Below are positions 1-64,000 of a DNA stretch of 64,000 nucleotides, piece after piece. Source of the stretch: Candidatus Eisenbacteria bacterium (GTDB taxonomy: Bacteria > Eisenbacteria > RBG-16-71-46 > JAFGJU01); NCBI GenBank assembly GCA_026388185.1, contig JAPLKG010000011.1, positions 124,001-188,000 of the forward strand, given 5' to 3'. Made by a program: the position numbers and the translations under genes. Numbering within the stretch: position 1 is the first letter of the stretch; each line of letters starts with the position of its first letter. The notes beneath the pieces are model-generated. The model did not search any database and was not told the origin of the DNA. It saw nothing but the letters and a program-made list of their open reading frames with translations.

Positions 1-1
1 C

Positions 2-766
2 CGGATGGCCTCCGGTGCGCTCGGCGCAATTGCCCTTGCGGCAGCCTCCGTGGCCTTTCTCGCCGCATTCGGCTACGCGCTCAACGACTACTACGACGTG
101 CGCGCCGACGAGGTAAACAGGCCATCGCGCCCAATACCGTCCGGGATGCTGTCACGAAAAGCCGTGCTTGTCGTGGCCATTCTCTGTGCGTTGGCGGGGG
201 CTCTATTCGCTCTCGGACTTCGGCCCGCTGTTCAGCTTGCCCTGGCAGGGATGTGTGGGCTCGTGTGGCTCTATAGCGCTCGGATGAAGCGCTCGGGTCT
301 CCCCGGCAATATCCTCGTGAGTCTGCTCGCAGGCTCTACGCTTGTGGCCGGCGGGTTATCGGTTGGACACTTGAAGCCCGTTTTGTTCCCCGCTGTTCTG
401 GCATTTCTTTCCAATCTGCCGAGGGAGATACTGAAGGACGTGCAGGACGTCAAGGGGGACTCACTCGCGGGTGGCCGGAGTGTCGCGAGTGCCAGAGGAG
501 AGAGATTCGCGCTCAAACTTGCTTCGGTGATCATGCTCGTTCTTGTAGTGGTGAGCTTTGTTCCCTACTGGCCCCGACTCTACAATCGGTACTATTTCAC
601 CATTGTGCTACCGCTTGACGCTCTGCTGGTTTGGGAGGCGTTTTCAATGTGGGGTCTTCGGTCACCGCGCGATCCAATTGAAAAGCGCAGGATCGAGACG
701 GTCGTTCGGGTCCTCAAATTTGCAATGCTGGCTGGCCTCACTGCAATCGGCGTTGGAAGCCTTTAG
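2..766 (+). CDS. UbiA-family prenyltransferase, digeranylgeranylglyceryl-phosphate synthase-like (5' partial)
   Basis: This is an integral-membrane UbiA prenyltransferase, which joins a polyprenyl chain to an acceptor using Mg-bound diphosphate. The first Asp-rich motif (NDYYDVRADEVNRPSRPIPSG region, about 25 residues after the first visible ATG) and the second (REILKDVQDVKGD) are both present. The INRPxRPIPSG-like form of motif 1 and the segment LYSARMKRSGLPGN resemble archaeal DGGGP synthases more than UbiA or MenA. The reading frame is open to the window edge and the family normally has about 40-50 residues and one or two helices before motif 1, so the ATG at 5 is probably internal and the true start lies upstream. 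The next gene, uppP, follows after 12 bp and also handles polyprenyl diphosphates. The family is clear; the exact substrate is inference. Confidence 0.85.
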   Translation, partial: RMASGALGAIALAAASVAFLAAFGYALNDYYDVRADEVNRPSRPIPSGMLSRKAVLVVAILCALAGALFALGLRPAVQLALAGMCGLVWLYSARMKRSGLPGNILVSLLAGSTLVAGGLSVGHLKPVLFPAVLAFLSNLPREILKDVQDVKGDSLAGGRSVASARGERFALKLASVIMLVLVVVSFVPYWPRLYNRYYFTIVLPLDALLVWEAFSMWGLRSPRDPIEKRRIETVVRVLKFAMLAGLTAIGVGSL

Positions 767-778
767 TAGGAGGTAGTT

Positions 779-1642
779 TTGAACTGGTGGACGGCTTTGA
801 TACTCGGAATCGTGCAGGGGTTTACCGAGCTATTGCCCGTAAGCAGCTCGGGGCATCTTGTGTTGTTTGAGAGGCTCCTCGGCGTGCGGCTCACGGACGC
901 GTCATTTGAGATTACCGTTCACGTCGCAACGGCCGCGGCACTCTGTCTTGTTTTGAGACGTGAGATATGGCTCATGCTGCGGTCGATTCTGCCCGCTGGA
1001 ACGTCGCAGGTTGTGGATTCAAAGACCGGGGGCTTCCTTCCAGGGGGTTCTGTGGGCTCTCAGGTCGAGGGCTCACAGAATGAAAGACGAAGGGGGCGTT
1101 TGCTCATCCTGGCCGTCGTTATCGGGACCTTACCGGCTGTTCTGGTGGGTGCGGTGGCTTCAGACAAGATTGAAGCCGCGTTTCACGGGGCCACTTTGAC
1201 GGTTGCCATGCTTCCCTTGACAGGAGTTTTCCTGATCCTGACAAGATGGGCGCAAGATAGAGGCCGTGACGTGAGCAAGCTCCGCGCCCTCATCGTGGGG
1301 GTTGCTCAGGCAATCGCGATTCTGCCGGGGATCTCGCGCTCAGGCATGACTGTCGGTACCGGTCTTTTTCTTGGCGTTACAAAGGAACAGGCGGTCAAGT
1401 TCTCTTTTCTTCTCTCTATTCCTGCCATCGCTGGAGGCGCACTGCTCAAGCTGGCGAAGGGTTCCAGCGGCGTTCCAAGCGTGGGTGCGCAAAATCTCGC
1501 AATCGCATCGGTGGTTGCCTTCCTTTCGGCGCTCCTTGCGGCGAGAGTCTTGTTCGGCGTCGTAAGACGTGGAAAACTCGATTACTTCGGCTATTACTGC
1601 CTGGCGGTCGGCGTGCTCGGCCTTCTCTTTCTGGCCCGCTAG
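779..1642 (+). CDS. uppP: Undecaprenyl-diphosphatase UppP/BacA
   Basis: This membrane enzyme dephosphorylates undecaprenyl diphosphate so that the lipid carrier for peptidoglycan and surface polysaccharide can be reused. Both family signatures are visible: QGFTELLPVSSSGH at residues 13-26 and GISRSGMT at 184-191, within a multi-helix protein of 287 residues. The start is TTG, set by a strong ribosome binding site AGGAGGT at 768-774. The protein is about 20 residues longer than usual; the extra length seems to be a Gly/Ser-rich polar stretch at about residues 73-105 between helices. It probably shares a transcript with the upstream prenyltransferase and serves the polysaccharide locus further along. 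Confidence 0.95.
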   Translation: MNWWTALILGIVQGFTELLPVSSSGHLVLFERLLGVRLTDASFEITVHVATAAALCLVLRREIWLMLRSILPAGTSQVVDSKTGGFLPGGSVGSQVEGSQNERRRGRLLILAVVIGTLPAVLVGAVASDKIEAAFHGATLTVAMLPLTGVFLILTRWAQDRGRDVSKLRALIVGVAQAIAILPGISRSGMTVGTGLFLGVTKEQAVKFSFLLSIPAIAGGALLKLAKGSSGVPSVGAQNLAIASVVAFLSALLAARVLFGVVRRGKLDYFGYYCLAVGVLGLLFLAR

Positions 1643-1753
1643 TGCGCAGATTTCTGCGCGAATCCTCGCCTCGTGATTCTTGCGACGTTCGCTCACTTGG
1701 AACTAATGTTTTTGTAACATTCCGCCGATAGCAGAGTTAGGAGGCTGATCTCA

Positions 1754-1948
1754 ATGATTCCGAGCCACACATCCAGAGTCAAGCGCCTCCGAGACGGCGG
1801 TGACGGAATGATGCTTGACGAAAAACGTCTCAGAGCGATTCGAAGAAGAATCGCCGACGGCTACTACAACAGAAAAGAAGTGCGTCTTAGCATCGTCGAA
1901 CGCCTCGTGAACGATCTCTCGGACGATGGCGAGGAGATCGAACCCTAG
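1754..1948 (+). CDS. Small protein, possible FlgM-like anti-sigma factor
   Basis: A 64-residue, highly charged protein with a good ribosome binding site (TAGGAGG about 1737-1743) before its ATG. The middle, RLRAIRRRIADGYYN followed by a helix-like VRLSIVERLVNDL, resembles the C-terminal sigma-binding part of FlgM (pattern I..RI..G.Y....V...A/V..L). FlgM proteins bind and inhibit FliA (sigma-28), and a FliA/WhiG-type sigma factor lies at 9527-10297, which makes the reading plausible. There is no flagellar gene in the window. An internal ATG pair at 1809-1814 could give a 46-residue form. Similarity is short, so the function is tentative. Confidence 0.45.
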   Translation: MIPSHTSRVKRLRDGGDGMMLDEKRLRAIRRRIADGYYNRKEVRLSIVERLVNDLSDDGEEIEP

Positions 1949-1999
1949 AATCCCGTGAATCTGCCCCGGCCGCTCTTGCCCTACGCCCTCAATAAAGTC

Positions 2000-2028
2000 T
2001 TGACTTGAGTGTAATTATTTGATATCAT
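2000..2028 (+). promoter_or_regulatory. Sigma-70-type promoter, TTGACT-17-TATCAT
   Basis: A -35 box TTGACT (2000-2005) and a -10 box TATCAT (2023-2028) are separated by 17 bp in an AT-rich stretch after the small FlgM-like gene. Transcription would begin near 2035. It reads towards the 1085-residue secreted protein at 2251, with a terminator-like hairpin in between. The -10 matches the TA(T/G)C(A/T/C)T form seen at other promoters in this window. Confidence 0.6.
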
Positions 2029-2034
2029 AACAAT

Positions 2035-2186
2035 GTAGCAGGTCCGGATAATCACTGGATCCGTTCTTCAGATTTCCAACATCCTGCTCCGAGAGCGGAC
2101 CGTGGCTATTGGTTTCCGGTTAGACAACTGAGCTTGAACAACAACTAGTGTGAAGCCTCACGGCGCTGCCCGCGAGGCTTTTTTTG
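2035..2186 (+). ncRNA. Candidate small RNA or structured 5' leader
   Basis: The roughly 150-nt span between the promoter at 2000-2028 and the terminator at 2154-2185 has no convincing ORF but can fold. GGTCCG (2041-2046) pairs with CGGACC (2096-2101), and inside it CGGAT/ATCCG makes a smaller hairpin. It could be an independent small RNA, or an attenuator leader for the secreted protein gene at 2251. No known riboswitch or 6S motif was recognised, so this rests on layout only. Confidence 0.35.
2154..2185 (+). terminator. Rho-independent terminator or attenuator hairpin
   Basis: AGCCTC (2154-2159) pairs with GAGGCT (2174-2179), with a further CGG/CCG pairing inside, followed by a run of seven T. 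It sits 66 bp before the start codon of the large secreted protein, so it either ends a small RNA or conditionally stops the leader of that gene. A weak competing hairpin GTGA/TCAC overlaps its 5' arm. Confidence 0.7.
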
Positions 2187-2250
2187 TCGTGTTACGGGCC
2201 GCATGAATGCTGCGACGTGAAGGGCGCTCGGCCCTACAAGGAGTGTAGCG

Positions 2251-5200
2251 ATGCGAACAGTCGCCAAGCAGGGGGTGTTCATTGTTCTGGTGCTAATATT
2301 GTGTTCCATGTTGCCGGGCGTAGCAAAAGCCAGGGAACTTGAGAACAGAGTCGTGATGCTTGACGATGCGTCCAACAAGATGGAGGCGGCGGGAGCCGTC
2401 GTCGATGTCTTCGGCGTGAACGCTGCCATGCAGGGCACCGACACGTTCTACTATGGCGGGACGGTGATCGGTCCGGGTGGGGTACCTTATGCTGCTGAGC
2501 CGTCGGCTCCCGGTTGGGCGAACCGGAAGATGTGGACGTGGAGCGCCGACGGTTTCAACGGGGTTCCGCACAGCGGTCTCTTCATGGACGGCTGGAAGGG
2601 TGTCGACAACACTACAGAGGCAGAGGACTACATGCACGTGGCGAGCAGCACGAGCGCTGACCCGTATTTCAACATCGGGTCGTGCGTGCTTTCTGGCAAC
2701 AAGTCTCTCTTCTGTGGTATGACGAACCAGCAGGGCATCGATCTCTGCTTCAGTGACAATAGTGGCACTGGCTACGACAACAACATGTATCAGACGGTAG
2801 TCACGAAGAGTTACACCTACGCTTCTGGCGATCAGATCACTTTCTCTTACGACTACAACAACGAAAGCGAATCCGGGTACGACTACACCCATGTCATATT
2901 GCAGATTTACGACACTGGCGGCAGTGAGTGGGTGGACTACGACACGATGGCCACGTACGACGATGTGGTAAGCGGCAGCGAGAGCATGGACGTTGATAAT
3001 TACCTGGCGTCGTTGACTCCTCCGGTCGATTTCCGCATCGCGTTCAATTTCGATTCTGATGGTAGTTACTCCGATGAGGACGGTTACAACCCGACCGTGT
3101 GCGGTGGTGTCGAGTTCGACAACTACGTGCTTACCATCAACAGCACGCCTGACAGTGAGAACTTCGAGGGAGTGGCAGACGGAGGGCTACCGTCGGGCTG
3201 GTCGCATTACTATGGTGGTTGCGGTGACTATGCTCACGTTGCGTATCTTGGCGACCTACCTGTTGGCCTGAATGGGGACGTCTGTCTCGCCCCGGTTGGT
3301 TCTGAGTGGTGTGGGATTGCGGACAGTGTGCTGGTGTTTTGCGATGAGAACCACCCTGCCTATCCGCATCCGCAGTGGCAGGACAACTTTGCGTATTCGC
3401 CGGTGGTCGATTTTTCTGATCGTCCCGGATTGCCTGGCAGGCGTATGGTGTGCGAGAGGTTTGGTTACTCGCCTATAGTGATGTACATTTTCTTCTTCTA
3501 CAATGTTAGGTACGCTCCTGCGTGCGAGTCTGGTGGTTGGAGTGGGTGGTTGAGCGACGGTAACGTGTACTACACGGGTGAGACGGCGACGTGTCGTCCG
3601 TTGACCTGGGATGTTTCCAGTACCATCCCGCCCACAGCCGAGAAGGCACAGATTGCCTACGGTGTTATCAACTATTGCGATAGGGATCCGTGGGGTTGGA
3701 GCGACTGTTCGTACACGTGCAACGTAACGCCGTATTTTGACAACGTGTCGTTTGGTGTGTACGGTTCTGACGTTGCTCCGTACATCAGCATGGGAGAGCT
3801 GGACTATTTCCAGGATCAGTTTGCTGAGGACGGATCGCTTAACCCGACGAGCACTGCCGACACGAGAATAGCGGGCTATTTGAGCAACCTCGCTCCTCCG
3901 ATCTTTGGGGACACGATGGTTTGTCGTGGTGGTGCGGATGACATGGAGGTATGGCTTACCTTCCGTATGGCGGAAGTAGGTCCACGGCAGCCTGTTACGA
4001 ACGCGTTCTTCACTACGTGGTTCCCGACAGCGACTACCGGTGTATGGGAATCTGCCAGGATGGACACTGGCAGGGCGACTGCTTCTGGTGGTGCGACGAC
4101 GCTTACGGTTGCACAGACCTGGATGACGGCGTTCCACGAGGCTGATGCTATCAGGGTAGCTAATGGGTTGGCGGAAGGTACGGAGATACTTCCGAACAAT
4201 TTGTTTGTACCTGGTACTAGGATTGAGTTCTTCCTGAAGGCTCGTTACACGGGATCGAGCGACTGGTTCTTGCTTCCTGACACGACCGGTGGAGTTGCCG
4301 AGGAGTTCGAGATTCTGCCGATGATGAGGGATGAGTACGGCTGGATCACGTGGCCGCAGTTGATAGTTGCAGATCATTTTGGTCAGAGAGGTAACTGGGG
4401 CGAGAGGAACTCCGACAGGATCATACGTCATCTGCGCACCTTGAAGGTGGACTTTGACGTTTTCAATAAGCTGGGACCGACTAGTGACCAGAGGAACGGT
4501 ATCGGTCGTTGGGCAGCGAACCCTGGACAGGTAGGTGGACCCGGGACTGACAAGTACAACTGGGGTCCTGGAGCTACGGCTCAGCAGATGTTGGCCTACA
4601 CGTACTGCATGTTGAACGCCGGTACGCAGCTCAACTACAGTATGTATCAGCAGGACTCTGACATGATCAAGAGCTGGCTGGTCATGTACTCATCTGAGTA
4701 CACGCCCAGGTTCTTCTGGATGAGTGGTGACGCTGTTGCGAGATGGCTGAACAGCAATGCCACTTGGGGCAAGCCATTCATCAACAACGTGCTGGGTGTC
4801 ACGAACGTAGCCAACAACTATGCGTCGAACACGGGTGACTACACCTACTGCTTGCCTGTGAGAGGCGTAGCGGGCGGTGCAGTGCATGACACGACGTTGT
4901 TTGTGGCCCGCATGAACGGGTGTTTGAGGGCGTTCAACGTGATCGGAGTGTCCGGTTCTGCAGCCGGTGCTAAGGCCGAGAGGCAGTACGATTCGAGGTC
5001 GCCGGCCAAATACGCGGCGGTCAGCAATCTTGTGACCACAACCGGTGGTGCTTACTACGCGACACTTACAGAGGGCTACGATTTCTGTGTCCTGAGAACG
5101 GATGCTTCTCTGGGGCCGCTTGCCTGTGGTTCCGACGACATCCTGACCGAATGGATGATGTGGGTGTTGAACTGGATGAGCTACCCTGTAAGCGTTGAGA

Positions 5201-5508
5201 ACGGTAGCGCGGCGCCACCCGTCGCCGTGACTTGGCTGGGGCAGGCGTTTCCCAACCCGACGAACCCTACGGCCAAGATTAGATACACCGTCGGCAAGTC
5301 CGGCAGAATCTCGCTCAGACTCTTCGATGTGACCGGCCGCGCGATCAAGGTGCTCGTCGACGAGAACAAGAAAGCCAGACGCGAGCCATACGAAGTCATT
5401 TGGGACGGTACGAACGATCAAGGTAAGAATGTCTCGAGCGGTGTGTTCTTCTACCGGCTTGAAGCGCCGGGGTACAAGAGTGCGAAGAAGCTCGTGGTCT
5501 TGCAGTGA
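2251..5508 (+). CDS. Large secreted protein with FlgD-like/type IX-like C-terminal domain
   Basis: A 1085-residue exported protein. Residues 1-27 form a signal peptide (basic start, hydrophobic core, cleavage after VAKA). The long middle is rich in Tyr, Asp, Gly, Trp and Thr and contains at least two jelly-roll-like stretches (about residues 210-300 and 300-510), typical of beta-rich surface or extracellular proteins. I see no catalytic motif such as HExxH. The last about 85 residues (NPTNPTAKIRYTV, LRLFDVTGRAIK, VSSGVFFYRLEAPG) are a FlgD-type Ig-like domain of the kind that serves as a C-terminal sorting or anchoring tail in FCB-type bacteria. A good ribosome binding site AAGGAGT precedes the ATG. 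The role is unknown: surface, extracellular-matrix or degradative functions are all possible. Confidence 0.85.
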   Translation: MRTVAKQGVFIVLVLILCSMLPGVAKARELENRVVMLDDASNKMEAAGAVVDVFGVNAAMQGTDTFYYGGTVIGPGGVPYAAEPSAPGWANRKMWTWSADGFNGVPHSGLFMDGWKGVDNTTEAEDYMHVASSTSADPYFNIGSCVLSGNKSLFCGMTNQQGIDLCFSDNSGTGYDNNMYQTVVTKSYTYASGDQITFSYDYNNESESGYDYTHVILQIYDTGGSEWVDYDTMATYDDVVSGSESMDVDNYLASLTPPVDFRIAFNFDSDGSYSDEDGYNPTVCGGVEFDNYVLTINSTPDSENFEGVADGGLPSGWSHYYGGCGDYAHVAYLGDLPVGLNGDVCLAPVGSEWCGIADSVLVFCDENHPAYPHPQWQDNFAYSPVVDFSDRPGLPGRRMVCERFGYSPIVMYIFFFYNVRYAPACESGGWSGWLSDGNVYYTGETATCRPLTWDVSSTIPPTAEKAQIAYGVINYCDRDPWGWSDCSYTCNVTPYFDNVSFGVYGSDVAPYISMGELDYFQDQFAEDGSLNPTSTADTRIAGYLSNLAPPIFGDTMVCRGGADDMEVWLTFRMAEVGPRQPVTNAFFTTWFPTATTGVWESARMDTGRATASGGATTLTVAQTWMTAFHEADAIRVANGLAEGTEILPNNLFVPGTRIEFFLKARYTGSSDWFLLPDTTGGVAEEFEILPMMRDEYGWITWPQLIVADHFGQRGNWGERNSDRIIRHLRTLKVDFDVFNKLGPTSDQRNGIGRWAANPGQVGGPGTDKYNWGPGATAQQMLAYTYCMLNAGTQLNYSMYQQDSDMIKSWLVMYSSEYTPRFFWMSGDAVARWLNSNATWGKPFINNVLGVTNVANNYASNTGDYTYCLPVRGVAGGAVHDTTLFVARMNGCLRAFNVIGVSGSAAGAKAERQYDSRSPAKYAAVSNLVTTTGGAYYATLTEGYDFCVLRTDASLGPLACGSDDILTEWMMWVLNWMSYPVSVENGSAAPPVAVTWLGQAFPNPTNPTAKIRYTVGKSGRISLRLFDVTGRAIKVLVDENKKARREPYEVIWDGTNDQGKNVSSGVFFYRLEAPGYKSAKKLVVLQ

Positions 5509-5536
5509 AACAGGCTGCGGCCCGGTTGAATCGACG

Positions 5537-5558
5537 GCCCCCCCTATGTGGGGCTTTT
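5537..5558 (+). terminator. Probable terminator after the secreted protein gene
   Basis: GCCCC and GGGGC arms with an 8-nt loop are followed by TTTTCT. The stem is short and the T-run interrupted, but the position, 28 bp past the stop and just before a new promoter, fits a transcription stop. Confidence 0.5.
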
Positions 5559-5561
5559 CTG

Positions 5562-5590
5562 TTGACAGCCATGGGGGCCGGTGCTAGCTT
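5562..5590 (+). promoter_or_regulatory. Promoter TTGACA-17-TAGCTT for the kinase/activator pair
   Basis: A perfect -35 TTGACA (5562-5567) lies 17 bp from TAGCTT (5585-5590). The predicted start of transcription falls at the ATG at 5599, eight bases past the -10, so the kinase mRNA may be leaderless. No Shine-Dalgarno sequence is visible before that ATG, which agrees. Confidence 0.6.
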
Positions 5591-5598
5591 GTGCCTTA

Positions 5599-6390
5599 AT
5601 GAAGAAGACTCTTTCGTCTCGCAAACTCCCGTCATCACAGATAGACAGGCTCGTTTCTCTGGGGGAATTGGCCGCGGGAGTGGCTCACGAAATAAGAAAC
5701 CCACTCGCGGGAATCGGTACGAGCGCCCAGGTGTTACGCTCGCGCTTCGCCAAGGACGACGAGCGCGTCAAGTTTGCGGACGTGATACTGGACGAGGTCG
5801 GGAGGCTTGAGAAGATAATCGAGAACCTGCTTCTCTTTGCCAGGCCCACGCAGCCCCAGCTTGTAAGACATGACCTGCGGCATTCCGTGGAGAGGACGCT
5901 TCAGCTTCTGGGAGAACAGATCGAGAAGCAGGACGTGCGGGTTGAGATTCGCTGCGACGACGAGCCACCGATGGTTTACGTGGACCCGGGGCAGATGTCT
6001 CAAGTTCTCCTGAATCTGGTCTTGAACGCCGTCCACGCGATGCCGGCGGGCGGAAGGCTCACGCTGGAGCTCAAGACTGTCGCGAAGAAAATGGCGGTGA
6101 GTGGAGGGCGGCGCAAGACGGACGCAAGACCGGGCACCCCTGCTCGGTCGGTTCAATTTCTCAGGCTCATCGTCTCCGATACGGGCCAGGGGATACCCAA
6201 GCAGAATCTTTCCAAGCTGTTTACCCCGTTTTTCACAACCAAGTCAGCAGGTACGGGGCTCGGCCTCTCGATCTCACAGGCGATCATGAGAGAACATGGC
6301 GGCGGCATCGCGATTTCAAGCGTCGAAGGCCGGGGAACCAAAGTTGCGGTAGATATACCGGTGGAGAAGAGGTATGGCGAACGTAGGTAA
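5599..6390 (+). CDS. NtrB-like cytoplasmic sensor histidine kinase
   Basis: A 263-residue histidine kinase that should autophosphorylate and pass the phosphate to the NtrC-like regulator encoded next. The H-box GVAHEIRNPLAG places the phospho-accepting His at residue 30. The N-box (NLVLNAVHAM), G1 box (DTGQGIP) and F/G2 boxes (LFTPFFTTKSAGTGLGLSI) follow in order. No membrane segment or PAS domain precedes the H-box, so input must come from a partner or an intracellular cue. The ATG at 5599 was chosen because it lies at the predicted transcription start; an in-frame upstream start at 5581 lies inside the promoter. It overlaps the next gene by 17 bp. A short low-complexity insert (about residues 166-183) splits the ATPase domain. 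Confidence 0.9.
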   Translation: MKKTLSSRKLPSSQIDRLVSLGELAAGVAHEIRNPLAGIGTSAQVLRSRFAKDDERVKFADVILDEVGRLEKIIENLLLFARPTQPQLVRHDLRHSVERTLQLLGEQIEKQDVRVEIRCDDEPPMVYVDPGQMSQVLLNLVLNAVHAMPAGGRLTLELKTVAKKMAVSGGRRKTDARPGTPARSVQFLRLIVSDTGQGIPKQNLSKLFTPFFTTKSAGTGLGLSISQAIMREHGGGIAISSVEGRGTKVAVDIPVEKRYGERR

Positions 6391-7915
6391 GCTTCAGGAA
6401 TTGAAAAAAGGAAACGTTCTCGTAGTCGACGATGACAAGAGCTTTAGCTGGAGTCTCTGCGAGGCGCTCAAGGACGTCGGCTACAAGGCGCTCTCCGCCA
6501 CCACCTCCAAGGAGTGCGTCTCCAAGCTCTCGGAACAGCCGGTTGACGCCGTGCTTCTGGACTTGAAGCTGGGGGCCGAGGACGGGATTGACGTCCTGAA
6601 GAGAATAAAGAGGGAATTTCCTGAAGTGACGGTCATCATGATCACCGCGTACGGCGACATTCCCGATGCCGTGGAGTGCATCAAGGCCGGCGCGTTCAAT
6701 TTCATAACAAAGACTGCTCACAAGGAACCGGACGTCTTCTTTGCCACCGTGGGAAATGCGATAGAACGTTCCCTCTCCAGGCGCCGGGACAGACTTTACC
6801 GACAGGAGTTGAAGAGATTCTACGACACCGAGGAAATCATAGGATCGAGCCAGATCATGGCGCAGCTCATGAAAAAAGCCGAGAAGGTTGCCGATAGCCC
6901 CAGCTCAACGGTACTCGTCATGGGCGAGACCGGGGTGGGGAAGGAGCTTCTGGCGCGTCTCATTCACGACAAGAGCGGTTTCAGGGAAGGCCCATTTGTG
7001 GCGCTCAATTGCAGCGCGCTTCCCGAGAACCTTCTCGAGAGCGAGCTGTTCGGCTACGAGAAGGGCGCTTTTACGGACGCGAGGATGCTGAAGAAGGGGC
7101 TCTTTGAGGTGGCCGACAACGGCACGCTGTTCCTTGATGAGATTGCAGACATGCACCTGAGGCTTCAAGCGAAGCTTTTGAGGGCGATAGAGTCAAAGTG
7201 CTTCAGACGCGTCGGCGGCACCCAGGACATAAGCGTCAACACGCGGATAATAGCCGCCTCGAACAAGAAGCTGCACGACGAGGCAGAGGCCGGCCGATTC
7301 AGGCTCGACCTCTTCTACAGGCTCTCTGTTGTTCCTCTCGAAGTGCCCCCGCTCAGAGAAAGGATGGAGGACATCGAGCCTCTCGTTCTGCATTTCATGG
7401 AGCATTTCAACAAGGAACTCAGTAAGAACGTCCGTGCCTGTTCGCCGGAGGCCATGCAAAGACTGGTGGTATACGATTGGCCCGGCAACGTCAGAGAGCT
7501 GAGAAACGTGATAGAGAGGGCGATGCTTCTCGAGACAGACGACGTCATTCTTCCGGATCATCTTGTTCTCGAGCCAGTCAGGCGTGGCGTTTTGGCCTCG
7601 AGGCAGGAAGGCGACTTCCGGCCGCAGTATGAAGAGTACGGGAAAGTGCCCGAGCCGGGCCGGCCGCGCGAGCGGGAAGGGGAGACCTGCACTCTCGTCG
7701 ACGCGGAAAAGCGATGCATACTCCGCGCGCTCAAGCTTGCCAACAACAACAAGACCCGGGCGGCTCAGATTCTGGGCATATCCAGACAGACTCTGCGGAC
7801 CAAACTGAAAGAATACGCGAAAGACGCCGGGGACGACGTTGAGGAGGATGCCGGGGAGGACGTGGTCGGCGAGACCGCTGTAATCGACGAGGAGAACGCC
7901 TCTCCGCGAGAGTAA
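6374..7915 (+). CDS. NtrC-family sigma-54-dependent response regulator
   Basis: A 513-residue enhancer-binding protein with three domains. The receiver (about 13-130) has its phospho-Asp at D63 (VLLDLKLG) and conserved Lys in FITKTAHK. The AAA+ domain (about 155-390) has Walker A GETGVGKE and Walker B LFLDEI. The C-terminal Fis-type helix-turn-helix is NNNKTRAAQILGISRQTLRTKL. The sigma-54 contact loop reads GAFTDA rather than GAFTGA; this position matters for activation in well-studied members, though natural variants exist. A charged, Glu/Asp-rich tail of about 30 residues follows the DNA-binding helix. Translation is probably coupled to the overlapping kinase gene, its evident partner. Target promoters are not known; I saw no clear -24/-12 promoter in the window. 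Confidence 0.93.
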   Translation: MANVGKLQELKKGNVLVVDDDKSFSWSLCEALKDVGYKALSATTSKECVSKLSEQPVDAVLLDLKLGAEDGIDVLKRIKREFPEVTVIMITAYGDIPDAVECIKAGAFNFITKTAHKEPDVFFATVGNAIERSLSRRRDRLYRQELKRFYDTEEIIGSSQIMAQLMKKAEKVADSPSSTVLVMGETGVGKELLARLIHDKSGFREGPFVALNCSALPENLLESELFGYEKGAFTDARMLKKGLFEVADNGTLFLDEIADMHLRLQAKLLRAIESKCFRRVGGTQDISVNTRIIAASNKKLHDEAEAGRFRLDLFYRLSVVPLEVPPLRERMEDIEPLVLHFMEHFNKELSKNVRACSPEAMQRLVVYDWPGNVRELRNVIERAMLLETDDVILPDHLVLEPVRRGVLASRQEGDFRPQYEEYGKVPEPGRPREREGETCTLVDAEKRCILRALKLANNNKTRAAQILGISRQTLRTKLKEYAKDAGDDVEEDAGEDVVGETAVIDEENASPRE

Positions 7916-7924
7916 CTCCGCCTG

Positions 7925-8776
7925 CTAGCGATGCGCCACCTTCTCCTCGCTCATTGCTTCTGCAGCCATGGAAACGAAGGGAATCGAAGTCCTCTTGCCC
8001 GTCTCGTCTATTTCTACCAATTGGCCTTCCATGCGATCCCTCTTGTCGTAGAGAAGCTCTGAACCGCCGGCGAAGTCTTCGCACGTGGCTTTCGCGAACC
8101 CTTCCGCCTTGTTGGCCTCGATCAGCACGACGAACTCAGGGTTTTCGGACGTGCCTCTGTGGGCGACAAAGGCCTCCTTACCGCCGTGGACGAGCGCGCA
8201 ACTGGCGATCGTGTGTGCAGCAAGCTTCACCATTGTGAGGAACTTGAGCTCGCCGTATTTTCTTCTGTACGCGCTTGCCTGGAGGGTATCGAGCCTGAAG
8301 GTTCTCGCAGAAAATTCCTCCCCTGCGGCCATTCTTCGCCCCATCTCCTTGGACAGCGCGGTCGGACCGGGAAGCTTCGTGAGCGGGTTCGCCGGAGCCT
8401 GTTTTCTTCTTCTTTGAACGACGCTCTCCACGGTTGATTCGAGAATGACAGGATCCACGGGTCGGTGCAGACACGCGTCCGCCCAGGAATTGAAGGCCAG
8501 AATCTGGTGCGACTTCGACTCACAAGTGAGGAGTATCAGCGCCGGCACCTCTGCCTGGCCCTTTTTCTCGCGCAGTCTCTGACAGATCTCCTGGCCTTTG
8601 CCTTCGGAGAGCTCCTCCGAAAGCACCACGACGTCAGGGGTCTCTCTCTCGATCTCCGCAATTGCGTCGTCAAGAGTTGAGACCGCCCTGACGGAATATT
8701 CGCCCGAAGAAAAGGTCTCTATCACAACTGCGGAAAACTCAGGATCGCTCTCGGCGACGAGTATGGAAGTTCTCAC
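7925..8776 (-). CDS. Degenerate receiver plus degenerate GGDEF-like protein
   Basis: A 283-residue protein, convergent with the NtrC-like gene. Residues 1-120 follow a receiver fold (ILVAESDPEF, PDVVVLS, ADACLHRPVDP), but the phospho-accepting Asp is Ser (S53) and the conserved Lys is Arg, so it should not be phosphorylated in the usual way. Residues about 128-270 begin with NPLTKLPGPTALSKEM, like the start of GGDEF domains (DPLTGLPNR), but no GGDEF active-site motif follows. It is therefore probably a non-catalytic sensor, scaffold or decoy in the surrounding signalling cluster. The receiver reading is firmer than the GGDEF one. Confidence 0.75.
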   Translation of the reverse strand: MRTSILVAESDPEFSAVVIETFSSGEYSVRAVSTLDDAIAEIERETPDVVVLSEELSEGKGQEICQRLREKKGQAEVPALILLTCESKSHQILAFNSWADACLHRPVDPVILESTVESVVQRRRKQAPANPLTKLPGPTALSKEMGRRMAAGEEFSARTFRLDTLQASAYRRKYGELKFLTMVKLAAHTIASCALVHGGKEAFVAHRGTSENPEFVVLIEANKAEGFAKATCEDFAGGSELLYDKRDRMEGQLVEIDETGKRTSIPFVSMAAEAMSEEKVAHR

Positions 8777-9089
8777 GATTGCCCCATCCTTTCTTTGGGC
8801 TGTTGCCCCAGGCTTCTACCCCTATATATCGAACATTTCGCGGCGAACCTTGAGTAGTGACAAAAGTTGCGCCAGCGAGACCGCCAGGCATACAAATTTT
8901 GCCCACCGTGAAGCCACAAAGAGGCCAGTTTCAGCCGTGTACGCGATTCTGCCGCGCCCCGTGCGCCCCCGTCGGGCCCCGAAACAGCCGTAACTCATTG
9001 CAAAAGCTATAGATTCGCAGTGGGTGGCACGCAAGTTGCTCTGATTTCGAGACGAGACTTTTTGATTCCAAGCAATTGAAAGGACAACC
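8777..9089. other. Divergent intergenic region, 313 bp
   Basis: This lies between the degenerate receiver gene (minus) and the lone receiver (plus). No ORF, promoter of the form seen elsewhere in the window, or strong hairpin was found. A TATATA on the minus strand near 8823-8828 lacks a matching -35. Both genes presumably have promoters here that I cannot place. Confidence 0.4.
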
Positions 9090-9530
9090 ATGCCGCAGAA
9101 ACGCCCGGCGAAGAAAGTAGTTATCGTAGAGGACCAGAGTGCAACTGCCTGGGCGCTTGCGGAAAGCCTCACTGAAGACGGATACGAGACCCTGACCGCC
9201 GGGAGCTCGGAAGAGGCCCTGGAGCTCGACCTCGAGCACTGCGACGTGCTCATCACCGACCTCAGGCTTCCTGGAATGAACGGCATCGAACTCATGTCCA
9301 GGATGAAAAGGACCAGGAGGGCGGTGCCCTCAATACTGATCACGGCCTACAGCTCGCCGGACGTCTTGGCCAGCGCAAAGAGGGCAGGCGCAATCGGCTG
9401 TTTCTCGAAGCCATTCAACGTTGAAGACATCAAGGAATGCTTGAAGAAGGCCCTGAAGGGGCCCAGACGAAAGCAGGCCGGACGCCGGAGGAATTTGTCC
9501 TCGGCGCCCGGCCGGGTTAAAGGAGCGTGA
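9090..9530 (+). CDS. Single-domain response regulator
   Basis: A 146-residue receiver with a complete acidic pocket: E14/D15 (VIVEDQ), phospho-Asp D57 (LITDLRLPG), Thr85 and Lys107 (CFSKPF). A basic tail (about 125-146: RRKQAGRRRN) follows the receiver and has no recognisable output domain. The GTGA overlap with the sigma-factor gene shows translational coupling, so this receiver may control the sigma factor or its antagonist by partner switching. Confidence 0.9.
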   Translation: MPQKRPAKKVVIVEDQSATAWALAESLTEDGYETLTAGSSEEALELDLEHCDVLITDLRLPGMNGIELMSRMKRTRRAVPSILITAYSSPDVLASAKRAGAIGCFSKPFNVEDIKECLKKALKGPRRKQAGRRRNLSSAPGRVKGA

Positions 9531-10297
9531 CGTCCGTGCGCGCACACAAATGCACAAGCTTCCCCAAACGTACCGGCCCCGGTTGGTACGACCGCCAAGC
9601 GAAGCTCGTGGAACAGTATCTACCTCTTGTAAAGTGTGCCGTTGACAGGATCAAGTTCAAACTCCCGAAGACGATCGATGAAGAGGACCTCACAAATGCA
9701 GCCGTCATAGGTTTGATGGACGCTCTCAAGAAGTATGACACGGGAAAGAAGACGAAATTTGAGACCTACGCCATGTGGCGCATAAAAGGGGCCATCCTTG
9801 ATGAGCTCCGGTCTCTGGATTGGGCCTCCAGGAGTGCAAGGCGGAAAGCGAGGGACATGCAGAAGCAAGTGCAGGTCCTTGAACAGAAGCTCGGAAGGAC
9901 TGTGAGTGACGCAGAGGTGGGAGAGAGCATGAGCCTTAGCTCAAAGGACATAACCAGGGCGGGGGAGACGATGAGGGGTAGGATTGTTCTTTCCATCGAT
10001 CAGCCGGTGCACCTGGACGGGGAGGCGGGTCGAGTCGAACTCTGCGAAGTCATCCAGGATCCGCAGGCGGTGGACATGCTTCAAGTAGTGGAGAAAGAAG
10101 AATCGAGCCACATGATGCTACAGTGCGTCAATAAGCTTCCGGAGCAGGAGAAACTGGTCATCGCCCTGTACTACTACGAGGAACTCACGCTCAAGCAGAT
10201 AGGGCAGGTCCTGGGCATCTCCGAGTCGAGGGTCTCTCAGGTACACACGAAGGCCATCTCGAGGCTCAGGCCAAGAGTTACAAAGGTCCTGGTGTAA
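9527..10297 (+). CDS. FliA/WhiG-type alternative sigma factor (sigma-28 family)
   Basis: A 256-residue group 3 sigma factor. Region 2 is clear (EQYLPLVKCAVDRI, EEDLTNAAVIGLMDALKKYD, FETYAMWRIKGAILDELRSLDW). Region 3 lies at about residues 90-150. Region 4 carries the -35-binding helix-turn-helix (LTLKQIGQVLGISESRVSQVHTKAISRLR). This pattern is that of FliA and WhiG, which drive flagellar or developmental genes. The start is GTG in a GTGA overlap with the receiver gene. There are no flagellar genes here, so the regulon is unknown; the FlgM-like protein at 1754 is a possible antagonist. Confidence 0.9.
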   Translation: MTSVRAHKCTSFPKRTGPGWYDRQAKLVEQYLPLVKCAVDRIKFKLPKTIDEEDLTNAAVIGLMDALKKYDTGKKTKFETYAMWRIKGAILDELRSLDWASRSARRKARDMQKQVQVLEQKLGRTVSDAEVGESMSLSSKDITRAGETMRGRIVLSIDQPVHLDGEAGRVELCEVIQDPQAVDMLQVVEKEESSHMMLQCVNKLPEQEKLVIALYYYEELTLKQIGQVLGISESRVSQVHTKAISRLRPRVTKVLV

Positions 10298-10318
10298 GGA
10301 CCGGGGTAGGGGACCGGC

Positions 10319-11047
10319 ATGAGAAAGAGTGAGAGCAGGGCCAAGTTCATGAGGGCGAGCACGCTCCTCGTGGACGCGCTCCACGACAAGGGCCTCGTGT
10401 CCTTGAAGACGGCGAGGGTGCTTCACCGTTCGCTGGCGAAGGGCGTGGCCAGGAAGCCCGAAGGCTTCTCCCTGGTCTTCTCGGCTCACCTGTGCAACAG
10501 GGTGGCCCGACTCATTGCGGACAACTCTACGCGCGAGCACGACAAGCGCGACAAAGAGATAGCGAGCCTTGCGGCAATTTCGAAGATTGTCTCTTCCCCC
10601 ACGGGAGAAGAGAGAGTCTTGGAGAAGTGCCTTACTCTTCTGCGGGACCTCATTCCTTTCCAGAACGGCGCCCTCTTCATCCTCAACGAAGGCAACGCGA
10701 AACTAGAACTGGAGGCGGCGCTCGGTTTTCCGCAAGACCTGATCGAGCGCGTGCAGTTCGATCTGGGGCAGGGCCTCTCGGCCTGGGCCGCGAGAGAGAA
10801 GAAGCCGGTCCTGGTGCGGGAGCTGACCAGACCCGGGAAGGACGGTCTGCCGCCCCTGGGTTCCTTCCTGGCAGTCCCTATCATTGCGGGCACGCGTTCC
10901 CTCGGCGTGATAACGATGGGGCATTCGCAGCCCGGAGCCTTCGTAAGCGACCACAAGAGAATTCTTCAGCTTTTCTGCACACTAATCTCCGGATCCGTCC
11001 TTTCCCTGATAGCAGAGAGAACAAGAGAGCCAATCGCCGTTGCGTGA
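10319..11047 (+). CDS. GAF-domain protein
   Basis: A 242-residue soluble protein. The first about 75 residues are helical and basic with no recognised family. A GAF domain spans about 85-232 (EKCLTLLRDLIPFQNGALFILNE, GQGLSAWAAREKKPVLV, SFLAVPIIAGTRSLGVITMGH), the type that binds small ligands such as cyclic nucleotides or haem. It follows the sigma factor by 21 bp with a purine-rich ribosome site, so it is probably in that operon. There is no kinase, cyclase or DNA-binding output, so it may be a ligand-responsive adaptor. Confidence 0.8.
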   Translation: MRKSESRAKFMRASTLLVDALHDKGLVSLKTARVLHRSLAKGVARKPEGFSLVFSAHLCNRVARLIADNSTREHDKRDKEIASLAAISKIVSSPTGEERVLEKCLTLLRDLIPFQNGALFILNEGNAKLELEAALGFPQDLIERVQFDLGQGLSAWAAREKKPVLVRELTRPGKDGLPPLGSFLAVPIIAGTRSLGVITMGHSQPGAFVSDHKRILQLFCTLISGSVLSLIAERTREPIAVA

Positions 11048-11455
11048 GGCGCACAGCCAGATCCATAAAGTCTGAGTTCTCACAGGAAAGCCACGCGAGG
11101 CCAGACCGCATGCACGGTTTGATGCGGGGAGCCTGGAGACCGGGTATGGCTACCGGGACTTAGGGCCCATGCGAAAGTAGACGGGAATAGTCACACGGAA
11201 CCTGTAGCGACGACTCCAGGCTGCTATTCCACAGGAACTGGCTATGTGTATCTGGTTGCCTGGACGAAGGGTCGCAGCGTATCCACCTATACTGCAAGCG
11301 GGCATCGCTGGAGCTCAAAGTGTAGGAACCGGTTACGGCCGACCAGTAGAAAGCTGGAGCCGTGATATCTTGCAGAATTCTGTCTGTGTATTGAACTATC
11401 TAGTTTAGTATACTACATGTTAGGCTGCTTCATGTAACTTCTTGGGAGTAGTCAA
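11048..11455. other. 408-bp intergenic region with a possible group II intron 3' relic
   Basis: No gene is evident. At 11091-11160 a hairpin CAGACCG/CGGTTTG (11102-11121) followed by GATGCGGGG resembles the domain V end of bacterial class C group II introns (GCACGGTTTGATG-GGGG form), and a second hairpin with CCGG/CCGG arms follows where domain VI would be. No reverse transcriptase or 5' end is nearby, so it would be a degraded remnant. Base composition turns AT-rich from about 11380, into the next gene. Confidence 0.25.
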
Positions 11456-12370
11456 ATGAGCAATCTCACAAATCCAGAGTTGATTCGATGGATAGCATGC
11501 CCCGTATGTGACGGAGACTTGGCCAATTCCGTTGAATGGCTAAAATGCACTCGTTGCGGTGCAGAGTACAAAGTTAGGCAAGGTATCCCGCTTTTGTACC
11601 CACCCAGCATGAGTATTGACCATTTGCAGGAAGAAGAGAACCTTTCGAGGATGATGAAGTCACAAAGATTGAATCCAAAGGAGCAATTCAGTTCACTTCA
11701 ATGGAATAATTCTAAGCAAGAGTTTTGGAGCATGGTAAGCGCCAATATACAGGCTCCTCCCAAGTTGTTTATCACCATTGGGTGTGGTTATGATTCCAGT
11801 TTTGTCAAGTTTGAACAACAAGGTTACACGTTTGTCAATTTTGATATAGTCTACGATATACTGGATACGCTCCAGAGAGATTGCGGGGCAAAATCATGTG
11901 TTGGTGGAGACGTGAACAAGTTGCCCTTTAAGAAGAACAACTTTGATTATGTTATCTCCATTGATCTCATACACCATGAAAGCGAAAGAGTTTTCACGCT
12001 ATTAGAGTCTTTTCGAAATTTGCTTAAGCCAGGAGGGATTTTGTTTCTGGAGGATCCAAATGCATGGGGAATGTTCCAAATGGCAAAGTCCATATGGCTT
12101 CCAAAGCCAGTATATAGGTCCTTGAGATCAACATACCATTGGTTCAAACGATCTACTCATAGACCAGCCGACTACGAATTTCCCACAAGTGTATGGCGGG
12201 TGAAAGCCATGCTTCAGTGTTTGGGATTCCAAAACATAAGAATCTACCCAAACACAGCGTACCCCTGCATTGGTGAGTGGGGTTTCCGATTTTACAAGCT
12301 ATTCAGCAACTTTGAATTCATACGCAGGTACCACAACTATCACTATATGCTTAGTGCCACCCGACAGTGA
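11456..12370 (+). CDS. SAM-dependent methyltransferase with N-terminal zinc ribbon
   Basis: A 304-residue class I methyltransferase. Residues 14-35 form a Trm112-like zinc ribbon (CPVCDGDL, CTRCGAEY), common in methyltransferases of surface-sugar clusters. The SAM-binding region begins with LFITIGCGYDSSF, followed by FVNFDI and a post-I acidic motif near GDVNKLPF. The pattern YVISIDLIHH suits a methyltransferase type 11. The gene is AT-richer than its neighbours and isolated between intergenic stretches, so it may have been acquired by transfer. Substrate unknown; a sugar or lipid acceptor is likely from context. Confidence 0.85.
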   Translation: MSNLTNPELIRWIACPVCDGDLANSVEWLKCTRCGAEYKVRQGIPLLYPPSMSIDHLQEEENLSRMMKSQRLNPKEQFSSLQWNNSKQEFWSMVSANIQAPPKLFITIGCGYDSSFVKFEQQGYTFVNFDIVYDILDTLQRDCGAKSCVGGDVNKLPFKKNNFDYVISIDLIHHESERVFTLLESFRNLLKPGGILFLEDPNAWGMFQMAKSIWLPKPVYRSLRSTYHWFKRSTHRPADYEFPTSVWRVKAMLQCLGFQNIRIYPNTAYPCIGEWGFRFYKLFSNFEFIRRYHNYHYMLSATRQ

Positions 12371-12502
12371 GATTTTCATGCCATCGTGCATAACCTTGCC
12401 CCCGAAAACTAGTCGAGTTGAGACCTCGAGCTTGGGGTAATTGCCCCCTACCTGAGGAAGATTTCCGCAAGTGTGCGGCTCCGTTTCCAGAATCCTTTCC
12501 GC

Positions 12503-14620
12503 TCAGAAGCAGAACTCGCAGCCGATGTTGGCTGCCCGTGGCACGTTTGTGCGGTAGACGGTGCGGGAGTAATAATCCAGATAGTCAACGCCCGAGATGT
12601 TCTTGTGATTTGTCAGGTTGAGTCCCTCGACGAACAGTCTGGTGTTCTTTCCGAACGGCGCCCAATTCCGTGCAACCCTCAAGTCAAGCCTGAACTGTAC
12701 CGGCAGTCTTGCCGAATTGTCCTCGCCCCACACCGCCGTGTAAACCACCTGGCCGGTCTCGTCCACGACGGGCGTTGAAGTAGCGTCAACCTGAGCTACC
12801 CTGGCCAGGACCGGCGTGTAGGCGAGGCCGCTCCCGCAGAAAACCCGTGTCGTGACTTCGAGGGATGCCGGCAACCTCGCAAAACAGACCGCCTTTCCCA
12901 CCAGGGTCTGGTCCCAGTCAGTGGGTATGCCCATTATGTCCGCCCTGCCCAGAGAGGCCGTGACGTACGCCCAGTAGTCCTGGTTGTCCATGGGGCTGGA
13001 CAGCGTAACGTCAACGGACCGGAGGGAACCCGTGCCTCCTCTTGACTCGGTACCGTATGCGTCCCTTATCACTAAGTCAGAGTAATCCTGCCTGTTCAAG
13101 TCAATTGTGACGGTCGCCGGACCAATCTCTGCGTCGCAACCCACTACCAGGTGGACGGCTCTCTCCGGCTCCGTGTAGGAGCGCACGAGACCGGCCAGCT
13201 TTCCTTCCCTGAAGGTGCCGCTGATCGGGAACCTGAGGTATTGACCGCCGGCGACTCGGAAAGTGAGATTTCCAAAACGTCTCTCGACCGAAGCGCGGAG
13301 CGCCGGCGCGACACTGGAATTGAGAGCGTCGCAACGGGCACCGAAGGTTACCAGGCAACCGGCGAGGTCCTGGCGGTTCTGAGCGAAGAGAGCGTATTTC
13401 CAGTAGCTGAGAGACTCGTCGCTGTGGGCGAGGGAAGTGTCTGCGATGTCATCGCGACCCGTGTTGAACACGGGCATGAAGTCCCATCCCTCGGTACTTG
13501 TGAACTGGCTCACTTCTTCTTTTCGCACCGAAGCCCCGACGTCCACCACGTGCCAGTTCGTTATCTGAAAAGTACTCTTGTGCGTGATGCCGAAAGACTC
13601 TGCCCTGAGGGAGATGTCGGCAGAGAAGTCGCTCAAGGTTCCCGCGTCCCTCCCCATGAGCCCGTCGGTTGCGTCGTATGCCTCGGTGTCAAAGAAATAG
13701 CCGAGGGAGGTGGTGCGGGTCGTCCTGTTTCCCGTTTCCTGAATGGTGAGCTCGTGACGCTTCTTGACAGTTCGGCTCCTCGCCGTCGCGCTGGTGTACC
13801 TGTCGGCGGAGGCCTCGAGCCTCGTGTCCACTCCACCGAGCGCATAGAAGGTTCTGAGAGAGATCTGCCTGGGGCCAAACACTCTCGACACGGAAGACAT
13901 CAGAGAGTAGGAGCCCGGATAGTTCTCGTCGCTGAGAGAGCCGAGGACTTTGTCGTAGAACGAGGATTCGCAGGAGAGCGCGTAGCTATACTCTTGCAAC
14001 GGTCCACTGATGTTGAGACTACTCTTCACGAGATCGAGAGAGAAGTTGCCCGAGACGCTCCGCGCGACCGTACGTTTTGGCTCGATGAGCACGACTCCCG
14101 AGAGCGCGTCTCCGTATTCTACGGGGAAGGCGCCCTTGAGCAGGCGCAACTGGTCAAACTGCCCGTTCGCAATCGAAGACGTTCCGTAGAGGGTGTAAGG
14201 GTAGCAGTCCGAGAATCCGCCGTAGTAGATTGACACCCAATCGGGCAAGCCACCGTTCACACTGGGTCTAACGAAAAGCTCGTCTCTGGATGTGACACCC
14301 GGCAGCGCCGAGATTGTAGCACGCACGGGGTCGGAGAACGTTCCCGGGGTTCGTTCCGCAAGGCGTCTGTCGAGCCTCGTGGCGAACGGTAGCGAGGTGC
14401 TCGCACCCCACACGGTTATGTCGGCGAGAACGTAAGACTTCTCGCTCCGATCCGGACCGAGAAGAGAGTCGGCACTTTCCAACTGAACCGCGCTCTGCCC
14501 GAAGGCGGGCTCCTCCGCCATGACAGCGCCCGGCGGGTAGGGAACACCCTGCACGGCGAGCCAAACGAAGGCAAACGCCAACACAACACGCACGCTGACT
14601 CTCACTCTTACTCTTTTCAT
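12503..14620 (-). CDS. TonB-dependent outer-membrane receptor
   Basis: A 705-residue outer-membrane transporter that would take up a ligand using TonB energy. A signal peptide follows the chosen ATG (residues 1-about 30, basic then hydrophobic). A plug domain spans about 60-190 (PVRATISALPGV, FVRPSVNGGLPDWVSIYYGG, EYGDALSGVVLIEPKRT), and the rest is a beta-barrel ending in Phe. Starting at the GTG at 14710 would put 30 non-signal residues first, so the ATG at 14618-14620 is preferred. No carboxypeptidase-like or STN domain is evident. Neighbours do not reveal the substrate, and TonB/ExbBD are not in the window. Confidence 0.9.
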   Translation of the reverse strand: MKRVRVRVSVRVVLAFAFVWLAVQGVPYPPGAVMAEEPAFGQSAVQLESADSLLGPDRSEKSYVLADITVWGASTSLPFATRLDRRLAERTPGTFSDPVRATISALPGVTSRDELFVRPSVNGGLPDWVSIYYGGFSDCYPYTLYGTSSIANGQFDQLRLLKGAFPVEYGDALSGVVLIEPKRTVARSVSGNFSLDLVKSSLNISGPLQEYSYALSCESSFYDKVLGSLSDENYPGSYSLMSSVSRVFGPRQISLRTFYALGGVDTRLEASADRYTSATARSRTVKKRHELTIQETGNRTTRTTSLGYFFDTEAYDATDGLMGRDAGTLSDFSADISLRAESFGITHKSTFQITNWHVVDVGASVRKEEVSQFTSTEGWDFMPVFNTGRDDIADTSLAHSDESLSYWKYALFAQNRQDLAGCLVTFGARCDALNSSVAPALRASVERRFGNLTFRVAGGQYLRFPISGTFREGKLAGLVRSYTEPERAVHLVVGCDAEIGPATVTIDLNRQDYSDLVIRDAYGTESRGGTGSLRSVDVTLSSPMDNQDYWAYVTASLGRADIMGIPTDWDQTLVGKAVCFARLPASLEVTTRVFCGSGLAYTPVLARVAQVDATSTPVVDETGQVVYTAVWGEDNSARLPVQFRLDLRVARNWAPFGKNTRLFVEGLNLTNHKNISGVDYLDYYSRTVYRTNVPRAANIGCEFCF

Positions 14621-14902
14621 GCCGTCTCGCAACCCCGAGAAAAGACTCGTACTGATCGTGGCAGCGTAGGTTGTTTGGTTATGCGAGCGACCTACCCGGT
14701 GGTGGCTCACTCAGGTGTAAAACCCACGTCTCGAATCTGTCCGCAGGGCACGGGCAGCCGAGCGATTTGTGCAGTTTATTGAAAAGTCAGTGAGCGTGAG
14801 AGTCCGATGGGATCAAAGTCCACTTCCATGGCACGGACTCTCTGGAGGGCGATCCGATAGAAGGATTATATCACATCCGAGGCCGAAGGTGAAGCGAATT
14901 AT
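14621..14902. other. Intergenic region upstream of the TonB receptor
   Basis: This holds the minus-strand start region of the receptor gene. No promoter of the window's usual form, no ORF and no strong hairpin was seen. It ends where the 225-bp direct repeat begins. Confidence 0.4.
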
Positions 14903-15127
14903 GCGGGACACAGGCGTGGTTGTGATTCGGAGGTCTGCCAGTGCGAGTGACTCTAGCCTCTAACGCTATGCAGAGTCTCTTGCTACAGAAATTCCTTTAT
15001 CGATGCCGCGACGTACTGAATGTGCGAATCGTCGAGCTCCGGATACATGGGCAGGGACAGAACTTCGTGAGAGGCCTTGGTTGCTTCCGGGAAGTCCGCC
15101 TCATTGTGCTTGAGATACGCGTACGCC
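14903..15127. repeat. Direct repeat copy 1 (225 bp), partner at 16856-17080
   Basis: This segment matches 16856-17080 over 225 bp with no gaps and about 15 differences (about 93% identity by eye), in the same orientation. In copy 2 it is the 3' end of an intact aminotransferase gene plus 80 bp beyond its stop. In copy 1 only that tail exists. Both ends are sharp: identity stops abruptly at 14903 and 15127. Confidence 0.93.
14983..15127 (-). pseudogene. Relic: C-terminal 47 codons of a DegT-family aminotransferase
   Basis: Minus-strand translation reads AYLKHNEADFPEATKASHEV then LSLPMYPELDD, almost the same as the last residues of the aminotransferase at 16936-18039. Nothing of the rest of the enzyme is present; upstream DNA belongs to the glycosyltransferase gene. 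The third positions differ more than the protein, so the copy is old or was once under selection elsewhere. Confidence 0.85.
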
Positions 15128-16402
15128 GCCAGGGCGCGCATCGGCTCCATCTTTGAATCGGAACACCGGTTCCAGAATGCCGAAGGCATACATGAATATG
15201 GTCGGTATGAGTGCATTAGAGTACCTGGCTATCGACAGCACAGGCAGATGCAGGAACCAGAACGCTAGCACCATTGCCACGATGAAGCCGTGGATCGATC
15301 TCAGCCCATAGCGTCTGATGTTCCTGAATGCGCAGAAGGCGAAGACCGCGAGCAACGGGAGTTGCAGCAACGCAAGGACCATGCTCTTCTTAGGTGTTTC
15401 GCTGAGCATCCAGAAGAGTGCCAGGTTCATGCCCATCTTCTTCACCAGGAACCCGGGATGGCTTCGGTATCTATCCTTGCACATCTTGAGATAAGCGGAG
15501 TCAATCGCGAGTTCTTTGTCTGCGCCCTTCAGCGATTTCGGGACGCTCGCGCGAACCGCTATCTGGTTAGGCGCGTCCGCTTCCCACAAACCGTACATTG
15601 AGAACGGATGCTGTCGGAAGCTGCTCACGACGGTGTCCCCGAACTCCATATTCTGTCCCATCTTGCCTTGCACCGGGACGATTCTGCCGGACAACATATA
15701 GTTTCTCGCCGTCCACGGAAACACTATCAGGGTCGCCAGAAGGCAGGCCGCCGCGAGCATCTTGATTCTTGAAGCATTCCCCTTCACGAGCCACAAAGCT
15801 GCCGGCAAGATCACGGCAAACGGCAGAAATGTCTGTTTGCACAGCGCGGCTATTCCCAGTGTGACTCCGACTAGCAGCGCGCGCCACCACGTTGGTCGAC
15901 GATGGAACGCCATCGCGGCTGTTATGGCCCCGGTAAATAGGAACATGGACAGCGTTTCCACCCAAATCCTGCTGCAGTACCATAACAGGAACGGATGGAC
16001 CGTTGCTAATGCAGCCGCGACAAGTCCGATTGTCCTACCCCAGAAAGCAGACGCCAGCCAGAATAGCATCAGGACGGTCAGCGCGAACAGGAAGCACTGT
16101 GTGAGTTGGACCGAACCCGGCCACCAGCCGTTCGAGATCATCAACGCCACGGCAATTAGCGCCGGGTAGGCAGGTCCTCTATCCAGCGTAGGCACACGGT
16201 CCGGATAGTAGCTGAAGGCATGGTAATGCAATATGCCCTGCGCAATCGGACCAAAGGAATCGGAGTCAACAACGAGGTGTTCGGAAGACGACATTTTGGG
16301 GAACATCAGGAAGACAAAGATGAGTGACGTAATCAGTCCGAGAAGACACAGAAAGTATACAACTGATGCTCTGCCGCTCAAACGAACCAATAGCGCCGTC
16401 AT
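15101..16402 (-). CDS. Polytopic membrane glycosyltransferase (GT39/ArnT-like), 3' end rearranged
   Basis: A 433-residue protein with about ten hydrophobic segments and a first periplasmic loop holding D-S-D-S-F and PDRVPTLDRGPAYP, the pattern of dolichyl/undecaprenyl-phosphate-sugar glycosyltransferases of clan GT-C (GT39, ArnT). It would transfer a lipid-linked sugar at the outer face of the inner membrane. An AAGGAG site precedes the ATG at 16402. The last seven or so codons (VRVSQAQ) lie in the 225-bp repeat and are aminotransferase DNA in another frame, so the natural C-terminus was replaced by a recombination junction at 15127/15128. The catalytic N-terminal part and nearly all helices remain, so it may still work. 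Confidence 0.8.
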   Translation of the reverse strand: MTALLVRLSGRASVVYFLCLLGLITSLIFVFLMFPKMSSSEHLVVDSDSFGPIAQGILHYHAFSYYPDRVPTLDRGPAYPALIAVALMISNGWWPGSVQLTQCFLFALTVLMLFWLASAFWGRTIGLVAAALATVHPFLLWYCSRIWVETLSMFLFTGAITAAMAFHRRPTWWRALLVGVTLGIAALCKQTFLPFAVILPAALWLVKGNASRIKMLAAACLLATLIVFPWTARNYMLSGRIVPVQGKMGQNMEFGDTVVSSFRQHPFSMYGLWEADAPNQIAVRASVPKSLKGADKELAIDSAYLKMCKDRYRSHPGFLVKKMGMNLALFWMLSETPKKSMVLALLQLPLLAVFAFCAFRNIRRYGLRSIHGFIVAMVLAFWFLHLPVLSIARYSNALIPTIFMYAFGILEPVFRFKDGADARPGGVRVSQAQ

Positions 16403-16486
16403 TCGAAGGACACTCCTTGTGTCCGGGATCTCCCAGCCGGATTCGAGAGTCCCTGTTCTGTGATGATTACCTAGCTGAGCTAGTTC

Positions 16487-16516
16487 AATTTACCACAACT
16501 TGCGAAGGCGAGTCAA
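16487..16516 (-). promoter_or_regulatory. Promoter TTGACT-18-TAAATT for the GT39-like gene
   Basis: On the minus strand TTGACT (plus 16511-16516) lies 18 bp from TAAATT (plus 16487-16492). Transcription would begin about 80 bp before the ATG at 16402. The -10 departs from the TA(T/G)C form of the other promoters. Confidence 0.45.
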
Positions 16517-16549
16517 TGATTCCGAGGCCATTCGGCCATGAGACAGCGC

Positions 16550-16855
16550 CTATGTGCCATACCACAGCGAACATTCCTTTGGGCGGCCAAACACGTTCAC
16601 GGCGGCATAGTAGATCCCGAGAGCGGAGACTACGCACACGAAGAGCATCACCGGCAGCCGGTATCTAGGTATCGCGAGGGTGATCGAAGAGGTCAAAGTG
16701 CTGAGTACGAGTATGGCGTAATTCCATGCTAGCTGCCGTGCATGCTTGCGAACGGCGTACAGGCCAATTGCCGCCAGTCCGAGGAGAATGTAGCGCCAAG
16801 CCCCCGTGATGAGCGTTATTCCATAGGAAATCCGATTCCGTGTCAAGATGCTCGC
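16550..16855 (-). pseudogene. Relic: C-terminal part of a second GT-C glycosyltransferase
   Basis: About 100 codons on the minus strand encode three hydrophobic segments and the phrase LAIPRYRLPVMLF, which is typical of the last helices of GT39-type enzymes (compare SIARYSNALIPT in the intact neighbour). The apparent GTG start at 16864 lies inside the 225-bp repeat, so the ORF begins artificially at the repeat boundary. The catalytic N-terminal half is missing. Confidence 0.7.
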
Positions 16856-17080
16856 GCGGGACACAGGCGCGGCTCTGATTCGGAGGTCTGCCAGTGCGAG
16901 TGACTCTGGCCTCTAACGCCATGCAGCGTCTCTTGCTACAAGAATTCCTTTATCGATGCCGCGACGTACTGAACCTGCGAATCGTCGAGCTCCGGATACA
17001 TGGGCAGGGACAGAACTTCGTGAGAGGCTTTGGTTGCTTCCGGGAAATCCGTCTCACTGTGCTTGAGATACGCGTATGCC
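16856..17080. repeat. Direct repeat copy 2 (225 bp), partner at 14903-15127
   Basis: This is the copy in its probable native setting: it covers the last 145 bp of the intact aminotransferase and 80 bp downstream. The glycosyltransferase relic is joined directly to its downstream edge at 16855/16856. Confidence 0.93.
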
Positions 17081-18039
17081 TTGAGATTCGGAAGCGCGAT
17101 GGGGTAGTGTATTCCGGTGGCGACGCCCTTTGATTTCAGGTGCTCTTGAAGCTGCTTCCGTCGGCTTCCGTTCACTCTTATCACGTACAGATGATACACT
17201 GCCTTGACATCACGGATCTGAACTGGAGTCACGACGTCTGCGCCTTTCAAAAGCTCGCCATACAGACGCGCATTCTTCCGTCGCTTCTCTGTCCATTCCG
17301 GGAGGTGCCGCAGTTTCACTCCCAGTATCGCGGCCTGTAACCCATCCAATCGACTGTTCACGCCCTCAACCTCGTGGTCGTACTTGTCGACTCTTCCGTG
17401 GTTGGCAAACATTCTGACCTTGAGCGCCAACTCATCGCTGTTAGTAACGATGGCTCCGCCGTCGCCGTAAGCGCCGAGGTTCTTTCCGGGGTAGAAGCTG
17501 AAACACGCCGCGTCACCAAACGATCCGACTTGACGGCCTTTGTAAACAGCAGCGTGCGCCTGTGCAGCGTCCTCAATCACTCTGAGACCGCGCCTTCGGG
17601 CAAGTTCCAGAATCGGATCCATGTCGGCGGGTTGTCCATAAAGGTGAACGGGTATGACGGCCTTCGTTCTTGGTGTGATCTTTTGCTCGATTTTGCCTGT
17701 GTCAATGTTGTATGTCTTAGGATCGGCGTCGACGAAGACAACCCTGGCACCGGCCTGCGTGACGGCCTCCGACGTCGCGATGAAGGTGTTTGCCGCAGTG
17801 ATGACTTCGTCTCCTTCACCGATGCCCAGAGCCTTGAGGGTGATGAAGAGAGCGTCCGTGCCGCTTCCTACTCCGATGCAGTGTCGGACGCCGCACGACT
17901 GTGCGAAGGCCTTCTCAAAGGACTTGACGTAAGGTCCTCCGACGAACGCAGATTTCAAAATTACCTCGGCCATGACGCCGTCAATCTCGTTCTTTATGCT
18001 TCCGTATTGTGCCTGAAGATCAACCAGTGGAATGTTCAT
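16936..18039 (-). CDS. DegT/DnrJ/EryC1 family sugar aminotransferase
   Basis: A 367-residue PLP enzyme that should convert a nucleotide keto-sugar to an amino-sugar. Visible marks are GSGTDALFITLKALG (phosphate-binding turn), EDAAQAHAA with the PLP-pairing Asp, and CFSFYPGKNLGAYGDGG with the Schiff-base Lys. The ATG at 18039 is preferred over an upstream in-frame start because AAGGAG lies nine bases before it and the family begins MNIPLVDLQAQ. The C-terminal end lies in a 225-bp direct repeat. Product likely a 3- or 4-amino sugar for surface glycan; the isomer cannot be told. Confidence 0.93.
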   Translation of the reverse strand: MNIPLVDLQAQYGSIKNEIDGVMAEVILKSAFVGGPYVKSFEKAFAQSCGVRHCIGVGSGTDALFITLKALGIGEGDEVITAANTFIATSEAVTQAGARVVFVDADPKTYNIDTGKIEQKITPRTKAVIPVHLYGQPADMDPILELARRRGLRVIEDAAQAHAAVYKGRQVGSFGDAACFSFYPGKNLGAYGDGGAIVTNSDELALKVRMFANHGRVDKYDHEVEGVNSRLDGLQAAILGVKLRHLPEWTEKRRKNARLYGELLKGADVVTPVQIRDVKAVYHLYVIRVNGSRRKQLQEHLKSKGVATGIHYPIALPNLKAYAYLKHSETDFPEATKASHEVLSLPMYPELDDSQVQYVAASIKEFL

Positions 18040-18409
18040 GCGGATTCTCCTTGGGCTACAATGTGACCTTTTCTGCCCCATTCTACGAGACCCTCTCTCA
18101 TGTAACAAGCTGCTTTCTGCATGGACATTGTGATGCCCGGCCAGGCATCGTAACCTTGTAACAGATCCTTTCTGTGTTGCTTTCGTGGTTGGCTACTTCG
18201 TTGAGAACTTGGGGTCGTGACGCGAAAGGAACTTCTTGTAGGTGGTCTGCTCCTTCTTGTGTGCTTTGGACTCGTGAAGATACTTGTTCCTGACCGAGGA
18301 TTGCCCTTGACAACGAACGCAATGGTGGGTTTCCTTACGTCCTAGACAAAGCTCATGTTTCTTTCCATCCGCGGTAGTCAGGAAGGGCGAAGTTTTGAGC
18401 AGGCTCAGG
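18040..18409. other. Divergent intergenic region, 370 bp
   Basis: This lies between the aminotransferase (minus) and the membrane glycosyltransferase (plus). A minus-strand reading at 18193-18370 contains HCVRCQGQS and a Lys-rich tail that might be a degraded protein end, but I cannot assign it. TTGACA at 18308 has no good -10 at the right distance. Confidence 0.35.
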
Positions 18410-19891
18410 ATGAACAGAAACTTCTCAACGGTCGTTTCTCTGATAGTGGTCACTTGTCTTACTAGACTCCCCTTTGCTGCCAAGTGTCTATGCACACACG
18501 ACTCCGTGAATTTCGCGCTTGGCATCAAGGAGTTCAACCTTGAGAAACACCAGCCACATCCCCCAGGTTACATCTTGTACGTCGGCTTGGGTAAGCTCCT
18601 ACACCTCTTCGTCAGAGATCCAAACAAGGATCTCATAGCCCTGAGCATAGTGTTTAGCTGTGGGGCAGTTGTTCTGATCTATATGCTCGGGAAAGAAATG
18701 CTCAACTATCGATGCGGGGTGGTCTCAGCACTCTTTCTTATTAGCAGTCCGCTTTTTTGGGCGCATGGCGCATTGCCTGTTTCCTATGCAGCTGATGCCT
18801 TCGGGTCGCTCTTGATAGCGTACACAGGGTACCGCACCATGAAAGGCAACAGGGAATACGCTCTCGCAACGAGCCTGGCCTTAGGTCTCGCGGGCGGAAT
18901 AAGACAGAGTCTACTCCTCTACTTTGTCCCAATGTGGATGGCAGTTGTGATTTCGCTCAGATCATTGAAGGAGGCGGCAAAACAGGCTCTTGTGCTGGCT
19001 GCGGCATGTCTGTCTTGGCTTGTTCCACTCGTACTTCTGAGCGGTGGACCGAAGGCGTACTTGGAGATATCGCAACGACTCTACAAGGGCAGCGTTCTTG
19101 CGCATTTCGGAAACCTCAAGACGATGGCCTATGCCTCTTGCAGTTCTTTATGGGGGCTCGGCTTCGCCGTGATTGCATTGATTTGGAGCATACACGCAGC
19201 GAGAAGGATTCGAAGCGGACTTCGAAAAGAGCTAGTCACCTTTTACGTCGTGTGTTGGGGCGGCCCCATCTTGTTTTCCTACCTTCTCTTCATGGGAAAC
19301 TCAGGATACGCTTTGGCATTCACCCCATGCTTTACTCTTCTTTCCAGCCTATTTGTCTATGAACGGGGCGGCAGAAGCAGGCACGTTCTCGTGGGTAGCA
19401 TCGTACTGGCCAACTGTCTGCTGTTCTTGTTGGTTTCGCCCCTGCCGGTGGGAGGACGGGTTGTGGGTATCAAGATGGACAGGTACAGGAATTTTGCGAA
19501 TTTCTGGGCATTGGACTATTCCCGTGACGGGATCAAGAGGCAAGGACGGGCAGGAGAGGTCCTGGACTCGGTTAAGCGCGGTTTTTCTCCCGATACTACC
19601 GCGATTGCTGTCGGCGATCCCGGCACCTTTGAGCCCTGGATTCCGTTGAGAGTGGTGCAGTACTATCTTCCGGGCTTTCCGATCGTTGCGATTACAGGAA
19701 ATCGTCAGGTGGTCAGGTTGCGCTCGAACACTAGCACAGTTGTCTGGCTAATCCATGAGCGCGATCTTCGAAAGTACAATAACGCAGGCTTGCATGCGAG
19801 ACTCTTGGGCAAGGGACAAGTCGTCTACTTCTCGCGTGTTCGAGACAGACTGAGTTTCGGACTCTCGGAATTCTACAGGGGTAGTGACTAA
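18410..19891 (+). CDS. Polytopic membrane glycosyltransferase-like protein (GT-C type)
   Basis: About 493 residues with roughly ten to eleven hydrophobic helices. Residues about 28-60 hold HDSVNFALGIKEFNL and HPPGYILYVGLGKLL, the acidic first loop and P-P-G-Y pattern of predicted GT39-like transferases that use polyprenyl-phosphate sugars. Start uncertain: TTG at 18395 or ATG at 18410, neither with a strong ribosome site; the ATG is used here. It is a single gene, divergent from the aminotransferase. Confidence 0.75.
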   Translation: MNRNFSTVVSLIVVTCLTRLPFAAKCLCTHDSVNFALGIKEFNLEKHQPHPPGYILYVGLGKLLHLFVRDPNKDLIALSIVFSCGAVVLIYMLGKEMLNYRCGVVSALFLISSPLFWAHGALPVSYAADAFGSLLIAYTGYRTMKGNREYALATSLALGLAGGIRQSLLLYFVPMWMAVVISLRSLKEAAKQALVLAAACLSWLVPLVLLSGGPKAYLEISQRLYKGSVLAHFGNLKTMAYASCSSLWGLGFAVIALIWSIHAARRIRSGLRKELVTFYVVCWGGPILFSYLLFMGNSGYALAFTPCFTLLSSLFVYERGGRSRHVLVGSIVLANCLLFLLVSPLPVGGRVVGIKMDRYRNFANFWALDYSRDGIKRQGRAGEVLDSVKRGFSPDTTAIAVGDPGTFEPWIPLRVVQYYLPGFPIVAITGNRQVVRLRSNTSTVVWLIHERDLRKYNNAGLHARLLGKGQVVYFSRVRDRLSFGLSEFYRGSD

Positions 19892-19981
19892 TATGGTCGC
19901 GGTGTCCACAACACCATGTGGTGAGACGGCCTCCACGTGCTCGGTATGTCCGGGCCCGCCGATCTCAATTGGAAGCAGACT

Positions 19982-20090
19982 CTACCTCAGAATGAAGATC
20001 TTCCTGGTCTCGTGGAGTGCAGCTATCTCTAGGCGGTGGAAGTATACCCCGTGTGAGACCTCTTGGCGATTTGCGGACAAACAAAACCGA
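19982..20090 (-). pseudogene. Relic of a FlgD-like C-terminal sorting domain
   Basis: Minus-strand translation ends VSHGVYFHRLEIA then ETRKIFILR and a stop. This is the standard ending of the FlgD-like tails (compare VSSGVFFYRLEAPG and KKLVVLQ in the protein at 2251). The preceding residues do not keep the W-D-G pattern, and the ORF has no secreted-protein body, so it looks like the last about 35 codons of a lost gene. Confidence 0.5.
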
Positions 20091-20298
20091 CGTTGACACG
20101 CCATGCAAGCTCCGCTGTCGGATGGACTGTATGAGGAAAACATGAGCCTGAATGGCTCGGTCGAGTCGCTTGCTACAAAGTTGCACCCATCACCTACCAA
20201 TGAGTCCACCAGATGCCAGGACGTGTCTGGCAAACTGAAAAAGATCTGAGTGTATGCGCCTGAATTGGCCGGAATGAAGGCGTGCTTCTCCTGATATA
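20091..20298. other. Intergenic stretch with no gene seen
   Basis: Together with the relic at 19982-20090 this makes a 407-bp gap between two genes facing each other. No intact ORF, repeat or terminator was recognised. Confidence 0.4.
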
Positions 20299-21255
20299 TT
20301 AGGCACCTAACGGACGTGTTTGGAGACAGGGCCTTGGCCCAAGAAGAGGCATGGAGCCCTTTTTCTTTACCACGTAACAGAGCATGTGCCCCGTGACTGA
20401 GACCGGGATCAATCTTGTTAACAGCCTTCCAAGAAAAGTAAGGCTCATATTACCCCGCTTTGCATCCCATGTTCCTGCAATCCTGCCAAAACTGCCTAAG
20501 ATTCCTTCGTCCAGAAACGCAATGAATTCTTTCTGAACTTCAAAGCCTGAATCATTCAGAAAGACCCGCATTTGAACTTTAGTCAGCTCGTATTCGTAGA
20601 AAAACCAACCCTTGGGACCGTAAACCAACCGTGGGTGCCATTTCTTCACGGCGCTCTTCCTTGCATCGCGAACGCTTATACCAGCATATGGTTTGCCAAA
20701 CAGTCGTCGTATCACATTGTTATATCTAGATCTCTGAAGAAACCGCATTGTTCGACGCAACACTCCCCCATATGGTACGGTTATGACTGCAACTCCATCG
20801 TCGCGTAGGACACGGTTGAACTCGCGCAACGCCTGGATAGGTCCTTCGAGAGCATGCTCAATCGACCCCAGTGCAATAACCCCACCATAGGTCTTGCTTT
20901 CTAAAGGAATGGAGCGCATGTCACACGCAAAAAAACGGCACTCGGGCACTTCTTTGCGCGCTCGGCTACACAGAGCCTCACTCCAGTCGATGCCGTCACT
21001 TCGTATGCCGTGGTTGCGAAACCAAGCATTCCAGCGACCGCTACCGCATCCTGCCTCCAGCACAGGTTGATGCTCTCTGAACAGCTCAAGGAACAAGTGC
21101 GCTAACTCATAGGAATCGCAGTCTTCTATCTGTTTCAGCAGAGTCTCGGAAAGGAACCCTTTCTCAAAATCATCAGCAATATCTTTGTGGATCATGTTCG
21201 CTTCCATCCAAGCACAGGAGGAATTGCGTCCTAACCACGAGGACTCCCTATTCAC
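20299..21255 (-). CDS. SAM-dependent methyltransferase (type 11)
   Basis: A class I methyltransferase of up to 318 residues. Motif I is VLEAGCGSGRWNAWF, motif II region GIDWSEAL, followed by FFACDMRSIPL and GVIALGSIEHAL. A hydrophobic helix close to the end may bind membrane. Three starts are possible: GTG at 21255, which overlaps the stop of the upstream GT4 gene by 8 bp, or ATG at 21207 or 21195, after which homology begins. It is in one operon with the GT4 gene, so a glycan or lipid-linked sugar is the likely acceptor. Confidence 0.85.
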   Translation of the reverse strand: MNRESSWLGRNSSCAWMEANMIHKDIADDFEKGFLSETLLKQIEDCDSYELAHLFLELFREHQPVLEAGCGSGRWNAWFRNHGIRSDGIDWSEALCSRARKEVPECRFFACDMRSIPLESKTYGGVIALGSIEHALEGPIQALREFNRVLRDDGVAVITVPYGGVLRRTMRFLQRSRYNNVIRRLFGKPYAGISVRDARKSAVKKWHPRLVYGPKGWFFYEYELTKVQMRVFLNDSGFEVQKEFIAFLDEGILGSFGRIAGTWDAKRGNMSLTFLGRLLTRLIPVSVTGHMLCYVVKKKGSMPLLGPRPCLQTRPLGA

Positions 21256-22411
21256 ACAAGTCGAGATAGAGTCGCTCGATTCTCGCTGTCCAAGTATCCA
21301 AGTCGTAGTTTTGTTCTATCCGTCTTCTGCCTAGTCTTCCCATCTCTGTCGCTCTCTCCCTATTGTCATAGAGCCATATTATCCTTTCTGCGAGTTGCTG
21401 ACAGTCGCGCGGAGGTACAAGGAAGCCTACCCCTTCCTTGACTATATCGTTACATCCCCAGACGTCTGTAGCAACTACTGGTTTTTCAAGGGCCATGGCT
21501 TCGAGTAGCACGTAGGGAAAGCCTTCGTGATGCGTGGAGAGAACAAACACGTCTGAAATGCTGACGATTTTTTCCACATCTCGTCTCACGCCCGGAAAGA
21601 TCACCTGTTGCTGTATTCCCAAGGTTCGCGCAAGTCTCTCGATGCCTTCTCTAGTAGGGCCGTCTCCTACTAGCAAGAAGGTGCTATCCTTTCTGCATTG
21701 AATGACCTCTCTTGCTGCCTTCAAGAGAGTCGCGTGGTCCTTTTGCGGTCTGAAATTTGCCACACTACAGACTACAAAAGAACGCTCAGTTACACCAACT
21801 TGTTGGCGTATCTCTTCCAGCGCTGGAAGTTCCACACTGTCTTTTCTGAATCGCTCAAGGGAAATTCCATTTGGCACGAGGGACACTTTTTTGGAGATAT
21901 GGGCTAGCCAACTGTACAGTTCCGTGGAAATGGCCACGTGTCGATCTACCCAGTGACCTGCCAGACCGTAGAAGGTGTCTCTGAATAGTCTCTTGACGAT
22001 ATTGCCGCGTCTGTGAACCTTTGTAGCGGGAAGGTTGTGCCAGTGCCATACAATCCTCAGCTTCCTGTTGAAGAACGCTCTAAGCAGCACCGCAAAAATC
22101 TTGGAGTCTTTTCCAAAATGACAATGAATTATTCTCACGTTTTCGGAAGCTACAAGCTTGCTCACTCTGAAAAGAAAGAAAATGAAGCGAAGGGGATTCC
22201 TAAGACGAGGCGAAGGAAGATGAAATACGGAAATGTTGCTGCCAGTCAGTGTCTCCTGCCAGTCTCTGTGGGAAGGGAAGACAAGCACGAGTTTAAGGTT
22301 GTCGCTAGCCATCCTGGCGCCCAGGCGTCTCAAGCAATCTATGAATGACCCGGGAAATTCGGTGTCAAAGTCGGTCATGTGTAGTACAGAGAAATCCTGT
22401 CTCTTTCTCAT
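21248..22411 (-). CDS. GT4-family glycosyltransferase
   Basis: A 387-residue GT-B fold retaining glycosyltransferase. The C-terminal donor-binding domain is clear: VPNGISLERF, VCSVANFRPQKDHATLLKA, FLLVGDGPTREGIERLA and the E-x7-E region LEAMALEKPVVATDVWG. The ATG at 22411 follows GGAG at good distance; the longer frame to 22600 has a Cys/Arg-rich, unlikely N-terminus. It reads away from the export genes that begin at 22654. Sugar unknown. Confidence 0.9.
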   Translation of the reverse strand: MRKRQDFSVLHMTDFDTEFPGSFIDCLRRLGARMASDNLKLVLVFPSHRDWQETLTGSNISVFHLPSPRLRNPLRFIFFLFRVSKLVASENVRIIHCHFGKDSKIFAVLLRAFFNRKLRIVWHWHNLPATKVHRRGNIVKRLFRDTFYGLAGHWVDRHVAISTELYSWLAHISKKVSLVPNGISLERFRKDSVELPALEEIRQQVGVTERSFVVCSVANFRPQKDHATLLKAAREVIQCRKDSTFLLVGDGPTREGIERLARTLGIQQQVIFPGVRRDVEKIVSISDVFVLSTHHEGFPYVLLEAMALEKPVVATDVWGCNDIVKEGVGFLVPPRDCQQLAERIIWLYDNRERATEMGRLGRRRIEQNYDLDTWTARIERLYLDLCE

Positions 22412-22563
22412 GGTTGCTCTCCATAGCCTCCTAGAACCTGCAGCTTGGCCACTTCCAGACGAAAATAGTCCCTGCAGGGGCACAGCCTGGACATTGTACC
22501 GCACGACGCACTGAGCGAGCACTCTTTCTTTTCGCATCCACCTCATCGGACGAGAAAAGTAGC

Positions 22564-22593
22564 TTGACACAGCCCGCCTTGGGCCTGTAGCAT
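22564..22593 (+). promoter_or_regulatory. Promoter TTGACA-18-TAGCAT for the polysaccharide operon
   Basis: TTGACA (22564-22569) and TAGCAT (22588-22593) with 18 bp between them. Transcription would start near 22600, giving a leader of about 50 nt before the TTG start of the SLBB protein. It is the only good promoter I see before the long plus-strand gene run. Confidence 0.6.
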
Positions 22594-22653
22594 ACGCCAA
22601 GCGTGGTGCCTTGACGGGTCATCTTGTGGTCGTCTGGAAACAAAGGAGTCAGA

Positions 22654-23229
22654 TTGATTCGCCTTTCTAGCGTTCTAGCGTTCAGACTGTTCGCTTTGAC
22701 TCTATTGATAACTGTGCTCGGGTGTAGTTGCGCGCTGGCTGCCGAACCGGTAGAAGGTCAACGACCGGCAGAAGACCAACAGCCAATAGAAAACCAGCAA
22801 CCGGCAAACAATCAACAAGAGACTCCTAAGACCGACGAATCACGAAGGTCCCAGTACTACCTTAACTTGGGTACAGAAGACGCACTGCAATTCTACGTGC
22901 ACGTATGGGGGCAAGTAGGTAAGCCTGGTCTTTACCTGGTCGCAGATGGGACCGACCTTGTTGGTCTCCTCTCGCTGGCGGGAGGACCGACAGAGGATGC
23001 AAACCTGACAGAGATCAAGCTCGTCCGGACAGGGGCCGGAGGAAAAGGGGCGATCGCCGTCGATTTGAAGCGTTACACCGGCTCCGGCGATTGGTCGCGC
23101 ATTCCCGTCCTCGAGCCAGGAGATACAGTCGTTGTGCCAGCGACGTTCTGGCACAAGGTTATGAGATTTGGCTCGATATTGTCTGTTACTGCGTTGCTTG
23201 CCAATGTAATAGTCTATGCAACGAGGTAG
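22654..23229 (+). CDS. Minimal SLBB-domain polysaccharide export protein
   Basis: A 191-residue exported protein. A signal sequence with a possible lipobox (VLGC) is followed by four hexapeptide-like repeats (EGQRPA, EDQQPI, ENQQPA, NNQQET). One SLBB domain then covers about 80-160 (VHVWGQVGKPGLY, LLSLAGGPTEDANL, PGDTVVVP), and a hydrophobic C-terminal helix ends the protein. SLBB domains build the periplasmic rings of Wza-type export channels, and the C-terminal helix of Wza spans the outer membrane. The usual polysaccharide-export (PES) domain is absent, so it may work with another channel protein. The start is TTG with AAGGAG five bases before; upstream starts lack a ribosome site. Confidence 0.8.
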   Translation: MIRLSSVLAFRLFALTLLITVLGCSCALAAEPVEGQRPAEDQQPIENQQPANNQQETPKTDESRRSQYYLNLGTEDALQFYVHVWGQVGKPGLYLVADGTDLVGLLSLAGGPTEDANLTEIKLVRTGAGGKGAIAVDLKRYTGSGDWSRIPVLEPGDTVVVPATFWHKVMRFGSILSVTALLANVIVYATR

Positions 23230-23255
23230 ATCCATCTGTAGTAGAGGCCATAGTG

Positions 23256-25520
23256 ATGCAGTCCAATAATTCGGAAAAGAGAGAACCTGCCTTCAGTGAT
23301 TACCTGCGTGTTCTTCTGAGGAACCGCCTTCTGATCGTTGGAGTCCTCCTTGTCACAGTGGGCGTGACTGCCGTGTTTACATTCACTACCAGGAAAGTAT
23401 ATCAGGCCCAAAGCACAATCATGGTGGAGGTGGAAGGCCGTGCGGGAGGAGTAGAGTCTGTCTTTGGTGTTCCGAGCTTCATGCAGTTGGGTATCACGAA
23501 CGAGATGCTCTTGAGCAATCAGGTTGAGATTTTGAGAAGCAGAATGGTAGCGGAGAGAGTCATTGCCAATCTACGAGCTCGCCCTGACGCAGACAGATTA
23601 GGAATACTCGGCTCGAAGGCCCACCCGGCGCCAACGGCGGATCTCTTGGAGGAATTGGTCGCATCGACAGAAATCTCTCCTATTGAGAACACCAACATCA
23701 TACGGATAGGAGCTAAGGCAGGCAGTCCGCATGAGGCCAGTGTGATTGCCAACACGATCGCTGACGCCTACCTCGAACTCAACCGTTACCGCGCCAGGGG
23801 AGAAGTTGCTGAGGTTAAGAGCTTCCTAGAGGAGCAGTCGACCCTTGTGAGGGAGCGTTTGTCGAAGGCTGAGGAGGCTCTCAAGAGTTTCCAGGAACGT
23901 GAGAAAGTGGCAAGCCTTTCTGATGAGACCGAAGCTGCTGTTAAGAAACTGGCGGAATTTGAGGCACTGAGAGGGCAGGCGCAAGTAGATCTTGAGGCGG
24001 CCGAACGTCGGCTCTCGTTCCTTGAGACTCAACTGTCTGCTCAGAAGACGTCACTCGTGGAGGACATAGGGAGAGTTTCCGCCCCAGTTGTGACCGAGCT
24101 ACGCAATACGCTGGCGAACCTAGAGGGAATCAGGACGCGCTATCTGGCGCAGGGATACACTGACAATCATGAGAAGATGCAGGAAATCAATCGAAGGATA
24201 GAGGAAACCAAGAGTCAACTCGTAGACCGAACGAAGGACGCTCTGTCCAAGGAGATAAACCTACAGGATCCGTTTTCTTACTCTCAGCAACTGGTTGAGA
24301 AGATACTTGGTCTTGAGGTTGAAGTCAGGACGCTTCGCGCACGTGTGGAAGGATTTGATGGGATCATTCGCGACTACAACGGTGAGCTTGAAATGCTTCC
24401 TGGCAAGGCTCTGATGCTCGCACGACTGGAGCGAGACAAGCAGGCGAACGAGCAGATTCTCGTCATGCTTATGGGCAAGTACGAGGAAGCTCGAATCAAA
24501 GAGGCGGGTCAGTTAGGGAGTGCTTCCGTCATTGACGTTGCGCAAGCGCCACGAGAACCCATTCTTCCTAGGAAGAAACGCAATCTGGTGCTTGGCTTCG
24601 TAGCGGGGCTTCTACTGGGTGTCATAGGCGCCTTCTCCGTTGAGCGCTTCCGGGACAGGATCGAAGATGCATCTGACATTGAGCTATTGGGCGACGGGAT
24701 TCCTCTACTGGCATCTATTCCCAGCATGATAGATGGGCACAGAAGGCAGGGATTATTTCGCGCTAGAATTGGTCGTGTAGGAGTGACCAAGGTTTGCAGC
24801 GGCGGGGAAGACAGTAGAGTACTCTTGGCGGAGATGGATCCGCGCTCCCCGGCCTCGGAATCTTACCGCAGTTTGAGGACCAACATACTTTTCTCGCAGG
24901 TGGATGAGCCGCTTCATACCATCGTTGTTACGAGTCCGGGTCCATCAGAGGGCAAGTCCACTGTAGTGGCTAACCTCGCTGTGGTCATGGCGCAGGCCGG
25001 CAACAAGACCGTGGTTGTTGACTCAGATCTCAGGCGGCCGACAGTCGGTGCGTTGTTGGGTGGAGGAACGGGAGGCGGGTTGAGTGACGTCTTAAGCGGA
25101 AAGATGGCACTCGAGGACGTGATAACGCGTACAAGGGTCGACGGGCTATACGTTGTCGGCACCGGTACTCTGCCGCCCAATCCATCTGAAATGCTTGGTT
25201 CGCGCAAGATGAAGCAGGTTATTGGCGAGCTTGCAAAAGATTTTGAATTTGTGCTATTTGATTCGCCGCCGGTGTTGCCGATCTCAGACGCGGCGGCATT
25301 GGGTGCCAGAGTCGATGGGGTGCTATTGGTAGTGAGGTGTGATGTTACGGCGGGGACAGGTTTGTCGCGTGCGTTGTCTGTCATGAACGGAGTGCACGCC
25401 AAGGTAATTGGGATAGTCCTTAATGACCTTGATACTCATCACAGGATTGGCGGCAAGTACTACGACTATGATTATAGATCCTATTCGCAATCTGACGAGG
25501 CCGATTCCAAGAGGAAATGA
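23256..25520 (+). CDS. Wzc-like chain-length regulator/BY-kinase
   Basis: A 754-residue inner-membrane protein that would set polysaccharide chain length and regulate export by tyrosine phosphorylation. Order: N-terminal Wzz domain with a membrane helix at about 25-45; a long periplasmic coiled coil (about 170-420); a second membrane helix preceded by Pro-rich PREPILPRKKRN; and a cytoplasmic kinase. The kinase has Walker A SPGPSEGKST (about 558-567), Walker A' VVVDSDLRRP and Walker B FVLFDSPPV. A Tyr cluster YYDYDYRSY close to the C-terminus is the expected autophosphorylation site. ATG at 23256 or GTG at 23253 can start it. It pairs with the SLBB protein just upstream. Confidence 0.93.
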   Translation: MQSNNSEKREPAFSDYLRVLLRNRLLIVGVLLVTVGVTAVFTFTTRKVYQAQSTIMVEVEGRAGGVESVFGVPSFMQLGITNEMLLSNQVEILRSRMVAERVIANLRARPDADRLGILGSKAHPAPTADLLEELVASTEISPIENTNIIRIGAKAGSPHEASVIANTIADAYLELNRYRARGEVAEVKSFLEEQSTLVRERLSKAEEALKSFQEREKVASLSDETEAAVKKLAEFEALRGQAQVDLEAAERRLSFLETQLSAQKTSLVEDIGRVSAPVVTELRNTLANLEGIRTRYLAQGYTDNHEKMQEINRRIEETKSQLVDRTKDALSKEINLQDPFSYSQQLVEKILGLEVEVRTLRARVEGFDGIIRDYNGELEMLPGKALMLARLERDKQANEQILVMLMGKYEEARIKEAGQLGSASVIDVAQAPREPILPRKKRNLVLGFVAGLLLGVIGAFSVERFRDRIEDASDIELLGDGIPLLASIPSMIDGHRRQGLFRARIGRVGVTKVCSGGEDSRVLLAEMDPRSPASESYRSLRTNILFSQVDEPLHTIVVTSPGPSEGKSTVVANLAVVMAQAGNKTVVVDSDLRRPTVGALLGGGTGGGLSDVLSGKMALEDVITRTRVDGLYVVGTGTLPPNPSEMLGSRKMKQVIGELAKDFEFVLFDSPPVLPISDAAALGARVDGVLLVVRCDVTAGTGLSRALSVMNGVHAKVIGIVLNDLDTHHRIGGKYYDYDYRSYSQSDEADSKRK

Positions 25521-25595
25521 AGGTAAACACCTCAGCTCTGCTCCGCATCGGCCCTCTTCCCGTTATGGCAATTTGACATAACTTCCAGAGAAGAC

Positions 25596-26723
25596 ATGAT
25601 TCCCGTTTTCAAACCGGCCATAGGTGAAGAGGAACTGGACGCCCTGAGAGAATCCTTTTCTACAGGATGGCTCGGGCTAGGGCCCAAGACCAAGCAGTTT
25701 GAGAACGAGTTTGCCCAGTATCTTGGAACCCGGTTCGCCGTCGGCACCAACTCTGCCACCGCCGCTCTTCATCTTGCTCTGAAGGTGCTTGACCTCGAAG
25801 GCAGCGAGGTGATCACTACCGCTCTGACTTTCGTTTCCACTAACCACGTCATTCTCTACAACAACGCAATTCCTGTCTTTGCCGACGTAGAAGAAGATAC
25901 ATTGAACATAAGTACCGCAGAAATTGAGAGACTATTGTCGCCCAGAACCAAGGCCATTGTAGTAGTTCACTACGGCGGCCATGCATGCGATATGGATCCA
26001 ATTCTGGATCTGGCGAGAGCCAAACACATAAGTGTTGTCGAAGACGCTGCACATGGCTGCGGCGGTGAATACAAAGGGAAGAAGCTTGGTACCTTGGGTG
26101 ACTTAGGATGCTTCAGCTTCCACGCGGTAAAGAACCTCACTACTGGTGAGGGAGGGATGGTAGTTACCCCGTGCGAAGAGTTTGCCGAGAGACTCCGTAG
26201 CCTGCGTTGGCTTGGAATAACCAAGTCCACGTTCGAGAGATCTGGTTCCAACGCTTACTCGTGGGAGTACACAGTGCGCGAGGTGGGCTTCAAGGCGCAC
26301 ATGAACGACATCGCGGCCTGTATTGGTCTGGTTCAGCTCAAGAAGCTTGACGCTCTGAACGAGCGGCGCAGGCAGATTGTGACGAGGTATAATGCTGCTT
26401 TCTCGCGGATGTCGTGGTTAGAACCTCCGGTCGAGAAACCATATGCAAGGAGCGCACATCACAACTACGTCATTAAGGTGCCGCCTTCGGTCAGAGAGGA
26501 GTTGATTTCCTTTCTTGCGGAACAGGGGATAGCAACCAGCGTTCACTACATCCCGAACCATCTCTACCCAGTATATGCGCCCTTCAAGCGGTCACTGCCG
26601 GTCACCGAGAGAGTCTGGAAGCGCCTTGTCACGCTTCCGTTATACCCTGACCTAACTGCGACTGAAATCGAACACATCATCGCCAGCGTTCAGGAGTTCG
26701 GTAGATTACGATGTCTACGGTGA
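25596..26723 (+). CDS. DegT/DnrJ/EryC1 family sugar aminotransferase
   Basis: A 375-residue PLP enzyme making an amino-sugar nucleotide. GTNSATAALHLAL forms the phosphate turn, EDAAHGCGG pairs with the PLP ring, and CFSFHAVKNLTTGEGGM contains the Schiff-base Lys. It is distinct from the enzyme at 16936: its C-terminus reads LPLYPDLTATEIEHI. The next ORF overlaps it by 13 bp. Likely product: a 4-amino-4-deoxy sugar precursor, inferred from resemblance to ArnB/PseC-type enzymes. Confidence 0.92.
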   Translation: MIPVFKPAIGEEELDALRESFSTGWLGLGPKTKQFENEFAQYLGTRFAVGTNSATAALHLALKVLDLEGSEVITTALTFVSTNHVILYNNAIPVFADVEEDTLNISTAEIERLLSPRTKAIVVVHYGGHACDMDPILDLARAKHISVVEDAAHGCGGEYKGKKLGTLGDLGCFSFHAVKNLTTGEGGMVVTPCEEFAERLRSLRWLGITKSTFERSGSNAYSWEYTVREVGFKAHMNDIAACIGLVQLKKLDALNERRRQIVTRYNAAFSRMSWLEPPVEKPYARSAHHNYVIKVPPSVREELISFLAEQGIATSVHYIPNHLYPVYAPFKRSLPVTERVWKRLVTLPLYPDLTATEIEHIIASVQEFGRLRCLR

Positions 26724-27838
26724 GAGAGACTTCTGAGCCTTCGGCACTTCACAGAAAGAAAGCCATGGCGAATGGCAGACATCCACAGGCAAGTGGAGCT
26801 GCGTCATCGCTGGAGCTGGTTTCTCTTGAGCTTCAGGAACTGACCCCTGAACTGACAAACGGAATGTCAGCCTTTCTCTCGAGGTGTCCTCTGTCAACCG
26901 CATTTCATTCTGTTGAATGGAACCTTGTGCTGTCTTCAGAGTTCAACTTGAGGCCAGTGACTTCTCTTGCCATCGCAAGTGGTCAGATAGTAGCCTGCAA
27001 CACTTTCTATACGCGGCGAGGGCGGGTGGGACTCAGAACATCCTGGTCGCCTCCACGAATGTACGAAGCGGTTTACGGGGGGCCTATCTTTCTTCCGCAT
27101 TCCGAGGAGGCAGCCCTGGCGGTCCTGAAGGAGCAAGAGAGAGTGAGTGGTGGGCACACGAATTATGTCATCACTCCTCCGGGGTACGATTCGGACGTCC
27201 TGAGAACCGCTGGATACTCAATCCACGATGCCCAGACGGTTATCCTGGCACTGAAGCGCAGTGAGGAAGACCTCTGGCAAATGCTCGGGCCGAAGCGGAG
27301 GAATATGATTCGCCGAGCGCAGAAGGAAGGGGTTGAAGTAAGACAAGGGTTGTCACAGGACGTTCCTGGTTATCACGAGTTGCTTCAGCGGACCCTCGGA
27401 AGATGGGGAAAAACTCCCGCAAAATTGTCTTTCTTCCTGCGGTTGATCGAAGAGCTCGTCCCAGTAGGTATTGCGTCGTTTCACGTAGGAGTGTGGGGGG
27501 GCAAAATCGTCGCAGGAGAAATCATGCTTCACACAGGTTCTACGTCGCTGTATTTCAGCGGAGCTTCGTCAGAGGATGGCAGGAAACACGCGGCCAATGA
27601 CCTCCTTCAGTGGAACTGCATACTTGGGGCGAAGGGGCGTGGCTCAGCCACGTATGATTTTCTGGGAATTGACGCGGAGAGACTTCCCGGTATCTCGATG
27701 TTCAAGATGGGATTTGGCGGTACGGTTGTCAGTTATTGCTCGGCTTTAAAGAGGACCTATCTGGGCCAGCTGGTCAGGGTGCTGTCCGCTTTGAGGAATC
27801 CTGAAAGGGCGCTGAAAAGGCTGTTAGCGAGTAGGTAG
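26711..27838 (+). CDS. FemAB-like GNAT acyltransferase
   Basis: A 375-residue protein with the double-GNAT fold of FemX/FemAB proteins, which use aminoacyl-tRNA or acyl donors to modify amino groups. Marker phrases are FHSVEWNLVL near residue 66, LWQMLGPKRRNMIRRAQKEGV in the middle, and GASSEDGRKHAANDLLQW plus YDFLGID towards the end. In polysaccharide and exosortase loci such proteins (PEP-CTERM FemAB-like) probably acylate an amino sugar; the neighbouring aminotransferase would provide such an amine. The first 35 residues are polar and not conserved, so the start may be ATG 26765. Confidence 0.85.
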   Translation: MSTVRETSEPSALHRKKAMANGRHPQASGAASSLELVSLELQELTPELTNGMSAFLSRCPLSTAFHSVEWNLVLSSEFNLRPVTSLAIASGQIVACNTFYTRRGRVGLRTSWSPPRMYEAVYGGPIFLPHSEEAALAVLKEQERVSGGHTNYVITPPGYDSDVLRTAGYSIHDAQTVILALKRSEEDLWQMLGPKRRNMIRRAQKEGVEVRQGLSQDVPGYHELLQRTLGRWGKTPAKLSFFLRLIEELVPVGIASFHVGVWGGKIVAGEIMLHTGSTSLYFSGASSEDGRKHAANDLLQWNCILGAKGRGSATYDFLGIDAERLPGISMFKMGFGGTVVSYCSALKRTYLGQLVRVLSALRNPERALKRLLASR

Positions 27839-28606
27839 ATGAAAACAGGTTTGGGTAAGCTAATTAGAATCGGGGCTGGCTTCATGCCTTTTTCTGGATT
27901 GAGGACCGCCTTCTTCGCGTTGGGGGGTGTGCGCGTCGGTCGTGGTGCTTATCTTGGTTACGGGGTACGCATCGGTGAAAGGACAGCTTTGGGAGAGTCT
28001 GTGCGGATTTGCTCTGGCGCCAGTATTGGCAGGGACGTTTCCATCGGGGGCAATGCCAAGATTGGTGTGGGGGCGCGGATAGGGGATGGAACGGTGGTGG
28101 GTCAGGACGTTGTGGTTTCCGAGTTCGCGCTCGTAGGAAATGCCGTCATCGGGAAAGGATCTTTCATCGAACGGGGGGTGGTGATGACAGGTTTCAAGGT
28201 GGGCAAGATCTCTATCGGCAAGCATACTTACATAGGGCTCGGCGCGGTACTGGACTGGTCGGGTGGACTGGAGATCGGCGATTACGTTCAGATTGCAGGG
28301 CCGTCAGTAGGGATATGGACACACTCAAGTGTCTTTCAAGCACTCAAAGGAAAGGAATTGAACGACCGATCAGAAACGGTGATTTCGCCGGTGAAGATTG
28401 ACGACAACGTATGGATCGGAGGCAACTCCACGGTATATCCTGGAAGCATCATCGGCCCATTTGCGGTGGTATTGCCGAACAGCGTAGTCAACAGAAATGT
28501 CGCTCGAGGCACTGTAGTGGGGGGAAACCCTGCCACTGTGAAGAGAACTCTTCTTGCGGAAGGTAGCACCGTGAGGTTTTCAGGGACTGAGGGGCCTCAG
28601 CCGTGA
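27839..28606 (+). CDS. Left-handed beta-helix (hexapeptide) acyltransferase
   Basis: A 255-residue protein made of isoleucine-patch hexapeptide repeats (VRVGRGAYLGYGVRIGERT, IGRDVSIGGNAKIGVGARI, IGDGTVVGQDVVV and again KIDDNVWIGGNSTVYPGSI). Such trimers move acetyl or similar groups from acyl-CoA to sugars. The ATG is directly after the previous stop. A non-repeat loop containing THSSVFQALKGKEL may hold the active-site His. Typically O- or N-acetyltransferase of a surface sugar. Confidence 0.88.
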   Translation: MKTGLGKLIRIGAGFMPFSGLRTAFFALGGVRVGRGAYLGYGVRIGERTALGESVRICSGASIGRDVSIGGNAKIGVGARIGDGTVVGQDVVVSEFALVGNAVIGKGSFIERGVVMTGFKVGKISIGKHTYIGLGAVLDWSGGLEIGDYVQIAGPSVGIWTHSSVFQALKGKELNDRSETVISPVKIDDNVWIGGNSTVYPGSIIGPFAVVLPNSVVNRNVARGTVVGGNPATVKRTLLAEGSTVRFSGTEGPQP

Positions 28607-29901
28607 GTCTGCGCACAGCCACAGCGTTCAGTCTTGCTTCTCAGCTGGCGATTCTGGCCAGCAGTTTCCTGAGCGGAGTTGTGATAGCTAGGACCCTGGG
28701 TCCATCGGGCAAGGGCACGTATTCTCTCGTTGTGCTTACCTCTGGCTTTGTTGTCTTGATTGGAAATCTTGGAGTGCCTGTCTTTGTGGCGAGTACTATT
28801 GGCAAACAAAAACACAGCGTGGAGGTTTTACTTCGCAACTCTTTTTTTCTGTTTGCGTGTTCGACCTTCCTCGTGACCTGTGTGTTTCTGGTTTTCAGGG
28901 CTTGGCTGGGACAGAATGCCCCACTAGCTCCGTTCCTAGGTCTCCTGACCGTGATCATTCCGCTTGGGCTACTGAGAGAGCATCTTGCGGCCTTTCTTCA
29001 GGGTCTCAACAAGATAGGGAGATTCGCTTTTACGAGGGCGATAGGGCCGCTTATCACCATGTCGCTACTCTTGATTTTCGTCCTGAATCATCCCAGTATC
29101 TGGACGGCCCTATACTGTTGGTTGGGAGGTGAAGCCATTTCTCTGGCCGTGACTCTCGCATTGGTCCGGCCTTTTGCAGCGCCCGGGATTTCTTTCTTGC
29201 CCTCACTCTTCAAGGAATCGCTAAGGTTTGGTGGGGCGGTCTGCATGGGCAATTTCATAGGAGTGGCAAGTCTCAGGCTAGACGTCTTCCTCGTGGCCTA
29301 TTTTCTTGGCGCTTCTGCGGTCGGTCTGTACTCTGTCGCGGTTGCTATCAGCTCCGTCATAATGTACCTTCCTAGCGCTATGGCGGTTGCATTGTTGCCC
29401 AGATTCTCTTCTGCCACGGCGGAGGAATCCTACGAACTTGCGGCGAGGACCTGTCGGATGGCGATGTTGTGGGGGTTAGGATGCGCAGTGGTGTTGTCCG
29501 CCGTCGGAGGAGTGCTCATAAGGGCCGCTTACGGCAACGCGTTTTCCCCTTCGGTGAACGCCATGATAGTTCTTCTCCCGGGCACTATCTTGTATGGTCT
29601 GGCGCACATCACCACGGTCTACTTCAACGCGTTTGCCCGGAGACCCGCGATAAACACTGCGCTGGCTGCCGTGAGTTTGGCAATCGGGATAGGACTAGAC
29701 CTCGTTTTGATTCCAACCTTCGGAATCGTGGGCGCATCAATTGCTTCTTCAGTTGCATATCTGCTCTCAATGATGGTCACTCTCACGATCTTTGCCAAGG
29801 TGTCAGGGCGCACCCCCCTGTCTCTTCTGGCGGTCGGGAAGAATGATTTCTCTGAGCTTGCAAGATTTGTCTCCCGCAACATGCGAGCGTTGGTAGAGTA
29901 A
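28603..29901 (+). CDS. Wzx-like polysaccharide flippase (MOP family)
   Basis: A 432-residue membrane protein with about twelve hydrophobic helices, in the polysaccharide-synthase family that flips undecaprenyl-linked repeat units. The N-terminus (ATAFSLASQLAILASSF then VIARTLGPSGKGTYSL) is characteristic. GTG start in a GTGA overlap with the previous gene. Its repeats would come from the glycosyltransferases downstream and be passed to the polymerase at 30786. Confidence 0.9.
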   Translation: MSLRTATAFSLASQLAILASSFLSGVVIARTLGPSGKGTYSLVVLTSGFVVLIGNLGVPVFVASTIGKQKHSVEVLLRNSFFLFACSTFLVTCVFLVFRAWLGQNAPLAPFLGLLTVIIPLGLLREHLAAFLQGLNKIGRFAFTRAIGPLITMSLLLIFVLNHPSIWTALYCWLGGEAISLAVTLALVRPFAAPGISFLPSLFKESLRFGGAVCMGNFIGVASLRLDVFLVAYFLGASAVGLYSVAVAISSVIMYLPSAMAVALLPRFSSATAEESYELAARTCRMAMLWGLGCAVVLSAVGGVLIRAAYGNAFSPSVNAMIVLLPGTILYGLAHITTVYFNAFARRPAINTALAAVSLAIGIGLDLVLIPTFGIVGASIASSVAYLLSMMVTLTIFAKVSGRTPLSLLAVGKNDFSELARFVSRNMRALVE

Positions 29902-29902
29902 C

Positions 29903-30817
29903 ATGGAAGATCTAGGAACTGCTGGAACCCTCCCTCTCGTTTCCTGCGTGGTTGTGACCCACAATTGTCGAGATGAGCTTGCCCTGTGTCTCAAGGCACT
30001 ACTGGAAAGCAGTCAAGGCATCCCAACAGAAGTCTTCGTGGTAGACAATGCGTCCGCGGACGGCACACCCGAGATGGTAACGAGGGACTTCTCACCCGTT
30101 AAGCTTATTCCTAACAAAGAGAACGTATTCTTTGCAAAGGCCAACAACCAGGGGCTTACCCAGGCGCGCGGGAAGTACGTGCTTATCATCAATCCGGACG
30201 CTTTCGTTCAGAAGGACACGCTTTCCGGAATGGTTGAGTTCATGGAAGCACATCCTTCCGCGGGTGCTGCAAGCTGCATGTTCCTTGACAGTGAAGGTGA
30301 GACTATACGGACTTGCTGGCCTTTTCGAACTCTTCTGTGGGTTATCATGAGCAGGGAACCATTGGTACGACTCTTTATGAACTCCAGGATGTTACGAAAC
30401 GCAAGAATGATGGATTGGGACAGACGCACTCAGAGGGAGATTGACGTGATATCCGATGCGTTTCTGATGGCCAGAAGGTCCGCGCTTGTACAAGTGGGTT
30501 TCTACGACGAGAGCTTGATGCTCTATTTTACGGAAGACGACCTCTGCATGCGTCTCAAGCGTGCAGGATTTAGGATATTTCACAATCCTGATACTGCGAT
30601 CTGTCACCTCGTAAGCCGTTCGACTGTCAAGAAACCCCTGTTGTCGATACTGACAATCCAGCGGGATGACCTCGTGCGATACTTTCGCAAGCACCACGGT
30701 AGAGGTGCTGCGCTGATTGCCTGGGTAGCTGCCACATTCGAGTTGCTAACCTGGCGACTGTACCTAATCGTGAGATCGAAGGTCCATGATGCACGCAAGA
30801 CGAAAATTCGCGAATAA
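29903..30817 (+). CDS. GT2-family glycosyltransferase
   Basis: A 304-residue GT-A inverting glycosyltransferase. VVVTHNCRDELALCLKALL and VDNASADGT bind the nucleotide, YVLIINPDAF is the DxD-like metal site, and the acceptor region has YDESLMLYFTEDDLCMRLK (the ED catalytic pair). This is the rhamnosyltransferase-like subgroup, but the sugar cannot be called. A hydrophobic segment near the end may anchor it. The next gene starts 32 bp inside it. Confidence 0.92.
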   Translation: MEDLGTAGTLPLVSCVVVTHNCRDELALCLKALLESSQGIPTEVFVVDNASADGTPEMVTRDFSPVKLIPNKENVFFAKANNQGLTQARGKYVLIINPDAFVQKDTLSGMVEFMEAHPSAGAASCMFLDSEGETIRTCWPFRTLLWVIMSREPLVRLFMNSRMLRNARMMDWDRRTQREIDVISDAFLMARRSALVQVGFYDESLMLYFTEDDLCMRLKRAGFRIFHNPDTAICHLVSRSTVKKPLLSILTIQRDDLVRYFRKHHGRGAALIAWVAATFELLTWRLYLIVRSKVHDARKTKIRE

Positions 30818-32291
30818 GCTGGCTGAAGGGTCTGACCTCTTCAGTATTGTCCCTATGCGGCTTTTTGCCGCATGTTTGTTAGGAATGGCTGTGGTCCAGG
30901 GGTGGGTAATAGCGAAAAAGTTCGCCGCGGGTGCAGTTCTCACCCTCGCCATTCTTGTTACTTGTATTCTCTTGTTTGGCTCTGAGATTTCACCCGTGCT
31001 TGTCTTGCTGGGTGCGTACAATTTCCTTGGATTCGTTGATCCGAACACATTTGCTAGGATACCAGGCATTTTCAAGCTGCGTGACTTGCTTCTTCTCTCA
31101 ACAGTTTTTGTAGCCTCAATACGCACTTTCTTTGTGCGCGGCTCCTTCAACGCGCTTCAGGTGTTTCCTGTACGTGCCACCTTCACCTACTTGACCTACG
31201 TCATCTTAGTGGCAGCATACACTGTTGCGGCTGGCCACGGCACGCTCAATCTTGCTCTTCGAGTTGCAGAACCTTACTTCTATTACCTTGTAATGATTCC
31301 TGTGATTGTGTTTGTGTCGTCGCGCAGAAAGCTCTCCGTGCTGCTTGTGGCGCTGCTAGCGTTATCTTTGGTGTCTCAGTTGGTGATGGTTTTTCCGTTC
31401 ATAACCCATCATTCCCTTTCTCCGTTCACGGGCCTTTCGTGGACGCACGTTGGAGGAGTGAACATTCCTAGAACGTACGTTCTTTCCTTCCATCTGACGG
31501 GCGTCGTTTTGCTTTGTCTCTTTGGTATTTATCTCTACTCTCCTTCCAAGAGAACAAGGGATGTATCTGTGGCGTCTGGTGTTGCAGTGTTTTCTGGTGT
31601 GATTCTGACTTTTGGGAGGGCATTTTGGATAGGCACCGTAGGAAGTGTGCTTTTTCTCTTTGCTCTTGCCTGCGTTCACAGCAACAAGCGTGGAATCCTC
31701 TTGAAGAGGATTCGGGGGCTTTGGCTTAAGGCTGCCGCTGCTGCGGCGTTGACGATGATCTTCCTTGCCATCATTGGTAAGGAGGGTTTGCTTCTTAGAT
31801 CCTCTGACCTGATCGGCCAGAGGTTTGCTTCAACATTCAGCGACGTTGCGGGGGTTAAAGGCAGCTTCGGTATTAGACTAGAAGACGGGGCGTTCCGCAT
31901 CGAGCTTTTCAAGCAGAATCCCTTGTTTGGCGTGGGGTATGTACATGAGTCTTCCGAGTTCGCAGCGGAGTTGCCAAGGAGAGATGTGCAAACTGGTGAC
32001 AGCGGAGTCATAACAGTGCTTGCGCAAGCAGGACTAGTTGGCTTGGCCGCTATCTGTGCGCTGATCGCGATTTTCCTCAAGAGGGGACTTTCTATCTTCA
32101 AACGAGTTCGCAACCCACTCCTCAAGGGAGTATCTCTCGGAATCGTCTCGTTCTATGTACAAGCCATAATCATGTTCGCAGGGCTCACTGGGACTGCGTT
32201 TACCGATCAAGCTGGAATATGTACAATCGGCTTGGCAGTGGGTCTTCAGGAGGTCTTGCTGCGCGTTGATGGAGAGTCTACACAAGCCTAG
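30786..32291 (+). CDS. O-antigen polymerase/ligase-like membrane protein (Wzy/WaaL type)
   Basis: A 501-residue polytopic protein with about twelve hydrophobic segments. The large periplasmic loop (about residues 335-400) with NPLFGVGYVHESSEFA and preceding FRIELFKQ is the Wzy_C/O-antigen-ligase signature that polymerises or ligates lipid-linked repeats. With the flippase and Wzc-like protein this completes a Wzx/Wzy pathway. Start ATG 30786 or the next codon; the overlap suggests coupling. Confidence 0.88.
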   Translation: MMHARRKFANKLAEGSDLFSIVPMRLFAACLLGMAVVQGWVIAKKFAAGAVLTLAILVTCILLFGSEISPVLVLLGAYNFLGFVDPNTFARIPGIFKLRDLLLLSTVFVASIRTFFVRGSFNALQVFPVRATFTYLTYVILVAAYTVAAGHGTLNLALRVAEPYFYYLVMIPVIVFVSSRRKLSVLLVALLALSLVSQLVMVFPFITHHSLSPFTGLSWTHVGGVNIPRTYVLSFHLTGVVLLCLFGIYLYSPSKRTRDVSVASGVAVFSGVILTFGRAFWIGTVGSVLFLFALACVHSNKRGILLKRIRGLWLKAAAAAALTMIFLAIIGKEGLLLRSSDLIGQRFASTFSDVAGVKGSFGIRLEDGAFRIELFKQNPLFGVGYVHESSEFAAELPRRDVQTGDSGVITVLAQAGLVGLAAICALIAIFLKRGLSIFKRVRNPLLKGVSLGIVSFYVQAIIMFAGLTGTAFTDQAGICTIGLAVGLQEVLLRVDGESTQA

Positions 32292-33426
32292 AGTCCTTCT
32301 CTTGATACACTCTCTCGTGTTCGCGGGAGCCGAGAGGGTCGTTGTGGATATGGCGAAGGAGCTCGACGTTGCAGGGTACAAGGTGGCCATTTGCGTTTTC
32401 GCCGAGGTAGAGGGCTTGGCTGCCGAGCTAGACCATTCGCGTATCAGCCTCTATGTCGTACAGAAGAAACGTAGATTTGATTTCGTCTTGCTTTTCAGGC
32501 TCATCAGCTTGTTGAGACGGTTCAAGCCTCACGTTCTTAGCATGCACTGCAGAGACGCGCTTCACTTTGGAGCCCCCGCTGCACTGATTGCAGGAGTGCC
32601 AATCCGAATTGCGACTGAACACAGCGTGGGTCCCGGCACAAACCAGTTCCTCAACAGGCTCGCCTTCGGGCTTTCCTCGCCGACGTTGAGTGCCACTGTT
32701 GCAGTCTCCGAGTTTCTCAAGAGATTCATGGTCCAGAAGTGGGGGTTCCGTCCTGAAAGGATCAAGGTCATACATAACGGTGTCGATTTTGCAAGGCTTG
32801 GCTCAGGACATAACCCAGGCGGGCTCAGGCGTGAGCTGGGACTCTCGCCGGGAACCCGCATTGTCGGCAACGCGGGGAGGCTTGGGAAAGAAAAGGGACA
32901 CGATCAATTTCTCGAAATTGCCTCGAAGGTGGCTTGCCAGGATAGTCTTGTGCACTTTGTACTGATCGGAAACGGTCCGGCTCTTGATCGTCTCAAGGCC
33001 CTCGCGGCGGAACTCGGACTTGCGGATAGGGTTCATTTCATGGCCGCCCGCCTCGATGCTCCGTCCGTGGTGACAGAGTTCGACGTCTTTCTCTGCACAT
33101 CTCAAATAGAGACCTTTGGCCTGGCTGTCGTTGAGGCGATGTACCTTGGGGTACCGGTTGTTGCGTTTGATGTTGGGAGCTTGAACGAGATCATAACTGA
33201 TGGGGTCAACGGGTTTCTAGTTAGCCACGGGGATATCGAAGCAGCATCGGGGCGCGTACTGTCCTTGCTCGGGGATCCCGTTTTGAGAGGTGTAATTACC
33301 AAGTCCGCCCTGGAGACTGTGGAAGGCAGATTCTCGGTGCAGAAAATGACCCGTGCGTATGAAGAGCTCTTTGGCGTCAAAGGAAGAGAACTTGAAAGTA
33401 CTAATGTGCAACGCCTTCCACTATAA
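32269..33426 (+). CDS. GT4-family glycosyltransferase
   Basis: A 385-residue GT-B enzyme. LLIHSLVFAGAERVVVDMA is the N-terminal Gly-rich acceptor turn, VIHNGVDFARLG and VGNAGRLGKEKGHDQFLEI start the donor domain, and FGLAVVEAMYLGVPVVAFDVG is the E-x7-E loop. ATG at 32269 inside the end of the polymerase gene. Extends the repeat unit; sugar unknown. Confidence 0.92.
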   Translation: MESLHKPRVLLLIHSLVFAGAERVVVDMAKELDVAGYKVAICVFAEVEGLAAELDHSRISLYVVQKKRRFDFVLLFRLISLLRRFKPHVLSMHCRDALHFGAPAALIAGVPIRIATEHSVGPGTNQFLNRLAFGLSSPTLSATVAVSEFLKRFMVQKWGFRPERIKVIHNGVDFARLGSGHNPGGLRRELGLSPGTRIVGNAGRLGKEKGHDQFLEIASKVACQDSLVHFVLIGNGPALDRLKALAAELGLADRVHFMAARLDAPSVVTEFDVFLCTSQIETFGLAVVEAMYLGVPVVAFDVGSLNEIITDGVNGFLVSHGDIEAASGRVLSLLGDPVLRGVITKSALETVEGRFSVQKMTRAYEELFGVKGRELESTNVQRLPL

Positions 33427-34612
33427 CAGAGGCGGCTCCGAAACCTACACCTTCGCGCTGTCGAGGGAACTGGCAGAGCACGGCCACGAGGTAATTCCTT
33501 TTAGTATGTCACACGAAAGGAATGTTCCCTCCGAATATGAGGAATACTTCGTAAGCAATGTTGATTTTTCCGAGGTGTCGGGAGGTCCCAGTTTGACGAG
33601 GAGCCTCAAAGCTGCGATGAGAGTACTGTACTCCCGCGAAGCAAAGACAAAGATCCGACGCCTCATCGAAAAAACCAGGCCGGATCTAGCCCACATCCAG
33701 AACATCGCCCATCACCTGTCTCCATCAATTCTATCGGGCATCAAACAGTATGACCTTCCCATCGTCCAGACTCTGCATGATTACAAGCTGATCTGTCCCA
33801 GCACACTCCTTTTTAGCGGAGGACAAGTCTGTGAGAGATGCAAGGACGGAAAATACTATAACGCCGTCATTCACCGGTGCAAACGAGATTCGCTGGCCGC
33901 GAGCGCTCTAGCTGCCCTTGAACTGTATGTTCACAGGTTCATGCGTATCTATGAGAATAACGTCGACGTTTTCATCGCTCCGAGCCGGTTTCTGAGAGAT
34001 AAGATGATCGAGTTCGGCATCGACGGTCGAAAGATCGTTCACATTCCCCAATTGATCGACGTCGGGGCTTATACGCCTCGGTACGACCATGAGGATTATC
34101 TGGTTTACTTCGGGAGGTTGTCCGGCGAGAAAGGGGGCCGCGTCCTTATCGAAGCTGTGAAGAAACTGGGAAGCGCGAAGCTGTATGTCGCGGGCGAAGG
34201 CCCTCGGAAGAGGGAGCTGGAAGACTATGCTCAAGATACGAACAGCATAACATTCCTGGGTTACGTACCCCATGAGAAGCTCAAGGAACTGGTCCGAAAT
34301 GCCATGTTTGTGGTGATACCGTCGGAATGGTATGAGAACGGGCCCATGTCTCTTTACGAAGCTTTTGCCTTGGGCAAACCCGTTATCGGATCGAGGATTG
34401 GAGGTGTGCCGGAATTGATCGAGCACGGCGCGAACGGTCTTCTATTTGAGCCGGGGAACGCCGATGACCTTCGCGAGAAGATCAATTATTTGCTTGAGCA
34501 CAAACCTCTTATTCCGCAGATGGGGAGGGCGGCCAGAGACAAGGTGGAAAGGGAGTACAATGTGGCAAGGCACTATGAAGCCATGATGGATGTCTACAAG
34601 CGCGTTCTTTGA
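33392..34612 (+). CDS. GT4-family glycosyltransferase
   Basis: A 406-residue GT-B enzyme. The family normally starts (M)KVLMCNAFHYNRGGSETY, so the TTG at 33392, with GGAAG six bases before, is preferred over the ATG at 33353. A four-Cys segment at about 130-170 (CPSTLLF, CERCKDGKYYNAVIHRCKRDS) is a typical insertion of this subgroup. The donor domain has VYFGRLSGEKGGRVLIEA and GPMSLYEAFALGKPVIGS. It overlaps its upstream neighbour by 35 bp. Confidence 0.9.
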   Translation: MKVLMCNAFHYNRGGSETYTFALSRELAEHGHEVIPFSMSHERNVPSEYEEYFVSNVDFSEVSGGPSLTRSLKAAMRVLYSREAKTKIRRLIEKTRPDLAHIQNIAHHLSPSILSGIKQYDLPIVQTLHDYKLICPSTLLFSGGQVCERCKDGKYYNAVIHRCKRDSLAASALAALELYVHRFMRIYENNVDVFIAPSRFLRDKMIEFGIDGRKIVHIPQLIDVGAYTPRYDHEDYLVYFGRLSGEKGGRVLIEAVKKLGSAKLYVAGEGPRKRELEDYAQDTNSITFLGYVPHEKLKELVRNAMFVVIPSEWYENGPMSLYEAFALGKPVIGSRIGGVPELIEHGANGLLFEPGNADDLREKINYLLEHKPLIPQMGRAARDKVEREYNVARHYEAMMDVYKRVL

Positions 34613-34654
34613 TTTGACCGCATAATCTAGTAGAGGCGGGGATCTTAACTCATT

Positions 34655-35647
34655 ATGGAATGTGCAATTATCACCACTTATAGATGCAACGCCAAGTGCG
34701 GCATGTGCAATAGCTGGAAGAACCCCAGCAAAGTTTCGGAAGAATTCAAGCCTGAGATACTGGAGAAGATACCCGGAGGCATGCAGCGTCTGAATATTAC
34801 GGGTGGAGAGCCCTTACTGAGAAGAGACATCGTCGAGATTGTGAGGATTCTTGATAAGAAGACCAGACGACTGGAAATCAGCACCAACGGTTATTTTGTT
34901 GACCAGACGATTGCGATTGCCGAGCAATTCCCCCACATAACGATCCGGGTCAGCGTCGAAGGTCTTCCGGCTTCGAACGATAGACTCCGGGGGCTAGAAG
35001 GTGGGTTCGATCGTGCCATGCGAACGATACTACGATTGAAACGCCTTGGAATAAGGGACATTGGCTTCGCCATGACAATAAGTGGAGACAACTGCCGAGA
35101 CTTGCTAGACGTATATGATCTGGTCGCGTCAATGGATCTGGAATTCGCAAACGCGGTTGTTCATAACTCGTTCTATTTCCATAAATACGACAATGAAATC
35201 AAGAACAGCGAGGAAGTGCAAGCAGTCATGGTCAGTTTTATCGAACAACTGCTCAATTCCCCGCGCAAGAATCTCAAGAAGAGGATGAAAGACTGGTTCA
35301 GGGCTTATCTGAGCCTAGGGTTATTGAGACATGTCCAGGGAAAAGATCGCCCGATACCCTGCGGAGCAGGCACAGATACATTCTTCTTGGATCCTTGGGG
35401 TCGTGTCTTGGCGTGCAATGGTTCTGTAGACCCTATGATTATGGGAGATCTAAGAACACAGTCTTTCGAAGATATATGGCGAAGCGAGCAGGCAAGTGCT
35501 ATAAGGGAACGGGTGGAGAACTGCAGACAGATTTGCTGGATGACGGGAACTGCTGTGCCGGCTATGCGCGGGCATCTCTGGGTGCCCTTACGATGGGTAG
35601 CGAGAAACAAGCTGAGAATGGCTCAAGGCAAACCGTTGTTACTTTGA
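34655..35647 (+). CDS. Radical SAM protein with SPASM-like C-terminal cysteines
   Basis: A 330-residue radical SAM enzyme. The 4Fe-4S motif CNAKCGMC begins at residue 11, followed by the SAM-binding NITGGEPLLRRD. C-terminal cysteines (PCGAGTDTFF, LACNGSVDP, NCRQICW) match a SPASM/twitch-type auxiliary cluster region. Such enzymes modify peptides or sugars; in polysaccharide loci they are thought to carry out sugar epimerisation, dehydration or related steps. The exact reaction is not predictable. Purine-rich GAGGCGGGG lies upstream of the ATG. Confidence 0.88.
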   Translation: MECAIITTYRCNAKCGMCNSWKNPSKVSEEFKPEILEKIPGGMQRLNITGGEPLLRRDIVEIVRILDKKTRRLEISTNGYFVDQTIAIAEQFPHITIRVSVEGLPASNDRLRGLEGGFDRAMRTILRLKRLGIRDIGFAMTISGDNCRDLLDVYDLVASMDLEFANAVVHNSFYFHKYDNEIKNSEEVQAVMVSFIEQLLNSPRKNLKKRMKDWFRAYLSLGLLRHVQGKDRPIPCGAGTDTFFLDPWGRVLACNGSVDPMIMGDLRTQSFEDIWRSEQASAIRERVENCRQICWMTGTAVPAMRGHLWVPLRWVARNKLRMAQGKPLLL

Positions 35648-35665
35648 CAATCCTCTGGGAGCACA

Positions 35666-36760
35666 ATGAAGATCGCCATACTCGGTACAAAGGGAATACC
35701 TGGCCATCACGGTGTAGAAGCAGTCGTCGATTCATTAGTGCCCCACCTGGTATCCAAGGGCCACGACATAACTGTATACGGATATGATTCTTATGCACGA
35801 ACCGTGGACAACTATCGTGGCGTTAGGGTGAAGGTTGTTCCGGGAAGCTCATCGAAGAACATCGAGATGATCGCACATATGTGGAATGCTTCACGTGATA
35901 CAAGGCGCGAATCGTACGATTTGGTACACATACACAGTGTGGATCCATGCTTGCTGGCCTGGCTGCCAAGAGCTCGGTACGGGATCGTAGCTACCTCCCA
36001 CGGTCAAGCCTATCTGAGGAAGAAATGGGGAACATTCGCGAGAGTCATGTCCAGAATCGCAGAGCGGTTTTTCTTGCACATACCAGATGTGATTACATGT
36101 GTATCAAAGCCACTCGCTGACTACTACAAGTCCAGATATGGAAGAGATGTCATCTATATTCCGAACGGCATGGAATTAAGAAACAAGCCGGACAAATCAC
36201 TGCTGAGGAAATGGGATATTGATCCCCAGAATTACTTGTTTTGCTCAGCAGGTCGAATTGAACGCACGAAGGGTCTACATACGTTACTAGAAGCCTACAG
36301 AAAGCTCCAGCCTGGCATTCCTCTTGTGATTGCCGGTGGTGGAAGCGGTACTGACGTCAACTACTTCCATGAGCTGAAGCAGAGCAAGACGCCAGGAGTC
36401 AAGTTTGTAGGATTTCAGACTGGCGATGACTACTCTTGCTTGTATGCACATGCACGCGTTTTCGTCTTTCCCTCAGAATACGAAGCCATGTCGATGGCGC
36501 TTCTTGAAGGTCTATCGTTTGGGATCGCGACTGTTTATAGTGATACCCCTGAGAACAAAGCAGTTGCTGATGGCATGGGATTCCCTTTCGAAGTCTCGAA
36601 TGCCGATTCACTGGCGAATCAGCTGGACTATGTCTTAGTGCATCCAAGTGAAGCGACTGACATTGCTCAAAAGGCCAAGATAGGAATAGAGAAGAGACAC
36701 AATTGGACTACTATTGCAAACCAGTACAACGAGGTTTACAGTTCGTTGTGCAAGCGATAA
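35666..36760 (+). CDS. GT4-family glycosyltransferase
   Basis: A 364-residue GT-B enzyme starting MKIAILGTKGIPGHHGVEAV, a form common in rhamnosyl/fucosyl-type transferases (DUF1972-like N-terminus). The donor domain has IPNGMELRNK, FCSAGRIERTKGLHTLLEAY and PSEYEAMSMALLEGLSFG. GGGAG eight bases before the ATG. It is the last intact gene before a stretch of relics. Confidence 0.9.
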   Translation: MKIAILGTKGIPGHHGVEAVVDSLVPHLVSKGHDITVYGYDSYARTVDNYRGVRVKVVPGSSSKNIEMIAHMWNASRDTRRESYDLVHIHSVDPCLLAWLPRARYGIVATSHGQAYLRKKWGTFARVMSRIAERFFLHIPDVITCVSKPLADYYKSRYGRDVIYIPNGMELRNKPDKSLLRKWDIDPQNYLFCSAGRIERTKGLHTLLEAYRKLQPGIPLVIAGGGSGTDVNYFHELKQSKTPGVKFVGFQTGDDYSCLYAHARVFVFPSEYEAMSMALLEGLSFGIATVYSDTPENKAVADGMGFPFEVSNADSLANQLDYVLVHPSEATDIAQKAKIGIEKRHNWTTIANQYNEVYSSLCKR

Positions 36761-36772
36761 TCGATCGGCACA

Positions 36773-36983
36773 TGTCAGTAGGTGTTGACACAGCTATACA
36801 CTATCCTACGTCTGTCCACGTGCAGTCAGCGTATAGCTCTATCTCAGGCACGGGCAGGGTGATTTTGTCCTTGCCGAGAAGCGGGCGAAAGACATACTCT
36901 CGCTTCCAATGTTCGTGGGGCTGAGACAGGATGAGATGGAGTACGTGGCGAGTGCCATGCGGGCATTCTTGTCCTATGGTTGA
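36773..36983 (+). pseudogene. Relic A: C-terminal part of a DegT-family aminotransferase, frameshifted
   Basis: The first frame reads GVDTAIHYPTSVHVQSAY, the characteristic AIHYP segment close to the end of these enzymes. After a frameshift around 36840-36855, the second frame reads GQGDFVLAEKRAKDILSLP then EMEYVASAMRAFL and a stop. So about the last 70 codons survive in two frames. Bases 36869-36943 are identical to relic B at 38477-38551. Confidence 0.85.
36869..36943. repeat. Direct repeat, 75 bp identical to 38477-38551
   Basis: An uninterrupted 75-bp identity inside aminotransferase relics A and B, in the same orientation, one on each side of the radical SAM gene at 36990. Similarity continues at lower level to the stop codons. 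Confidence 0.93.
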
Positions 36984-36989
36984 TATTCA

Positions 36990-38084
36990 ATGACCCATAC
37001 CGACGTTGGCAGAATGGCGATTCGGAAGATCCGCAGTATTGTTAAAGATCAACTTCTCGTCAGTCGTCTTGTTAGAGGCAGATCGTTTCTGCGTTGTTCT
37101 CCGCAGCTTTCCTTAAGTGATGCTTGCAACTACCGATGTGCCATGTGCTGGATTCACAGTGACCTTGCCGAGAGATCGACGAATCCCGAACGTACTCTGT
37201 TTTTACAGTCGAAACCTCAGATTCTCAAGTATGATGATTTCGTTAGAATTGTGGATGGTCTACACAGAGCTAACGTGAAACAAGTTGATCTTTGTGGCAA
37301 GGGTGAACCGTGTTTGAATCCTCATTTCATCGAGATGTGTCAGTATCTCGATTATCGGGACATACCGTTTCGTTTGACGACCAACGGTTCCTTGCTGGGA
37401 CCAGAAATGTCGAGTTCCCTCATAAAGAGACATGTCTTCTCTATCAGCATCAGCCTCAACGCGGCTGATGAGAGAACTTTTGTGCTTATCAACAAGCCCA
37501 AAGACGCCACATCACTCAATCGAGTAGTAAAAAACATTAGTCATCTTCGAGAGATAAGGAACCAGCTAGGTTCTAACACGAAAATTCAAGTAAGATTTGT
37601 AATCTCGAAGATGAACATTGACACTATTTGCGAAATGATCAGGCTGGGTTTGCTTTTGGGTGACAATGTCGTCTTCATGAATGCAGCAATCTATGACCAG
37701 ATTGACCAGATAGCCCTTGACATGAAGGACTATGACAACATGGTGAAAATCTTTGACGAGTTTAGAAACCAGGATAGGCTAATTGGCGTCAAACACTTCC
37801 TGAGAAAGGTGCGTCAGTCTGCTGTTGACCATCGCTATTTCCTCACGGAACTCTTCGAAACACAACCGTGTAGGATACCTTTTGGTTTTGCCGTGATACA
37901 CGCAGACGGAAGAGTCACTCCCTGCTGTCCCAGTTATTACATTTGCGGCAATGCCATAGAGACGGGTTTTGAGAGACTATGGAATTCAAAGGAATTCCGA
38001 CAGTTCAGAATGGAAGCCTTGGCGTTGCCCGAAAAACGAGAGGAGGCTTCGAAGTCCTACTGCTATTGTTGTGATCATTACTAG
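36990..38084 (+). CDS. Radical SAM/SPASM-like protein
   Basis: A 364-residue radical SAM enzyme. The cluster motif is CNYRCAMC (residues about 47-54), followed by DLCGKGEPCLNPHF as the SAM-binding loop. The C-terminus has C-x-IPFGFAVIHADGRVTPCC and ends in CYCCDH, consistent with auxiliary clusters. It is not a duplicate of the enzyme at 34655; they differ throughout. The gene begins six bases after relic A and ends just before a DNA-methyltransferase relic, so it looks like an inserted single-gene cassette. Start ATG at 36990 or 37014; no strong ribosome site. Confidence 0.87.
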   Translation: MTHTDVGRMAIRKIRSIVKDQLLVSRLVRGRSFLRCSPQLSLSDACNYRCAMCWIHSDLAERSTNPERTLFLQSKPQILKYDDFVRIVDGLHRANVKQVDLCGKGEPCLNPHFIEMCQYLDYRDIPFRLTTNGSLLGPEMSSSLIKRHVFSISISLNAADERTFVLINKPKDATSLNRVVKNISHLREIRNQLGSNTKIQVRFVISKMNIDTICEMIRLGLLLGDNVVFMNAAIYDQIDQIALDMKDYDNMVKIFDEFRNQDRLIGVKHFLRKVRQSAVDHRYFLTELFETQPCRIPFGFAVIHADGRVTPCCPSYYICGNAIETGFERLWNSKEFRQFRMEALALPEKREEASKSYCYCCDHY

Positions 38085-38086
38085 CG

Positions 38087-38272
38087 AAGACTAAGTACGG
38101 CGCGAGGCCTTTTTGGAAGCAGAACTATCCCAAGCTACAGATCCTAACTGTGGAAGAGCTTCTGAAGGGAAAGGGCATCGATATGCCACCGATCCGACAG
38201 GTCGGCACGACGTTCAAGAAGGCTTCGAAGGTGAAGAAGCAGCAAGGGGAGCAACGGGAGTTGCAGGTATGA
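38087..38272 (+). pseudogene. Relic: C-terminal 61 codons of an adenine-specific DNA methyltransferase
   Basis: The frame reads YPKLQILTVEELLKGKGID then PPIRQVGTTFKKASK and a stop. This ending (QILT.EELL.GK.ID.P....TFKKA) is familiar from site-specific DNA adenine methyltransferases of type III-like restriction systems. No catalytic motif (DPPY or FxGxG) is present, since the gene body is missing. Confidence 0.65.
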
Positions 38273-38466
38273 CGCCATGACGGAAAGGCGTAAGAACGGC
38301 ATCGCGCTTGCCCTCGTCAACGACAAGGAAGCTTCGTGATCACGATCTGAAGGAGAAGCACGTTCACGAAACATGGGGTCAAAGGAGCGAATTCACTCTA
38401 TCCATGCAGGCATCCTTAGTGCTAAAGTCGAATCCCTTGAGGAAGAGCTGTCTTGGCTATAGCGAG
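38273..38466 (+). other. Short ORF fragments between relics
   Basis: Two small frames occur. One at 38277-38339 (20 residues, MTERRKNGIALALVNDKEAS) overlaps no other gene and may be the beginning of a lost gene downstream of the methyltransferase. One at 38373-38462 (29 residues) has KERIHSIHAGILSAKVE and a coiled-coil look. Neither has a good ribosome site. I read them as debris. Confidence 0.35.
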
Positions 38467-38594
38467 GGGCTTTTCCCCTTGCCGAGAAGCGGGCGAAAGA
38501 CATACTCTCGCTTCCAATGTTCGTGGGGCTGAGACAGGATGAGATGGAGTATGTCGCAGACGCGATACGGACGTCCTTCAACGCGGGCTTCTGA
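38467..38594 (+). pseudogene. Relic B: C-terminal tail of a DegT-family aminotransferase
   Basis: The frame reads GAFPLAEKRAKDILSLP then DEMEYVADAIRTSF and a stop, the last about 40 codons of a sugar aminotransferase. It shares an exact 75-bp stretch with relic A. Upstream of it, no more of the enzyme can be followed. Confidence 0.85.
38477..38551. repeat. Direct repeat, 75 bp identical to 36869-36943
   Basis: Partner of the repeat in relic A. The interval between the copies, 1.6 kb, contains the radical SAM gene and the DNA-methyltransferase relic. Confidence 0.93.
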
Positions 38595-38622
38595 CTGTTT
38601 CCGGGGACAAGACTTCGGCCAA

Positions 38623-39813
38623 ATGAAAGAACAAGAAGAGAGCCATAGGCACGATCACGTGCTCTTGGTGGGTACGGCAAGGGAATCGGCTGAGATCGTT
38701 TCCATACTGACCAGGTCCGAGGGTTCTGCGTGGGCTCCCGGAGGGCCTTCGAAGTTGGGACTGCTCCTTTCAGGAGAATCACGCATCTCGCGCTCGCATT
38801 CCTTAGACAGAACGGCCGGGCTCTCGGAATCCGTCCGGAAAACTCGCCTTGCATACGTGACTGAAGACCGGAGCGCATCCGATGCGTTTCGCCCCAGCTC
38901 AGATGGGAGCGAGGTTCACCCAGCTTCCGCCATTCCAGCTGGCGTGGCCTCAGGGACAATCTTCTTGAAAGACAAGAACGGCGGAGCACCCGTTGACCGA
39001 CTCTTGCTCGCGCGACAAGATCTGCCGTTGGGAAAGATCTTCAGGATTTGCCTCTCACTTATCCGGAATGGCCATACTGTTCTGGCCGCCTCGCCGGTAT
39101 TCCAGATCATCAAGAAAAGTCACGGCGCCCTCGCTCTCAATGGCCTTCCGCTCGTCAGATTCCGCCCCACAGAGCTCAGGGGCTGGCGTACCCAACTGAA
39201 GAGAGTCGCTGACGTTCTAGGGGCGCTCGTTGGTGCAATTGTCCTTCTTCCGGTTTTCCTCGTGACTGCCGTTCTCATCAAGCTCACCTCTTCAGGCCCT
39301 ATCTTCTTCAAACAAACCAGAATCGGCAAGAATGGGAAGGAGTTCACGTTCTACAAGTTTAGGAGCATGGTGAGCGGCGACGACTCCAAGCACAAGGAAT
39401 ACCTCAAAGCGTTCGTCGAAGATAATCGCGAGGCGGCCGTCGACGGTAACGGGCGCAAGGTTTACAAGATTACAGACGATCCGAGGATCACTCCCTTCGG
39501 GCGCTTCTTGAGAAAAACGAGTCTCGATGAGTTTCCGCAGATCGCAAATGTGCTGAAAGGTGACATGAGTCTGGTGGGGCCGAGGCCCTGCTTGCCTTAC
39601 GAATGGGAGTTCTACGAAGACTGGCAGAAGGAAAGACTCTCCGTAACCCCTGGACTCACCGGATTGTGGCAGGTCACAGGCAGGAGCAACGTCAGTTTTC
39701 GAGACATGGTCATACTGGACCTGTATTACATCTCGAATTGGTCTTTCTGGTGGGATTTGAAGTTGATTCTCCAAACAATACCTGTTATCTTGCTCGGTAA
39801 GGGCGCCCATTGA
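38623..39813 (+). CDS. Polyprenyl-phosphate sugar-1-phosphate transferase (WbaP/PglC-type)
   Basis: A 396-residue initiating phosphoglycosyltransferase that puts the first sugar phosphate on undecaprenyl phosphate. The C-terminal catalytic module (about 200-396) has a reentrant hydrophobic helix (VGAIVLLPVFLVTAVLI), then GPIFFKQTRIGKNGKEF and KFRSM, KTSLDEFPQIANVL and SLVGPRPCLPYE. The N-terminal about 190 residues lack the four membrane helices of WbaP; instead DHVLLVGTARESAEIV looks like a Rossmann-type start. The ATG at 38623 avoids reading into relic B, as the longer frame from 38539 does. Confidence 0.9.
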   Translation: MKEQEESHRHDHVLLVGTARESAEIVSILTRSEGSAWAPGGPSKLGLLLSGESRISRSHSLDRTAGLSESVRKTRLAYVTEDRSASDAFRPSSDGSEVHPASAIPAGVASGTIFLKDKNGGAPVDRLLLARQDLPLGKIFRICLSLIRNGHTVLAASPVFQIIKKSHGALALNGLPLVRFRPTELRGWRTQLKRVADVLGALVGAIVLLPVFLVTAVLIKLTSSGPIFFKQTRIGKNGKEFTFYKFRSMVSGDDSKHKEYLKAFVEDNREAAVDGNGRKVYKITDDPRITPFGRFLRKTSLDEFPQIANVLKGDMSLVGPRPCLPYEWEFYEDWQKERLSVTPGLTGLWQVTGRSNVSFRDMVILDLYYISNWSFWWDLKLILQTIPVILLGKGAH

Positions 39814-39918
39814 GGCGCCGTGTTGACTGCTCACGATCTTACTCTTGAGGCCCGGGCTCCGGTCACAGAGAGTTGACAATTGGAAAAAGGTTCTTCGATT
39901 TGTTCGCGCGGCAACGGC

Positions 39919-40941
39919 ATGCTTGACGTTGCCGTTGTTGGATGCGGTTACTGGGGTCCCAATCTTATCAGGAATCTGGTCGAGAACGGCTCCTGTGGAA
40001 GGGTCGTTTGTTGCGACGTTGACGACGACCAGTTGGAACGGCTGTCCAGACGCTATCCCGACCTCTACTATACGACAGACTTCGACGAGGTCCTCAGAGA
40101 CGGCGGCGTTGACGCCGTCATGATCGCGACTCCTGTCTCGACCCACCACGAGCTTGCGAAGAAGGCCATTCAGGCGCGCAAACACACGTTTGTCGAGAAA
40201 CCTCTTTCGTTCAACGTCGAACAGGGAACAGAGCTGATAGAACTGGCCGATGCGCACGGCGTCACGCTCATGGTCGGTCACACTTTCGAATACAGCCCTC
40301 CTGTTCTCAAGATAAAGGAGCTCATTTCGCAAGGCGAGCTCGGGAACATCTATTACATAAGCTCCACGCGCGTGAACCTGGGACTGCATCAAAGTGACAT
40401 AAGCGTGGTGTGGGATCTTGCTCCACACGATCTGTCGATGATTCTCTACTGGCTCGAGGAGGCTCCGGCGCGAGTGTTTGCGATGGGCAAGGCCTTTGTT
40501 CAGAAGGGGATTCCCGACGTAGCTTTCGTGAGTATGGAATTCGCGAGCGGTGTAATCGCGCACGTGCAGGTGAGCTGGCTTTCGCCGAGCAAGCTGCGCA
40601 GGACTACAATCGTCGGGAGCAGCAAGATGCTGATATACGACGATACTCAAAACATAGAAAAGGTCAAGCTCTACGACAAGGGCGTGGACTTCAAGGATCC
40701 CGAGACGTTCGGAGAGTATCACCTGAGCTACCGTTCCGGAGACATCGTGTCTCCGAAGCTCGACACTTGTGAACCACTCAAAGCCGAGGTGGAGCATTTT
40801 CTGAATTGCATACTGACTCAGGAGACGCCGCGCAGCGACGGCCGAAGCGGCGTGAGGGTCGTGAGGGTGCTCGAGGCGATGGAACGTTCCATGAAAGAGG
40901 GCCGCGCCGTGGAATGCATGCTCCACGACACCGTCGCCTGA
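39919..40941 (+). CDS. Gfo/Idh/MocA family sugar dehydrogenase
   Basis: A 340-residue NAD(P)-dependent oxidoreductase. The Rossmann motif VVGCGYWGPNLIRNL is at the N-terminus, the EKPL motif (FVEKPLSFN) follows, and the conserved catalytic His is expected in VVWDLAPHDLSMI. With the WbpD-like acetyltransferase next to it, it resembles the WbpB/WlbA enzymes that oxidise C3 of UDP-GlcNAc-uronate in di-N-acetylated sugar synthesis. ATG at 39919 fits the family start; a TTG at 39880 is possible. Confidence 0.88.
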   Translation: MLDVAVVGCGYWGPNLIRNLVENGSCGRVVCCDVDDDQLERLSRRYPDLYYTTDFDEVLRDGGVDAVMIATPVSTHHELAKKAIQARKHTFVEKPLSFNVEQGTELIELADAHGVTLMVGHTFEYSPPVLKIKELISQGELGNIYYISSTRVNLGLHQSDISVVWDLAPHDLSMILYWLEEAPARVFAMGKAFVQKGIPDVAFVSMEFASGVIAHVQVSWLSPSKLRRTTIVGSSKMLIYDDTQNIEKVKLYDKGVDFKDPETFGEYHLSYRSGDIVSPKLDTCEPLKAEVEHFLNCILTQETPRSDGRSGVRVVRVLEAMERSMKEGRAVECMLHDTVA

Positions 40942-40969
40942 GACTTCTTGCTTGCACCAATCCTGCCTT

Positions 40970-41704
40970 ATGAAACCAAAGAAACGACCACACAAGATGA
41001 AGACGCGGCGACTACCTGTCAGGGAGAAACCGCTGTCGCGACCGGGCGAACACGCCGGGAGCTCGATCTTCAAGAACGTGAAGTTGGGCAAGAACTGCGT
41101 GCTGGAGTCGCCCGTCGTCGTCGGTAAGCCGCCTCGCGGCAAGACGGACGGAGAGCTTGAAACCGTTCTTGGCGACAACTGCGTCGTCAGGTCCTTTACG
41201 ACAATCTACGCAGGCACAAGAATAGGGGATGGGTTACAGACGGGACACGGCGCCCTTATCCGCGAGGGCAACGTAATCGGGAACGGCTGTTCCATAGGTA
41301 CCAATGCAGTGCTCGAGTTTGACAATAGAATCGGGAACTTCGTCCGTATCCACAGCGGAGCCTTTCTTGAAATGGCGACCGTGGAAGATCACGTGTTCAT
41401 CGGCCCCAACGTCGTTTTCACCGACGACCCGCATCCCATGGGATGTCCCAGGTACAAGGAATGCGCCGGTGGCGCGACCGTGAAGAAGTATGCCAGAATC
41501 GGTGCCAACAGTACGATTCTCCCCGGCGTCGTGATCGGCAAGAATTCCCTGGTCGGCGCAGGTTCCGTAGTGGTCAAGGACGTTGAAGAAGGAACTGTGG
41601 TCGCCGGCTCGCCTGCGAAGGTTCTCTGCAAGGTGAGTGAGCTCAAGTGCAGAAAGGGCTTCTTCGAGCGGCCCTACGTTTGGGAGCCGTACGAAAAGAA
41701 GTAG
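40970..41704 (+). CDS. WbpD/WlbB-like N-acetyltransferase (hexapeptide repeats)
   Basis: A 244-residue left-handed beta-helix enzyme. Many hexapeptides are visible (VKLGKNCVLESPVVVG, TIYAGTRIGDGL, VEDHVFIGPNVVF, VKKYARIGANSTIL, VIGKNSLVGAGSVV), and TDDPHPM holds a likely substrate-site loop. The family acetylates 3-amino sugars such as UDP-3-amino-GlcNAcA. An aminotransferase is needed between the dehydrogenase and this step; the nearest intact one is at 25596, and relics A and B show one was once right here. Start ATG 40970 or TTG 40952. Confidence 0.88.
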   Translation: MKPKKRPHKMKTRRLPVREKPLSRPGEHAGSSIFKNVKLGKNCVLESPVVVGKPPRGKTDGELETVLGDNCVVRSFTTIYAGTRIGDGLQTGHGALIREGNVIGNGCSIGTNAVLEFDNRIGNFVRIHSGAFLEMATVEDHVFIGPNVVFTDDPHPMGCPRYKECAGGATVKKYARIGANSTILPGVVIGKNSLVGAGSVVVKDVEEGTVVAGSPAKVLCKVSELKCRKGFFERPYVWEPYEKK

Positions 41705-41783
41705 AGGACCTGCTGACTCCGGGCGGGCAGTCCCAGGCGTCCGCTGGACGAAGCTGAAGCACGCGATACGCGGGAGTAACACA

Positions 41784-43493
41784 ATGAGAGCACGTTTCAC
41801 ACGAATCCTCGTCGTCACGCACGTCTTTCTTGCAGGCCTTCTGGCAATGTCTTGTCTCTTCAGTTCTCCTTTGTTCTCCTCAACCATCAGCAATGTGCCC
41901 TCCGACACGAGAATCCACAGTTACATAGAGGAGCTTGGGAGGAGAGGTCTTCTTCGAAACTTCTCCTTCTCCGACCGTCCGTACAGCAGAGAAAAAGTGG
42001 TCGAAGGGCTTGCCCTGCTGGATAAGGCAGTCGGCTCAGGTCAAGTCAAGTTGAGCCCCTACGAAGCGTGGCTCGTCGAAAGACTGAAGGACGAATTCGC
42101 GACACAGGTCACGAAGTCGCAGACGGCGGGACAAGCCGGGACGAGCGCTCAACCGGCTGGAAACTCCACCGTCGAGCTGGGAGCCGAGCTTCAGGGAGTC
42201 GCTACGTCAAGCGAACGAGAAGTGACCTGGATCGAGGAAGTGGGAGGTGAGGAGTCCGAGGAGACGAAAACTGAGAGCGAGGGGACCGGGCGCGCGATTC
42301 TCTCAGGCTGGACGGAGGTCACGCTGCCGCACGGCCTGAGCCTTTCTCACAGGTTCAGGGTAGATACAAATGTGTCCGAGGATCCCGGTTTTCTTGGCCG
42401 GCCGTGGCGAGACGAGTTGGGTGGGTACGTTGCGAACGGATACGGGAAGCTTGCTCTGGGGCCGTTCGAGTTCCTGCTCGGCAGGGACAAGGTCTCCTGG
42501 GGGCCGGGCAAGAGCGGTTCGCTCATTCTTTCGGACCTTGCTCCTCCCATGGACATGATCTGTATGAGCCTCCACCTGGGAAGAGTGACCGCGACAGGTT
42601 TCTTCACGACGCTCGGCGATCTGAAACTCGAGGGGTCTGTTCCGTACGAGGCCGACAGCCTCTACCCGGGCGAGGTCATTTCACGCCACCTTTCGGGGCA
42701 TCGCCTCGACGTACGCATCACCCGCGATCTCGAGGTGGGGCTCTCGGAGACGGTCGTGTACGGCGGGCCGGACAGGGGACTCGAACCCGGCTACATCAAT
42801 CCCCTGTGCTTCTACTACGCGGAGCAGTGGAATCTCAACGAGAACGATAATCCGATGTGGTCCTTCGACGCCACGTGGTGGCCTAAGGAAAGGCTACAAC
42901 TCTACGGGCAGTTCCTTGTTGACGACTACCAATTCGAACGGAAGAGCTCCACGGACAAGGAACCGCCTGAGATTGCTTTTCTCCTGGGGCTACACAGCGG
43001 TGATCCGTTCGGTCTTCTAAACACCTCGGTCAATCTGGAATACGTGCGCGTGAACCCGTGGACGTACAGCCAGCCCCTTCCGTGGAACAAGTACGTTTAT
43101 GGCGGCGCGCTTCTGGGGCATCCGCTCGGACCGGATGCAGACGCGTTCTATGTTTCCGTGACAAGATGGTTGAACGAGAAGTTCACGTGCGAGATTGACT
43201 ACAGGTTTGCCCGGCACGGCGAGACTTCGATTGAGAACGATTGGCCGGTCCCCGTGGTTGGGCCCTGGGGTGACGCTTCCTTCCCGGAGGGTTCGTTCCC
43301 GCTGGGGACGGCGGAAAAGTCGCACAGGGTGGGTATCCTCGCAGGATTTCATCCGACCCTTCATCTGGACGTGGACGGGTTTGCCTCGCTGGAGAGAGTG
43401 TCGGACTATCGGAATCTCGACGGCGCGAAGTTGACGAGCTATGAGATCGGCTTGAGCGTGAGTTTCAGGCCGGAGTGGGTGATAGGGAATTAG
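41784..43493 (+). CDS. Wzi-like capsule-assembly outer-membrane protein
   Basis: A 569-residue exported barrel. A signal peptide (basic MRARFTRI then a hydrophobic core) starts at the ATG at 41784, with GGGAG before it. The early mature region (SYIEELGRRGLL, YSREKVVEGLALLDKA) resembles an SLH-like module that precedes the barrel in this family, and FLLGRDKVSWGPGKSGSLILSD is the family hallmark. In enterobacteria Wzi binds capsule and anchors it on the cell surface. It ends seven bases from the convergent paralogue at 43501. Confidence 0.87.
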   Translation: MRARFTRILVVTHVFLAGLLAMSCLFSSPLFSSTISNVPSDTRIHSYIEELGRRGLLRNFSFSDRPYSREKVVEGLALLDKAVGSGQVKLSPYEAWLVERLKDEFATQVTKSQTAGQAGTSAQPAGNSTVELGAELQGVATSSEREVTWIEEVGGEESEETKTESEGTGRAILSGWTEVTLPHGLSLSHRFRVDTNVSEDPGFLGRPWRDELGGYVANGYGKLALGPFEFLLGRDKVSWGPGKSGSLILSDLAPPMDMICMSLHLGRVTATGFFTTLGDLKLEGSVPYEADSLYPGEVISRHLSGHRLDVRITRDLEVGLSETVVYGGPDRGLEPGYINPLCFYYAEQWNLNENDNPMWSFDATWWPKERLQLYGQFLVDDYQFERKSSTDKEPPEIAFLLGLHSGDPFGLLNTSVNLEYVRVNPWTYSQPLPWNKYVYGGALLGHPLGPDADAFYVSVTRWLNEKFTCEIDYRFARHGETSIENDWPVPVVGPWGDASFPEGSFPLGTAEKSHRVGILAGFHPTLHLDVDGFASLERVSDYRNLDGAKLTSYEIGLSVSFRPEWVIGN

Positions 43494-43500
43494 GCCAGGC

Positions 43501-45195
43501 CTACCACCTGGCGGCCAGTCTCAGCGAGAAGAGGGCGCCGGACTCGTCTTCCTTCTCGACGTGATTCTTGTTCTCGATCTGCTTGAGCCCCGCCGACGCT
43601 TCGATTAGGACGTTGTCACGAGGGAGCCACCTCACAAAGGGCGCGATTGAGCGTTTCGTCTCCACGATTCCGGAGAGCTTATCCGCATTGACCATGCCCA
43701 TTTCTTCCCGCCACGGTTGTCCCAACTCTCCCTCGCCCTTGAGTATCTCGTCCCAACTGAGGCCCAGTTCAAAGTCACGCGAGACATCGCAGGAGAGAAG
43801 AAGAAAGACGCGTTTGGAATCGGGGCCGAGACAGTAACCGAGGGGCAGGCCCTGGTGAGAGGCGTCTCTGTCGTAGACATCGCTGTAGGAGACGCTGTAG
43901 GTGTAGTTCCACACCCGTGAGAGTTCTGCAATGGCATTGAAGGTGCGGCCGCCGGTGGACTTGGACATTGCCGTTCCCAGTTGATACGCAAGCTTGGTCG
44001 GTCTCTTGGAAGTTTCTTCAGCCCAGTCGTCCAGCATGAACTCGCCGTAGAGGCTCACGCCTCTGCACGCCCTCACCACAAGATCGGTGCTCACTCCCAC
44101 GTTGTTTCTTGCGGGATCGTCCGCCCCCGAATCCTGGGAATCGCGGTGGAGAGTTCTCTCCACCAGAGTGAAAGGCACGAGCGAGATGGCGTAGAGAGGC
44201 TCTACGAAGCGGCTGTGGTAGATTGCCGTTTCGGCGAAGCCGATCTGAATTGAGTTTGAGGGGGCTATGTCGATTCTGTGACCGGCAAGGTATTTTCCCT
44301 CTTCTGAGTCCAGGATGCCGCTCACGGTAGAGATCTTGAGCTTCCTGCCAAAAGCCTTGCTTGCGGACAAGAGCGTGTAGCTTGATGCCGCATCGGAGAG
44401 AAGGAGAGTCCCGGTCCTTCCCGGTCCCCATCTGAGCTTGTCTCTCCCGAGGGTCACGTCGATGAAAGGCGCTCTCAGCGATATGTAGAACCTATCCGAG
44501 AGAATCAAGACGTCCTTGAGGCTGAAGAGCTCTTCCCCGTATCGCCAGCCGCCTGAGAGCTTCCCGACGTAGATGTCTTCAAACAGGACAATGTTTGGCC
44601 TGAGAAGAACCCACGCTTGGAAGCCTGCTCGCGCCCCGTCCCTGAGCTCCATGTCTTCCGTGTCCCAGTTGTCGGCCGTGGCGTCCGCATACAATGAGAA
44701 GCGGAAATCGAGGTTCTGGCCTTGTTTCTGGAAAAGGAACGGCGTTTCCGCGTGGGCGGTGGCGCCGCTCGTTTCGCGGTTCGCGCCGTAACCAGTCGCA
44801 CCGGCCCCGCTCGTCCCGCCGCTCGCTCCTCCCTCGAGGTCCCTCATCTCCCTGCTGAATTCCCTGAGCAATCTCTGCAGCGCCGGTGAATTCGGCGCCG
44901 GCCTCGAGCTTTCCTGGAGCGATATCAAGAGCTCTGCGACGTCGTATCTGGATACGGGTTCGGTCGAGACGAAGAAGGAGTCCACGAGGCCCTGAACCCA
45001 GAGTTTTCTCAGTTCTTCGTAGGCCCAGTGGCCCGTCGGGAGAAGCTCCGGTGGGGTAAGGTGGGAGGTCGCGTAACACGAAGTGGCAGGGCTCTGCTGC
45101 GCGCAAGACGCGCCGGATGGACACAGGGCATACGCCGCAGTGAGAAGGACCGCGGTCGCGAGAAAGACGGCTGTGACACGTGCGCGAGCTTTCAT
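43501..45195 (-). CDS. Second Wzi-like capsule-assembly outer-membrane protein
   Basis: A 564-residue exported barrel, a paralogue of the neighbour: GRDKLRWGPGRTGTLLLSD lines up with GRDKVSWGPGKSGSLILSD, and GHWAYEELRKLWVQGLVD with the SLH-like part. A signal peptide follows the ATG at 45195; the protein ends in Trp as barrels often do. The longer ORF start at 45204 lies inside the predicted -10 box, so it cannot be the start if the promoter call is right. It has its own promoter and is transcribed against the polysaccharide operon. Confidence 0.85.
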   Translation of the reverse strand: MKARARVTAVFLATAVLLTAAYALCPSGASCAQQSPATSCYATSHLTPPELLPTGHWAYEELRKLWVQGLVDSFFVSTEPVSRYDVAELLISLQESSRPAPNSPALQRLLREFSREMRDLEGGASGGTSGAGATGYGANRETSGATAHAETPFLFQKQGQNLDFRFSLYADATADNWDTEDMELRDGARAGFQAWVLLRPNIVLFEDIYVGKLSGGWRYGEELFSLKDVLILSDRFYISLRAPFIDVTLGRDKLRWGPGRTGTLLLSDAASSYTLLSASKAFGRKLKISTVSGILDSEEGKYLAGHRIDIAPSNSIQIGFAETAIYHSRFVEPLYAISLVPFTLVERTLHRDSQDSGADDPARNNVGVSTDLVVRACRGVSLYGEFMLDDWAEETSKRPTKLAYQLGTAMSKSTGGRTFNAIAELSRVWNYTYSVSYSDVYDRDASHQGLPLGYCLGPDSKRVFLLLSCDVSRDFELGLSWDEILKGEGELGQPWREEMGMVNADKLSGIVETKRSIAPFVRWLPRDNVLIEASAGLKQIENKNHVEKEDESGALFSLRLAARW

Positions 45196-45202
45196 GCCGC
45201 AC

Positions 45203-45232
45203 ATGATAGGGGCCTGAGCGCGGCAGTGTCAA
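45203..45232 (-). promoter_or_regulatory. Promoter TTGACA-18-TATCAT for the second Wzi-like gene
   Basis: On the minus strand TTGACA (plus 45227-45232) is 18 bp from TATCAT (plus 45203-45208). Seven bases separate the -10 from the ATG at 45195, which places the ATG at the likely transcription start and suggests a leaderless mRNA. Confidence 0.6.
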
Positions 45233-45256
45233 GGGCAAGAAAGGGCGCGGAAGCAT

Positions 45257-45285
45257 TTGACGGAACGAGGTGCAAATGCTATCCT
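45257..45285 (+). promoter_or_regulatory. Promoter TTGACG-17-TATCCT for tdh
   Basis: TTGACG (45257-45262) and TATCCT (45280-45285) with 17 bp between. Transcription would start about 45292, with a 75-nt leader before tdh. The leader has a tiny ORF (45303-45326, seven codons) of unknown meaning. Confidence 0.55.
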
Positions 45286-45367
45286 TCTTGGTCAACCTTC
45301 GCATGAACGTCTTACTTGATAGGTAAGCAGGAATCACATGAGTGCATGAATTGATAAGGAGGAAAGC

Positions 45368-46480
45368 ATGGCGAAAATGAAGGCGGTTGTGAAGACGAAA
45401 CCCCAGCCCGGGGCAGAGTACATGGACGTCGATACCCCGAAGATTGCCCCTGACCAGGCACTCGTCAAGGTCAGAGCCACGTCCATCTGCGGCACGGACG
45501 TCCACATTTACAAGTGGGACGCGTGGTCTCAGGGAAGAATCGGAGAGAAGAGGCTTCCTCAGATTCTTGGCCACGAGGTGGCGGGAGAGGTCGTAGAAGT
45601 GGGCTCGAACGTGAAGAAGGTCAAAGTTGGAGACTACGTTTCCGCCGAGACTCACATTCCCTGCAAGGCCTGCATCCAGTGCCTCACCGGGCAAGAGCAC
45701 ATCTGCGCCAACCTCTCGATACTGGGCGTGGATTGTAACGGCGCATTCGCGGAGTTCATCGCGGTGCCGGATTCAGTTTGCTGGATTAATGACCGCGCCA
45801 TCCCTCCCGAGTTCGCAACCGTTCAGGAACCTCTCGGAAACGCCACCTACGCGGTCCTGGGAGAAGACAACGACGTCGCCGGTAAGACGATGGCCATAGT
45901 CGGAGACGGCCCGATAGCTCTCTTCGCTGTCGGCGTGGCTAGGGCGGCGGGCGTCACGAAGATATTCCTCGTCGGAAAGTACGACATCAACATGGAGATC
46001 GGCAAGCGGATGGGCGCGGATTTCACGCTCTACGCCAACAAGCAGGACATCGACCGGGTCAAGTTCGTCAAAGACAACACCTACGGTTTCGGAGCGGACA
46101 TAGTGCTCGACATGGCCGGCTCTCCGCAGGCGCTCGATGAAGGTTTCAAGATGCTACGCAAGGGCGGCAGGTTCACGGCGTTCGGGATAGCCTCCGAATC
46201 GCCGACCCTCGTTGACTACAACAATGGAATCGTCTTCAAGGGCGCCCAGGTTCACGGAATAAACGGCAGGTTGATGTTCGACACCTGGTTCCGTATCAGA
46301 AACCTCCTGGCTTCGGGTAGGCTTGACATAAGCCCCGTGATCACCCACATGTTCACTCTCGCCGACTTTGACAAGGGCTTCACCGAGATGATGACGAGAC
46401 CGAGAACGTCGGCCAAGATCGTGCTCTTCCCGGACAAGAGAGAGTTTGAGGAGGCGAAGCGCCGCAGGGGAATCGCATAG
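45368..46480 (+). CDS. tdh: L-threonine 3-dehydrogenase-like zinc alcohol dehydrogenase
   Basis: A 370-residue medium-chain dehydrogenase that oxidises L-threonine to 2-amino-3-ketobutyrate with NAD. CGTDVHIYKWD carries the catalytic-zinc Cys, GHEVAGEVVEVG the His/Glu pair, and CKACIQCLTGQEHIC the four structural-zinc cysteines. The nucleotide fold follows (AIVGDGPIALFAVGVARAAG). A strong AAGGAGG precedes the ATG. Length is slightly above the usual 340-350 because of a basic, Glu-rich tail. No kbl partner is adjacent, so related polyol dehydrogenases remain possible. Confidence 0.88.
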   Translation: MAKMKAVVKTKPQPGAEYMDVDTPKIAPDQALVKVRATSICGTDVHIYKWDAWSQGRIGEKRLPQILGHEVAGEVVEVGSNVKKVKVGDYVSAETHIPCKACIQCLTGQEHICANLSILGVDCNGAFAEFIAVPDSVCWINDRAIPPEFATVQEPLGNATYAVLGEDNDVAGKTMAIVGDGPIALFAVGVARAAGVTKIFLVGKYDINMEIGKRMGADFTLYANKQDIDRVKFVKDNTYGFGADIVLDMAGSPQALDEGFKMLRKGGRFTAFGIASESPTLVDYNNGIVFKGAQVHGINGRLMFDTWFRIRNLLASGRLDISPVITHMFTLADFDKGFTEMMTRPRTSAKIVLFPDKREFEEAKRRRGIA

Positions 46481-46515
46481 CGGAACTGCGCGGAACGAAG
46501 CGCTCTGAGCTACGT

Positions 46516-46560
46516 GGCTGCGTGAACGGCCTTCGAGGGTCGCCACGCAGCCTTTTCTTT
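46516..46560 (+). terminator. Rho-independent terminator after tdh
   Basis: A perfect nine-base stem, GGCTGCGTG (46516-46524) with CACGCAGCC (46544-46552), is followed by TTTTCTTT. It separates tdh from the valS transcription unit. Confidence 0.85.
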
Positions 46561-46595
46561 GCGTCGCGGAGGACCTGAAGACGCCCCAATTTCCA

Positions 46596-46625
46596 TTGAC
46601 TATGGCCTCGGCTTTGTGATAGCTT
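46596..46625 (+). promoter_or_regulatory. Promoter TTGACT-18-TAGCTT for valS
   Basis: TTGACT (46596-46601) is 18 bp from TAGCTT (46620-46625). The bases TAGCTTGTG are the same as at the kinase promoter 5585-5593. An ATG lies eight bases past the -10, starting the upstream ORF before valS. Confidence 0.6.
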
Positions 46626-46633
46626 GTGAGTTC

Positions 46634-46714
46634 ATGCATCTTGGCGTTGAGCGGCAACCTGTGACGTTGGCCGCTCTTAAGCTTAAATGGGGTTGGCCTC
46701 TTCAAGGTGATTAA
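46634..46714 (+). CDS. Possible 26-residue upstream ORF (leader peptide) of valS
   Basis: The ORF starts with an ATG at the predicted transcription start and runs 26 codons, ending with TAA directly touching the valS ATG in the same frame. It contains two Val codons and six Leu codons, not a striking enrichment. Translating it would bring ribosomes to the valS start; the AAGGTG ribosome site for valS lies inside it. A hairpin GAGCGG/CCGCTC also spans it. It may be a real coupled leader or merely a chance open frame. Confidence 0.4.
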   Translation: MHLGVERQPVTLAALKLKWGWPLQGD

Positions 46715-49381
46715 ATGAACGACAAAAGTCCGGCAGAGGCGAAGGAAGCCTCTGCCCCCTACGACCCCTCAAAGGTCGAGAAGAAGTGGTACTCATATTG
46801 GATCGAGAAGAACTGCTTTTCGGCGGCTCCCAGCGCAGACAAGAAGCCCTTCTGCATCATGATTCCTCCGCCCAACGTGACGGGCAGCCTCACCATGGGT
46901 CACGTGCTTAACAATACGCTTCAGGACATCATCATAAGATGGCGCAGAATGGAGGGATACGAGACTCTGTGGCTTCCAGGGATGGACCACGCAGGGATCG
47001 CCACGCAGAACGTCGTGGAGAGGGATCTCCTCAAGCGGAAGATTCGCAAAGAGGATCTGGGCCGCGAGAAGTTCGTGGAAGAGGTCTGGAAGTGGAAGGA
47101 GCGGTATGGCGGCATCATTCTGAAGCAGCTTCAGCTCCTGGGTTGCTCCTGCGACTGGTCGAGGGAACGCTTCACAATGGACGCCGGCCTGTCGAAAGCC
47201 GTGGAAGAAGTCTTCATCAGGCTCTTTGAGAAGGGCCTAATCTACAAGGGCAAATATATCATCAACTGGTGCCCGAGGTGTAAGACGGCGCTCTCCGACG
47301 AGGAAGCAAGCCACCAGAATGCCAAGGGTTATCTCTATTACATCAAGTATCCGATAAAGGGTACTCAGAAGCACATCACGGTCGCCACGACGAGGCCCGA
47401 GACCATGCTGGGAGACGTGGCAGTTGCAGTCAGCCCCAAGGATCCGCGCTTCAAGAGTCTTGTCGGCAAGACGGCAGTCCTGCCGTTCCTGAGGCGCGAG
47501 ATGCCGATAATCGCCGACGACTACGTGGATCCCAAGTTCGGAACCGGTGCGGTCAAGGTGACTCCGGCACACGACGTGAACGACTTCGAGATCGGCAAGC
47601 GTCACGGACTCAAGCCCATCGTTGTGATCAACGAAGACGGAACCATGAGCGAAAACGCGGGTGATTTCGCGGGGCTGGACCGTTTCGAGTGCCGCAAGAG
47701 ACTTTTAGAGGCTCTCGAAGACAGGGGGCTTATCGCGAAGACCGAACCGTACGAATACGCGATAGGTCACTGCTATCGTTGTGACACGATCGTGGAACCC
47801 TACCTTTCCGACCAGTGGTTTGTGAGAATGAAACCGCTTGCCGAGCCCGCAATCGCGGCCGCCAAGAAGGGCCAGGTGAAGTTCTTCCCGAAGCGCTGGA
47901 GTAAGGTGTACCTCCACTGGCTGGAAGGCATAAGAGACTGGTGCATCTCTCGGCAGTTGTGGTGGGGTCACAGAATACCCATCTGGTACTGCGACGAGTG
48001 CGGCGAGATACACGCCTCGAGTGGAAAGCCGGAGAAGTGCAAGAAGTGCTCGGGCAGCAGCCTGCGGCAGGACAGCGACGTGCTGGACACGTGGTTTTCT
48101 TCCTGGCTCTGGCCGTTTTCCACTCTCGGCTGGCCGGAGGAGACGGAGGACTTGAAGTACTTCTATCCGACGTCTCTTCTCGTCACGGCGCCCGACATCA
48201 TTTTCTTCTGGGTGGCGCGCATGGTGATGGCCGGCATTGAGTTCACCGGGAAAGTGCCGTTTCCGCACGTGCATCTTCACGGGATAGTGCGCGACGAGCT
48301 CGGCCGAAGGATGCAGAAATCGCTCGGGAATTCTCCCGACCCGATAGACATAATCTCGGAGTACGGAGCGGACGCCCTGCGCTTTGCGATGGCGCTTCTC
48401 ACCCCGACGGGCCAGGACATTCTGTTTTCCGCAAAGAAGCTCGACACTGGGAGGCACTTCGCGAACAAGCTCTGGAACGCGGCGAGGCTCGCCATCACCA
48501 ACCTGGAGGGGTTTGACCCTTCGGGCGTCGACGCGAAGTCGCTCAAGCTCACGCTCGAAGACAGGTGGATCTTGAGCAGGCTCTCAAAGCTGACAAAAGA
48601 GACCGGCAGGTATCTTACTACTTACAGGTTCAACAGCGCGGCCCGTGCGCTGTACGAGTTTGCGTGGGGCGAGTTCTGTGACTGGTATCTCGAGCTGGCC
48701 AAGATTCGTTTCTACGGGGACAAGAATGCTCCCGAGTACGCGTCGGTCCAATACGTGACTCACAAGGTCCTGGACACGTTCCTGAGACTGCTTCATCCTT
48801 TCATGCCGTTCATCACCGAGGAAATCTGGCAGAAGCTGCCGGGTAGCGGTGAGAGTCTGGTCAGGGCCAGGTGGCCCAAGAGTTCGAAGGCCATGGTGGA
48901 TGAAGAGGCCGAGAAGGAGATGGCCGTTCTCCAGCAGGCGGTCTGCGGGATAAGGAACATTCGTTCCGAGATGAACGTCGCGCCGAGCAGAAAGGCCTCG
49001 GTATTGATAAAGGCCGAAGGTAGCTGCCTTGAGATTCTCAAGAAGAACGAAGCCAGCCTCAAGTTCCTCTGCAAGGTTGACCGTGCCGAGATCTCTTCGT
49101 CGGTCACGAAACCCAAACTCGCCGCGAGTTCCATCACGGAGGGCATGGAAATCTACATGCCTCTGGAGGGTCTCATCGACGTAGAGGTGGAGAAACGGAG
49201 ACTCGGCAGGGAACTCCAGAAGGCGCGTGGAGACCTTGAGCTCACGCTCAAGAAGCTCGACAACAGAGACTTTGTGGCCAAGGCAAAGCCTGAAGTGGTT
49301 GAGAGGGAGCGCCAAAAGCTCACGACGTTCGAGGAGTTGACCGACAAGCTACAGAAGAATCTGGAAGCGCTGGGAGCCTAA
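46715..49381 (+). CDS. valS: Valyl-tRNA synthetase
   Basis: An 888-residue class I aminoacyl-tRNA synthetase charging tRNA-Val. The HIGH motif is TMGH at residues 60-63 inside PPPNVTGSLTMGHVLN. The editing domain follows (VATTRPETMLGDVAV), then DTWFSSWLWPFSTLGWPE, and the KMSKS loop is RMQKS in GRRMQKSLGNSPDP. The anticodon-binding domain and a C-terminal coiled coil (VEKRRLGRELQKARGDLE) complete the normal layout. Full length for the family. It has its own promoter, and the DUF4139 gene follows after 21 bp. Confidence 0.97.
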   Translation: MNDKSPAEAKEASAPYDPSKVEKKWYSYWIEKNCFSAAPSADKKPFCIMIPPPNVTGSLTMGHVLNNTLQDIIIRWRRMEGYETLWLPGMDHAGIATQNVVERDLLKRKIRKEDLGREKFVEEVWKWKERYGGIILKQLQLLGCSCDWSRERFTMDAGLSKAVEEVFIRLFEKGLIYKGKYIINWCPRCKTALSDEEASHQNAKGYLYYIKYPIKGTQKHITVATTRPETMLGDVAVAVSPKDPRFKSLVGKTAVLPFLRREMPIIADDYVDPKFGTGAVKVTPAHDVNDFEIGKRHGLKPIVVINEDGTMSENAGDFAGLDRFECRKRLLEALEDRGLIAKTEPYEYAIGHCYRCDTIVEPYLSDQWFVRMKPLAEPAIAAAKKGQVKFFPKRWSKVYLHWLEGIRDWCISRQLWWGHRIPIWYCDECGEIHASSGKPEKCKKCSGSSLRQDSDVLDTWFSSWLWPFSTLGWPEETEDLKYFYPTSLLVTAPDIIFFWVARMVMAGIEFTGKVPFPHVHLHGIVRDELGRRMQKSLGNSPDPIDIISEYGADALRFAMALLTPTGQDILFSAKKLDTGRHFANKLWNAARLAITNLEGFDPSGVDAKSLKLTLEDRWILSRLSKLTKETGRYLTTYRFNSAARALYEFAWGEFCDWYLELAKIRFYGDKNAPEYASVQYVTHKVLDTFLRLLHPFMPFITEEIWQKLPGSGESLVRARWPKSSKAMVDEEAEKEMAVLQQAVCGIRNIRSEMNVAPSRKASVLIKAEGSCLEILKKNEASLKFLCKVDRAEISSSVTKPKLAASSITEGMEIYMPLEGLIDVEVEKRRLGRELQKARGDLELTLKKLDNRDFVAKAKPEVVERERQKLTTFEELTDKLQKNLEALGA

Positions 49382-49402
49382 CTTTTCCGTGGAGGTGAAG
49401 CC

Positions 49403-50767
49403 ATGAGACTGAGCACGGGTGTTGCCGCGCTGGCGGCATGTTGTTTCTTTCTGTGCGCCGGCTCTCTCGTGATGGGAGAGGTCGCGGTCACGGTCTACAA
49501 TGAGAACATCGCCCTCGTGAAGGAGCTTCGCAAGATGAGCTTCCCCAGGGGCGAGAGCCAGGTGGAGTTCAGGGACGTCGCGGCCAGAATCGACCCGACC
49601 TCCGTTCATTTCGTCTCGAAGACAAACCCCAAGTCCGTGAGCATCCTGGAGCAGAACTACGAGTACGACCTGGTCAGCGCCGCGAAAATTCTGCAAAAGT
49701 ACGTGGACAATCGCATCACCGTCTTCACGAAAGACGAGAAGGTGTTTGAGGGCACGCTGTTGAGCTTCGACGCGCAGAATCTGGTCCTGGGCCCGGAAGA
49801 GAAGCAGGGACCCGTGACGGTCGTGTCGAGAGAAAACGTCCGGGACGTGAGCTTCCCTGCCTTGCCAGGCGGCCTCATAACCAAACCCACGCTGGTCTGG
49901 AAGATTCTCTCCGAATCGGCGGGCGCTAACGAGGTGGAGGTGAGCTATCTCACCGACGGCCTGAACTGGCACGCCGAGTACGTTGCCGTCTCCGACCTTA
50001 AGGACGAGAACCTGGGAGTTGCCGGATGGGTCTCGGTCGAGAACAACTCGGGCGCGACCTACGAGAACGCCAAGCTCAAGCTGGTGGCAGGCAATATTCA
50101 CAGAGTGGTCACGCAGCTCCCCAGGACTCTCTACAAGACGGACGAGTTGGGGTCGCAGATGGCTGCTCCCGTCACCGAGAGAGCTTTCTTCGAATATCAC
50201 CTCTACAGCGTCGAAAAGCCGACGACCGTGAAGGACAACGAAATCAAGCAAATATCCCTCTTTCCCGAAACGAAGACGGCCGTAAAGAAGGTCTTCACGT
50301 ATGACGGAGCGAACTATCCCGACCAAGTGAGGATTACTCTGGAATTCGTGAACAGCGAGGCCGCGGGGCTCGGCATACCGCTTCCCAAGGGAAAGGTGCG
50401 CGTTTACAAGGAGGACGTCGATAAGGCTCTCGAGTTTGTCGGGGAAGACGCGATAGAGCACACGCCCAAGGGCGAGAAGGTGAGAGTCTACGTCGGCAAC
50501 GCCTTCGACGTGGTGGGGGAGAGGGCGACGGAGTCTGTCCGGCAGATCACACGGACTCTTCGAGAGGAGACCACGCGCATAAAGCTTCGCAATCACAAGG
50601 AAGAGGCCGTAGATATAATAGTGGTGGAGCACATCTGGGGTCAGTGGAGCATGATCGCAAACTCCCTCCCGTTTGTGAAGAAAGACGCCAACACGATAGA
50701 GTTCACGGCAAAGGTTCTCGCCGGGCAGGAGGTCGTTCTCACCTACACGGCCAGGATAGGTTATTAG
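49403..50767 (+). CDS. DUF4139-domain exported protein
   Basis: A 454-residue exported protein with a signal peptide (residues 1-about 25). The N-terminal portion (VTVYNENIALVKELRKMSF) and the DUF4139 body (VEVSYLTDGLNWHAEYVAV, GWVSVENNSGATYENAKLKLVAG) match a widely distributed family of unknown function; related proteins are often named mucoidy-inhibitor-like. It is probably periplasmic or surface-linked. An AGGTG/GGAGG site precedes the ATG. Its place between valS and uvrB gives no functional hint. Confidence 0.85.
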   Translation: MRLSTGVAALAACCFFLCAGSLVMGEVAVTVYNENIALVKELRKMSFPRGESQVEFRDVAARIDPTSVHFVSKTNPKSVSILEQNYEYDLVSAAKILQKYVDNRITVFTKDEKVFEGTLLSFDAQNLVLGPEEKQGPVTVVSRENVRDVSFPALPGGLITKPTLVWKILSESAGANEVEVSYLTDGLNWHAEYVAVSDLKDENLGVAGWVSVENNSGATYENAKLKLVAGNIHRVVTQLPRTLYKTDELGSQMAAPVTERAFFEYHLYSVEKPTTVKDNEIKQISLFPETKTAVKKVFTYDGANYPDQVRITLEFVNSEAAGLGIPLPKGKVRVYKEDVDKALEFVGEDAIEHTPKGEKVRVYVGNAFDVVGERATESVRQITRTLREETTRIKLRNHKEEAVDIIVVEHIWGQWSMIANSLPFVKKDANTIEFTAKVLAGQEVVLTYTARIGY

Positions 50768-50809
50768 CAGGCCGTTGGTCCGACGACGCTTGCCCCGGGT
50801 GTGGTTTGT

Positions 50810-52933
50810 ATGGCAAGACGGAGGCTTCTAAAAAATACCGGTTCGCCCTTCAAGCTTGTCGCGCCCTACGAGCCGCGGGGAGACCAGCCTCAGGCCATAA
50901 AGGAACTCACGGAAGGGATCCTGTCGGATCGCAAGTATCAGACGCTGTTGGGCGTGACCGGCTCCGGTAAGACTTTCACGATCGCAAATGTTGTGGCCAA
51001 CGTGGGCCTGCCCACCCTGGTCATTTCCCACAACAAGACCCTCGCGGCGCAACTCTACGGGGAATTCCGCTCTTTCTTTCCAGAAAACGCCGTCGGCTAC
51101 TTCGTAAGCTACTACGACTACTATCAGCCGGAGGCGTACGTTCCTGCCACAAACACGTACATCGAGAAGGACGCCTCCATCAACGAAGACATCGACAGGT
51201 TGCGTCTCAACGCGACGAGCGCTCTCCTGGAGAGAGAGGATTGCATTGTTGTAAGCAGCGTGTCCTGCATATACGGTCTGGGAAGCCCCGAGGAATTCAT
51301 GAGCCTCGTGGTTCTCGTGCGAGTCGGAGAGGAGATAGGAAGGCAGGCCGTCCTCCGGAAGCTCGTCGAAATACAGTACAGTCGCAACGACGTCGACTTC
51401 AAACGCAGCACGTTCAGGGTGAGGGGAGAGGTCGTGGATGTATGGCCTGCGTACGAGGAGACGGCCGTCCGGGTCGAGTTTTTCGGCGACGAAATCGCCA
51501 GAATCTCCGAGATAGACCCGCTCACCGGAAACGTGATCCGCAGGCAGGAGAGGGCGGCCATTTATCCCGCCTCACATTTTGCCACTGCGTACTCGAACGT
51601 GGAAAAAGCGATTGGCTCGATAAAGGAGGAACTCGCCGAACGTCTCGCGGAATTCGAGAGAGGCGGGAAGCTTCTCGAGGCCCAGAGGCTCAGGACGAGG
51701 ACCGAGTACGATATTGAGATGCTGAGAGAAGTCGGTTATTGTCCCGGTATAGAGAATTATTCAAGACACCTGAGTGGGAGGGCCCCGGGTCAAAGGCCCT
51801 ACACGTTGCTGGATTATTTCAGGGGAAGGTTCCTCCTCGTGATCGACGAATCGCACGTAACGGTTCCTCAGATAGGCGGGATGTACCAAGGCGACCGTTC
51901 CAGGAAGGAAACCCTGGTCGAGTACGGCTTCAGGCTTCCCTCGGCCCTCGACAACAGGCCCTTGAGGTTCGACGAATTCGAGAGCATCGTCGGGCAGGCG
52001 ATCTTTGTCTCCGCGACGCCTGCCGACTACGAGCTTGAGAAATGTGGCGGTGTGGTCGCGGAGCAGGTCATCAGACCCACCGGTCTCGTCGATCCCGGCA
52101 TCACCGTGAAACCTGTAGACAACCAGGTGGACGATCTGCTCGAAGAGATAAGAAAGCGCGTTGCGAGAAAGGAGAGGGTGCTCGTCACCACGCTCACCAA
52201 GCGTATGTCAGAGGATCTGACCGAGTACCTCCGGGAAATGGGCGTGAAAGTGCGCTACATTCACTCGGACATCGACACTATCGAGCGCGTGGAGATCTTG
52301 AGAGGGCTGAGGCTTGCAGAGTTCGACGTGCTCGTCGGAATAAACCTCCTCCGAGAAGGACTGGATCTGCCGGAAGTGTCTCTCGTGGCCGTGCTCGACG
52401 CCGACAAGGAGGGTTTCCTGCGCTCCGAGCGCTCCCTCATACAGACCGCCGGCAGAGCCGCGAGAAACGTGTTTGGAGACGTGATACTCTATGCGGACAA
52501 AATGACCGGTTCCATGATAAGAGCCATCGAAGAAACAAACAGAAGGCGCAAGAAACAGATGGAGTACAACAGAGTTCACGGCATCACTCCCAAGACCATC
52601 GTGAAGTCCCTGGAAGAGGTGATGAGAGCCACGTCCGTTGCCGACGCCTCGGTCAAGACGGCGGAGCCGCCGAGTTTCGATTCATCCGTGTTTGGGAAGA
52701 TGGACAGGGAGGTCCTGGTTGAGCTCTTGGAGAGGGAGATGCTGGTGGCGGCAAGAAGGCTTGAATTCGAGAAGGCGGCGAGCCTGAGGGACAAGCTCGA
52801 GGAGATCATGACGGAGACACGTGGTACGGCGCGGCGCAAGGGCGCTGGAGTGGAGATACCGGGTACGGCGCGGGGCAGGACCGCGAGGCCAGACACACGG
52901 GGAGAAGCACGTGGGGCAAAAACGCGAGGGTAA
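50810..52933 (+). CDS. uvrB: UvrABC system protein B
   Basis: A 707-residue DNA-damage helicase-like subunit of nucleotide excision repair. Walker A is GVTGSGKT (48-55), the damage-gripping beta-hairpin [12 protein letters not shown] follows, then [18 protein letters not shown] with the DEAD-like box and the helicase C motifs ([22 protein letters not shown]). The UvrC-binding UVR motif is near the end ([20 protein letters not shown]). A further tail of about 40 residues is rich in Arg, Gly and Thr and is unusual. ATG 50810 was preferred to GTG 50801. Confidence 0.97.
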
Positions 52934-52949
52934 AGACAAAGAGCGCGAG

Positions 52950-53873
52950 ATGAAGTCTGAGAACAAGCTCGCCTCCATCGATCTCGAACCGATCGCCGGC
53001 CATTGGGTGAAGTATGCTCTTGCGGAGGACATAGGTGGCGGTGACATCACTACGTCCGCCGTAGTCCCGGAGGAGTTGCTGGCCACGGCCGCCATCTTCG
53101 CCAAGGAAGGCGGCGTTCTCGCGGGTTTGCAGGTGGCCATGATCGTGTTCCGAGAGCTTGATCCGAAGATGGAGTTAGTGACCCACGTGAAGGACAGGGA
53201 AACTCTCTCTACGGGAAAGCGCATCTGTACGATCAAGGGGAGCGCAAGAGCCATCCTCGCCGGAGAGAGGGTCGCCCTAAATTACCTTCAGAGACTCTCC
53301 GGCGTGGCCACTCTCACGGACAGGTTTGTCAGAAGAGCGAGAGGAACGAAGGCCAAGATTACTGACACCAGGAAGACGACGCCGCTCATGCGCATGCTGG
53401 AGAAGTACGCCGTGTGGGTCGGTGGCGGGGTGAACCATCGATTCGGCCTTTACGACATGTTCCTCGTCAAGGACAACCACATAAAGGCCGCGGGCAGCAT
53501 CCGCGCCGCCGTTGAGGGCATACGCGCGGCGAAGATAGACATACCCGTGGAAGTGGAGGCCGGAACCTTCGAGGAGGTGAAGGAAGCCTGCGAGTGCAGG
53601 GTGGACAGGATTCTTCTGGACAACATGAGTCTCGTCCAGATTGGTAAGTGCATCGAAATCGTGGAGAACCACTGGCAAGAGCTGAGGCTCAAGGCCGGGG
53701 GAGGAGAGAAGATGAAGCGACCCGAGATTGAAGTCTCGGGCGGGGTCAACCTCGACAATGTCAAAGACATCGCCATGACCGGCGTCGATTACATCTCTGT
53801 CGGTGCGCTGACGCACTCATTCAAGTCAATAGACATGAACCTTCTCGTTGAGAACGTGGAAATGAGAAAATGA
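52950..53873 (+). CDS. nadC: Nicotinate-nucleotide diphosphorylase (carboxylating)
   Basis: A 307-residue quinolinate phosphoribosyltransferase of NAD synthesis. LAEDIGGGDITTSAV is the N-terminal signature, LNYLQRLSGVATLT follows, then DTRKTTPLMRMLEKYAV and GGGVNHRFGLYDMFLVKDNH, which hold the Arg, Lys and His residues binding quinolinate and PRPP. Slightly longer than typical because of a short insert near AGGGEKMKRPE. The longer ORF from 52821 is the Arg-rich tail of uvrB in another frame. It overlaps birA by four bases (ATGA). Confidence 0.96.
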   Translation: MKSENKLASIDLEPIAGHWVKYALAEDIGGGDITTSAVVPEELLATAAIFAKEGGVLAGLQVAMIVFRELDPKMELVTHVKDRETLSTGKRICTIKGSARAILAGERVALNYLQRLSGVATLTDRFVRRARGTKAKITDTRKTTPLMRMLEKYAVWVGGGVNHRFGLYDMFLVKDNHIKAAGSIRAAVEGIRAAKIDIPVEVEAGTFEEVKEACECRVDRILLDNMSLVQIGKCIEIVENHWQELRLKAGGGEKMKRPEIEVSGGVNLDNVKDIAMTGVDYISVGALTHSFKSIDMNLLVENVEMRK

Positions 53874-54610
53874 CAAAGCGAGTGATCTTTCTCGAGTCAG
53901 TCTCGTCCACGAACGATGTGGCGTGGGACGAGGCGGAGAGGGGCGCACCCGAAGGAACGGTTATCGTGGCCGAGCAGCAAACCGCCGGGAGGGGAAGGCT
54001 GAGCCGGAAGTGGCATTCTCCGCCGGGGCTGGGGGTCTGGATGTCCGTGGTCCTGAGGCCGGAGGTCAAACCCGAGGCGGCGCCAGGGCTCACGCTTTGT
54101 GCCTCGGTGGCCGTGGCGAAGGCCGTACGGTCTCTCTATCGCGTGCGTGCCTCGCTCAAATGGCCGAACGACATAATGGTGAAGGGGCGAAAACTCTGTG
54201 GCATACTTACCGAGATGAAGGCCTCGCGTGGGAGTGTGGATTTTATCGTCTGCGGAATCGGCATGAACGTGAATCAGACACCGGAGGACTTTCCTGCCGA
54301 CATTAGGGAGAGCGCGACTTCCATACTGATTGCCACGGGGAAGAGTGCGGACAGGAAGAAGCTCGTTGCGGCGACGATTGAGCATCTTGAGAAGCAATAC
54401 CGCGAGTTCTGCCTCGAGGGCATAACATCGTGCATCGACGAGTGGCGTTCGATGTGCCCGCTCTTCGGGAAGAGAGTGAGAATAAAGGGTCGCCGGGAGG
54501 CCGTCGAGGGCATCTTCTTCAACATCGACGACAACGGCGCCCTGGTGCTCAGACTGGATTCGGGTATACACCGCGGTTTTATGGCCGGTGACGTTGAGCT
54601 TGTTTCATAG
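53870..54610 (+). CDS. birA: Biotin-[acetyl-CoA-carboxylase] ligase (monofunctional)
   Basis: A 246-residue biotin protein ligase that activates biotin with ATP and attaches it to carrier protein. [13 protein letters not shown] and [20 protein letters not shown] carry the adenylate-binding GRGRxxRxW loop. [20 protein letters not shown] has the catalytic Lys. The E. coli N-terminal helix-turn-helix is missing, so it should not act as a biotin repressor. Starts ATGA-overlapped with nadC. Confidence 0.95.
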
Positions 54611-54624
54611 GAAAGCGAGGAGCC

Positions 54625-55092
54625 ATGAAATGCCCTGCGTGCGGACACGGTGAAGACAAGGTCGTTGACTCGAGAGCAACAAAAGATGACACGGCCGTGA
54701 GAAGAAGGAGAGAGTGTCTCAAATGCGGCAAGAGGTTCACGACTTACGAATATATCGAGAACACGCCGCTCATGGTCATCAAGAAAGACGGGAGAAGGGA
54801 GCCCTTCAGGCGCGAGAAGATCAAGGCCGGAATCCTGAAGGCGTGCGAAAAAAGGCCCATTTCGCCCGTGACGATCGACGAGGTGGTGGACAGTGTCGAG
54901 TCCTCGCTGCAGAAGCAGATGCGTAGCGAGGTCACGAGCATCGACATAGGTGAAAGCGTCATGCAGGCTCTCTCCAATCTTGACGAGGTGGCGTACGTGA
55001 GATTCGCCTCGGTGTACAGGCACTTCAAGGACATAAATCAGTTCATGGAGGAGCTGAAGAATCTTTTGAAGAAAAGCGAATTCGATGAATGA
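54625..55092 (+). CDS. nrdR: Transcriptional repressor NrdR
   Basis: A 155-residue regulator of ribonucleotide reductase genes. The zinc ribbon is CPAC (residues 3-6) and CLKCGKRF (31-38), and the ATP-cone domain starts [16 protein letters not shown] and continues to about residue 140. Normal length. A GGAAAGCGAGGAG site precedes the ATG. It overlaps tatC by eight bases. No NrdR boxes were searched for systematically, and no ribonucleotide reductase gene is in the window. Confidence 0.96.
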
Positions 55093-55846
55093 CGGAAGGA
55101 AGGCGGATTCAAAAGAAAAGCAGATGCCCTTCTTGGAGCACCTGGACGAACTCAGAAGGGTGATAATAGACTCCCTCATCGCAATTGCGATTGCGTCCAC
55201 CGCCTGCTGGTTTTTTTCCGGCAGGGCCATCGATCTCATGGTCACGCCAATAGGTAAGGCGGTCTTCATCAACACTGCCGAGGCGTTCGCCGCGAGGTTC
55301 GAGCTGACCGTCGTTCTGGGCCTCCTGATCTCTCTTCCCTTTGTCTTCTATAGAGTGTGGCGGTTCGTGGTCCCGGGACTTCTCAGGCGAGAGAGATCGC
55401 TGATGCTTCCTTTTGCGGTCTGTTCCACCCTTTTCTTCTACGGTGGGGTGGCCTTTTCGTACTTCATGCTTGTTCCCGCCATTGTGAAGCTTCTCCTGGC
55501 GTTCGGCACGTCCCGGATCCAGCCGATGATCTCCATAAACAGCTATTTTTTGATGGTGATGCAGATTTCTATCGCCCTCGGCGTGGTTTTCCAATTTCCT
55601 CTCGTAGTGGGCGTCCTGACGTGGTTGGGTGTCATCACGCCCGGCTTTCTGAAACGGAAGTGGCGATACGCGGTGGTGATAATCTTCATAGTCGGAGCCG
55701 TCGTGACTCCCGGGGACGGACCCAGTCAGCTCGTGGTGGCATTTCCGCTCTGCGGGCTCTATTTCCTCAGCATACTTATCTCCGTGCTCGTGAAGAGGCG
55801 CAAGGAACGCGAAAGGGAGAGCGAAGACGATGTTACTCGCGATTGA
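55085..55846 (+). CDS. tatC: Sec-independent protein translocase TatC
   Basis: A 253-residue six-helix membrane protein that recognises twin-arginine signal peptides. [18 protein letters not shown] is the conserved cytoplasmic N-terminus; [19 protein letters not shown] and [14 protein letters not shown] are further conserved stretches. TatA/B are not adjacent. A basic, charged tail ends the protein. Overlaps nrdR and coaX. Confidence 0.95.
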
Positions 55847-56621
55847 TGTCGGGAATTCGACCACAGAATTTGGAGTTTTTGAGGCCGGCAAAATCCTGTT
55901 TCGGTGGCGCATAGTGACGCAGAATCGCACCGGCGACGAACTCTGCTTGATCGTCGCCGGTCACTGCGGGTCGCACGGCGTGACCCTGTCCGGTGACTGC
56001 GATTGCGTCATCTGTTCCGTCGTCCCTCCCCTGACGCAGGGTTTCGCCGACATGGCCGCGACACTCTTCCGCAAGGCGCCTCTCATTGTGGATAGCTCGC
56101 TGGACACGGGCCTGAGAATCCTCTACAGGGATCACTTGTCGGTCGGAAGCGACAGGCTTGCCACCGCCGCCGGAGCCGTCGAGCGCTTCGGACGGCCCGT
56201 GATAGTCGTGGACATGGGAACTGCCACCACGTTTGACGTCGTCTCGGAATCGGGAGATTACGTGGGCGGCGCAATAGCCCCGGGTGTCGGGACGGCGGCC
56301 GAGGAGCTTTTCAGGCGGGCGGCCAGACTTCCGAGAGTCGAGCTGAGGAGACCGCAGTCCGTGATCGGACAATCTACGGAAGAGAGTTTACAGGCCGGGA
56401 TTGTCTTTGGAGCGGCGGCAGTGGTCGACGGCATACTTGCGCGTATTTTCGAGGAGCTCGGCGCGAGACCGCCGGTTGTGGCCACGGGTGGCTATTCATC
56501 GCTCATCGCTCCTCAGTGCAAGTACATAACCCACGTTGACGACGCGCTCGTGCTCGAGGGGCTGCGGGTGATCTTTGAACGGCATCGCGCCTCCGGAAAG
56601 GATAAGAGGCGCAGGAAATAG
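55830..56621 (+). CDS. coaX: Type III pantothenate kinase
   Basis: A 263-residue enzyme that phosphorylates pantothenate, the first step of CoA synthesis from vitamin B5. [14 protein letters not shown] is the phosphate-1 motif, SVGSDRLATAAGAVERFG the D-R pair, and VVDMGTATTFDVV with GGAIAPGV the rest of the ASKHA fold. The 17-bp overlap with tatC indicates one mRNA. panB and panC, which make pantothenate, are at 61112-62845. Confidence 0.95.
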   Translation: MLLAIDVGNSTTEFGVFEAGKILFRWRIVTQNRTGDELCLIVAGHCGSHGVTLSGDCDCVICSVVPPLTQGFADMAATLFRKAPLIVDSSLDTGLRILYRDHLSVGSDRLATAAGAVERFGRPVIVVDMGTATTFDVVSESGDYVGGAIAPGVGTAAEELFRRAARLPRVELRRPQSVIGQSTEESLQAGIVFGAAAVVDGILARIFEELGARPPVVATGGYSSLIAPQCKYITHVDDALVLEGLRVIFERHRASGKDKRRRK

Positions 56622-56622
56622 C

Positions 56623-56652
56623 TGGACGTTCCGCCACTTGTTTTGGTACACT
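56623..56652 (+). promoter_or_regulatory. Candidate promoter for groL, TGGACG-18-TACACT
   Basis: TGGACG (56623-56628) and TACACT (56647-56652) are 18 bp apart in the 222-bp gap before groL. The -10 is followed by ACTC-tttc-GAGT. This is not a CIRCE element (which needs nine-base arms and spacer). The rest of the gap has no gene. Confidence 0.35.
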
Positions 56653-56753
56653 CTTTCGAGTCGTTAATGGCAATTGGGCTACACGCTTAGCCTGTTGCTT
56701 GATTTCGGACTTCGTTCCATCACCGCAGCGGATGCGATCTACCGAGGTTCTAG

Positions 56754-58463
<1,710 letters not shown>

Positions 58464-58464
58464 G

Positions 58465-59628
58465 ATGACGCAGATGAGACACTCCAGGCGACTGGACAGG
58501 CTCCCCCCTTATCTCTTTGACGAGCTGGACAAGGCCAAGCAGAGGATGACGGCGCGGGGGGCGAAAGTCGTCGACCTGGCAGTGGGTGATCCGGATCTGC
58601 CTACACCTCCGGAAATCGTTGAGAGGATGCGCGAGGCGGTCACCGACGCCTCGAACCATCGCTATCCCGGGTACAGGGGACACCCGAGATTGCGACGGGC
58701 TCTTGCTTCCTGGTTCCATCACAGATACGGTGTGGAGCTCGACCCGGATGTCGAGATCCTGTTGCTCATCGGCTCCAAGGAAGGACTCGGGCATCTTCCT
58801 CTTGCGCTTCTGGACCCCGGCGACACGGTTCTGGTGCCCGACCCTGGATATCCGGTCTATTCAAACACGTCAATGATGGCCGGCGGAGAGGTACGGTGCT
58901 TCGGCCTGAGGGAAGAGGATGATTTCCTGCCGCGCGTCGAAGAGCTTGATTCTCTGGGGAGAGCCAAACTCATCTTCTTGAACTATCCAAACAACCCTAC
59001 GGGCGCCGTGGCAGGGAGGGACTTCTTCGACAAGATAGTTAGCCTTGCCCGCTCGAGAGGGAGCATGATATGCAACGACGCGGCCTACAACGAAATCACG
59101 TTTGACGGGTTTCGTTCTCCGAGCATTCTCGAGTCCGAAGGAGCGAAGGACTGCGCGGTAGAGATTCACTCCTTTTCCAAGACCTTCAACATGACAGGTT
59201 GGAGGATAGGCTTCGCCGTCGGTAACAGGGAAATCCTGGAAGCTCTGGGCCAGGTGAAGGTGAACTTGGACTCGAGCGTTTTTGGGGCCATCCAGGATGC
59301 CGCCCTCGCGGCTCTGTCGCTCAGTCATGATGAGAATCTGCGCGCGTATGAAAGAAGGCGTGGGCTCGCGTTTGAGCGGCTGGCAGGACTGGGCTGTCGT
59401 TTCTTCCGCTCCAAGGGTACCTTCTACGTGTGGGCCAGGGTGCCTCGGGGCATGACTTCGATGGAGTTTGCAGTCCGGCTGCTGGAGGAGGCCAACGTCT
59501 CCGTGGCGCCGGGCTCAGGTTTTGGAAACAACGGTGAAGGCTGGTTCAGGATCGCGTTGACGCGTCCCGAGGAAGAAATCGCCGAAGGACTCGCGAAAAT
59601 CGCCAGTTTGAATCTGTGGACAAGCTGA
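58465..59628 (+). CDS. LL-diaminopimelate aminotransferase-like class I aminotransferase
   Basis: A 387-residue PLP enzyme of fold type I. VDLAVGDPDLPTPP at the N-terminus, IGSKEGLGHLPLALLDPGD, VPDPGYPVY, NYPNNPTGAVA and the Schiff-base Lys in SFSKTFNMTGWRIGF match the DapL group, which makes LL-diaminopimelate from tetrahydrodipicolinate for lysine and cell wall. Related aspartate/alanine aminotransferases share most motifs, so specificity is not certain. ATG one base after the groL stop, so translation is likely coupled. Confidence 0.88.
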   Translation: MTQMRHSRRLDRLPPYLFDELDKAKQRMTARGAKVVDLAVGDPDLPTPPEIVERMREAVTDASNHRYPGYRGHPRLRRALASWFHHRYGVELDPDVEILLLIGSKEGLGHLPLALLDPGDTVLVPDPGYPVYSNTSMMAGGEVRCFGLREEDDFLPRVEELDSLGRAKLIFLNYPNNPTGAVAGRDFFDKIVSLARSRGSMICNDAAYNEITFDGFRSPSILESEGAKDCAVEIHSFSKTFNMTGWRIGFAVGNREILEALGQVKVNLDSSVFGAIQDAALAALSLSHDENLRAYERRRGLAFERLAGLGCRFFRSKGTFYVWARVPRGMTSMEFAVRLLEEANVSVAPGSGFGNNGEGWFRIALTRPEEEIAEGLAKIASLNLWTS

Positions 59629-59978
59629 GACTTACAGGTTTATCATTCTTCGGGCATCATGGTGTCCTCCAGGCCGAGAGACGACTCGGCCAGAGGCTGG
59701 AACTGGACGTGGAGCTTCACGGCGACTTTGCCGCTTGTGCTTCGCGCGACTCTCTCAGTGATGCGCTGGACTATACCAAGGTTTACGATCTCGTGAAGGA
59801 AGTCGTGGAGGAGCGTTCGTATAAGCTTCTGGAGGCCCTTGCGGAGACCGTGGCCGGTGAGCTTCTCGCCAGATTCAGCGTTCGGAAGGTCGTGGTCAGA
59901 GTTCGCAAGCCCAACGTGCCCTTTTCTGCAAGCCTGAGCAACGTCGAGGTGGAACTCGAGAGGAGCGGGGGAACGTGA
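59616..59978 (+). CDS. folB: Dihydroneopterin aldolase
   Basis: A 120-residue folate-pathway enzyme cleaving dihydroneopterin to hydroxymethyl-dihydropterin. LTGLSFFGHHGVLQAERRLGQ holds the conserved Tyr/Phe-G-x-HG segment, SDALDYTKVYDLV the substrate Glu/Asp area, and VRVRKPNVP the catalytic Lys. GTG start, overlapping the aminotransferase by 13 bp; folK follows in a GTGA overlap. Confidence 0.93.
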   Translation: MDKLRLTGLSFFGHHGVLQAERRLGQRLELDVELHGDFAACASRDSLSDALDYTKVYDLVKEVVEERSYKLLEALAETVAGELLARFSVRKVVVRVRKPNVPFSASLSNVEVELERSGGT

Positions 59979-60469
59979 AAGCGTTCGTCGGAATAGGCAG
60001 CAATCTCGGAGAGAGAGAAAAGAACATCAGACGAGCCGTCGATGAGATTGCCGTTCTTCCTTTCACCAAGCTCATAACGGTTTCCTCGCTTTACGACTCC
60101 GAGCCCGTCGGGGACGTGGAGCAGCCAAATTTCGTCAACGCCGTCGCTCTTCTTGAAACAGAACTCTCGCCCCGGAGACTTCTCTGGAACCTGATGCTGA
60201 TCGAGAAGAGAATGGGTCGCGTGAGGACCGTCAGGTGGGGGCCGAGAGCCATAGACCTCGACGTCTTACTCTACGGAAAGAGCGTGATAGAAGAGGACGA
60301 ACTTGTCATTCCGCACCCGGAAATGGAGAAGAGGGCCTTTGTTCTCATCCCTCTTCTTGAAATAGAGCCAGACCTTGTGCATCCTCGCACAAAGGAGCCA
60401 GTCAGAAAGCTCTTGAAGAAACTGAAGCCCCACTGTTCGGTCAAACGAAAAGGAAGATTCTGGCTTTGA
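59975..60469 (+). CDS. folK: 2-amino-4-hydroxy-6-hydroxymethyldihydropteridine pyrophosphokinase
   Basis: A 164-residue enzyme that pyrophosphorylates the FolB product. FVGIGSNLGEREKNIRRAV, YDSEPVG, FVNAVALLETEL, LLWNLMLIEKRMGRVRTVRWGPRAIDLDVLLYG and IPHPEMEKRAFVLIPL are the ordered HPPK motifs. GTG start in the stop of folB; the next gene starts in its own TGA (TTGA). Confidence 0.95.
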   Translation: MKAFVGIGSNLGEREKNIRRAVDEIAVLPFTKLITVSSLYDSEPVGDVEQPNFVNAVALLETELSPRRLLWNLMLIEKRMGRVRTVRWGPRAIDLDVLLYGKSVIEEDELVIPHPEMEKRAFVLIPLLEIEPDLVHPRTKEPVRKLLKKLKPHCSVKRKGRFWL

Positions 60470-61122
60470 CCGCCCTTGAGAAGAACTACATCGCCATCGA
60501 AGGCGTGATCGGAGTAGGGAAGACCAGTCTCGCCACGATCCTTTCCGAGAGGCTTGCCGCAAGGCTCGTCCTCGAGGAAGCGGAAACGAACCCCTTTCTT
60601 GAGGATTTCTACAAGGAGCGAAAGCGGCTCGCTTTCCAGGTGCAGGTCTATTTTCTCCTGAGCCGCTACCAGCAACAGCGCGAGCTTCTTCAGAGAGACA
60701 TGTTTTTCAAGAAGACGGTGAGCGATTACATTTTTCAGAAGGACAGGATATTCGCCAACATAAACCTCGACGACAGGGAATTTTCTCTCTACGACCGTAT
60801 TGCTTCAATCCTGGAGCAGGACATCGCGAAGCCCGACATTGTGATTTATCTACAGGCGTCCACGGAAGTGCTCATGAAGCGGATACAGAAGAGGGCCAGA
60901 CCGTGCGAGAAGGAGATGGAGGCCGATTACATCCGGACTCTGAACGAGGCCTACAACTACTTTTTCTTTCATTATACCGACGCCCCGGTCTTGATCGTGA
61001 ATACTTCCGAGATAGACTTCGTCAGTAATCCCGAATACATAGACGAGTTCTCTAAGAGAATCGAAGAGCACAAGTCCGGGGTCCTTTACTACACGCCGAT
61101 CGGAGGTAAAGGTGAAGAGTGA
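60466..61122 (+). CDS. Deoxynucleoside kinase
   Basis: A 218-residue kinase of the dCK/dGK family, phosphorylating deoxynucleosides with ATP. P-loop GVIGVGKT (13-20), then FQVQVYFLLSRYQQ and the DRIF box with a following YDRI; the LID region RPCEKEMEADY carries Arg/Glu. The usual DRS/ERS triad seems replaced by DYIFQKDRIF, seen in deoxyadenosine/deoxyguanosine kinases of many bacteria next to folK. TTG start in a four-base overlap. Confidence 0.88.
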   Translation: MTALEKNYIAIEGVIGVGKTSLATILSERLAARLVLEEAETNPFLEDFYKERKRLAFQVQVYFLLSRYQQQRELLQRDMFFKKTVSDYIFQKDRIFANINLDDREFSLYDRIASILEQDIAKPDIVIYLQASTEVLMKRIQKRARPCEKEMEADYIRTLNEAYNYFFFHYTDAPVLIVNTSEIDFVSNPEYIDEFSKRIEEHKSGVLYYTPIGGKGEE

Positions 61123-61987
61123 GACGAGCGAGAGCGGAAAAAAGGACCGCAGAAGCGAGACGGGCGGGGGCGAGAAAAGCGAGAGGAAAAAGGCGACGGC
61201 CGTCTCTATAGCCAGGATGAAGCAGGACGGCGAGAAGATAGCCGCCCTCACTGCCTACGATTTCCCGACGGCAAGGTTGGCCGACGACGCCGGTGTGGAC
61301 GTCATTCTGGTAGGCGATAGCCTGGGAATGGTAGTGCTTGGTTATGAGAACACTCTGCGCGTGACCATGGCCGAGATGCTCCATCATGCCTCGGCCGTGA
61401 CGAGAGCTTGCCCCAAGGCTCTCGTCGTCGGGGACATGCCGTTCATGTCTTTTCAGGAGAGCAAGTATCAGGCCGTCAGAAACGCCGGGAGATTCGTGAA
61501 GGAAGCGGGCGTGGACGCCGTCAAGCTCGAAGGGGGAAAGCGGATGGCCGAGGCGATCGAGTGGATGGTGCGGGCCTCCATTCCCGTCATGGGCCACGTG
61601 GGGTTGACGCCACAATCAATCCTCAAGTTCGGCGGATACAGAGTCCAGGGCAAGAAGTCCGAGGACGCAGAACTGGTGCTCGAGGACGCCAAGGCGCTGG
61701 AGGAAGCCGGCTGCTTTGCAATCGTTCTTGAAGGAATCCCGTGGAGACTTGCGCAGAAGATTACGGCGGAGGTTTCTGTCCCCACAATCGGAATCGGGGC
61801 AGGCCCACACTGCGACGGTCAGGTGCTTGTGCTGCACGACGTCATCGGCCTCTTCTCCAGGTACGCCCCGAAGTTCGTCAAGAGGTATGCAGAAGCCGGC
61901 GAGCTCATCCAAGATGCCTTCACTCGCTACGTGACGGAGGTCAAGGAAGGCAAGTTTCCCACGCTCGAATACAGCTACGGGGAATAA
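61112..61987 (+). CDS. panB: 3-methyl-2-oxobutanoate hydroxymethyltransferase
   Basis: A 291-residue enzyme forming ketopantoate. LTAYDFPTARLADDAGVDVILVGDSLGMV is the N-terminal signature, VVGDMPFMSFQ and VKLEGG follow, VMGHVGLTPQS contains a conserved His, and GIGAGPHCDGQVLVLHD closes the active site. A charged extension of about 27 residues precedes the usual start and may be disordered. GTG with GGAGG just before. Follows the kinase with an 11-bp overlap; panC is next. Confidence 0.95.
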   Translation: MKSETSESGKKDRRSETGGGEKSERKKATAVSIARMKQDGEKIAALTAYDFPTARLADDAGVDVILVGDSLGMVVLGYENTLRVTMAEMLHHASAVTRACPKALVVGDMPFMSFQESKYQAVRNAGRFVKEAGVDAVKLEGGKRMAEAIEWMVRASIPVMGHVGLTPQSILKFGGYRVQGKKSEDAELVLEDAKALEEAGCFAIVLEGIPWRLAQKITAEVSVPTIGIGAGPHCDGQVLVLHDVIGLFSRYAPKFVKRYAEAGELIQDAFTRYVTEVKEGKFPTLEYSYGE

Positions 61988-61999
61988 CCGAAGAGAACC

Positions 62000-62845
62000 A
62001 TGAAGCTGATACAAGGCGTCCGTTCCATGAGGCTCTGGTCCGACAAGGCGAGGGCTCGCGGAAAAACAATCGCGTTCGTGCCGACCATGGGTTTTCTCCA
62101 CGAAGGGCATTTGAGCCTCGTGAGGAGAGCGCGCAAAGAAGCCGACGCCGTCGTGATGAGTATTTTTGTAAATCCTCTCCAGTTCGGACCTCGTGAAGAT
62201 TTCAGAGCCTACCCGCGAAACATTCACCGGGACACGACCCTGGCCAGAGCCGAAGGCTGCGACGTGCTCTTCGTTCCGCCGAGACGGCAGATGTACCCCG
62301 AAGGGTTCCTTACGCGAGTGAACGTCGAACAAATGGACAGGGTGCTGTGTGGCGCCTTCAGGCCCGGGCATTTTGCCGGGGTCTGCACCGTGGTGCTGAA
62401 GCTCGTCAATATCGTGCGACCTCACGCGCTCGTCGTGGGGCAGAAGGACGCGCAGCAGGCGATCATTCTGGGTAGGATGCTGAGAGATCTGAACGCCGAC
62501 GTGAGAGTCGTAGCGTGCCCCACGGTACGCGAGAGGGGCGGGCTTGCAATGAGCTCTAGGAACAGCTACCTCAGCCCCGAAGAAAGAGTGCTGGCTCTGG
62601 CGATACCCGGGGCGCTTCTTCTTGCCAGGAAGCTCGTACGCGACGGCGAGAGAAACGCGGCGCGGATTCTAGCGCGGGTCAAGACGGCGCTTTCGCTGGG
62701 TGGGATTTCGGACGTCGACTACGTGGCCGTCGTGGACTCCAGTGAGTTGACTCCGATCAAGAACATCCGCGGCGACGTGCTGATAGCCATAGCTGCGAGA
62801 GTCGGAACCACGAGGCTCATAGACAACATAAGACTCAAGGTTTGA
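62000..62845 (+). CDS. panC: Pantothenate synthetase
   Basis: A 281-residue ATP-dependent ligase of pantoate and beta-alanine. VPTMGFLHEGHLSLVRRA is the HIGH-like motif, FVNPLQFGPREDFRAYPR holds the pantoate site, VVGQKDAQQAIILGRMLRDL the ATP site and SSRNSYLSPEER the KMSKS-like loop. Full length. With panB and coaX this gives three steps to 4-phosphopantothenate in one 7-kb stretch; panD and panE are not seen. Confidence 0.96.
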   Translation: MKLIQGVRSMRLWSDKARARGKTIAFVPTMGFLHEGHLSLVRRARKEADAVVMSIFVNPLQFGPREDFRAYPRNIHRDTTLARAEGCDVLFVPPRRQMYPEGFLTRVNVEQMDRVLCGAFRPGHFAGVCTVVLKLVNIVRPHALVVGQKDAQQAIILGRMLRDLNADVRVVACPTVRERGGLAMSSRNSYLSPEERVLALAIPGALLLARKLVRDGERNAARILARVKTALSLGGISDVDYVAVVDSSELTPIKNIRGDVLIAIAARVGTTRLIDNIRLKV

Positions 62846-62851
62846 TTCCCG

Positions 62852-63604
62852 ATGTCGAGTCCCAACACCATAGCGATAGTTCTCGCCGCCGGCCAGGGCA
62901 CAAGGATGAAATCCAACCTGGCCAAGGTTCTTCACAATATTGTGGGCCGCCCCCTCATCCATTACGTGATGGACTCAGTTCTGGAAGTCGGATTCGACCG
63001 TAACGTGGTCGTGATCGGATTCCAGAAGGACGTGGTGAGGGACGTGTTGAAGGGTTATCCCGTGGAATTCGTCGAGCAGGACGAACAATGTGGGACCGGG
63101 CATGCCGTTCAGCTTGCCCTGAGGCAGATCCGCGAGACAGACGGGGCGGTGGCGGTGTTGAGTGGAGATTCTCCGTTTCTGCGCCCGTCGACCCTCAAGT
63201 CTCTGGTGACTCAACACGTTTCCTCCGGGCGCGATTGCACGGTGCTTACGGCCGCGGTGAAGGACCCCAAAGGGTACGGCAGAATCGTGAGAGACGCCTC
63301 GGGGGTCATGCTCGCCATAGTCGAGGACGTGGACTGCACCGAGGAGCAGAGGTGCACCACGGAAGTGAACTCGGGTATGTATTGCTTCCGGCTGCCGAGT
63401 CTGGTATCCTGCATCGAGCTTCTGAGGAACAACAATCTGCAAGACGAACTCTATCTCACAGACGTGGTGACAATCATGCACTCCAAGGGAATGAAGCTAG
63501 GCACATTCCCGGCGCCCGATTGGAGAGAGATCCTGGGCATCAACACGGTCGAGCAGTTGAAAGAGGGCGAGAAAATACTCAAGGATTTGGGCGCAGGCGG
63601 TTGA
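62852..63604 (+). CDS. GlmU-like nucleotidyltransferase (uridylyltransferase domain only)
   Basis: A 250-residue nucleotidyltransferase. LAAGQGTRMKSNLAKVLH binds the nucleotide, EQDEQCGTGHAVQLAL and VLSGDSPFLRP match the GlmU pyrophosphorylase, and EVNSGMYCF with NNLQDELYLTDVV the sugar site. The left-handed beta-helix acetyltransferase half of GlmU is missing, so it would make UDP-GlcNAc from GlcNAc-1-P but not acetylate, or use another sugar phosphate. A separate acetyltransferase would be needed elsewhere. Confidence 0.85.
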   Translation: MSSPNTIAIVLAAGQGTRMKSNLAKVLHNIVGRPLIHYVMDSVLEVGFDRNVVVIGFQKDVVRDVLKGYPVEFVEQDEQCGTGHAVQLALRQIRETDGAVAVLSGDSPFLRPSTLKSLVTQHVSSGRDCTVLTAAVKDPKGYGRIVRDASGVMLAIVEDVDCTEEQRCTTEVNSGMYCFRLPSLVSCIELLRNNNLQDELYLTDVVTIMHSKGMKLGTFPAPDWREILGINTVEQLKEGEKILKDLGAGG

Positions 63605-63611
63605 GGTTTTC

Positions 63612-64000
63612 ATGAGCGAGCTGCTCTGGGCTGGTTGGCGTATGAAATACATCGAATCTGCGAAGTGCAAGGAATGCCTCTTCTGCGGGAAGGTTGACGC
63701 CAGACCGGGAAAGAGCAACCTGGTGCTCACCGTGTCCGAGAAATGCTTGGTCATGCTGAATGCTTTTCCGTACAATTGCGGTCACCTGATGATTGCCCCC
63801 AAGCGTCACGTCGGCACGGTGTCGGGGCTGACGGAGGGCGAATCGTGTGACCTCATGAGGCAGCTATCGTTGTGTGAGCGCATCTTGAGGAAGGCATACC
63901 GCGCACAGGGGTTCAACGTCGGCCTGAACCTCGGCAGATGTGCCGGCGCAGGGGTGCTGGGGCATCTGCACGTGCACGTGGTGCCGAGGTGGTCGGGCGA
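63612..64000 (+). CDS. HIT-family hydrolase/phosphorylase (3' partial)
   Basis: The first 129 codons of a HIT protein run off the window. CKECLFCGK near residues 19-27 is a probable zinc-binding pair of the Ap4A phosphorylase-like subgroup, MLNAFPYNCGHLMIAPKRHV is the family's core strand, and the catalytic triad HLHVHVV (118-124) is preserved. These enzymes cleave dinucleoside polyphosphates or nucleotide adducts. ATG at 63612 is eight bases after the GlmU-like stop. Confidence 0.9.
   Translation, partial: MSELLWAGWRMKYIESAKCKECLFCGKVDARPGKSNLVLTVSEKCLVMLNAFPYNCGHLMIAPKRHVGTVSGLTEGESCDLMRQLSLCERILRKAYRAQGFNVGLNLGRCAGAGVLGHLHVHVVPRWSG

What the first reader, a model, noticed from the sequence alone, without database searches (positions are those of the whole stretch)
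36773..38594. Second pair of aminotransferase tails flanking a radical SAM gene
Seen: relic A (36773-36983, frameshifted) and relic B (38467-38594) share 75 identical bases and further similarity up to their stops, in the same orientation, on either side of the radical SAM gene at 36990 and a DNA-methyltransferase tail. Their sequence (SLPMFVGLRQDE) differs from the first pair (SLPMYPELDD). Inference: a cassette entered or moved by recombination at aminotransferase ends.
Basis: partly seen in the sequence, partly recalled or inferred. Interest (0 to 1): 0.6.

Follow-up and report, generated by a model that had tools for sequence, protein, structure and literature searches.

The report
Dead aminotransferase tails in sugar cluster
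Two decayed pieces of a sugar-aminotransferase gene flank a foreign-looking radical SAM gene in a bacterial surface-polysaccharide cluster; they look like ordinary scars of gene swapping and show no sign of an active mobile element.

Summary
The repeat is real: 75 identical bases (36869-36943 = 38477-38551) in two same-strand pieces of a DegT/DnrJ/EryC1-type aminotransferase. Relic B is larger than described. Ahead of its tail lies a frameshifted middle piece of the same gene, with about 78 codons missing between the two. The parent was found. In the nearest usable relative (G002, same family) an intact degT stands directly upstream of the same sugar transferase-oxidoreductase-hexapeptide-Wzi block that follows relic B, with no radical SAM interval. 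The window's genome has no intact orthologue. The identical core is bounded by ends only 50% alike, as different from each other as from G002. So A and B come from two long-diverged degT genes that share one exchange tract and are not a simple recent duplication. Best reading: polysaccharide-cluster remodelling by recombination within a degT 3' end, then decay. No tyrosine integrase in the window, inverted repeats, plasmid or phage match, or copy in relatives points to a mobile cassette. Such gene remnants are known from Salmonella O-antigen clusters. Interest is low; current excision and the order of events cannot be tested here.

The parts
36775..36983 (+). Relic A: last ~66 codons of a DegT-family aminotransferase, frameshifted around 36840-36846, own stop at 36981-36983
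   Evidence: Custom DegT profile hits 36775-36846 (14.6 bits) and 36840-36971 (28.0 bits); read-through peptide 59.3 bits; Pfam PF01041 E 0.0089 for the 41-aa tail
36869..36943 (+). 75-nt core, copy 1, identical to 38477-38551
36990..38084 (+). Intact radical SAM/SPASM gene (364 aa) that begins 6 bases after relic A's stop; GC 44.9% against 55-59% for flanking backbone genes
   Evidence: PF04055 E 1.3e-14, PF13186 E 1e-12; below every NCBIfam cut-off shown; GC; only 24-26% relatives in the class
38084..38269 (+). C-terminal relic of an N6_N4_Mtase + Mrr-like DNA methyltransferase
   Evidence: 53% identical over 53 aa, E 8.3e-15, to the end of an intact homologue at G000:C11:41290-41448; that homologue carries PF01555 and a PF04471/PF22722 domain
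38326..38462 (+). Relic B, middle piece of degT (profile positions ~210-249), with a frameshift near 38378
   Evidence: tblastn with G002 DegT, profile 21.6 bits, best of 2000 shuffles 7.1
38463..38594 (+). Relic B, tail of degT (profile ~329-366 and stop), joined to the middle piece by a deletion of ~78 codons
   Evidence: profile 26.2 bits; Pfam PF01041 E 0.0016
38477..38551 (+). 75-nt core, copy 2
38623..39813 (+). Polyprenyl glycosylphosphotransferase (sugar transferase); first gene of the conserved block that fixes the ancestral position of degT
   Evidence: TIGR03025 305.4 bits over cut-off 295.55; orthologue 70% identical in G002 directly after intact degT

Best explanation
The window lies in a surface-polysaccharide biosynthesis locus. 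The ancestral order at its right edge was degT aminotransferase - sugar transferase - Gfo/Idh/MocA oxidoreductase - hexapeptide transferase - Wzi. In this lineage new genes (glycosyltransferases, radical SAM) were brought in by recombination, and the resident degT was broken and lost. DNA carrying a second, diverged degT, whose next gene was probably the radical SAM gene, recombined with the resident degT at its 3' end. The exchange left a 75-bp identical tract, with relic A leading into the radical SAM gene and relic B leading into the resident sugar transferase. A single-crossover (Campbell-like) insertion or an unequal crossover gives this layout directly. Later deletions and frameshifts eroded both copies, and a methyltransferase fragment was left between them. 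Shown: homology, order, mosaic identity, decay, the intact parent in a relative, and absence of an intact orthologue here. Inferred: that the tract marks a crossover and not a later gene conversion, the foreign origin of the radical SAM gene, and the order of events.
For: G002 has intact degT at 1251493-1252668, then the sugar transferase ORF 3 bases later, then the same oxidoreductase (71%), hexapeptide (71%) and Wzi (59%) genes. Its DegT tail is the best match of relic A outside this genome (53%, E 2.8e-18). The closest homologues of that DegT in G014, G011 and G008 also lie just upstream of a sugar transferase. No intact orthologue in this genome; best 47% and 41%. Core 75/75, 3' end 20/40, A and B equally far from G002 in that end (20/40, 18/40). 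The radical SAM gene has the lowest GC of the main cluster and no close relative in 47 genomes of the class.
Against: No same-genus genome is held, so neither the empty site nor the donor operon (intact degT followed by this radical SAM gene) was seen. The two distant radical SAM homologues in the class have no degT within their flanks. The 75-bp tract could equally be a gene conversion between two relics already in place.
Confidence: 0.62

Rival explanations
1. Two tandem degT genes once stood here with the radical SAM gene between them; both decayed in place, and a later short gene conversion made 75 bases identical. No insertion took place between the tails.
For: Both relics have decayed independently (different truncations and frameshifts), and their ends are as different as long-separated homologues.
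Against: G002 and the other ST-linked loci show a single degT next to the sugar transferase with no radical SAM gene; the GC of the interval is low.
Confidence: 0.2
2. Plain recent duplication of one degT tail that came with insertion of the radical SAM gene (template switching or slippage), or a TSD-like duplication.
For: 75 exact bases in the same orientation flank the gene.
Against: The last 40 bases before the stops are only 50% identical, although both still fit the DegT profile; a recent duplication would be alike throughout.
Confidence: 0.06
3. An att-flanked integrative cassette inserted at a degT 3' end by a site-specific recombinase and still able to excise.
For: Integration at gene 3' ends leaves an identical core with diverged flanks and a displaced tail, which resembles this layout; the first pair also has a tail displaced by ~2 kb.
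Against: No PF00589 integrase in the window; the nearest on this contig is ~140 kb away. The interval holds one gene plus scraps. The two pairs do not share a core. No phage, plasmid or viral match.
Confidence: 0.04
4. Assembly chimera or strain mixture: two strain variants of the locus joined at the 75-bp identical stretch.
For: The genome is in 20 contigs, and identical stretches are where assemblers mis-join; only one assembly is held.
Against: 75 bp is shorter than ordinary reads; the relics differ in decay on both sides of the core, which a mis-join of allelic copies would not need.
Confidence: 0.08

Closest known systems
Gene remnants in Salmonella O-antigen clusters (wzy remnants between wbaV and wbaU; PMC3715488)
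   Same: Polysaccharide locus with dead pieces of a replaced gene at the place where gene content changes; remnants of the same gene shortened along different paths; a partial duplication of the gene in one form
   Different: There the gene is the polymerase wzy and IS fragments are present; here it is a degT aminotransferase, no IS was identified, and the two remnants share an exchange tract.
DegT/DnrJ/EryC1/StrS aminotransferase next to an initiating sugar transferase in bacterial polysaccharide loci
   Same: Same gene order as the intact locus of G002 and, at lower identity, of G004, G014, G011 and contig JAJFUS010000046
   Different: In the window the aminotransferase is reduced to two non-coding relics.
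Integrative elements that insert at the 3' end of a protein gene (for example PAISt at bacA, PMC4057263, abstract)
   Same: A gene 3' end found on both sides of foreign DNA
   Different: No integrase, no transfer genes and no common core between the two tail pairs of this window; it resembles such an element in layout at most.

Membership tests
DegT/DnrJ/EryC1/StrS aminotransferase (PF01041) | Sequence match to the family profile | tested here: met
   Tails match only the C-terminal 34 profile positions, below Pfam's cut-off (15.7 and 18.1 against 19.8 bits); custom profile 59.3 and 31.2 bits; synteny with intact degT
DegT/DnrJ/EryC1/StrS aminotransferase (PF01041) | Complete fold with PLP-binding lysine region, as a functional enzyme needs | tested here: not met
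   The relics hold profile positions 302-367 (A) and ~210-249 + 329-366 (B), with frameshifts; they are pseudogenes
Gene-remnant scar of polysaccharide cluster remodelling | Remnant of a gene that is intact at the same place in a relative | tested here: met
   Intact degT directly upstream of the orthologous sugar transferase in G002
Gene-remnant scar of polysaccharide cluster remodelling | Replacing genes differ between relatives | tested here: met
   Radical SAM gene absent from G001 and G002; G002 has a different GT4 directly before degT
Integrative element at a gene 3' end | Integrase or recombinase gene within the element | tested here: not met
   No PF00589 match in the window; serine recombinases were not searched
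Integrative element at a gene 3' end | Excised or empty form, or the element at a degT end in other genomes | tested here: inconclusive
   No DNA match in 59 relatives beyond two short weak ones; no reads available
Transposon or IS | Terminal inverted repeats at the ends of the interval | tested here: not met
   No inverted repeat pair at the interval's ends; no inverted 25-mer in the window

The most novel reading that the evidence does not exclude
DegT 3' ends serve as recurrent recombination ports in this lineage: both tail pairs of the window would be separate uses of aminotransferase gene ends for taking up single-gene modules into the polysaccharide locus, with some modules still able to leave by recombination across the direct repeats.
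Probability: 0.06. Interest if true: 0.5.

Novelty: new member of a known kind. Interest (0 to 1): 0.17.

Why it matters
It documents at base resolution how one surface-sugar gene was lost while others were brought in, in a little-studied lineage, and it names the intact ancestral locus. Its value is mainly local: it explains the repeats and removes the need to invoke a mobile cassette. It would matter more only if sister genomes showed repeated exchanges at the same gene end.

Tried and rejected
DNA of relic A in 59 relatives: two short weak hits only. Nucleotide comparison of the relics with the four intact degT genes of this genome: nothing above background, so none of them is the recent parent. 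Radical SAM gene in viral contigs: no relative. Plasmid and phage DNA: no match. Degenerate pattern of the core in viral contigs: none. Single-protein scan of genome contigs with the sugar transferase: only distant loci, one with degT just upstream. DNA-level alignment of the A 5' part with G002: not above shuffles, so that homology rests on protein-level matches. RNA families: none; promoter-like sites as in shuffles, and the terminator-like sites (5 against 1.8 expected) lie outside the relics, so no reason was found for the tails to be kept as regulatory DNA. Other gap peptides, including a hydrophobic tail at 16553-16912 and the methyltransferase tail itself: no Pfam match.

Full report
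What was checked. Two same-strand copies at 36858-36970 and 38466-38578 are 87% identical over 113 bases, with an exact core of 75 bases at 36869-36943 and 38477-38551. This is far beyond chance.

What the pieces are. It finds two intact genes (16936-18108 minus, 25596-26723 plus), the first pair's relic (14983-15144 minus), relic A (36775-36846 and, in another frame, 36840-36971) and relic B (38463-38579), plus a weak hit at 38355-38444. That weak hit and the 18 codons before it form a frameshifted middle piece of the same gene: 'RKLRDHDLKEKHVHETWG / SKERIHSIHAGILSAKVESLEE' scores 21.6 bits at profile positions 210-249, against a best of 7.1 in 2000 shuffles. It was also found by tblastn with the DegT of relative G002. 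So relic B is a degT with its start missing, about 78 codons deleted inside, and its tail kept. Relic A is the last 66 or so codons, frameshifted. Both are pseudogenes. Pfam sees the tails only below its cut-off.

The interval. The gene at 36990-38084 is an intact radical SAM/SPASM protein, below every NCBIfam cut-off shown, with distant relatives (24-26%) in two genomes of the class and none in the two same-family genomes. Its GC of 44.9% is the lowest in the main cluster; the neighbouring backbone genes have 55-59%. It starts 6 bases after relic A's stop, which suggests that it travelled as the gene downstream of degT A (inference). Directly after it lies the end of a DNA methyltransferase (38084-38269). 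The matching intact protein in this genome, about 120 kb away on the same contig, has N6_N4_Mtase and Mrr-like domains, and the tails are 53% identical. So the piece is from a different homologue.

The parent. In G002, the only same-family genome with an orthologue of the sugar transferase at 38623-39813, the order is GT4 glycosyltransferase, intact DegT (1251493-1252668), sugar transferase, oxidoreductase (71%), hexapeptide protein (71%), Wzi (59%). The last four are the block that follows relic B in the window. The DegT of G002 is the best match of relic A outside this genome. Its closest homologues in G014, G011 and G008 also lie just upstream of a sugar transferase, as does a DegT in G004 and in contig JAJFUS010000046. 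This genome has no intact orthologue; its best are 47% and 41% (completeness 97.9%). The ancestral gene was therefore degT directly before the sugar transferase, and it was lost here. The interval 36990-38466 is absent from the syntenic site of G002. Among the tail matches in 47 genomes of the class, only this genome has tails in short open frames.

How the two copies relate. Aligned codon by codon, the relics are 7/11, 75/75 and 20/40 identical before, within and after the core; none of 200,000 permutations gives such a run. The same core is 52/75 identical to G002, so conservation does not explain it. In the last 40 bases A and B are as different from each other as from G002 (20/40, 20/40, 18/40). 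The copies therefore come from two long-separated degT genes that exchanged a short tract; a simple recent duplication would be alike throughout. A crossover in the degT 3' end between resident and incoming DNA, by single-crossover insertion or unequal crossing-over, gives exactly this layout: resident 5' part, core, incoming 3' end and radical SAM gene, then incoming 5' part, core, resident 3' end and sugar transferase. A later gene conversion between two resident copies is the main alternative. The order of events is inferred.

What it is not. No tyrosine integrase lies in the window, no inverted repeats bound the interval, no plasmid or phage DNA matches, the core pattern is absent from viral contigs, and no RNA family was found. 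The first pair differs in kind: it is 93% identical over 225 bases, includes about 80 bases beyond the stop, and its parent gene is intact. The two pairs share no core.

Comparison with the known. Dead pieces of replaced genes in polysaccharide clusters are established. In Salmonella galactose-initiated O-antigen clusters, wzy remnants sit between wbaV and wbaU, differ in which parts survive, and one form has a partial duplication of the gene (PMC3715488). The present case is another example with a different gene in a little-studied lineage.

Verdict. Observation confirmed and extended; interpretation partly supported (recombination at a degT end, yes; a moving cassette, not shown). A new member of a known kind, of low general interest.

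Noticed in passing
14903-17080 (minus strand): First pair: an intact DegT gene (16936-18108) has a 225-base, 93% identical tail copy at 14903-15127 that includes ~80 bases past the stop; an intact PMT-like gene (15101-16402) lies between and its reading frame runs into the tail copy.
   Followed up: partly
16553-16850 (minus strand): A ~95-residue hydrophobic reading frame ('ITLITGAWRYILLGLAAIGLYAVRKH...RYRLPVMLFVC...') follows the degT flank and looks like another gene tail of membrane-glycosyltransferase type; Pfam gives no match. If real, every relic recognised here is a gene tail or middle and none is a gene head.
   Followed up: partly
34655-35647 and 36990-38084: Two unrelated-looking radical SAM/SPASM genes, neither above an NCBIfam cut-off shown, lie within one polysaccharide cluster.
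   Followed up: no
12503-14710 (minus strand): 735-aa open frame without any Pfam or NCBIfam match.
   Followed up: no
11456-12370: Methyltransferase gene with 43% GC in a 57% GC neighbourhood, probably acquired.
   Followed up: no
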